Shown: in pieces, positions 1-22,213 of the stretch
Layout: each line of letters opens with the position of its first letter
Position numbering within the stretch: position 1 is the first letter of the stretch
Virus record (IMG/VR): IMGVR_UViG_3300044703_000017
Span: 1 to 22,213 of that record
Direction: 5' to 3' (one strand)
Source: a virus
DNA length: 22,213 nucleotides
Position numbers and translations under genes: made by a program
The notes under the pieces: generated by a model
What the model was told of the DNA's origin: nothing
Seen by the model: the letters and a program-made list of their open reading frames with translations, nothing else
The model's database searches: none

Positions 1-764
1 CCATGACGGGCCTGCACGGTTTCGGCGGGGAACGGAGTGATGGTCGGGAGCGGCTGGGCTTGCTCGGCAATGGCGCGAGCGATGCCCTTCTCAAAGTATT
101 GGACGCGATCGGGCGGGCCATCCCTTTTCCGCTGCATTTGCGTTTTGATGCTTTGGAGAATGAGTTGCGGAGGCCAGTCGGCATTAAGCCACGACTGCAC
201 GCGATAGGCGGCGCCACACCATGCGGGCGGAACGAAGCGGAGATCATGTCCGACCGCAATCGCAATCGTGTCGGCCAGTTCGTTCGCTTCCGCTGTGATC
301 AGGGGATCGGGATCATTCGGAGAATTTGCCGCCGAGATGTCCGGCGCGGGCGGGGGCGCAGGTTCTGCGGGCTCGGGCTCGGCTTTCGTTTCTGGCTCGC
401 GCGCCGCAAGATCGAGTTGCGGCTGCGGCTCCGCGCGTTTCTTGCGCATGCGTTCGGTTGAGTTGTCCTCACGCTTGGGCTGGCGCTTGTCCCATTGGGC
501 AATGCGGCCCGCGATGATGATCTCTTTCGCTTCCATCGCGGCATAAACAGCGCGGACCTGATCCTCTTCGGCTCCCATCAGATCCGCATAGGTTTCAAAG
601 TCGAAACTCGCGACTGAACCGCGATCGTCCGCCTGGCTGGCGTGATCGAACAACGCCCACGCAATCGCCGAGACCGTGATCGGCGTCGCACCGGCACGCT
701 TGGCGATCACCCGCCACTTCGGATCGGTCGGGGCGCCATGCCAAGATCGGAACCAGTCAAGCAT
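1..764 (-). CDS. phage replication-type protein with N-terminal winged-helix-like domain (partial, runs off left edge)
   Basis: The minus-strand frame opens with ATG at 764 and stays open to base 1, so the C-terminus is missing. It begins MLDWFRSWHGAPTDPKWRVI and continues with an alpha-helical region (about residues 1-95) of the kind found at the N-terminus of phage replication-initiation and DnaD-like proteins. It ends in ...QWDKRQPKRED, then has a Pro/Glu/Ala-rich linker (about 110-145) and a second ordered domain with W and C residues. Its ATG overlaps the stop of the primase gene by 8 bp, so translation is probably coupled. Position next to a primase supports a role in starting phage DNA replication. 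The family call rests on resemblance in sequence and context; the exact function is inferred. Confidence 0.75.
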   Translation of the reverse strand, partial: MLDWFRSWHGAPTDPKWRVIAKRAGATPITVSAIAWALFDHASQADDRGSVASFDFETYADLMGAEEDQVRAVYAAMEAKEIIIAGRIAQWDKRQPKREDNSTERMRKKRAEPQPQLDLAAREPETKAEPEPAEPAPPPAPDISAANSPNDPDPLITAEANELADTIAIAVGHDLRFVPPAWCGAAYRVQSWLNADWPPQLILQSIKTQMQRKRDGPPDRVQYFEKGIARAIAEQAQPLPTITPFPAETVQARH

Positions 765-1758
765 TGTGTCGATTCTCCCCGTAAGGTGATGTCGCGTCGG
801 CAATAATCCGGAACACACCTTCGGCCCGCGCGGAGGCGCTCTGCATGGCGTGGAATCCGATTTGACCGCGCGCATAGGCGCAATGCGCCTCGGACCATTC
901 CACAGCCGCGAGTAGAGCATCAGCGCCGTAGCGGATCAGCGCCTTGTTGGCGTCAAGCTCATCCCGCGTGCCGAGCGCCTTGGCAATGCGCAAGGGAATG
1001 ATATCGGCGCGGACGGACCGCGCTCGCGCGAGCGCAGCCTTTCCGGCCGCGTCGTGATCGACCGCGACGAACACCTTGTCGAAGCGCTCGGCGGCCGTGA
1101 GACACGCGGCGATCCGTCCCGCCGATCCTGCGGCCCAGGCGCTCCATCCCGTCGCGAGCGTGAGACTTGCGGCGTCCTCGATCCCTTCTGCGATCAAGAG
1201 TTCGCCACGGTCGGGATTGTCGGCGACGATAATCGGTTGCCCCATCGAAGGGCCGATCATGATCTTGTCTTTTTCCGTTCCGGACTTGCCGTTGCCATCG
1301 CTGCGCAGTTTCGTGAGATGCACGCCGCTGACGACGCTGGTTCCGAAGCGTGCGATCATCGCGGCCGGATGCTCGTTCCGCGCTGGCAGGAAACGGATGT
1401 TCGCACAGTCGACAAAGCATTGCCGCGAGCGCAGATAGGTTTCGGCGAGCGATCCGGCGAGTGGCAGCGATTGAGACCACAGGTACCGCGCGAGATCGGA
1501 CTTGTCGGCCGCGGGCTCGCGGGGCTTCGTGGCAGCACGCGGCACAATACCATCGGCGCGATCATCCTTGGCCCATCCCGACGCTTCACAGCGCGCGCAT
1601 TTGTACGTGACGAAAGAGCCATCATCCCAGATGCGCAGCACGTCGCGCTTGCGGTTCGCCGCCGTCCGGCATTTCGGACCGCACAACGGGCAGGCAACGT
1701 CGCGCGTGCCGATCTGGCCAGCGTTGAGCGCGCGAAGATCGTCGAGAGAGAGGTTCAC
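757..1758 (-). CDS. zinc-ribbon/TOPRIM primase
   Basis: This 333-residue protein should make RNA primers for phage DNA replication. The N-terminus carries a zinc ribbon with CPLC at residues 23-26 and CARC at 54-57. The TOPRIM core follows: the strand-plus-glutamate motif LLIAEGIEDA (about 188-197) and the aspartate motif VFVAVDHDAAG about 45 residues later. These are the acidic metal-binding residues of DnaG-type primases. There is no Walker A helicase domain, so unlike gp4-type phage proteins it is primase only. The start is GTG at 1758, within GTGA shared with a tiny upstream frame. Its stop overlaps the start of the replication-type gene by 8 bp. Confidence 0.88.
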   Translation of the reverse strand: MNLSLDDLRALNAGQIGTRDVACPLCGPKCRTAANRKRDVLRIWDDGSFVTYKCARCEASGWAKDDRADGIVPRAATKPREPAADKSDLARYLWSQSLPLAGSLAETYLRSRQCFVDCANIRFLPARNEHPAAMIARFGTSVVSGVHLTKLRSDGNGKSGTEKDKIMIGPSMGQPIIVADNPDRGELLIAEGIEDAASLTLATGWSAWAAGSAGRIAACLTAAERFDKVFVAVDHDAAGKAALARARSVRADIIPLRIAKALGTRDELDANKALIRYGADALLAAVEWSEAHCAYARGQIGFHAMQSASARAEGVFRIIADATSPYGENRHNA

Positions 1759-1823
1759 AGTTCAAGCCTCGCCTGCTCTATGGGCTTGGGCTTTTCGATG
1801 AACATGTCGGGAGCAATGATCAT
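1755..1823 (-). CDS. possible 22-residue coupled mini-ORF
   Basis: The 62-bp gap between the methyltransferase and primase genes is spanned by a short frame, ATG 1823 to TGA 1755. It begins MIIAPDMFIEK and ends ARLEL. Its ATG sits in ATGA shared with the methyltransferase stop, and its TGA sits in GTGA shared with the primase start. This matches the coupling seen throughout this operon. It may be a real small protein or simply a translational bridge that carries ribosomes from one gene to the next. No family is recognised. Confidence 0.3.
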   Translation of the reverse strand: MIIAPDMFIEKPKPIEQARLEL

Positions 1824-3295
1824 TTACTTGTCACCACTTGAGTCCCGTCGGGCCAATCGTTCGTCCTGATCTGCGAAGTGGCCGTATATCTGTCTGCCCT
1901 GTCCGCGGGGGGGGTATTTCCACCACCACCGAACAACGGCCCGTGATCGACGGGCTTATCCTTATTCCGCTCAGCCGCGGCCGCGCGCTTGCGCGTGTCT
2001 GTGCCAGACATCGCGAGTGACATCCGCCGCCGAATATCGTTCTGATATTCTTCCTCGCGCTCAATCAGGACGGCGCGCATGCCTTCGCGTATGCAGGCTT
2101 CGCCCGTCGTGCCGGTTCCGGCGAACGGATCGAGCACCAGACCCTTCGGCGGCGTTACTAGCCGCACGAGGTATTGCATCAGATCGAGTGGCTTGACGGT
2201 TGGATGCTTGGAGCCGAGTCTGTCGTCTGCATCGGCCTTGGCGGTATAGAAGAAGCGCGCTGCAGATCCTTCATCGCCGCGTGGCTCGTTCGGTGGGCGG
2301 GCTCCGAAGTCACCATAGATGCCGCGCGACGGGCGCAATCCGTGCTCGGGGCCGACAAAGCGTTGCTGCCCCGGCGCATCGGGGAACGCCTCGATCACCT
2401 CCGCGCTTCCGTCATGGATGACGTTGGCAGGCCAGCGGCCTTGCTTATTGGGCGACCACATTTCATCGTGACCGATGCCCTCGCCCCAGACCTTGTTCGC
2501 GGTCGACTTGCCGGAGCGGCCTTCCATTTCGGACACATCAGCTACAACCCTGCACCCATCTATGTTCAGCGCTCCCGTTCCCCATTTCAGGACGTTGGCA
2601 GCTACAGTGGATTCAGAGAGAGGTTTACGGGCTAATATTATCGGTTCGCAGGCAGGTTTTAGGGCTGTGCCGAAGCCATCCCAAGCGGCAGCAGCAGCAG
2701 TTGCAGGAATTGGACCATCTTTGTCGTGGTAGCCGCGCTCGATTGCCGCCAGACGCCAAGGGCGATCATCGCCCTTGACCGCACCACCAACGAGATTCGG
2801 AGGATTGTTTAACAGGGAGGCGTCCACGCGGACCTTCTCGCGCTCAACTCCCGCCGCCTTATCAATCGCCTTGCTGACATCCAGCGATTTCGGAAATCCC
2901 GAGCCGTAGAGCCATTGAACCGAGTTGCGGATTTCAAATCCCGCCAAGCGTATCGCTAGCACCCCGAGATCGTAGGTTCGCGTTCCGAAGAAGCACAGCA
3001 CATGCGCGCCGGGTTTAAGGACGCGATAGACCTCTTTCCAGATTGCAGGTTGCGGAACGAACGCATCCCATTCCTTGCCCATGAATCCGGACTTGGACGG
3101 TACATCGTAATGACCGCCTTCCAGCCATGCGCGGAGCATCACCAGAGGATCAGGCTCGCGTCCGAGCCCATACGGAGGATCGGTTGCGCAGCCATCGACG
3201 CTGTTCGATTCCAGCGTCCGGAGCGCGGCGAGATTGTCGGCCGGGTAAAAGTCGACGACGCCTTCGGCTAGATGTTCAACACCAGGTGCGTTCAT
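1820..3295 (-). CDS. beta-class site-specific DNA methyltransferase (N6-adenine or N4-cytosine)
   Basis: This 491-residue protein transfers a methyl group from S-adenosylmethionine to an amino group of DNA bases. The catalytic motif DPPYGL is at residues 39-44. The S-adenosylmethionine-binding motif DPFAGTGTTG is near the C-terminus (about 389-398), preceded by TVKPLDLMQYLV. This catalytic-then-cofactor order is the beta-class arrangement (N6_N4_Mtase family), the class that includes CcrM. A long central segment (about 150-330) is probably the target-recognition region. No restriction enzyme is adjacent, so it looks like a solitary phage methylase that could hide phage DNA from restriction or change gene expression. 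The start ATG overlaps the upstream stop as ATGA. Target sequence and base cannot be read from the sequence. Confidence 0.9.
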   Translation of the reverse strand: MNAPGVEHLAEGVVDFYPADNLAALRTLESNSVDGCATDPPYGLGREPDPLVMLRAWLEGGHYDVPSKSGFMGKEWDAFVPQPAIWKEVYRVLKPGAHVLCFFGTRTYDLGVLAIRLAGFEIRNSVQWLYGSGFPKSLDVSKAIDKAAGVEREKVRVDASLLNNPPNLVGGAVKGDDRPWRLAAIERGYHDKDGPIPATAAAAAWDGFGTALKPACEPIILARKPLSESTVAANVLKWGTGALNIDGCRVVADVSEMEGRSGKSTANKVWGEGIGHDEMWSPNKQGRWPANVIHDGSAEVIEAFPDAPGQQRFVGPEHGLRPSRGIYGDFGARPPNEPRGDEGSAARFFYTAKADADDRLGSKHPTVKPLDLMQYLVRLVTPPKGLVLDPFAGTGTTGEACIREGMRAVLIEREEEYQNDIRRRMSLAMSGTDTRKRAAAAERNKDKPVDHGPLFGGGGNTPPADRADRYTATSQIRTNDWPDGTQVVTSK

Positions 3296-3555
3296 GAGAA
3301 CGGCACCTCAGCAGGAGCCGCAGCGCTCACATCCTCAACGAGGCCTCGCGGATTACACGGAGGACGATGATCCAGTTTGATCCGCGCCGATGCTCCCGGC
3401 ATCGTGAATTCGTGCCAGGGAAATCCTGTCGGCGGATGTACGGTAATCATCACCAATGAACATGCGAGGCACGTGCGGATGGTTTCTCCGCAGCCGCTTG
3501 TGTTGTCGGCAGCAGCGATGTGTTTTTCGTTGTCGTGGTCCCAGCGGTGATTCAT
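3292..3555 (-). CDS. hypothetical protein with Cys-rich N-terminus
   Basis: An 87-residue protein of no recognised family. It begins MNHRWDHDNEKHIAAADN and has three cysteines and several histidines in the first half (CGETIRTCLAC), which suggests a small metal-binding fold. A hydrophobic stretch and a Pro-rich segment (HPPTGFPWHEF) follow. It is coupled on both sides by ATGA: its start overlaps the stop of the preceding gene and its own stop overlaps the methyltransferase start. It is therefore probably translated together with them. Metal binding is an inference from residue spacing only. Confidence 0.65.
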   Translation of the reverse strand: MNHRWDHDNEKHIAAADNTSGCGETIRTCLACSLVMITVHPPTGFPWHEFTMPGASARIKLDHRPPCNPRGLVEDVSAAAPAEVPFS

Positions 3556-3926
3556 GCGCGTTCACGCATCGCATGCACAGCGCCCCACACCTTTGACGCC
3601 ATCGACGGCATGACATCGATCACGACATCATCGGCGCCTTGCCATTGACGGGGCGAACCATCGGGCCACTTCGCGCGCGATATCGAGAAACGCCTGAGCC
3701 GCAGCCGTCCGTCCGACGTCATGCCGTAGCGAACGCCGAACTCCGAGAGCGGCGTGAAAACTTGCTCGCCAACGAGACGAAGGCCCTTCCCGCGATTTTT
3801 ACCGGGCGCGACGTAACACCATTTCAGCGACTCGGGATTGCCGATCACGATCGCGACCATCATCTGATGCGGCCGGTCGAATCCGTTCACGATCCCAAGT
3901 ATCGGCGTGGTGTAGGGAAAGGTCAT
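3552..3926 (-). CDS. hypothetical phage protein
   Basis: The chosen start is ATG at 3926 (MTFPYTTPILG), because it forms the ATGA overlap with the upstream gene that is standard in this operon. The longer frame back to 3980 would overlap that gene extensively and adds only Arg-rich shadow sequence. The 124-residue product has alternating hydrophobic strands, a Gly/Arg/Lys-rich loop (GKNRGKGLRL) and a Trp-rich C-terminal half (WPDGSPRQWQGADDVVIDV). No known family was recognised. It lies between a DNA-binding regulator and the methyltransferase. Confidence 0.65.
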   Translation of the reverse strand: MTFPYTTPILGIVNGFDRPHQMMVAIVIGNPESLKWCYVAPGKNRGKGLRLVGEQVFTPLSEFGVRYGMTSDGRLRLRRFSISRAKWPDGSPRQWQGADDVVIDVMPSMASKVWGAVHAMRERA

Positions 3927-4297
3927 GGAGTGCTGATCTTCTCGACGATGTCGAGTTCTCCGCCGAGCGCCTTGCACCAACGCTGCAACGTCGTGAATGT
4001 CGGCAGCTTATGACCACGCTCCAAACGCGCGATCGCGGCTCGATCCATACTTGCCGCGAAGGCGAGTGTTTCCTGTGTCATGCCGCGCGCCTTGCGGCGT
4101 GCGACGAGCGACAGAATGAATGGATGAATTGCACGTTGCTGCGGGTATATGCGCTTGACCTTCAGCGCGTTCGCCCGCACGGAAATGTTCTTCCATGTAT
4201 GACGAGGTATCGCCTCGACAATTTTAGCGCGTGGTGCCGATGGGTAAAGCTCACGCACTTGCCGCTCTTCGAAATTTGTCCAACCGCCGAAGTTCAT
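3923..4297 (-). CDS. two-domain regulator: Myb/SANT-like N-terminus plus XRE helix-turn-helix
   Basis: This 124-residue protein combines two DNA-binding modules. Residues 6-50 (WTNFEERQVRELYPSAPRAK through SVRANALKVKR) follow the W...L..LYP...R..W..I..RA..L pattern of Myb-like and GcrA-like phage domains. Residues about 60-120 form an XRE helix-turn-helix: LVARRKARGMTQETLAFAA, then RLERGHKLPTFTTLQRWCKALGGEL. It is probably a transcription regulator or a DNA-recognition accessory to the two flanking methyltransferases. Start and stop both lie in ATGA overlaps with neighbours. Which site it binds is unknown. Confidence 0.75.
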   Translation of the reverse strand: MNFGGWTNFEERQVRELYPSAPRAKIVEAIPRHTWKNISVRANALKVKRIYPQQRAIHPFILSLVARRKARGMTQETLAFAASMDRAAIARLERGHKLPTFTTLQRWCKALGGELDIVEKISTP

Positions 4298-5547
4298 TCC
4301 GCAGCCTCACTGATTTCGCCGATTACAGGATCATGGGGAGGGAGTTCTGCGCTGTTCTTCGACTGGTTGCCCCAGGTGAAGAAGTTCGGCGGCAGAACGT
4401 GTTCGTCATCTTCACGCGCGAATAATTCCAGCACGGGAACACCTCCGGTCATGTCGTTAATCATGTCGCGGTAATAGGCTGGTTTTGCGGAGTGGTCGCC
4501 TGCCCGTTCACGATGATTAGAGCCGTGCTTGGTTGCCCCGTCAGGCATGGGCAAGCCGCGCCCTTTCTTGAACAGGCACAGCACCTCGTCTTGATCCCAG
4601 AAGATCAGCCCGAGCCCGTGATCGTCTGGATTCTGCTCGTCGGTCTTCGTCCATATGGCGCATGTCGAATACGCGTCGAAGCCCCATGCCTGCGCGACCG
4701 CCCAGGCCAGCGGAAGCTTGACCTTTGTTCGTCCAAGCGGCGTATCAACTTCGGTTGGATGAAGCGCGAGCAAGTGTGCCCTGGGAATCCAGAGATACAG
4801 CCATGCGTCCGGGAGCACGCGTTGTGCGACCGGCATTGCGAGGATTTGATCCCATCCATCCGTGGGATATTGATTCTCGTAGGCCCGATCACCGAAGCCT
4901 GCCTTCCTTCGCCACGCCGGGTCGGCATAGATGACGGGAAACTTCCGGCCCGTTGGCGACAACGCGGTTGCGTCTGAAAGCTCGCGTGCAAGGCTGCGTG
5001 CCGTCTCGCGATATTGCGTCCGGTTCTCTTCGTTGACCTCTTTTGCCGAGATCAGCAGGCCCTTCTTTTCTTCGGGCGTGCCGGGCACAAACTGGACGAT
5101 CTTGCGCGACTTGCCGTCGCGCCCTTTGCGGGCATCCAACTGCGGAATTTCCGCAGTTGATTCCAGTTCGGTTCGCACGGTCGCAACTGTCTTGTCATCG
5201 ACGCCGAGCCCAGCCGCGATCTTGCGGTTGCTCGCGTCCGGCTCTTCTTTCAGATCCTCCGCAATGAGGGTGCGCTTCGCTTCCGTGGTGAGGTGGCGAC
5301 GATCGAGGTTGAGCCGCCGCGCGTGCCGGCGCTTCTCCGCTTCGCTCAGGCCATAGCGGACCAGGCGCGGCCATTGCGTGATACCGAGTTCGCCGCAGAG
5401 TTCGATGCGATGATGACCGTCAAGCACATTGTTGTGCTCATCGTATTCGACCGGCACCATGACGCCGCGCAACGCGATGTCAGCCTTGAGGGCTTCGCGC
5501 TCGTCCGCCGATAGTGGCGGCATGACTTGGTAAGGTGTAGCGGTCAT
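4294..5547 (-). CDS. ParB-like domain fused to MT-A70-type adenine methyltransferase
   Basis: This 417-residue protein joins two domains. The N-terminal part resembles the ParB/Srx nucleotide-binding fold, with DGHHR at residues 43-47 where ParB proteins have G-H/E-R-R motifs. A helix-turn-helix-like segment follows (NRKIAAGLGVDDKTVATVR, about 107-125). From about residue 200 it is MT-A70-like: FPVIYADPAW holds the catalytic DPxW (DPAW, 209-212). Near the C-terminus are HSAKPAYYRDMI, VLELFARE and FFTWGNQSKNS, matching the H-S-K-P, L-E-L-F-A and W-G-N-Q signatures of this family. The likely activity is N6-adenine methylation of DNA, with the ParB-like part giving DNA binding or nucleotide sensing. 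It has ATGA overlaps at both ends. Confidence 0.85.
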   Translation of the reverse strand: MTATPYQVMPPLSADEREALKADIALRGVMVPVEYDEHNNVLDGHHRIELCGELGITQWPRLVRYGLSEAEKRRHARRLNLDRRHLTTEAKRTLIAEDLKEEPDASNRKIAAGLGVDDKTVATVRTELESTAEIPQLDARKGRDGKSRKIVQFVPGTPEEKKGLLISAKEVNEENRTQYRETARSLARELSDATALSPTGRKFPVIYADPAWRRKAGFGDRAYENQYPTDGWDQILAMPVAQRVLPDAWLYLWIPRAHLLALHPTEVDTPLGRTKVKLPLAWAVAQAWGFDAYSTCAIWTKTDEQNPDDHGLGLIFWDQDEVLCLFKKGRGLPMPDGATKHGSNHRERAGDHSAKPAYYRDMINDMTGGVPVLELFAREDDEHVLPPNFFTWGNQSKNSAELPPHDPVIGEISEAAE

Positions 5548-7265
5548 GCGGCCACCTTGCGCTTGTCGAGATATTGCTTCGCGAGCGCCTGAATGCGGCT
5601 TTCATCGGAGAAAACCACTTCCGCTCCTGCGAGCGGATCGAGGATTGCGCGGGCTTGGCTTGCCTTCACGCCAAGCACTTCGATCACAAGCGGGTCGGAG
5701 CCGAAATTGCTGTGCAAATAGATCGCGTCGACTTGGTTCTTCTGTCCGGGCCTACGCAGCCGCCCGATCACTTGCTTGTGGACTTGCGGGGACCAGTCGA
5801 GTTCGCCGAAAACCACAGTGGCACAGCGCCTTTGCAGGCCATCGAGCCCGGCGCCGGAGCGCAGCGAGATAATCATCAGGTTCGTCTCGCCCTCAATGAA
5901 GGCGCGTTTCGTCTTGTTCTTTTGCGACGACGATTCCGAGCCCGTGTACATCACAGGCTTGAAGTCTTTCAGATCATCGAGCCAGATTTCATAGACCTCG
6001 CGATGCCAGCCCGTGAGCAGAACGGGCACGCCAGCTTCAAGCAGCACGCGCACATAGGCTGCGACGTGCTTTGCTTTCGCGACGCCGGTCGTGTGTCTTG
6101 CGAACGCGTCGAGTTCACGCGCTGCGCTGCCGCGCTCGATGAACGTCCCCGTCGTCACCTTGATCGCGAGCGCTCGCGCTCGATCTTCCGCGGCTTCTGC
6201 GACCTCCTCGTCATGACCGATGACATGCGAGACGACGTTGACCGGCGGCATCTGCCCAGCCACGTCGTCTTCAGTGCGGCGCACGACAAGCTGTATCTCG
6301 CGCAAGAATGTGCCGAGCGCTTTTGGATCCTTCACGGCGCCGTCGCGGCTGTGCGAGCACCATTCGGTATAGAACTCGCCATGCGTGCCCAGTGCGCCGG
6401 GCTCGATGAATTCGACGATCTCGAATATCTCGCTGCCGTAGTTGTAGATCGGCGTCGCGGTCAGACCCATGCGCAGTTGCGCGTTGTCGACAAACACGCG
6501 AGCTGCCGCGCCTTTTGCCGTTCCGGCTCCGCCGCGCAGCGATTGGATCTCATCGAAGATGACGGACTTGAAAAGCCCAGTTGCCGCGATATCGGTCCAA
6601 CCGAAAATGTTCGAATACTTGAAGATGTAGCAGTCCGCCCACGGCAAATCGTAGGGCGCGGTTTTCTTGATGATGTGCGCCGACAATGTCGTGAAAGTCT
6701 CGATGTACTCTTCCAACCATTGATCGGCGAGATGAGGTTCGACGATGATCGCGGCGGGGCGGAACGCCGGATCGCACACGACGCCGAGCGCCGAGATCGT
6801 CTTGCCTAGACCAACATCATCCAGCAGCAACAGCCGCTTGCGCAGCCGCGTGAGTTCGACCGCTTGCGCCTGGTAGGGATAGGGCTGCAAGCCGTCTCGG
6901 AATCCCGCCTGCTCTCCCGGCCGATAGTCCGGCAACATGATGCGCTCGAACGCGAGCCGGTGTTGATCGAAGGTGTCTTTCTTGCGCAGCAGATGTGCCC
7001 GGTCCAGCTCGGATATTTCGAGCGGATAGCGGCTCGTGAACCAAAGCAGATCGGAACACGTGGCATCCGATTCCGTCAACTTGAACGGTGCTACGGCGGT
7101 TCGCGCGAGCCGCGGGAAGATGTGTTTGAGCTTCAGCGAGACGTGCGGCGGCACACCGTCAACAATCCACGACCCGAGCATGTCGCGCCGCAGGCCGCCA
7201 TAGTAGCGGGCGGCAACCGGCGTTGCGTGCATCTCGGTTTGTGAGAAGAGCGCGTTCACAGCCAT
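5544..7265 (-). CDS. SNF2-type superfamily 2 DNA helicase/translocase
   Basis: The protein of about 573 residues is an ATP-driven DNA translocase. Walker A is DDVGLGKT (about 149-156), motif II is DEIQ (about 238-241) and motif III is LTATP. In the second RecA-like domain are LRSGAGLDGLQ and the arginine-finger motif QVIGRLRRPGQ, typical of SNF2 proteins. It could remodel protein-DNA complexes or assist replication and repair. Two starts fit: ATG 7265, or GTG 7259, which lies in a GTGA overlap and 8 nt after a good GGGAGG ribosome-binding site. The frame also extends to 7292. The adjacent upstream gene encodes a nuclease, suggesting a helicase-nuclease pair. Confidence 0.9.
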   Translation of the reverse strand: MAVNALFSQTEMHATPVAARYYGGLRRDMLGSWIVDGVPPHVSLKLKHIFPRLARTAVAPFKLTESDATCSDLLWFTSRYPLEISELDRAHLLRKKDTFDQHRLAFERIMLPDYRPGEQAGFRDGLQPYPYQAQAVELTRLRKRLLLLDDVGLGKTISALGVVCDPAFRPAAIIVEPHLADQWLEEYIETFTTLSAHIIKKTAPYDLPWADCYIFKYSNIFGWTDIAATGLFKSVIFDEIQSLRGGAGTAKGAAARVFVDNAQLRMGLTATPIYNYGSEIFEIVEFIEPGALGTHGEFYTEWCSHSRDGAVKDPKALGTFLREIQLVVRRTEDDVAGQMPPVNVVSHVIGHDEEVAEAAEDRARALAIKVTTGTFIERGSAARELDAFARHTTGVAKAKHVAAYVRVLLEAGVPVLLTGWHREVYEIWLDDLKDFKPVMYTGSESSSQKNKTKRAFIEGETNLMIISLRSGAGLDGLQRRCATVVFGELDWSPQVHKQVIGRLRRPGQKNQVDAIYLHSNFGSDPLVIEVLGVKASQARAILDPLAGAEVVFSDESRIQALAKQYLDKRKVAA

Positions 7266-7624
7266 GCCCTCCCGAGACTGACGACGAAGCACGGCACACC
7301 ATCAATCGTCGGCGGAAAACCAATGGCGACATTCGTTGCGAGGATCAGTGCCGACAGCTTGCCGGTTCGGCAGTAACGCTCGCACTGCGAATAGATCGCG
7401 CGCTTGCTGCCGCCAATTTTCACTTCGACGCCGACGCGCTCGATCATGAAGTCTATGATGTTGCGTTCGCCGAGATCGACTTCCCGCCGGAGCGCAAAGC
7501 CATGATGGACGGAAAGATGCGCCGCAATTTCGGACTGCGTTTGCTTCTCGCGCTCAAGCGAGAAGCGGCCGTCGCCGAGGGCGGCCACGACGCTATCGGG
7601 CGCTATGGTTTCTGCTGCGATCAC
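7256..7624 (-). CDS. PD-(D/E)XK nuclease-like protein
   Basis: This 122-residue protein has the core of a PD-(D/E)XK nuclease: E-K-Q-T-Q-S-E at about residues 25-31, [25 protein letters not shown] with D (about 58) and E-V-K (about 67-69) as the metal-binding and lysine residues, then a helix [14 protein letters not shown]. The order of a conserved Glu, Asp and ExK fits small phage and restriction-like nucleases. It starts with GTG at 7624 in a GTGA overlap with the GapR gene. It directly precedes the SNF2 helicase, so the two may act together in recombination, repair or processing of replication forks. The substrate is unknown. Confidence 0.7.
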
Positions 7625-7899
7625 AACATCCCCAGCGCTTGCAGATACGTCTCAAGGATCGCTTCCTGTTCTTTCCGTTCATCCACGTCTTGCTTGCGCA
7701 GACGAACGACGGCACGGAGCGCCTTCACGTCGAAGCCATTGGCCTTTGCTTCCGAGTAGACATCGCGAATGTCGTCGGAGAGGGCTTTCTTTTCTTCTTC
7801 GAGTCTCTCAACTCTTTCGACAAAGGCTTTCAGGTGATCCTTTGCGAATCGATGTGCTCGCTCGGAAGCGACTGCGGCAGAGGCGGGTTGTGTTTGCAT
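7621..7899 (-). CDS. GapR-family (DUF2312) DNA-binding protein
   Basis: The 92-residue product matches the alphaproteobacterial DUF2312/GapR family almost end to end. Key blocks are [20 protein letters not shown], then [19 protein letters not shown], then [19 protein letters not shown] and YLQALGM. Known GapR proteins are coiled-coil nucleoid-associated proteins that clamp overtwisted AT-rich DNA ahead of forks and polymerases and stimulate topoisomerases. A phage copy could relieve supercoiling during phage replication or compete with the host GapR. ATG 7899 is in a TGATG overlap with the upstream stop; GTG 7902 immediately before it is an alternative. Confidence 0.92.
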
Positions 7900-8159
7900 C
7901 ACAGCGCCAATCTCTCTTGATTCTCATCGGCGGTTTGCATCCACCCGAGTTCTCTCAGCTTCCAATCCTCGATATGGAATTGTCCGCGTGTCACAGCTTC
8001 ATTCGCTGGCTTTGCGTTGGTGACATGCAACGGCATGGTGACGAGTGAACGTGGAATCGAATGTGCATCGCCCCGTCGTCCGGATCGTGAAACCAGGATC
8101 GAAGATGCGCTCGGATAGCGCACGGTGTGCTGATAGAGATCGATGGGAATGCGGGTCAT
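7899..8159 (-). CDS. hypothetical phage protein
   Basis: An 86-residue protein with no recognised family. It begins [20 protein letters not shown]. The second half contains a patterned segment, [22 protein letters not shown], that looks like helix and strand rather than random sequence. It starts within ATGA shared with the preceding gene and ends against the GapR start, so it is an ordinary member of the coupled operon. No membrane segment, signal peptide or metal motif is visible. Confidence 0.6.
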
Positions 8160-8434
8160 TGGCGTCGATCCGCCTTGAGCTTCCGCGCTTTGGCTTTCTG
8201 CTTAGCCTTGAGCACCTTCAGAACAGCGTCGACCTCGCCGCGCTCCATCGCATCGGCGAGCGCATGTAGGCCGGATGCCGTGATGCGCGTTGCTTCGTGC
8301 TTGGGGCGATCGAGCTTAAGCAATCCGCGCTTCACCATCGCACGCGAGCCGCGATCCGCCGTGAGCATGACGCTGAACGGAGAGCCGAGCATCATCAGCG
8401 TGCGAAGTTGTTCTTTGCCAACGCGATTGCTCAT
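8156..8434 (-). CDS. small winged-helix-like hypothetical protein
   Basis: The chosen start is ATG 8434 (MSNRVGKEQLRTLMMLGSP), which gives the ATGA overlap with the Gp37/Gp68-family gene. The longer frame to 8530 would run inside that gene. The 92-residue product has an N-terminal pattern like a winged helix: a helix beginning EQLRTLMML, a strand-turn around residue 30 and RGLLKLDRPKHEATRITASG resembling a beta wing. It ends in a very Lys/Arg/Ala-rich tail (KVLKAKQKAKARKLKADRR) that would favour nucleic-acid binding. This suggests a DNA-binding protein of unknown target. Confidence 0.6.
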   Translation of the reverse strand: MSNRVGKEQLRTLMMLGSPFSVMLTADRGSRAMVKRGLLKLDRPKHEATRITASGLHALADAMERGEVDAVLKVLKAKQKAKARKLKADRRQ

Positions 8435-9591
8435 GCGGCGTCCGCCCGCGATTCTGTGACGGGAAATTCGTTGTGCTCGCGACCGTCGAGTAAGCGGCCG
8501 GCAGCTTTCTTGCCGACGCGACCGACACACTGCATGTCGTCGATTGAGCCGTCAGCAGAGTCGATCCATGACGGATGACCTTCGTCGCTCCAGCCGTCTT
8601 CGCTCCATTGCATCGTGGGGAAGCGAGTAGCATCCGCTGGGTCACCATCTTCGATGCCGGAGGTCACGAAGTGATGCCATGGCAACCACTCTCCCCACTG
8701 CTTGAAGAAGAACGGCACACCAGCTTCGGCGCATTGGTCTCGGATATCTCGCGACCATTGCGGATGCATCGGGCGTGCGCGCGGGCCGGACTCGCCGCCG
8801 ACTATGATCCAGTCGAGCCCGCCGAGCGTCTTGTAGCGCATACCAAGTAAGTGCAGCGCCGAGCCGTTGAAGGCATTCAGCGTCATTGTAGCGTCGCCGA
8901 GCTTGGCAAAATTGATCGGGCCTAACAGCGGCTCAGCTGAGACGAAGCGAACGGCCGCTGGCGTTTGCAAGAGATGTGGGACTCGCTCCCATGCTTCCTC
9001 TTGCCGTTCTGCGGAGACGCCGAGCCAGACGTTGGGGAGAGGCCACGGTACTTCATGCTTCGCGAGTTGTGTGTAGCGCTGACACGGATGATCGTCCGGC
9101 AATTCGAGTGCCTGCATCATCGTGTCGGCAATATCCCAAACACGATTGACCGTTCCGATATGGCCAAGGCCGTCATCGTGATCGGTGCAGTAATCGAGCA
9201 TCCGCTCCGCACGTTTCGTCAACACCTGGAACGTATGCTGCGGACACAGCGCCATGACGGCGAACACGCGATCGATATCCGCGTCGCTCAGATTTTCATG
9301 GAACAGGTCCGACATCGAGTTGACGAAAATCTTGCGCGGCTTTTTCCAGCGCAGCGGCAGCGTCAGTTGATCCTCGATCAGCGCGAGCTTGCCGGTCCAT
9401 CGTCCGCCGTGCGGCGTGCGTTCGGCGAAGCCGTGGAACGGTTGACCCGGATCGGAGAACCGCGCTGCGATCTTCTCCGCGTAGCAGCCGCCTTCGTGGT
9501 TAGGACCGCCGCAACCCGTCGTGATGCGCGAGCATCCGCGAACCGGATTCCACGTCGCATCCGTCCACTCGATGGCGCTCTTATCCGCCAT
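8431..9591 (-). CDS. phage Gp37/Gp68 family protein (DUF5131)
   Basis: This 386-residue protein is recognised from the hallmark start SAIEWTDATWNPVRGCSRIT, the tract CYAEKIAARF, the segment KPRKIFVNSMSDLFHE, and FQVLTKRAERM. Later come VWLGVSAE, RFVSAEPLLGPI and WIIVGGESGPRARPM, then FFFKQWGEW. All are standard for the Gp37/Gp68 family, widespread in actinobacterial and alphaproteobacterial phages. The fold is thought to resemble a radical-SAM-like barrel. The Cys cluster here (C-x6-C-x8-C at about 20-36) has an expanded spacing with an inserted GGPNHEGG. The biochemical role is not established. It lies 3 bp downstream of the preceding gene. Confidence 0.88.
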   Translation of the reverse strand: MADKSAIEWTDATWNPVRGCSRITTGCGGPNHEGGCYAEKIAARFSDPGQPFHGFAERTPHGGRWTGKLALIEDQLTLPLRWKKPRKIFVNSMSDLFHENLSDADIDRVFAVMALCPQHTFQVLTKRAERMLDYCTDHDDGLGHIGTVNRVWDIADTMMQALELPDDHPCQRYTQLAKHEVPWPLPNVWLGVSAERQEEAWERVPHLLQTPAAVRFVSAEPLLGPINFAKLGDATMTLNAFNGSALHLLGMRYKTLGGLDWIIVGGESGPRARPMHPQWSRDIRDQCAEAGVPFFFKQWGEWLPWHHFVTSGIEDGDPADATRFPTMQWSEDGWSDEGHPSWIDSADGSIDDMQCVGRVGKKAAGRLLDGREHNEFPVTESRADAA

Positions 9592-9594
9592 GAC

Positions 9595-10104
9595 TCACCC
9601 TCTCCCCTTCATTGAAGGTTCGGAAGCGGAGGAAGGAACGAGCGTGCGGCGGGATGATTTGCGTTGACGGTCGAAGCGCTCGCCTTCGGCCATGATGAGA
9701 GCTCCTGATTTGATCAACTTGCGTCGCGCCGCGCTGGCGTCGTTGTCCTGCCAGTCTGTCGCGTAATCGACTGCGACTTGGCTCAGGACTCCTTCCTTAA
9801 GTTGATCGTCATCTCCGATCGAATAACCGTGGTACTCAATCTGCTCATACCGTTCCGCGATCACGGCCTGCATGAACGGCGATAGCGGCCGGCGGATGTG
9901 CAGCGCTTCGAACAATCGGCGCAGCGCGTAGGATCTGACGATCGACACGACTGTCATCAAAACCCCGAAGATCAGGTTTTGCTTGAACGAAATATCGAAG
10001 CCAAGCCACGGCAGAATGATCGCGTTCGCGAGCATGGCGACACCCAGGCCAACGAGGATGTTGACCGCGGACTCCACCAACGACATGACGCGCGACTGCT
10101 TCAT
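9595..10104 (-). CDS. fusion of DUF7220-like membrane domain with a phage E-HDD-type domain
   Basis: The start is ATG 10104 (MKQSRVMSLVE), in ATGA overlap with the GcrA-like gene. The 169-residue protein has two halves. Residues 1-65 match the DUF7220-like phage membrane family: MKQSRxMSLVE, a hydrophobic segment at about 10-33, a second at about 43-56, then SIVRSYALRRLFE. Residues about 75-155 (AERYEQIEYHGYSIGDDDQL, ...QVAVDYATDW..., ...LIKSGALIMAEGERFDR) match a soluble phage domain normally found alone, with the RQIxxEGWxxxHDD...GALILAEIERLDR pattern. The second half would face the cytoplasm. Its activity is unknown; acidic clusters suggest metal or nucleotide binding. Confidence 0.75.
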   Translation of the reverse strand: MKQSRVMSLVESAVNILVGLGVAMLANAIILPWLGFDISFKQNLIFGVLMTVVSIVRSYALRRLFEALHIRRPLSPFMQAVIAERYEQIEYHGYSIGDDDQLKEGVLSQVAVDYATDWQDNDASAARRKLIKSGALIMAEGERFDRQRKSSRRTLVPSSASEPSMKGRG

Positions 10105-10346
10105 GCCGAGACCCCGTAGGTGTGAGGCCGCTCGCCGCGCTGCCATGAAGCCAGATTTCCCGCCGAGCAGCGGCGTCTAAATTCTTTACGCGTTACTTTG
10201 CCGAGCAACCCCAGCCGATTGAGTTTGCCGAGCACGCTACTGCGCGAGCAACCGAGGACTTCCGCAATTGATGTCCCCGTTTCGCCGGCCGCCCAACATG
10301 TCGTCAGCACATCAACGCGGTTCGCATTCCAGAATGTTTGCTTCAT
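10101..10346 (-). CDS. GcrA-like cell-cycle regulator
   Basis: This 81-residue protein starts at ATG 10346 after a GAGGG ribosome-binding site. Its N-terminal 45 residues follow the GcrA pattern closely: W6, then R10-V, L, W18 and G21, then SIAEVLGCSRSSVLGKLNRL GL. In Caulobacter, GcrA binds sigma-70 RNA polymerase and acts on promoters with methylated GANTC sites. The rest (KEFRRRCSAGNLASWQRGER) is basic and not conserved. The product could redirect host transcription or regulate phage genes in response to DNA methylation by the operon's own methylases. The frame continues upstream into membrane-protein sequence, but codon use changes frame there, so the short form is preferred. It is coupled on both sides by ATGA. 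Confidence 0.82.
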   Translation of the reverse strand: MKQTFWNANRVDVLTTCWAAGETGTSIAEVLGCSRSSVLGKLNRLGLLGKVTRKEFRRRCSAGNLASWQRGERPHTYGVSA

Positions 10347-10547
10347 GCCGCCCTCGCATGCGCCACAAGCGCCTGATACTTCTCGATTGCGAAGCCGAGT
10401 TCGCCGATGGTGCGGACGAGCGCGAACCGGCTCGTCTGTCCCGCGTATCCACCAGCGAATGATTCCGACGATGATGAGCACAGCGAGAAACACGATGGCG
10501 CCCGCAAGTGCAGCGAAGAACAGGATCAGCCAATCGATGATGCTCAT
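10343..10547 (-). pseudogene. small membrane-protein gene with an apparent +1 frameshift
   Basis: Starting at ATG 10547 (or GTG 10556) the frame encodes MSIIDWLILFFAALAGAIVF and a long transmembrane helix up to ...IIRWWIRGTDE. Beyond about 10440 that frame loses coding character and runs straight into the GcrA-like gene. The frame one base over gains strongly GC-rich third positions and reads RFALVRTIGELGFAIEKYQA, ending at TGA 10343 exactly in ATGA with the GcrA start. The total of 205 nt is 3n+1, as expected for one shifted base. Read through the shift, it would give a single-pass membrane protein of about 67 residues. It may be a mutation, a sequencing error or a programmed +1 shift. Confidence 0.55.
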
Positions 10548-10552
10548 GGCGA

Positions 10553-10912
10553 TCACACGCGCGTCAGGCGAAACTTCGTGGAGTCGAGACGCGCGAGCAC
10601 CGCAACCGAAGCCGCTTCATCGTTGGCGGCGATCAAGCTCGCTTCCGTGAAGTAGCCGCGCTGGCGCGTGCCGTCGTCGCCGATCCAGGTCACGAAGATG
10701 ATGCGGCCTTCGATCTCTTCGGGTGACGGAGCGGCCAGCAACCGATTGCGCATTCCCTTGGCGAGCTTCGCACGCTTGGCCAACGTCGTGATCGGGCCAC
10801 ATTCGCCATCGGCCTTGCTCGCCGGGAATGAGACGAGGCCCTGCACGGCGTGCAGGCCGGGGACGTTCACGCGGAACTGCGGCAGAAATGGAAAATGGGC
10901 TTTCTTGCGCAT
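10553..10912 (-). CDS. hypothetical phage protein
   Basis: A protein of about 119 residues (ATG 10912; ATG 10924 is 4 codons upstream) with no recognised family. It begins MRKKAHFPFLPQFRVNVPGL and later has RIIFVTWIGDDGTRQRGYF, a strand-turn-strand pattern, and a C-terminus with regular hydrophobic spacing (SVAVLARLDSTKFRLTRV). It is the first protein gene downstream of the large RNA candidate. Its stop is in GTGA with the next start, so the leftward coupled chain resumes here. No strong ribosome-binding site is seen; a 6-bp inverted repeat lies just upstream. Confidence 0.6.
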   Translation of the reverse strand: MRKKAHFPFLPQFRVNVPGLHAVQGLVSFPASKADGECGPITTLAKRAKLAKGMRNRLLAAPSPEEIEGRIIFVTWIGDDGTRQRGYFTEASLIAANDEAASVAVLARLDSTKFRLTRV

Positions 10913-10929
10913 GAGACAAACCATCCACG

Positions 10930-10948
10930 CGTCGCAAACTTAGCGACG
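10930..10948. repeat. inverted repeat upstream of a leftward gene
   Basis: CGTCGC and GCGACG form a perfect 6-bp inverted repeat with a 7-base loop, 18 bp before ATG 10912. It could be a leader hairpin, an operator or the 3' boundary of the large RNA. There is no following U tract, so it is not a typical terminator. No convincing -35/-10 pair was found between 10949 and 11020. Confidence 0.4.
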
Positions 10949-11468
10949 GCGAAAGAACGTTGATCGTGATACGCTTGTGAAAGTCAGACGCTACAGAACT
11001 GGCAGGCACGGAAACGCAATTACGCTATTGAATTAAGCTCCCCACGAGCGGCCGAGACGACGAGCCGAGTTCGGAGATAGCGTTCCTGATGGATGCGCCG
11101 ACTGGCGCAGATCATCCCAGTTCGCCGTGGGGAATCTCTGAATTGAATCTCGCGGGCCGATCGCTACTCGGCAGGCGTCATGAGCGCCCCGGTTCGTTAC
11201 CCGCGCGGCGGCCGTGACCGCCTGGTGAGCGTTTACGCCGCGAGAATTGAATCGGGTGAGAACGGCTTTCGCCACTGCACGGTCCGATGCCCACGCCGTC
11301 GCGTCGCGCATCCCGAATCCATGCTCACCCGAACTGAATTCGTGGGGCGTCCGGGAGGACCGAGACGCCCCGGCTGCACTCCGCCGTGCAGCGAGCCTAC
11401 TAGCGGCCTGAGTTATACCTTCCGCAGTCCTTTGGACCACGATTGCAGGACACGCGTTCGCTGGGGAT

Positions 11469-11483
11469 CTGAATTGAGTGCGG
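11469..11483 (-). repeat. 15-bp direct repeat, copy 1 (RNA domain linker)
   Basis: CTGAATTGAGTGCGG on the plus strand is identical to 11677-11691. It is the linker plus one arm of the adjoining hairpin 11476-11500 (GAGUG/CACUC closing pair). The two copies are 208 bp apart, which is not a multiple of three, so they cannot be protein repeats. Confidence 0.8.
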
Positions 11484-11676
11484 AGCTTTCCACTCCACTC
11501 GATGCATAGTGCGCTGCCTTGTACTTCGGCCCGCTTACGCCCATGCACTCGCGTCATCTGCGCTGTAGGTGTGACGCCACCAGATTCACGGCGCAGTCGC
11601 GGGGCAAGCAATTCCCGTTGATGTCGTCTTGCCCGATACCTGTACCCCGCATTGCTGCCGGTCCCGGCGGTATTAA

Positions 11677-11691
11677 CTGAATTGAGTGCGG
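11677..11691 (-). repeat. 15-bp direct repeat, copy 2 (RNA domain linker)
   Basis: Identical to 11469-11483. Here the arm folds into the short hairpin 11684-11696 (GAGTG, 3-base loop, CACTC). The same linker joined to a GAGUG/CACUC stem in both places suggests duplicated RNA modules. Confidence 0.8.
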
Positions 11692-12006
11692 CACTCTCTC
11701 CGCCCGTCACGCCTGTTAACCGCTTCGTCTGCGACGGAAGAGGGCGTCTTCCCGAAGGGCTCGTTCCCGTTGGTGCGGTCGGCTGGACCCTTAGACTGTC
11801 ACTCCGCCTCGGATGTGCCGGAGCACAAAATGTCGCCGGGCAACGCCTGCGCTGTACATCGCATGCGCCCTTATCCGCGTCCGGGTCCGCGTTCGTCAGC
11901 GATACCACCGAACGGACGCCGCTGACGTTCAGCGTTCCGTTCAGCCCGTGACCGGCGATCGACCGATCACAGCTTACGCTCTCTCGCTTGGGGTAACGAA
12001 TATCCA

Positions 12007-12762
12007 TCAGGCGGCAATCTCCAGACACTCGCCGATGATCTCGCGCTCAAGGGCGCCGCACTTGTCGTCCTGCCATTCCACGTCGCCCTTCATCGCAACA
12101 ATCCACCAACGTTCGCCCTTCCATTTCGGAGGGAGCGTCGTGGCGTGGAGCGTGCCGCGCTCGCAGACTTTGAGCGGACCCGGAGATTTGTGGACTACGC
12201 CAGGCGCCGCTGGCTCGACGCGACCGCCATTGTTTGACGGCTGACCATTACGGTCAGAGCGCCAGAACGCGATGATGTTTCCATCTTTGCGAAGCGCCGT
12301 TAGGCGCTCGCGCAAAACTTCTGGCCATGACGACGCGAATGCATCGATCGTGGCCAGCCAATATTCTTTGGAGCCGTCGCCGTAGCCGTAGCCGTCGCCG
12401 GAGCCGTAGCCGTCGCCGTCGCCGTAGCCGTCGCCGGAGCCGGAGCCGTAGCCGTCGCCGGAGCCGTAGCCGGAGCCGGAGCCGGAGCCGTCGCCGTCGC
12501 CGTAGCCGTCGCCGTAGCCGGAGCCGGAGCCGGAGCCGTCGCCGTCGCCGTAGCCGTAGCCGTCGCCGTAGCCGGAGCCGTCGCCGTAGCCGGAGCCGTC
12601 GCCGGAGCCGTAGCCGTCGCCGGAGCCGTCGCCGTAGCCGGAGCCGTAGCCGTCGCCGTAGCCGGAGCCGGAGCCGGAGCCGTAGTACGTGCCGCCATAG
12701 TCAAATGGCTTCGGGGCTTCGCCCCGAAGAAGATTTGTTGGCGACGCCATGGATGAGTTCAC
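12007..12762 (-). CDS. Gly/Ser/Tyr/Asp repeat protein with DUF7666-like C-terminal domain
   Basis: The start is GTG 12762, in GTGA overlap with the upstream gene; ATG 12750 is 4 codons later. The longer frame to 12921 is a shadow of that gene. The 251-residue product has a short N-terminus (MASPTNLLRGEAPKPFDYGG), then about 105 residues of alternating Gly and Ser/Tyr/Asp, then an ordered domain starting YWLATIDAFASSWPEVLRER. The C-terminus (IIAFWRSDRNGQ, GPLKVCERGTLHAT, DDKCGALEREIIGE) resembles phage domains of the DUF7666 type, which often follow repetitive regions. No signal peptide is seen. The repeat may be a flexible linker, an assembly surface or a condensate-forming tract. The gene ends directly before the RNA candidate. 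Function unknown. Confidence 0.7.
   Translation of the reverse strand: MNSSMASPTNLLRGEAPKPFDYGGTYYGSGSGSGYGDGYGSGYGDGSGDGYGSGDGSGYGDGSGYGDGYGYGDGDGSGSGSGYGDGYGDGDGSGSGSGYGSGDGYGSGSGDGYGDGDGYGSGDGYGYGDGSKEYWLATIDAFASSWPEVLRERLTALRKDGNIIAFWRSDRNGQPSNNGGRVEPAAPGVVHKSPGPLKVCERGTLHATTLPPKWKGERWWIVAMKGDVEWQDDKCGALEREIIGECLEIAA
12371..12686 (-). repeat. hexanucleotide-based tandem repeat encoding Gly-(Ser/Tyr/Asp)
   Basis: About 316 bp made almost entirely of codon pairs GGC+TCC, GGC+TAC or GGC+GAC read on the minus strand. Only the first two bases of every second codon vary. Such DNA is prone to replication slippage and should vary in length between related phages. Its other frames produce spurious Ala-Thr and Ser-Arg-Arg repeats. 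Confidence 0.95.
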
Positions 12763-13076
12763 CGCCACGGCGCGGACTCCCATGCCTGCGTTGCCGCAGG
12801 CGCACATTCGGCGACGCACGTGATGTCGCGAAGCTCGATGTCGGCCGCTGGCCCGACCTTGCAAGACTTCGTTGGTCCCGTTGCCGCAAGGCCCAGGAAG
12901 CCGCGCACTTCGCTCGACCAATAGACGCAGTTACGTGCGGCCCGTAGCTTGATTGATGTGCCGTCAGTCTCAGTGGCGTAGCCGAAGAACACGCCGCGAT
13001 GCGTCGTGGTAACAAGGACGGCGCGTTCATTCGTGTCCGCGTTCTTGTTCTTGTTGCGGTTGGGGTGATTGATCAT
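12759..13076 (-). CDS. DUF6948-like phage protein
   Basis: This 105-residue protein is recognisable by ERAVLVTTTHRGVFFGYATE, then LRAARNCVYWSSEVRGFLGL, AATGPTKSCKVGPAA and a C-terminus ending AAATQAWESAPW (approximately), all typical of a small family in alphaproteobacterial phages. It looks like a compact beta-rich domain of unknown function. The start ATG 13076 has a strong ribosome-binding site (GGAGGA, about 6 nt away). The coding start overlaps the end of the upstream gene by 50 bp, while its stop is in GTGA with the next gene. The Asn/Lys-rich N-terminal tail (NRNKNKNADTNE) is unusual. Confidence 0.8.
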   Translation of the reverse strand: MINHPNRNKNKNADTNERAVLVTTTHRGVFFGYATETDGTSIKLRAARNCVYWSSEVRGFLGLAATGPTKSCKVGPAADIELRDITCVAECAPAATQAWESAPWR

Positions 13077-13374
13077 GCGGCTTCCTCCGCCCCTGAAAAC
13101 CCGCGAGGCGCCGGGATTCGAATTCCGGTGTCTTGGATGTGACGGCGTTGATGCGACGAAGGCCGTCGACCGTCAGCGATACGAATTGGCTGCAGCGAAG
13201 CGGCGAGCGATCGCAGTCTTGCCGGTACCAAATGCTGATGAAGCCCAAGCGCCACAGAGGCACGAAGGCGGATCGAAACTTCTCCGGCACGATGACAGGT
13301 GTTCCGAAGGGAGAATGGCGGACGAGATGCTTTAGAAGATTGATCTCGACGCGCTCTAGTCTGCGAGGCGTCAC
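13027..13374 (-). CDS. hypothetical protein, possibly winged-helix
   Basis: The start is GTG 13374 (MTPRRLERVEINLLKHLVRH). The 115-residue product has a helix-rich N-terminus, a strand-like middle (VPLWRLGFISIWYR) and QFVSLTVDGLRRINAV, which together resemble a winged-helix fold. The C-terminal 17 residues are Gln/Glu-rich and come from the 50-bp overlap with the DUF6948-like gene. Third-position GC is high across the frame, supporting that it is coding. No ribosome-binding site is obvious before the GTG, so the exact start is uncertain. Confidence 0.6.
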   Translation of the reverse strand: MTPRRLERVEINLLKHLVRHSPFGTPVIVPEKFRSAFVPLWRLGFISIWYRQDCDRSPLRCSQFVSLTVDGLRRINAVTSKTPEFESRRLAGFQGRRKPHDQSPQPQQEQERGHE

Positions 13375-13424
13375 GGTAAGGGTTCATGAGCAAATGACGT
13401 GCGCGACAATGGCGCGTGTTTAAT

Positions 13425-13796
13425 TCAACAAAGATCAAGCTTGTCGATTTGAGCGATGATGCGCAGAGCGCGCTGGTGTTCGCGCCACCACTCGGCATCG
13501 CTGCCATCCATGAGCGCGGCGAGCCAAGCCGCGCCCTGTTCTGATCGCAGCAACGCGCGGATGAGATAGCCGGACGGCTTTCGATCACCTGACGCGTACT
13601 TGTAGCAACTGCTTTCCGGGAAGCCCGTGACGTAGTGCAGCGCGAGCCCGGCATCCTTGCCGAGCAACGGACGTGCCAGATCGGCGAACCATCCGCAGTC
13701 GTCACTATCGTTTTGGGTAGGAGATTTTCTTTCGCTGCCCGATTGGGGATTCGCATTCGTTGCGGCGACTGCGCCGCGCTGTAACGTTCCGTGCAT
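13425..13796 (-). CDS. small phage HTH-like regulatory protein
   Basis: This 123-residue protein is the first gene of the leftward chain. ATG 13796 is preceded by GGTGGAG at a good distance. After a polar, Ser/Asn-rich N-terminus of about 33 residues comes a compact helical domain: WFADLARPLLGKDAGLALHY, GFPESSCYKYASGDRKPSGY, LIRALLRSEQGAAWLAALM. It is a pattern seen in phage proteins next to immunity regions, where the S-S-C-Y-K-Y-A-x-G-D-R segment looks like a recognition helix. The C-terminus WWREHQRALRIIAQIDKLD is helical. It probably binds DNA. Its start is only 26 bp from a divergent plus-strand gene. Confidence 0.7.
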   Translation of the reverse strand: MHGTLQRGAVAATNANPQSGSERKSPTQNDSDDCGWFADLARPLLGKDAGLALHYVTGFPESSCYKYASGDRKPSGYLIRALLRSEQGAAWLAALMDGSDAEWWREHQRALRIIAQIDKLDLC

Positions 13797-13822
13797 GACG
13801 CCACTCCACCAAACGCAAACAC

Positions 13823-13984
13823 ATGACCGACCGACAGATCGCAGCGGACTACATCGGCTCGCTTGCCCGCCAGCTCGCGTTGATGGCGCGGCACAGGGGC
13901 ATGGGCTTCCTCGCCTACTTGCTCGAACTGGTGTGTCAGCAGGCGATCATGGAGGGAACGCAATCCAGGGACCCGCAAGGGTGA
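13823..13984 (+). CDS. small helical phage protein (53 residues)
   Basis: ATG 13823 to TGA 13982-13984. The protein starts MTDRQIAADYIGSLARQLAL and continues MARHRGMGFLAYLLELVCQQ. This regular amphipathic helix pair (ADYIGSLARQLALMAR...FLAYLLELV) is a type of small protein common in Rhizobiales genomes. No function is known. It diverges from the leftward operon with just 26 bp between starts, so promoters must lie within coding sequence or further away. No strong ribosome-binding site precedes it. Confidence 0.65.
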   Translation: MTDRQIAADYIGSLARQLALMARHRGMGFLAYLLELVCQQAIMEGTQSRDPQG

Positions 13985-13993
13985 GTGCGCGTA

Positions 13994-14040
13994 CCGGCCG
14001 GAGCCCGCAGCAGTATATCCGTGCAGTTGGCTCCGGCCGG
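13994..14040. repeat. 12-bp perfect inverted repeat
   Basis: CCGGCCGGAGCC (13994-14005) is the exact reverse complement of GGCTCCGGCCGG (14029-14040), separated by 23 bases. It starts 10 bp after the stop of the small plus-strand gene, so it could end that transcript, though no T tract follows. A structured RNA is the alternative. Confidence 0.8.
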
Positions 14041-14124
14041 ATGCCGGGAGGGCATTCGCGAAATCAGATTTCAGAGCTGCGTCCTGCTCCCCAAGCATTC
14101 CACCGGGAGTTAGGGCGCAAGAGC

Positions 14125-14163
14125 GCGGGCGGGTCAGTGCCGACAGTCGGCGGGCTCGCCCGC
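14125..14163. repeat. nested GC-rich hairpin
   Basis: GCGGGCG (14125-14131) pairs with CGCCCGC (14157-14163) and encloses a second inverted repeat GCCGAC-A-GTCGGC (14139-14151). On the plus strand the outer stem can extend two more pairs, the last a G-U, slightly favouring plus-strand RNA. Confidence 0.65.
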
Positions 14164-14284
14164 GTGCAACCTCAATCGGAATCGCGCTCGACTTCCGCGC
14201 GTGGTGGAAAATGCGAACCGCTGCGTGAAATGGAGGCCGGGCTAAATGACAAGTTCTGTGGGAAACTGCCTGTTCACGCTTGTT

Positions 14285-14300
14285 TGTCGGATTCCCGACA
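14285..14300. promoter_or_regulatory. palindromic possible operator
   Basis: TGTCGG-ATTC-CCGACA is a 6+6 palindrome with a 4-base spacer, the geometry of a dimeric repressor site. It differs from the CGGTA/TACCG operators, so another regulator would be involved. It contains GATTC, a GANTC methylation-type sequence. Confidence 0.35.
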
Positions 14301-14342
14301 TTATCCGCCGCAATTGAGACTTCCCCTACGGAATACAATTCT

Positions 14343-14367
14343 CCAGCCGGTATCAACCGTAGGCTGG
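14343..14367 (+). promoter_or_regulatory. leader hairpin next to the ribosome-binding site
   Basis: CCAGCC (14343-14348) pairs with GGCTGG (14362-14367), immediately before the G-rich ribosome-binding site of the gene at 14378. It could limit ribosome access. Confidence 0.35.
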
Positions 14368-14377
14368 GGGTTGCGTC

Positions 14378-14692
14378 ATGGGCGGCAGCCAGTTTTTCAA
14401 GACCTGTCGCATTGTGGACGACGGCAAGACGCCCGAGTTCGACGTCCATGGAACGCGGCGGATCGAAGTCCTGCCGGATGGCCGCGTTCGACTGTGGCTG
14501 TGCAGGGACTTTCCTGCCGTCCCAGGCGTCATGCCGGGATATTGCGTACCGCAGGCGATCCTGCGCATCCCGGCCGCAAACTTCGTCTGGAACGCGAGCG
14601 CAATCGCACAATGGGCACTCGATCACGGCATGACCGACGTCCGCCCGGAGGGGCCGGTGGCGTTGCGGCCGAAGCGCGATCGGATGCAGTAG
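14378..14692 (+). CDS. hypothetical phage protein
   Basis: This 104-residue protein starts at ATG 14378 after a G-rich ribosome-binding site. It reads as an ordered beta/alpha domain: MGGSQFFKTCRIVDDGKTPE, RIEVLPDGRVRLWLCRDF, YCVPQAILRIPAANFVWNAS and AIAQWALDHGM. This resembles uncharacterised alphaproteobacterial proteins found beside prophage repressors. It runs head-on into the Cro-like gene, with 5 bp between the two stops and no terminator hairpin, so transcriptional interference between them is possible. No catalytic motif is visible. Confidence 0.7.
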   Translation: MGGSQFFKTCRIVDDGKTPEFDVHGTRRIEVLPDGRVRLWLCRDFPAVPGVMPGYCVPQAILRIPAANFVWNASAIAQWALDHGMTDVRPEGPVALRPKRDRMQ

Positions 14693-14697
14693 CGCGG

Positions 14698-14973
14698 TCA
14701 TGGCGCGGTCGCCTCCGCAGCCGTATCGCTTGTGGCGTGTGCCGAGATCGCGGGACGCTCAATATCAATTGGCCAAATGGCGTCGGCGGGCCAGTTGTCG
14801 GAAAGCCACTGGATCGCGCGCTCGCAGCGCCTCACCTGAATATCCGCGCCGGATTCGAGCGCCCCGAGCTTCTTGCCGTCATCGAACATGCGATGTGACA
14901 GCGTCGTCCCTTCCACGCGGGCGGCGTCCGTGTAGATGCGCGAAAGCGTAAGCAGATCGTCGATAGCGCTCAT
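14698..14973 (-). CDS. Cro-like regulator divergent from the repressor
   Basis: The 91-residue product begins MSAIDDLLTLSRIYTDAARV. The segment SHRMFDDGKKLGALESGADI looks like a helix-turn-helix recognition region, followed by RCERAIQWLSDNWPADAIWP. This type of small protein is common in Rhizobiales and sits where Cro does in lambdoid phages. ATG 14973 is chosen over the upstream ATG 15024 because the promoter (-10 at 14995-15000) lies between them, so 15024 would not be on the transcript. The promoter is covered by repressor operators, predicting that the gene is off in lysogens. DNA binding is inferred from position and pattern. Confidence 0.7.
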   Translation of the reverse strand: MSAIDDLLTLSRIYTDAARVEGTTLSHRMFDDGKKLGALESGADIQVRRCERAIQWLSDNWPADAIWPIDIERPAISAHATSDTAAEATAP

Positions 14974-14994
14974 GCTCGAATCAACCTCTTTGCC

Positions 14995-15024
14995 TGTATC
15001 CGGTATTTTTACCGGATTTGTCAA
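14995..15024 (-). promoter_or_regulatory. sigma-70 promoter for the Cro-like gene
   Basis: On the minus strand a perfect -35 TTGACA (15024-15019) and a moderate -10 GATACA (15000-14995) are 18 bp apart. An operator (15000-15015) lies almost wholly in the spacer and a second (15025-15038) abuts the -35. Transcription would start about 15 nt before ATG 14973. Confidence 0.65.
15000..15015. promoter_or_regulatory. repressor operator O1
   Basis: CCGGTA-TTTT-TACCGG, a 16-bp palindrome. It is the same family as three other sites in this window and lies inside the leftward promoter spacer. Assignment to the adjacent repressor is inferred. Confidence 0.8.
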
Positions 15025-15038
15025 CGGTAGTCTTACCG
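15025..15038. promoter_or_regulatory. repressor operator O2
   Basis: CGGTA-GTCT-TACCG, centred 24 bp from O1. This spacing puts the two sites on nearly the same face of the helix and would allow cooperative binding. Confidence 0.75.
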
Positions 15039-15076
15039 AATGCGGGGGATTGGGCCTTAGGTCAAACTACCGGACC

Positions 15077-15679
15077 ATGGGCATCAAAGACATTTTGGCT
15101 CGTATAGACCGCCGCCTCGAAGCAACAGGCGAAACCGACAATTCAGCTTCGGTGAAGGCCAAGGCACCCGATTTCATCCGCAACATGCGCCGCGGCAAGG
15201 TCAACGATGTCAAATTCGGGCCGATCAGGCGGCTCGCTGAGGTTCTCAAGACCACGCCTGAATGGTTGGTCGATGAAGAGGGTCCGGAAGAGATCGAGAC
15301 GCAGGAGGCGCAGAAAATCCCAGTAAGAGGAAAGGTCGGTGACGGCGGCGTGGTCATCGTGACCAGTGAAAATGAGGTGAAGCCGATAGAGGCGCCCAAG
15401 GGGTCAAATTCAAAGACTTCCGCAATCGAGATCGTCAGCGACGAATTCGGAAACCTAATGAAGGGATGGTTCGCCATCTACGACGACACCAGGCGAGCAC
15501 CAGCAGCCACTCTATTAGGTCAGAACTGCGTTCTATTGCTGACTGATGGCCGAATGTTCGTTTGCCGACTCGCCAAAGGCCGCGGCACCAAATTTACCTT
15601 GGAATCAAATCGCAGCGCACCCCTCCTGAACGTTGATGTTCAATGGGCGGCGAAGGTCAAAACCATGGTGCCCAGGTGA
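15077..15679 (+). CDS. CI-like phage repressor
   Basis: This 200-residue protein should maintain lysogeny by binding the CGGTA-N4-TACCG operators. The N-terminal helix-turn-helix region spans residues 1-65 (DILARIDRRLEATGE ... FIRNMRRGKVNDVKFGPIRR, LAEVLKTTPEWLVDEE). A linker leads to a LexA/S24-like beta domain from about 80 (IPVRGKVGDGG) to the end (CVLLLTDGRMFVCRLAKGRG, FTLESNRSAPLL, VQWAAKVKTMVPR). The usual catalytic G-x-S-M is not present, so it may not self-cleave, and induction may use another route. ATG 15077 is used; an in-frame TTG lies 9 codons upstream. No strong promoter of its own was identified. Its stop overlaps the next start as GTGA. Confidence 0.87.
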   Translation: MGIKDILARIDRRLEATGETDNSASVKAKAPDFIRNMRRGKVNDVKFGPIRRLAEVLKTTPEWLVDEEGPEEIETQEAQKIPVRGKVGDGGVVIVTSENEVKPIEAPKGSNSKTSAIEIVSDEFGNLMKGWFAIYDDTRRAPAATLLGQNCVLLLTDGRMFVCRLAKGRGTKFTLESNRSAPLLNVDVQWAAKVKTMVPR

Positions 15680-16338
15680 AGCACCTATCACCAATGGCTG
15701 GCCTGTTGACTGCCCTCATCGCGCACGAGCCAGCGGAAGCGCAGACCAGATGGCTTAACGCGCTCGTTTACGTTTGTCCGAAGCCTCTTCTCAGGTTAAT
15801 CAACGGACACCCCGATGAGTGCAAGTGGGCGCCAAGCGGAACAAAAGCAACAGCGATCGGAGTCGAGGCCGACTATCTCGGGCGCAAGTTCATCAAGATC
15901 GAAATTCCAGGCGGGGTGGGCTACGTCTCCGAAAACGATTTCGAAAGGGCCGCAAAGGAAGACCCGAAGATCGTTACGGAGCGCGAGCGGCAGCGCACAC
16001 AGAAGGCATCGGCAGATCGAAAGAAGACGACGGAGGCTGCGGAAGCCAAGCGGAAAAAGCAGGCACAGGATGATGACGCCGAAATCGCAAAGATGCCACG
16101 CGAAGCCTTCACAACGCCCTGCATTCTAGCCGCCGCCGAGCGCCTGCCACGAATAGCGGGCATTTCAATCGAAGCGAGTCGCGCCATCGACTTACCGGCG
16201 GGTACAGCAAGGGAGCCCGGATCGTTTCAGGCCATCATCGAGATCGACGCCAAGGCCGCTGGAGTAGCCGCAACCTACCACTTTGTATGTGCCAAAGGGC
16301 TTAGAACACCGCCAATCATTGTCGGTTTTCGTCCATAA
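15676..16338 (+). CDS. probable exported SH3-like/coiled-coil protein, co-transcribed with the repressor
   Basis: The start is GTG 15676 in GTGA overlap with the repressor stop; ATG 15694 is a second choice. The 220-residue product begins with a plausible signal peptide: KHLSPMAGLLTALIA, then HEPAEAQ with an A-x-A cleavage site. A small beta-rich domain follows at about 55-100 (SGTKATAIGVEADYLGRKFI, ...GGVGYVSENDF), like bacterial SH3 domains. Next is a long charged coiled coil (about 105-145) and a C-terminal beta domain with one Cys. Expressed from the lysogen, it could alter the cell envelope or exclude other phages. That role is inferred from location. No family was recognised. Confidence 0.65.
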   Translation: MKHLSPMAGLLTALIAHEPAEAQTRWLNALVYVCPKPLLRLINGHPDECKWAPSGTKATAIGVEADYLGRKFIKIEIPGGVGYVSENDFERAAKEDPKIVTERERQRTQKASADRKKTTEAAEAKRKKQAQDDDAEIAKMPREAFTTPCILAAAERLPRIAGISIEASRAIDLPAGTAREPGSFQAIIEIDAKAAGVAATYHFVCAKGLRTPPIIVGFRP

Positions 16339-16343
16339 AGGCT

Positions 16344-16359
16344 TGTTTCACGTGAAACG
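16344..16359. promoter_or_regulatory. parS-like ParB-binding site
   Basis: TGTTTCACGTGAAACG matches the near-universal bacterial chromosomal parS (TGTTTCACGTGAAACA) at 15 of 16 positions, including the complete central palindrome GTTTCACGTGAAAC. It lies 6 bp after the stop of the exported-protein gene and shares 2 bp with operator O3. It is the only copy seen in the window. Host ParB should recognise it; whether the phage ParB-like protein does is unknown. Confidence 0.85.
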
Positions 16360-16371
16360 GTAAAATTACCG
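16358..16371. promoter_or_regulatory. repressor operator O3
   Basis: CGGTA-AAAT-TACCG, same family as O1 and O2. It overlaps the parS-like site by 2 bp and lies just upstream of the rightward promoter. Confidence 0.8.
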
Positions 16372-16379
16372 ACTTCCTC

Positions 16380-16408
16380 TTGACCCGGTAAAATTACCGG
16401 TTTATACC
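16380..16408 (+). promoter_or_regulatory. rightward early promoter
   Basis: TTGACC (16380-16385) and TATACC (16403-16408) are separated by exactly 17 bp, and operator O4 fills the spacer. This is a strong, directly repressible sigma-70 promoter. Transcription would start near 16414 and read the whole right-arm operon. Confidence 0.8.
16385..16400. promoter_or_regulatory. repressor operator O4
   Basis: CCGGTA-AAAT-TACCGG, a 16-bp palindrome centred 28 bp from O3 and between the -35 and -10 of the rightward promoter. A bound repressor would block RNA polymerase. Confidence 0.85.
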
Positions 16409-16461
16409 CGACCACAGAAACCCCAGCCGACTCAGGGCTGGATCATGTGGGACCGGGGAAG

Positions 16462-16719
16462 ATGGCACAGGCACTTTGGGTTCGTGAGTTTCCCGAGATC
16501 GGCGGCAAGTTCCGGGAACGCGCCGATAAAATCGAAACCGAAAAGCGGCGCCTGCTTGAAGAACTCGCCGCGCTAAGCCGCAGCGAAGCCGCCCTCATTC
16601 AAGAGGTCGCCGCGACTGGCGAGTGGTCACGCCAAGAGATCGGCAAGGCGCTACTCAAGATCGACCCGCGCACGCTCCCATTTCTGCCTGACCGCCTGCC
16701 CGTCAAACGGTGTGCGTGA
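16462..16719 (+). CDS. small coiled-coil phage protein, first gene of the right operon
   Basis: The 85-residue product (ATG 16462; GTG 16447 in frame is possible) has a central charged coiled coil, FRERADKIETEKRRLLEELA through ALIQEVAATGEWS. A C-terminal piece, RQEIGKALLKIDPRTLPFLP, follows. It is the first gene after the repressor-controlled promoter, a place where lambdoid phages carry antiterminators or early regulators. Nothing in the sequence proves such a role. Its stop forms TGATG with the next gene. No family recognised. Confidence 0.6.
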   Translation: MAQALWVREFPEIGGKFRERADKIETEKRRLLEELAALSRSEAALIQEVAATGEWSRQEIGKALLKIDPRTLPFLPDRLPVKRCA

Positions 16720-17159
16720 TGTCCATCTCCAAATCAGATTCGGACACAGACCGCGCGCCCGTCTCCGCCACCGCTGGTGATCGGGGAGTTGAGGTTGGCG
16801 AACCGAAGTTCACGCCGGGTCCCTACGACGCGGATGAAGGTGACGGCCAGTATTTCTGCGTTTTTGATCCCGCCGGAAATCCGCTCGCCGTACTCGCCGA
16901 AGTCAAAGGGCCTGTGCACATTGAGTTGCTGCCGCAGGATGACGGTCAATCCGAAGATTACCGTCGCTATCCCGAGCACAAGGCGAATGCCCGCTTGTTC
17001 GCTGCGTCGTGGGATTACGACGAAGCCGCACGCTGCTTCGTTCGTTGGATAGCTGAATACGGCAACGACCTCCCCGCGAGCACGCTCGCCGCGATGGAGA
17101 ACGCATTCGGGGCGAATCTCCGCGCCGCCCTCGCCAAAACGGAGGGGCGCCGACCATGA
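16719..17159 (+). CDS. hypothetical phage protein with F-T-P-G-P...HKANARLFAAS pattern
   Basis: The start is ATG 16719 within TGATG. The 146-residue protein has a disordered N-terminus of about 30 residues, then KFTPGPYDADEGDGQYFCVF, a strand-rich middle and HKANARLFAASWDYDEAARC. Short phage proteins with F-T-P-G-P-W and N-A-x-L-I-A-A motifs are common early genes; this one is longer, with an added helical C-terminus (RWIAEYGNDLPASTLAAMEN). Function unknown. Its stop is in ATGA with the next small gene. Confidence 0.7.
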   Translation: MSISKSDSDTDRAPVSATAGDRGVEVGEPKFTPGPYDADEGDGQYFCVFDPAGNPLAVLAEVKGPVHIELLPQDDGQSEDYRRYPEHKANARLFAASWDYDEAARCFVRWIAEYGNDLPASTLAAMENAFGANLRAALAKTEGRRP

Positions 17160-17272
17160 CACGCCCAGAACTCCGCAAGCTTGATCGCATCATCGCGCAA
17201 AGCTGCGCGACGGCATGGACGACGCTCTACAACACAGCGAAGGCCGCATGTGATGCGACGGAGCGCGCGTGA
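17156..17272 (+). CDS. 38-residue hypothetical protein
   Basis: ATG 17156 (in ATGA with the previous stop) to TGA 17272 (in TGATG with the next start). The peptide MTRPELRKLDRIIAQSCATA continues WTTLYNTAKAACDATERA. It is a single amphipathic helix with two Cys. The double coupling and ribosome-binding GGAGGG just upstream argue that it is translated. No family is known. Confidence 0.6.
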   Translation: MTRPELRKLDRIIAQSCATAWTTLYNTAKAACDATERA

Positions 17273-17523
17273 TGTCTTTCGCCCAGGCAGAAGCTAATCG
17301 GCTGAGCATGGAGCGTAGCGGGCTTATCTTCATGTGCCCGAACGGTCAGCGCAGCACGGTTCTTAAGTGCCCGTGGCCCGGATGCAAAGAAGATGCGGTT
17401 ATGGGCTGGAGCTGCTGCGGCTCGCATTTCCGCGACATGCATCCGATCGCGTCCACGCCGCGGCGAATCATCGTCATCGCCGAGCCGCGCCGTACGCCTC
17501 TTCATTTCTGGAGGCACGCGTGA
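17272..17523 (+). CDS. small zinc-binding-type phage protein
   Basis: The start is ATG 17272 in TGATG. This 83-residue protein has a Cys/His cluster, CPNGQRSTVLKCPWPGCKED, then WSCCGSHFRDMHP, consistent with one zinc site (for example C-x4-C and C-C-x2-H). The N-terminus is helical (SFAQAEANRLSMERSGLIF). It belongs to a run of tiny coupled genes. The role is unknown; such proteins often target host factors. Confidence 0.65.
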   Translation: MSFAQAEANRLSMERSGLIFMCPNGQRSTVLKCPWPGCKEDAVMGWSCCGSHFRDMHPIASTPRRIIVIAEPRRTPLHFWRHA

Positions 17524-17744
17524 TGTGCACATGTCACGCCGACATCGACACGAAGCTTGAGCCGCTGAACGGCAAGCTTGCGACGGGTTTTCAACTCGTC
17601 CGCGACGAACGTGAAATGGTCCTGACCTTGCTGATGCAGGTCGAGAAGATCAATCCGCGCGGGAAGAAACCGCCGCACGTCTTGCCGACATACTGCCCAT
17701 TCTGCGGCGACAAACTCAACGTTGCGAAGGCGGAGGCCGCCTGA
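17523..17744 (+). CDS. small Cys-pair zinc-ribbon-like protein
   Basis: ATG 17523 lies in TGATG with the previous stop; the longer frame from 17367 is a shadow. The 73-residue protein begins MCTCHADIDTKLEPLNGKLA and ends with PTYCPFCGDKLNVAKAEAA. The CxCH near the N-terminus and CPFCG near the C-terminus could together bind one zinc ion. The middle, FQLVRDEREMVLTLLMQVEK, is helical. This is a recurrent phage small-protein type without known function. Confidence 0.7.
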   Translation: MCTCHADIDTKLEPLNGKLATGFQLVRDEREMVLTLLMQVEKINPRGKKPPHVLPTYCPFCGDKLNVAKAEAA

Positions 17745-17977
17745 TGCCCGCCTCCCTTGAACACAAAGAGCGGGTGCAGGTTGAGAAGGTGCGGGCCGGT
17801 TTCTATCGCGTCGGCGCGTATTGCATCCACAAGGGGCATTGGTGGTGCTGCTACCTCAAAGACAAGCCGATGCCTCACGCGCGCTATCGTCGCCTGCAAG
17901 AGGCGGTGTGGTGGGCGCAGCATAATCAGCCGCGCAGCGCAGAACGCGCGTGGCCCACCAATTCCAGTTTCGCGTAA
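17744..17977 (+). CDS. hypothetical Trp/His-rich phage protein
   Basis: A 77-residue protein from ATG 17744 in TGATG. The core GFYRVGAYCIHKGHWWCCYL shows alternating strands with H and three C residues, followed by a helix RYRRLQEAVWWAQH. It may be a small metal-stabilised fold. No family is recognised. The coupled TGATG chain ends here; the next gene starts 32 bp later. Confidence 0.6.
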   Translation: MPASLEHKERVQVEKVRAGFYRVGAYCIHKGHWWCCYLKDKPMPHARYRRLQEAVWWAQHNQPRSAERAWPTNSSFA

Positions 17978-18009
17978 CCGCGTCCAACATCAAACGGGGA
18001 AATGAGACG

Positions 18010-18429
18010 ATGGCACTAGAGATCAAGGGTATTCCGGTTATCGATAGCAAGAAGCCGGTCACGATCGAGATCACGTCGCGCGATATCGAAAACGGTGACG
18101 CGAAGGACCCTGGCAACTGCGCGATGGCGCGGGCCTGCAAGCGGGCACGCCACGCCACGGCCGCGAAGGTCCACCTGACCCGGACCTATCTCAAGGTCGA
18201 CGGCAAGTGGCTGCGCTTCCGCACCCCGGACTCCCTCCGCGCTGAAATCATCGCCTTCGACCGTGGCGGCAAATTCGCGCCGGGTGAATACACGCTCGCG
18301 CTGATGCCACCAGCCTTGAAGCTCGGCGCCCGCAAAAAAGACCCGCGTCCGACGCGCAAGCGCGGCAAGAAACGCCGCGCGTATCACGCGGTCGCCAACG
18401 TTCGCAGCATGCCCGCAGAACTCGCGTAG
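18010..18429 (+). CDS. hypothetical phage protein with basic C-terminus
   Basis: ATG 18010 (MALEIKGIPVIDSKKPVTIE) follows GGGGAAATGAGACG; the frame extends to 17950, but that part overlaps the upstream gene. The 139-residue product reads ITSRDIENGDAKDPGNCAMA, then VHLTRTYLKVDGKWLRFRTP, IIAFDRGGKFAPGEYTL and a Lys/Arg-rich tail (ARKKDPRPTRKRGKKRR). The pattern matches a family often found beside ParB-like genes in Rhizobiales phages. The basic tail suggests nucleic-acid contact. Function unknown. Confidence 0.72.
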   Translation: MALEIKGIPVIDSKKPVTIEITSRDIENGDAKDPGNCAMARACKRARHATAAKVHLTRTYLKVDGKWLRFRTPDSLRAEIIAFDRGGKFAPGEYTLALMPPALKLGARKKDPRPTRKRGKKRRAYHAVANVRSMPAELA

Positions 18430-18444
18430 CGCCGGGGAACGAAC

Positions 18445-19662
18445 GTGAAACTCAAGAAATTCGTTTCCGACAACGGCGGCGTCACGCGCGACTTTCATCA
18501 GATCGATCCGCGGCTTCTGCAGGTCCGACCCGACTTCAACATCCGCGACCTCACGACGCCGGCCGCGCGCGAGAAGCTCGACATTCTCAAGGCGCAGATC
18601 AAAGCCGAAGGCGTGTTGGAGCCGTTAGAGATCGAGTTCGACGGCGAAACGCCCTGGATCAACGAAGGGCATCGCCGGCACATCGTCGTGATGGAGTTGA
18701 TCGAAGAGGGTCACGACTTCAAGACGATCCCCTGCGTTCAGGAACGCCAGAACATTAAGGCCGACAAGCGCACGCTGCACATGCTGATGCGCAGCAAGGA
18801 AGATTACGAGCCGCTCGAATACGCCAAGGGTGTTGACCGGATGGTCAACGTTTACGGCTGGGACAAGGGCGCGCTCGCAACCGCACTCGGGTTCAAGTCG
18901 AAGGGCAGCATCGATCAGTACCTCGAAATGCTCGGCATGACCGATGCCGTGAAGGAGCAGGTTGCGCAGGGTGAAGTATCGGCAACCGTCGCGCTCAAGG
19001 TCACGCGCGAGACGCGGGACGCGAGGACTGATCCAGAATTCGCGGCTGAGCTGATCCGCAAGGCGGCAGAAGAACAGAAGCGGCTCGGGAAGCGCGGACG
19101 GGCGACGCCGAAAGCAATCGAACGCGTGAAGCCAAAGCCTGCGCCAAAGTCAGATCCCAAGCCCGAACCGGCGAAAACAGAAACTCCCACTCCGATCATG
19201 GCTCCGAATGCGGAAGTGGAGCCGCCGACCGTAAGGCTGAATGCCCAAGAGATCGTTGGGATTGCGGCTGCGAAGATACCGTCCGACGAACCCGCCCCCC
19301 TGATGCCTCATCCGACAGACGGGGCGCCGCCGGTTCACGAGCAATTGCAGGGCGCGGCAGATCGCGAGCGCGGGCAGACGTTCTCCGCAACCATGCCATT
19401 CCAGAACAAGGGTGGCGTGAACGAAGAGCCGTCCCAGGTGACGACACGTCCGCCTTCCCCGCCGTCATCGTTTGCGCCGCCGTCATCGGCTCACGACTTT
19501 GACCGCGAGATGTTCGCGATCGTCGCACGACTCGCCACCATCGCGGAGGAAAACTGCATCGGCGAGCGCGCCGACGATGAGATGGTTTCTGTTCCGGCGG
19601 AGGTCCTGAAAGCTGCGGATCGGGCGTATCGCTCGCGCGTCAGCGATGAGCTTGCGGCATAG
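18445..19662 (+). CDS. ParB-like DNA-binding protein
   Basis: This 405-residue protein has a ParB/Spo0J-type N-terminal domain: a helical lead-in, LKAQIKAEGVLEPLEIEFDG, then NEGHRRHIVVMELI, where E-G-H-R-R is the phosphate-binding motif of the family. A helix-turn-helix-rich middle follows (KGALATALGFKSKGSIDQYL). From about residue 215 it is a Lys/Pro-rich then disordered linker, ending in a short helical domain (REMFAIVARLATIAEENC). Possible roles are partition of an extrachromosomal prophage or transcription control. No ParA is in the window. A parS-like site lies about 2.1 kb upstream. Whether this protein binds it is untested. Confidence 0.85.
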   Translation: MKLKKFVSDNGGVTRDFHQIDPRLLQVRPDFNIRDLTTPAAREKLDILKAQIKAEGVLEPLEIEFDGETPWINEGHRRHIVVMELIEEGHDFKTIPCVQERQNIKADKRTLHMLMRSKEDYEPLEYAKGVDRMVNVYGWDKGALATALGFKSKGSIDQYLEMLGMTDAVKEQVAQGEVSATVALKVTRETRDARTDPEFAAELIRKAAEEQKRLGKRGRATPKAIERVKPKPAPKSDPKPEPAKTETPTPIMAPNAEVEPPTVRLNAQEIVGIAAAKIPSDEPAPLMPHPTDGAPPVHEQLQGAADRERGQTFSATMPFQNKGGVNEEPSQVTTRPPSPPSSFAPPSSAHDFDREMFAIVARLATIAEENCIGERADDEMVSVPAEVLKAADRAYRSRVSDELAA

Positions 19663-19664
19663 CC

Positions 19665-20009
19665 ATGTTCAAGCTCACTCGCCCCTGCAACAACTGCCCG
19701 TTCCGCAAAGGCGTGGGGCCACGCTTCCGTCTGCCGCGGCTGCGATTGCAGGCGATACGCCGCGCGGTCGCGTTCCAATGTCACAAGACGGTTGACTACG
19801 CGCACTTCAATAATCCCGAAAAACGGTCGGGCAATCATCCGCAGCAATGCGCCGGGCTGCTGGCGGTCCTGCATCGCGAAGGTGAGCCGAACCAGATCAT
19901 GCAAGTCGCGATGCGGCTCGGGCATCTCGATCCAGCGAAGCTCGATCCTGACCGCGAAGCCTATGGCTCGTGGCAAGGCGTGTTGCTGGCGCACGGAGCC
20001 GCAGCATGA
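19665..20009 (+). CDS. DUF6283-like Cys-rich protein
   Basis: This 114-residue protein starts 2 bp after the ParB stop. It has the signature PCNNCPFRKG (C8 and C11), FQCHKTVDYA (C39) and HPQQCAGLLAVL (C62), with His residues near the third and fourth Cys. These match the DUF6283 family of phage and bacterial proteins. Four Cys suggest one metal site. The C-terminal part is helical and ends EAYGSWQGVLLAHG. Its activity is unknown. The stop is in ATGA with the next gene. Confidence 0.82.
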   Translation: MFKLTRPCNNCPFRKGVGPRFRLPRLRLQAIRRAVAFQCHKTVDYAHFNNPEKRSGNHPQQCAGLLAVLHREGEPNQIMQVAMRLGHLDPAKLDPDREAYGSWQGVLLAHGAAA

Positions 20010-20248
20010 ACCCCGCATGGCTCATCTATTCCACCATCACGCTCTCCGGATTCCCGGCAACGCAATGGACCGCGATTGAATATCCGTCGCGTGAAATCTG
20101 CGAAGCCAAGGCGCGTGAGTTCGCAGCCTACGAGCGCAAGCCCGAGCGCGTTAAGGATCGCGTCGCAAAAGAGATCACCATCAAGATCATGCCGCGCTGT
20201 ACGTCACAGCCGCCGCAGTTTTTCGTGGTGGATGGAGGGCAGTCGTGA
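20006..20248 (+). CDS. hypothetical phage protein
   Basis: ATG 20006 lies in ATGA with the preceding stop. The 80-residue product has a hydrophobic start, MNPAWLIYSTITLSGFPATQ, then EYPSREICEAKAREFAAYER and a C-terminus with a lone Cys (IKIMPRCTSQPPQFFVV). A strand, a helix with C, and a strand with C suggest a small disulfide or metal-linked fold. The N-terminus could be a weak signal sequence. Not recognised. Confidence 0.6.
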   Translation: MNPAWLIYSTITLSGFPATQWTAIEYPSREICEAKAREFAAYERKPERVKDRVAKEITIKIMPRCTSQPPQFFVVDGGQS

Positions 20249-20349
20249 TGCTCGGATTGATGGCATACGCCATCGTGTTCGCGCTGATGCTCGTGCTCGC
20301 GCGGCTGATGATCATCGGCAGCAACCAGTTGAGTCAGCGTCAACAGTAG
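20248..20349 (+). CDS. 33-residue single-pass membrane peptide
   Basis: ATG 20248 (TGATG with the previous stop) to TAG 20347-20349. MLGLMAYAIVFALMLVLARL MIIGSNQLSQ... is one transmembrane helix with a short Gln/Ser-rich tail. A GGAGGG site lies about 11 nt upstream. The size fits small phage membrane proteins, such as those that modulate the host envelope, but the role is unknown. Confidence 0.65.
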   Translation: MLGLMAYAIVFALMLVLARLMIIGSNQLSQRQQ

Positions 20350-20361
20350 GGAGTGAGGATC

Positions 20362-20769
20362 ATGCTTGCGAAAACACCAAAGCAGAGACTTGCGAAGCTG
20401 CACGTCGTGAAGCGTCGTGCGGATGATCTCGATCAAGCCATCGGACGGCGCGTGCGAGCGCGTCGGCTGGAATGCGGCATCAGCCAGTCGGCGCTTGCCG
20501 AACAAATCGGGCTCACGTTCCAGCAGGTTCAAAAATACGAGAAAGGGACGAACCGCATCGGCGCAGGCCGACTCGTCAAGATTGCCGCCGCGCTCGACAC
20601 GTCGGTATCGGTACTCGCGGGCTCAATCGACATCACGGCTGCGGCAACCATCGGCGAGCGCCTGACCACCAGCAAATTCGGACTCCGGCTCGCACAAGCT
20701 GCGCTGAAACTCACGAGCAAGCGCAAACTCGGAACGCTCGTCGACATGGCGGAAAGTCTCGTGTCATGA
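20362..20769 (+). CDS. XRE-family regulator
   Basis: ATG 20362 follows GTGAGG by 4 nt; GTG 20353 is an alternative. The 135-residue protein has a basic N-terminal helix and a clear XRE domain at about 27-82: IGRRVRARRLECGISQSALA, EQIGLTFQQVQKYEKGTNRI, RLVKIAAALDTSVSVLAG. The rest is helical. It resembles SinR/CI-type regulators common in alphaproteobacteria and could regulate late genes. It is in the repressor-controlled operon and its stop is in ATGA with the next gene. Confidence 0.85.
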   Translation: MLAKTPKQRLAKLHVVKRRADDLDQAIGRRVRARRLECGISQSALAEQIGLTFQQVQKYEKGTNRIGAGRLVKIAAALDTSVSVLAGSIDITAAATIGERLTTSKFGLRLAQAALKLTSKRKLGTLVDMAESLVS

Positions 20770-21440
20770 GGCCGCGCCAGCGCATCATAGGGCCTGCGTG
20801 GCGCGTCAATCTGGGGAGCGCCGATCTTCCTGCGGCTCCCGCTCTCGTGCAGTGCTCCGCACTCGATCTTTCCGGCGAACAGAAGTTCGCGTTGGTGTTT
20901 CTGCGCAAGGCGGCGCGACCTAGGACCGCAGCGAAAATCATAGAACACCTGAACGAAGCGGGCATTCCGTTTCCGACGCAATTGCACTGGCGCGAGCTGC
21001 GACGCGAAGGCTACGTCACGCTGGAGCCGAACGGCCATCGCCTGACGCCGAAGGGCAACGGCGCAGCGGCCGCGATCATGACCGACCTCGCCCGGAAATA
21101 TTCCGTGCATGTATTCGATCGCGAAGGTGGGCGCGGCACCGGCCGCGGGATGATCACGCGCTGTTCGTGCGGATCGTTCTCCGCAGGCCCGCACATGAAC
21201 ACACGCGGCGGCGAATCGCGCATCACGTCGGCAGAGATTGCTCATCATCGCGACGTCGAAAGCGGCGCATGGGAGAAGCAGCGGCAACGCCTGACGGAGT
21301 TTTCCAACTTCTACGCGCCGCCGCAGTTTCCATTTTCAGGTCCGCCACAGAGTACCCCCAATTCCACCAGTGCGGCGGGACCTGAAAGCCCCGGTGCGGT
21401 TGTTGCCAGCGTATCGGCGACCGCGCCGGGGATGAATTAG
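20766..21440 (+). CDS. hypothetical protein with winged-helix-like domain
   Basis: ATG 20766 is in ATGA with the regulator stop; the frame upstream to 20472 is a shadow. The 224-residue product has a helical domain at about 40-100: FALVFLRKAARPRTAAKIIE, HLNEAGIPFPTQLHWREL, RREGYVTLEPNGHRLTPKGN. This fits a winged helix. A Cys pair follows (RCSCGSFSAGPHM), then a proline/serine-rich disordered tail. It probably binds DNA. No specific family was recognised. Confidence 0.65.
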   Translation: MRPRQRIIGPAWRVNLGSADLPAAPALVQCSALDLSGEQKFALVFLRKAARPRTAAKIIEHLNEAGIPFPTQLHWRELRREGYVTLEPNGHRLTPKGNGAAAAIMTDLARKYSVHVFDREGGRGTGRGMITRCSCGSFSAGPHMNTRGGESRITSAEIAHHRDVESGAWEKQRQRLTEFSNFYAPPQFPFSGPPQSTPNSTSAAGPESPGAVVASVSATAPGMN

Positions 21441-21451
21441 GGAGCGAGCAC

Positions 21452-21637
21452 ATGGGCTTCGTTTTCATTCTCTTCATCAGTTTCGTCGCTGGACTTATGT
21501 TTCTGGCGGGATGGCAGTCGATCGATTCGATTTGCGAGTGCATCCCACTGAGACAGAACGTCGCTAACGGAACGCTCGGCTTGTTCTGCGTTGCCGGCGT
21601 GGTCCTCGGCGGACTCGCAACTGCACTCTGGTCCTGA
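21452..21637 (+). CDS. 61-residue two-helix membrane protein
   Basis: ATG 21452 follows GGGAGCGAG. The product MGFVFILFISFVAGLMFLAG has a first transmembrane helix, a short loop with two Cys (SIDSICECIPL), and a second helix (TLGLFCVAGVVLGGLATALW). No charged motif or lysis signature such as an N-terminal amphipathic domain is seen. It could be a holin-like or envelope protein, but no lysis genes are next to it. Confidence 0.65.
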   Translation: MGFVFILFISFVAGLMFLAGWQSIDSICECIPLRQNVANGTLGLFCVAGVVLGGLATALWS

Positions 21638-21658
21638 CGTTTGAGCGGAGGATGAAGC

Positions 21659-22000
21659 ATGTCCCCTGACGGCCGCACACAAGTTGCCAGCGTATCCGAC
21701 GAGAAAGCGGATGGCGGGTGTGCGGCCGGGACATTTCCGACGCGCGCTGTCGGCACAAAGACCTTCATCCCGCTTGATCGTGAACAGCACGGATGCCTTG
21801 CGGCACTCGTTCGTGTCGGCCGCATGATCCGGCGCACGGACGGGAGCTACGGCACTCCAGCCCAGATGATGATCCCGAACGCAGTCGCATCAGCGCTCAA
21901 GGCACGGCGCTTCGCCATCGCGGGTTTCAATTCAGAGATCGTCCCGAGCGACAAGGGACGACGGGCAATTGCGGAGGGAAAGAATGTCTCGACCGACTAA
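21659..22000 (+). CDS. hypothetical phage protein
   Basis: ATG 21659 has a good GGAGGAT ribosome-binding site. After a polar N-terminus of about 35 residues, the 113-residue product forms an ordered domain: FIPLDREQHGCLAALVRVGR, MIRRTDGSYGTPAQMMIPNA, VASALKARRFAIAGF and VPSDKGRRAIAEG. The spacing of helices and a final strand suggest a small winged-helix or similar fold. It overlaps the next gene by 17 bp. Not recognised. Confidence 0.62.
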   Translation: MSPDGRTQVASVSDEKADGGCAAGTFPTRAVGTKTFIPLDREQHGCLAALVRVGRMIRRTDGSYGTPAQMMIPNAVASALKARRFAIAGFNSEIVPSDKGRRAIAEGKNVSTD

Positions 22001-22175
22001 CCAGGTCATCCCGTTCATGAAGCTCGCCGACGTGCAGGAGAACGAGCCTCCGCCCGAACAGAAGTGCATCGACTGCCGGGGCGAAGGCGTGATCACGGTA
22101 TTCAGCGCGACGACGGGCTTGTCTTTGTGCGCAGCCATTTGTCCGACATGTGGAGGGTCGCGCTATGCGCCGTGA
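21984..22175 (+). CDS. small DnaJ-type zinc-finger protein
   Basis: ATG 21984 follows a strong GGAGGGA site. The 63-residue protein has two Cys pairs, CIDCRGEG and CPTCGGSRY, the C-x2-C-x-G-x-G spacing of the DnaJ central zinc finger, separated by about 25 residues with a third Cys. Many phages carry such free-standing DnaJ-like zinc fingers of unknown role. No J-domain is present. Confidence 0.75.
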   Translation: MSRPTNQVIPFMKLADVQENEPPPEQKCIDCRGEGVITVFSATTGLSLCAAICPTCGGSRYAP

Positions 22176-22213
22176 CGCCGTCGCGACGGATTGCGCACAG
22201 ATCAAGGTGATGA
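22165..22213 (+). CDS. start of a further small gene (partial)
   Basis: ATG 22165 overlaps the previous stop by 11 bp and has GGAGGG about 8 nt upstream. It reads MRRDAVATDCAQIKVM before the window ends. It is probably the next small gene of the same operon, but too little is visible to name it. Confidence 0.4.
   Translation, partial: MRRDAVATDCAQIKVM

Follow-up and report, generated by a model that had tools for sequence, protein, structure and literature searches.

To our knowledge, few large phage RNAs have been described, and what they do remains open. Two of them, GOLLD and ROOL, often lie near tRNA islands and combine a conserved 3′ part with variable regions, and GOLLD was reported to bind ribosomes (PMC12286853). 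Here we analysed a gene-free kilobase of a soil phage, contained in an IMG/VR virus record of 22,213 bp (the window, meaning the whole stretch of DNA analysed). Between two leftward early genes, at 11036-11998 on the minus strand, lies what we read as an array of structured RNA domains, based on the missing coding signal, the stems and linkers of the domains, and two modules, M and B, with homologs elsewhere. Like GOLLD and ROOL, the modules occur in phages or prophages and often beside tRNA islands, although a search of the window itself found no tRNA gene. Unlike GOLLD and ROOL, they are separate, shuffled units with AAUUC linkers and also occur alone.

Rfam returned nothing in the window at curated thresholds and no match between 10900 and 12100 at E-values up to 10; in the best homologs it identified only tRNAs, a tmRNA and sub-threshold chance matches. 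The sequence-only reading had proposed a GOLLD- or ROOL-like RNA or else a new class. GOLLD, ROOL, HEARO and OLE are excluded as families because none of their covariance models matched in the window (E=10) or its homologs, whereas the new-class alternative is supported by the covariation of M and B described below. A tmRNA was rejected since no model matched in the window; the tmRNA of Caulobacter phage CcrColossus is a separate, permuted RNA in the same island. Group I and II introns and known ribozymes likewise had no Rfam match. Neither fold is present in Rfam 15, and we found no description of either in open-access papers, closed-access work and most preprints being outside the search. 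We consider M and B new RNA classes. Their broader category, large structured RNAs of phages near tRNA genes, has precedents; for the folds and their modular build, Rfam and open-access papers revealed none.

The upstream neighbor of the element is a leftward gene (12007-12921, minus strand) whose stop abuts module M. Its product contains a long repeat of Gly, Ser, Tyr and Asp and a C-terminal domain that many related phages conserve; relatives sharing this domain occur in 55 related loci. The repeat includes a long Tyr/Gly/Ser/Asp run at 12360-12700 with GCCGGAGCCGTAGCC-type units. Downstream is a leftward orphan gene of 123 aa (10553-10924, minus strand; coding score +0.38), for which a search for relatives and the Pfam and PHROG databases yielded nothing. 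Codon-usage scoring trained on the confident genes of the window detected no coding signal in any of the six frames between about 10950 and 12000. The 331-codon minus-strand frame scored -0.16 bits per codon, compared to +0.38 and +0.31 for the two neighboring genes, and its protein had no match in Pfam or PHROG. Given these uniformly negative results, we call the gap gene-free and rule out a protein-coding gene. This agrees with the earlier description of nearly 1 kb without a credible gene at 11020-11985; codon-level conservation of the 331-codon frame, which would have refuted the RNA reading, was not found. The coordinates and content of that interval hold, except that the element starts slightly upstream, at about 11998, after the stop of the 12007 gene. 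No promoter was seen when we looked for one in the window. One relative has ordinary genes at the syntenic position, which makes the element accessory and dispensable in related phages.

Six AAUUC linkers on the minus strand split the region into five inter-linker segments. The first linker follows module M (11679-11683, in CACUCAAUUCAG) and precedes domain D2 (11484-11678), which spans about 195 nt, is structurally unresolved, has no unusual folding energy (z 0.05) and ends near a GAGUG..CACUC hairpin. After the linker at 11471-11475 comes domain D4 (11341-11470; z -1.99 on the minus strand), with local hairpins including GGGGCGUC/GACGCCCC and GCUGCAC/GUGCAGC. The linker at 11336-11340 leads to the 81-nt domain A, or D5 (11252-11332), with closing stem UCGGGUGAG/CUCACCCGA. 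Another (11244-11248) lies between A and module B, and a further one follows B (11140-11144, in AUUCAAUUCAG). Domain D7 (11036-11137) is closed by UUCCCCACGG/UCGUGGGGAG, a stem that includes G-U pairs when read in the minus sense; the last linker comes after it (11030-11034, in CUUAAUUCAAUAG). All of these features are on the minus strand. We detected no homologs of D2, D4, A or D7.

Three of the five segments are closed by stems of 9, 7 and 10 bp directly at the AATTC linkers, an arrangement reached in about 0.3% of trials with shuffled inter-linker DNA (p ~0.003). The stems of the sequence-only reading are present, as is its GAAA loop on the minus strand (GGCGAAAGCC). The 10-bp closing stem includes G-U pairs in the minus sense. 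Domains A and D7 stand out individually by folding energy on the minus strand (z=-3.5 and z=-3.7; D7 reaches -1.85 on the plus strand). The region as a whole does not leave the range of coding controls (z = -1.5 minus, -0.9 plus; one coding control -3.2), so the stems alone are weak evidence.

Direct blastn of the whole region against phages and plasmids returned only short matches. The key match, 28-29 nt at 11710-11682, was shared with E. coli phage D6 and about 100 enterobacterial phage-plasmids, and in D6 it sits in a 1.2-kb unannotated gap immediately ahead of tRNA genes. Among 392 genomes of the Rhodopseudomonas family, locus L261 (loci carry L numbers) matched this stretch with 95% identity across 37 nt. 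A 24-nt motif, searched with the pattern GACGGGNGGAGAGAGTGCC, was present in 55 IMG/VR contigs, where chance would yield about two by our own rough estimate of the collection size. It was also found in 4 of the 392 Rhodopseudomonas-family genomes, compared to none for a backward control pattern, and in its D6 form in 89 of 5,426 complete E. coli genomes, always plasmid-borne. Other routes were unproductive: none of 108 loci related through DUF7220 and a 105-aa protein had significant blast similarity to the RNA, linker-only and hairpin-linker patterns gave only chance matches (for the most part in AT-rich DNA and in a gene for a repeat protein), and a first scan of genome contigs gave no match.

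Module M (11687-11998, minus strand) is the first domain and begins directly behind the stop codon of the 12007-12921 gene. Its extent is inferred from the upstream identity of the window copy to L302 (59.8% from -285 to +21 of the motif, 306 nt, E=5.8e-9). A model of the M core, R2, scores the window copy at 43.2 bits, the window being one of its 26 training sequences. The 3′ core (11687-11749, minus strand) comprises P1, ACGCC (11747-11743)/GGCGU (11713-11709), then GACGGG and a hairpin, GCGG (11703-11700)/CCGC (11691-11688), with loop AGAGAGUG; R2 prefers an alternative, shorter P1 starting at 11730. The module ends in GUGACGGGYGGAGAGAGUGCCRCA. All M copies have GACGGGYGGAGAGAGUGCCRC in common, usually preceded by GU, and the window, which carries this motif with P1 directly before it, meets the definition of the class, to which a covarying Y-R pair also belongs.

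Both helices of the M core covary. The search pattern left the R of the Y-R hairpin pair free; among the non-redundant loci, 31 have C-G and 7 have U-A at this pair, and none has it broken. The 3′ arm of P1 ends exactly at -1, and at least five pairs form in 76% of loci, compared to 39% when the upstream bases are shuffled; offsets adjacent to the exact position are near background. P1 pairs change jointly (ACGUC/GACGU, AAGCC/GGCUU, ACCGC/GCGGU, ACGAC/GUCGU and others). MAFFT alignments misplaced the 5′ arm of P1, and we masked the loops with N and selected the arms according to their pairing. The resulting 33 double-change cells are therefore biased upward, and the shuffle test is the fairer measure. 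Past the motif, near-identical M copies diverge abruptly (L271 versus L292; also L285, L297 and L303). Of 42 loci, 9 have AATTC immediately beyond M, whereas the background has a mean of 0.5 and a maximum of 2.

As a measure of its specificity, R2 had no match in 1.16 Mb of related phages; it did match CcrColossus. There, four M-like cores lie in a row (2975-3027, 3190-3250, 3450-3504 and 4520-4570 of L358), each with GCGAACGCC..GGCGUGAC and a hairpin, and with differing apical hairpins such as GGCC-AGA-GGCC. R2 detects only the first, so the search motif covers just part of the M family. One stretch of M, GUGACGGGCGG (11698-11710, minus strand), is what we take to be the reverse complement of the conserved decoding region of 16S rRNA. 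Its P1-proximal bases vary freely and only 9 nt are constant across copies, a length easily reached by chance, so we rejected an antisense role and regard the complementarity as a likely coincidence.

Module B is represented in the window by a divergent copy (domain D6, 11145-11248, minus strand), which blast matched to L261, L294 and other M loci. Its outer stem pairs UCUCGCGG (11245-11238) with CCGCGAGA (11155-11148). The arm GCCGA-GUAGCG-AUCGGC abuts this stem, while the first arm is reduced to GCG-UAAA-CGC. The consensus of B is N5-CGGCGGCGYG-GAAAGCRGA-CRCGC, a variable interior of 7-151 nt, then AGCNGGGAUAGCGUCCN'GCCCG-N5'. Scanning with the B pattern retrieved 20 contigs, all of them real copies on inspection except L325, and the family now has at least 34 copies. 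In an alignment of 17 sequences, 97.5% of cells are paired, compared to 30-48% when the arms are slid, and 53 cells are double changes. Across 34 copies we counted 113 compensatory double-change cells versus 28.6 in shuffles. No shuffle reached the observed values, and the covariation is overwhelming. In one alignment, A2, an insert was removed by hand from the first hairpin of L334; A4 and A7 are unedited sequence. A lack of covarying pairs among relatives would have overturned the sequence-only reading; the pairs of both M and B do covary. Because both folds recur with compensatory changes in scores of other phages and are absent from Rfam, we conclude that the proposed large structured RNA exists and represents uncatalogued classes.

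A covariance model of B built without the window sequence, R1, recovers the window copy with 23.6 bits on the minus strand and 8.7 bits on the plus strand (E-value 3e-5 for 1.2 kb, 0.014 for 576 kb). R1 also finds B in 13 of the 392 Rhodopseudomonas-family genomes, in 3 of 99 unselected related phage loci (1.16 Mb, all below 1e-4), and in Pseudomonas phages Persinger and PotUPM1. In Persinger, B stands alone between the integrase gene and a strong terminator. The carriers of the two folds are phages of alpha- and gammaproteobacteria. The cultured ones are E. coli phage D6, Persinger, PotUPM1 and CcrColossus, in all of which the sequence is unannotated. One phage has two B copies 1.3 kb apart (L326, 9139-9318 and 10572-10744). 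Variants of about 173 nt with a conserved interior, GCGGCCACUACCUCACGGUGCGUAGGUAGCGA..., occur in bacterial genomes (near position 1500 of L349, L351 and L345); about 100 nt upstream of the variant in L349 and L351, on the same strand, is the end of an orphan protein of about 345 aa.

The geometry of B is tRNA-like. Like tRNA, tmRNA and YrlA-type RNAs, it has an outer stem, a 2-nt spacer (in 34 of 34 copies) and a 5-bp arm with a loop of about 9 nt, and as in the tRNA plan a variable middle is followed by a 5-bp arm that abuts the outer stem with no gap; it is also found in tRNA islands. Unlike tRNA, it lacks an anticodon arm, that region being replaced by variable sequence, and the copies inspected showed no CCA end. 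Its loops, GAAAGCRGA and GAUAGCGU, are not D- or T-loop sequences. Neither ARAGORN nor the Rfam tRNA and tmRNA models called B in the window or the B loci, and the tRNA-like reading rests on geometry. Two copies (L352 and L353) carry UUUCGAGU in the second arm, close to a true tRNA T-loop; that of L353 adjoins a Fic-domain gene. In L340, a T-arm-like sequence lies within B.

The orientation of the RNA could be determined. In the B alignment, with the loop-closing position excluded, there are 14 G-U pairs and no A-C mismatches, and in other phages M is on the same strand as neighboring tRNA genes and terminators. Taken together with the strand preference of R1, this places the RNA on the minus strand of the window, as the sequence-only reading had proposed. 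We are close to certain that the locus encodes a conserved structured RNA in the minus sense.

M and B co-occur in six loci and are apart in most. Three loci, the window, L261 and L294, are arranged as M, a closed domain and B, with linkers of the AAUUC type. The domain that occupies the position of A is of unrelated sequence among these loci, yet keeps closing stems of 9-13 bp (10 bp in L261, 13 bp in L294). In L294 and L300, the closed domain after M, in the position of A, has a common stretch, GGCAUCCAWCAGCCCRGGUCAAUGACA, perhaps a third module family. The order is not fixed: B lies upstream of M in L306, and a tRNA gene separates M from B in L303. Same-strand tRNA genes occur within about 1.2 kb of M in eleven loci, phage D6 included, and also near M in CcrColossus, where tRNAs and a permuted tmRNA lie among several M-like cores. 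Terminators follow the modules in phage D6, L279, L285 and Persinger.

Several further RNA-like sequences adjoin the modules. The permuted tmRNA of CcrColossus (L358, 3622-4005; RF04321, E=6e-15) is unannotated, has a readable tag frame and lies between M-like cores. In phage D6, at about 2640-2800 beside the M-bearing RNA, a stretch with a tmRNA-like tag frame, GCAAACGATGATCTGATGATGGTAGCGGCCTAA (ANDDLMMVAA), has a weak permuted-tmRNA score of 24 bits, below threshold. This stretch is common to P1 and P7 at about 90% identity, and more than 100 enterobacterial phages carry parts of it at about 70% identity; the P1 annotation says only 'dicF-like region'. Just after M in L301 and L314 is a tRNA-like sequence with D and T arms, apparently without a proper anticodon arm, which ARAGORN did not call.

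Any explanation has to accommodate what we observed: the absence of genes, two covarying folds, their strand sense, modules shared in changing order, and frequent proximity to tRNA genes. The whole-region folding energy, within the range of coding controls, would allow for stems that arose by accident in a GC-rich stretch poor in genes, or for a decayed gene, but we give chance next to no credence, because M and B covary across many phages, the B model matches the window and the M-A-B order is syntenic. The element could also be one giant RNA forming a single assembly, a cage or other oligomer as in GOLLD and ROOL. M and B would then be domains at its periphery or interfaces, and the variable interiors and linkers would serve for cargo. 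Its length of about 0.96 kb, phage location, tRNA-island neighborhood and variable interiors resemble GOLLD and ROOL (PMC12286853), and the M-A-B order is conserved in three loci. Against this, M and B are separate in most loci, their order changes in L306, B stands alone with a terminator in Persinger, and neither GOLLD nor ROOL matches; we consider a single assembly unlikely. By the same token, a single functional array is unproved, since M and B often occur apart. A modular array remains a reading we hold with good confidence.

M or B might instead be self-cleaving or processing elements, either small ribozymes or RNase signals that separate polycistronic tRNAs and other RNAs. The sharp 3′ boundary of M with variable sequence beyond it even in near-identical copies, the repeated M-like cores between CcrColossus tRNA genes, and the AU-rich linkers at junctions would all fit. 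No known ribozyme family matches, however, and the copies of phage D6 and Persinger adjoin terminators rather than lying between genes, which leaves this fairly improbable. Action at the DNA level or in cis, as recombination or attachment hairpins or as leader or terminator elements for neighboring genes, is very unlikely in our judgment. In Persinger, B does come after the integrase gene; shuffling of modules between phages also occurs, and the stems are palindromic in DNA too. However, the 14 G-U pairs against no A-C mismatch in the B alignment, the strand preference of R1, the fixed orientation with tRNA genes and the lack of a constant neighboring gene all speak against it, and loops conserved on one strand fit RNA, not DNA hairpins.

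The explanation we prefer, with a probability of roughly 0.6, is a minus-strand noncoding RNA array, for which processing and an action on translation are inferences. The array is probably transcribed on the minus strand together with the leftward early genes, although this is inferred without expression data. Its separately closing domains, two of them M and B, would be joined by short unpaired AAUUC-type linkers. Host RNases may cut the transcript at the linkers or at tRNA-like ends, leaving stable RNAs that, once infection is under way, could target the translation machinery in trans. These may mimic tRNAs or serve as decoys for tRNA-cutting defence nucleases, tRNA-processing enzymes or ribosomes; alternatively, they may scaffold phage tRNAs. 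We suspect the translation system because the modules lie beside phage tRNAs, B is laid out like a tRNA and GOLLD was reported to bind ribosomes (PMC12286853). In the absence of expression or functional data, a role in translation or tRNA mimicry is tentative and held with low confidence, though a processed array of tRNA-mimic or scaffold RNAs remains our first choice among the readings.

Phage tRNAs are reported to evade tRNA-targeting defences (PMC10264068). A likeness to phage decoy RNAs and tRNAs that counter host tRNA nucleases would explain the tRNA-like shape of B, its location in tRNA islands and its patchy distribution; it is only an analogy, with no functional evidence. It is conceivable, if doubtful, that phages carry exchangeable arrays of structured RNA domains, with at least two new classes, one of them a tRNA mimic, that form a translation-directed RNA weapon or shield. 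With similar reserve, such arrays may be compared to mosaic protein genes, their AAUUC-linked modules being shuffled among phages and tRNA islands and the interior of the tRNA mimic being interchangeable. Arrays of M and B bear on the question of why phages carry tRNA islands, and their cultured carriers are laboratory systems for testing whether phages use modular, tRNA-shaped RNAs.
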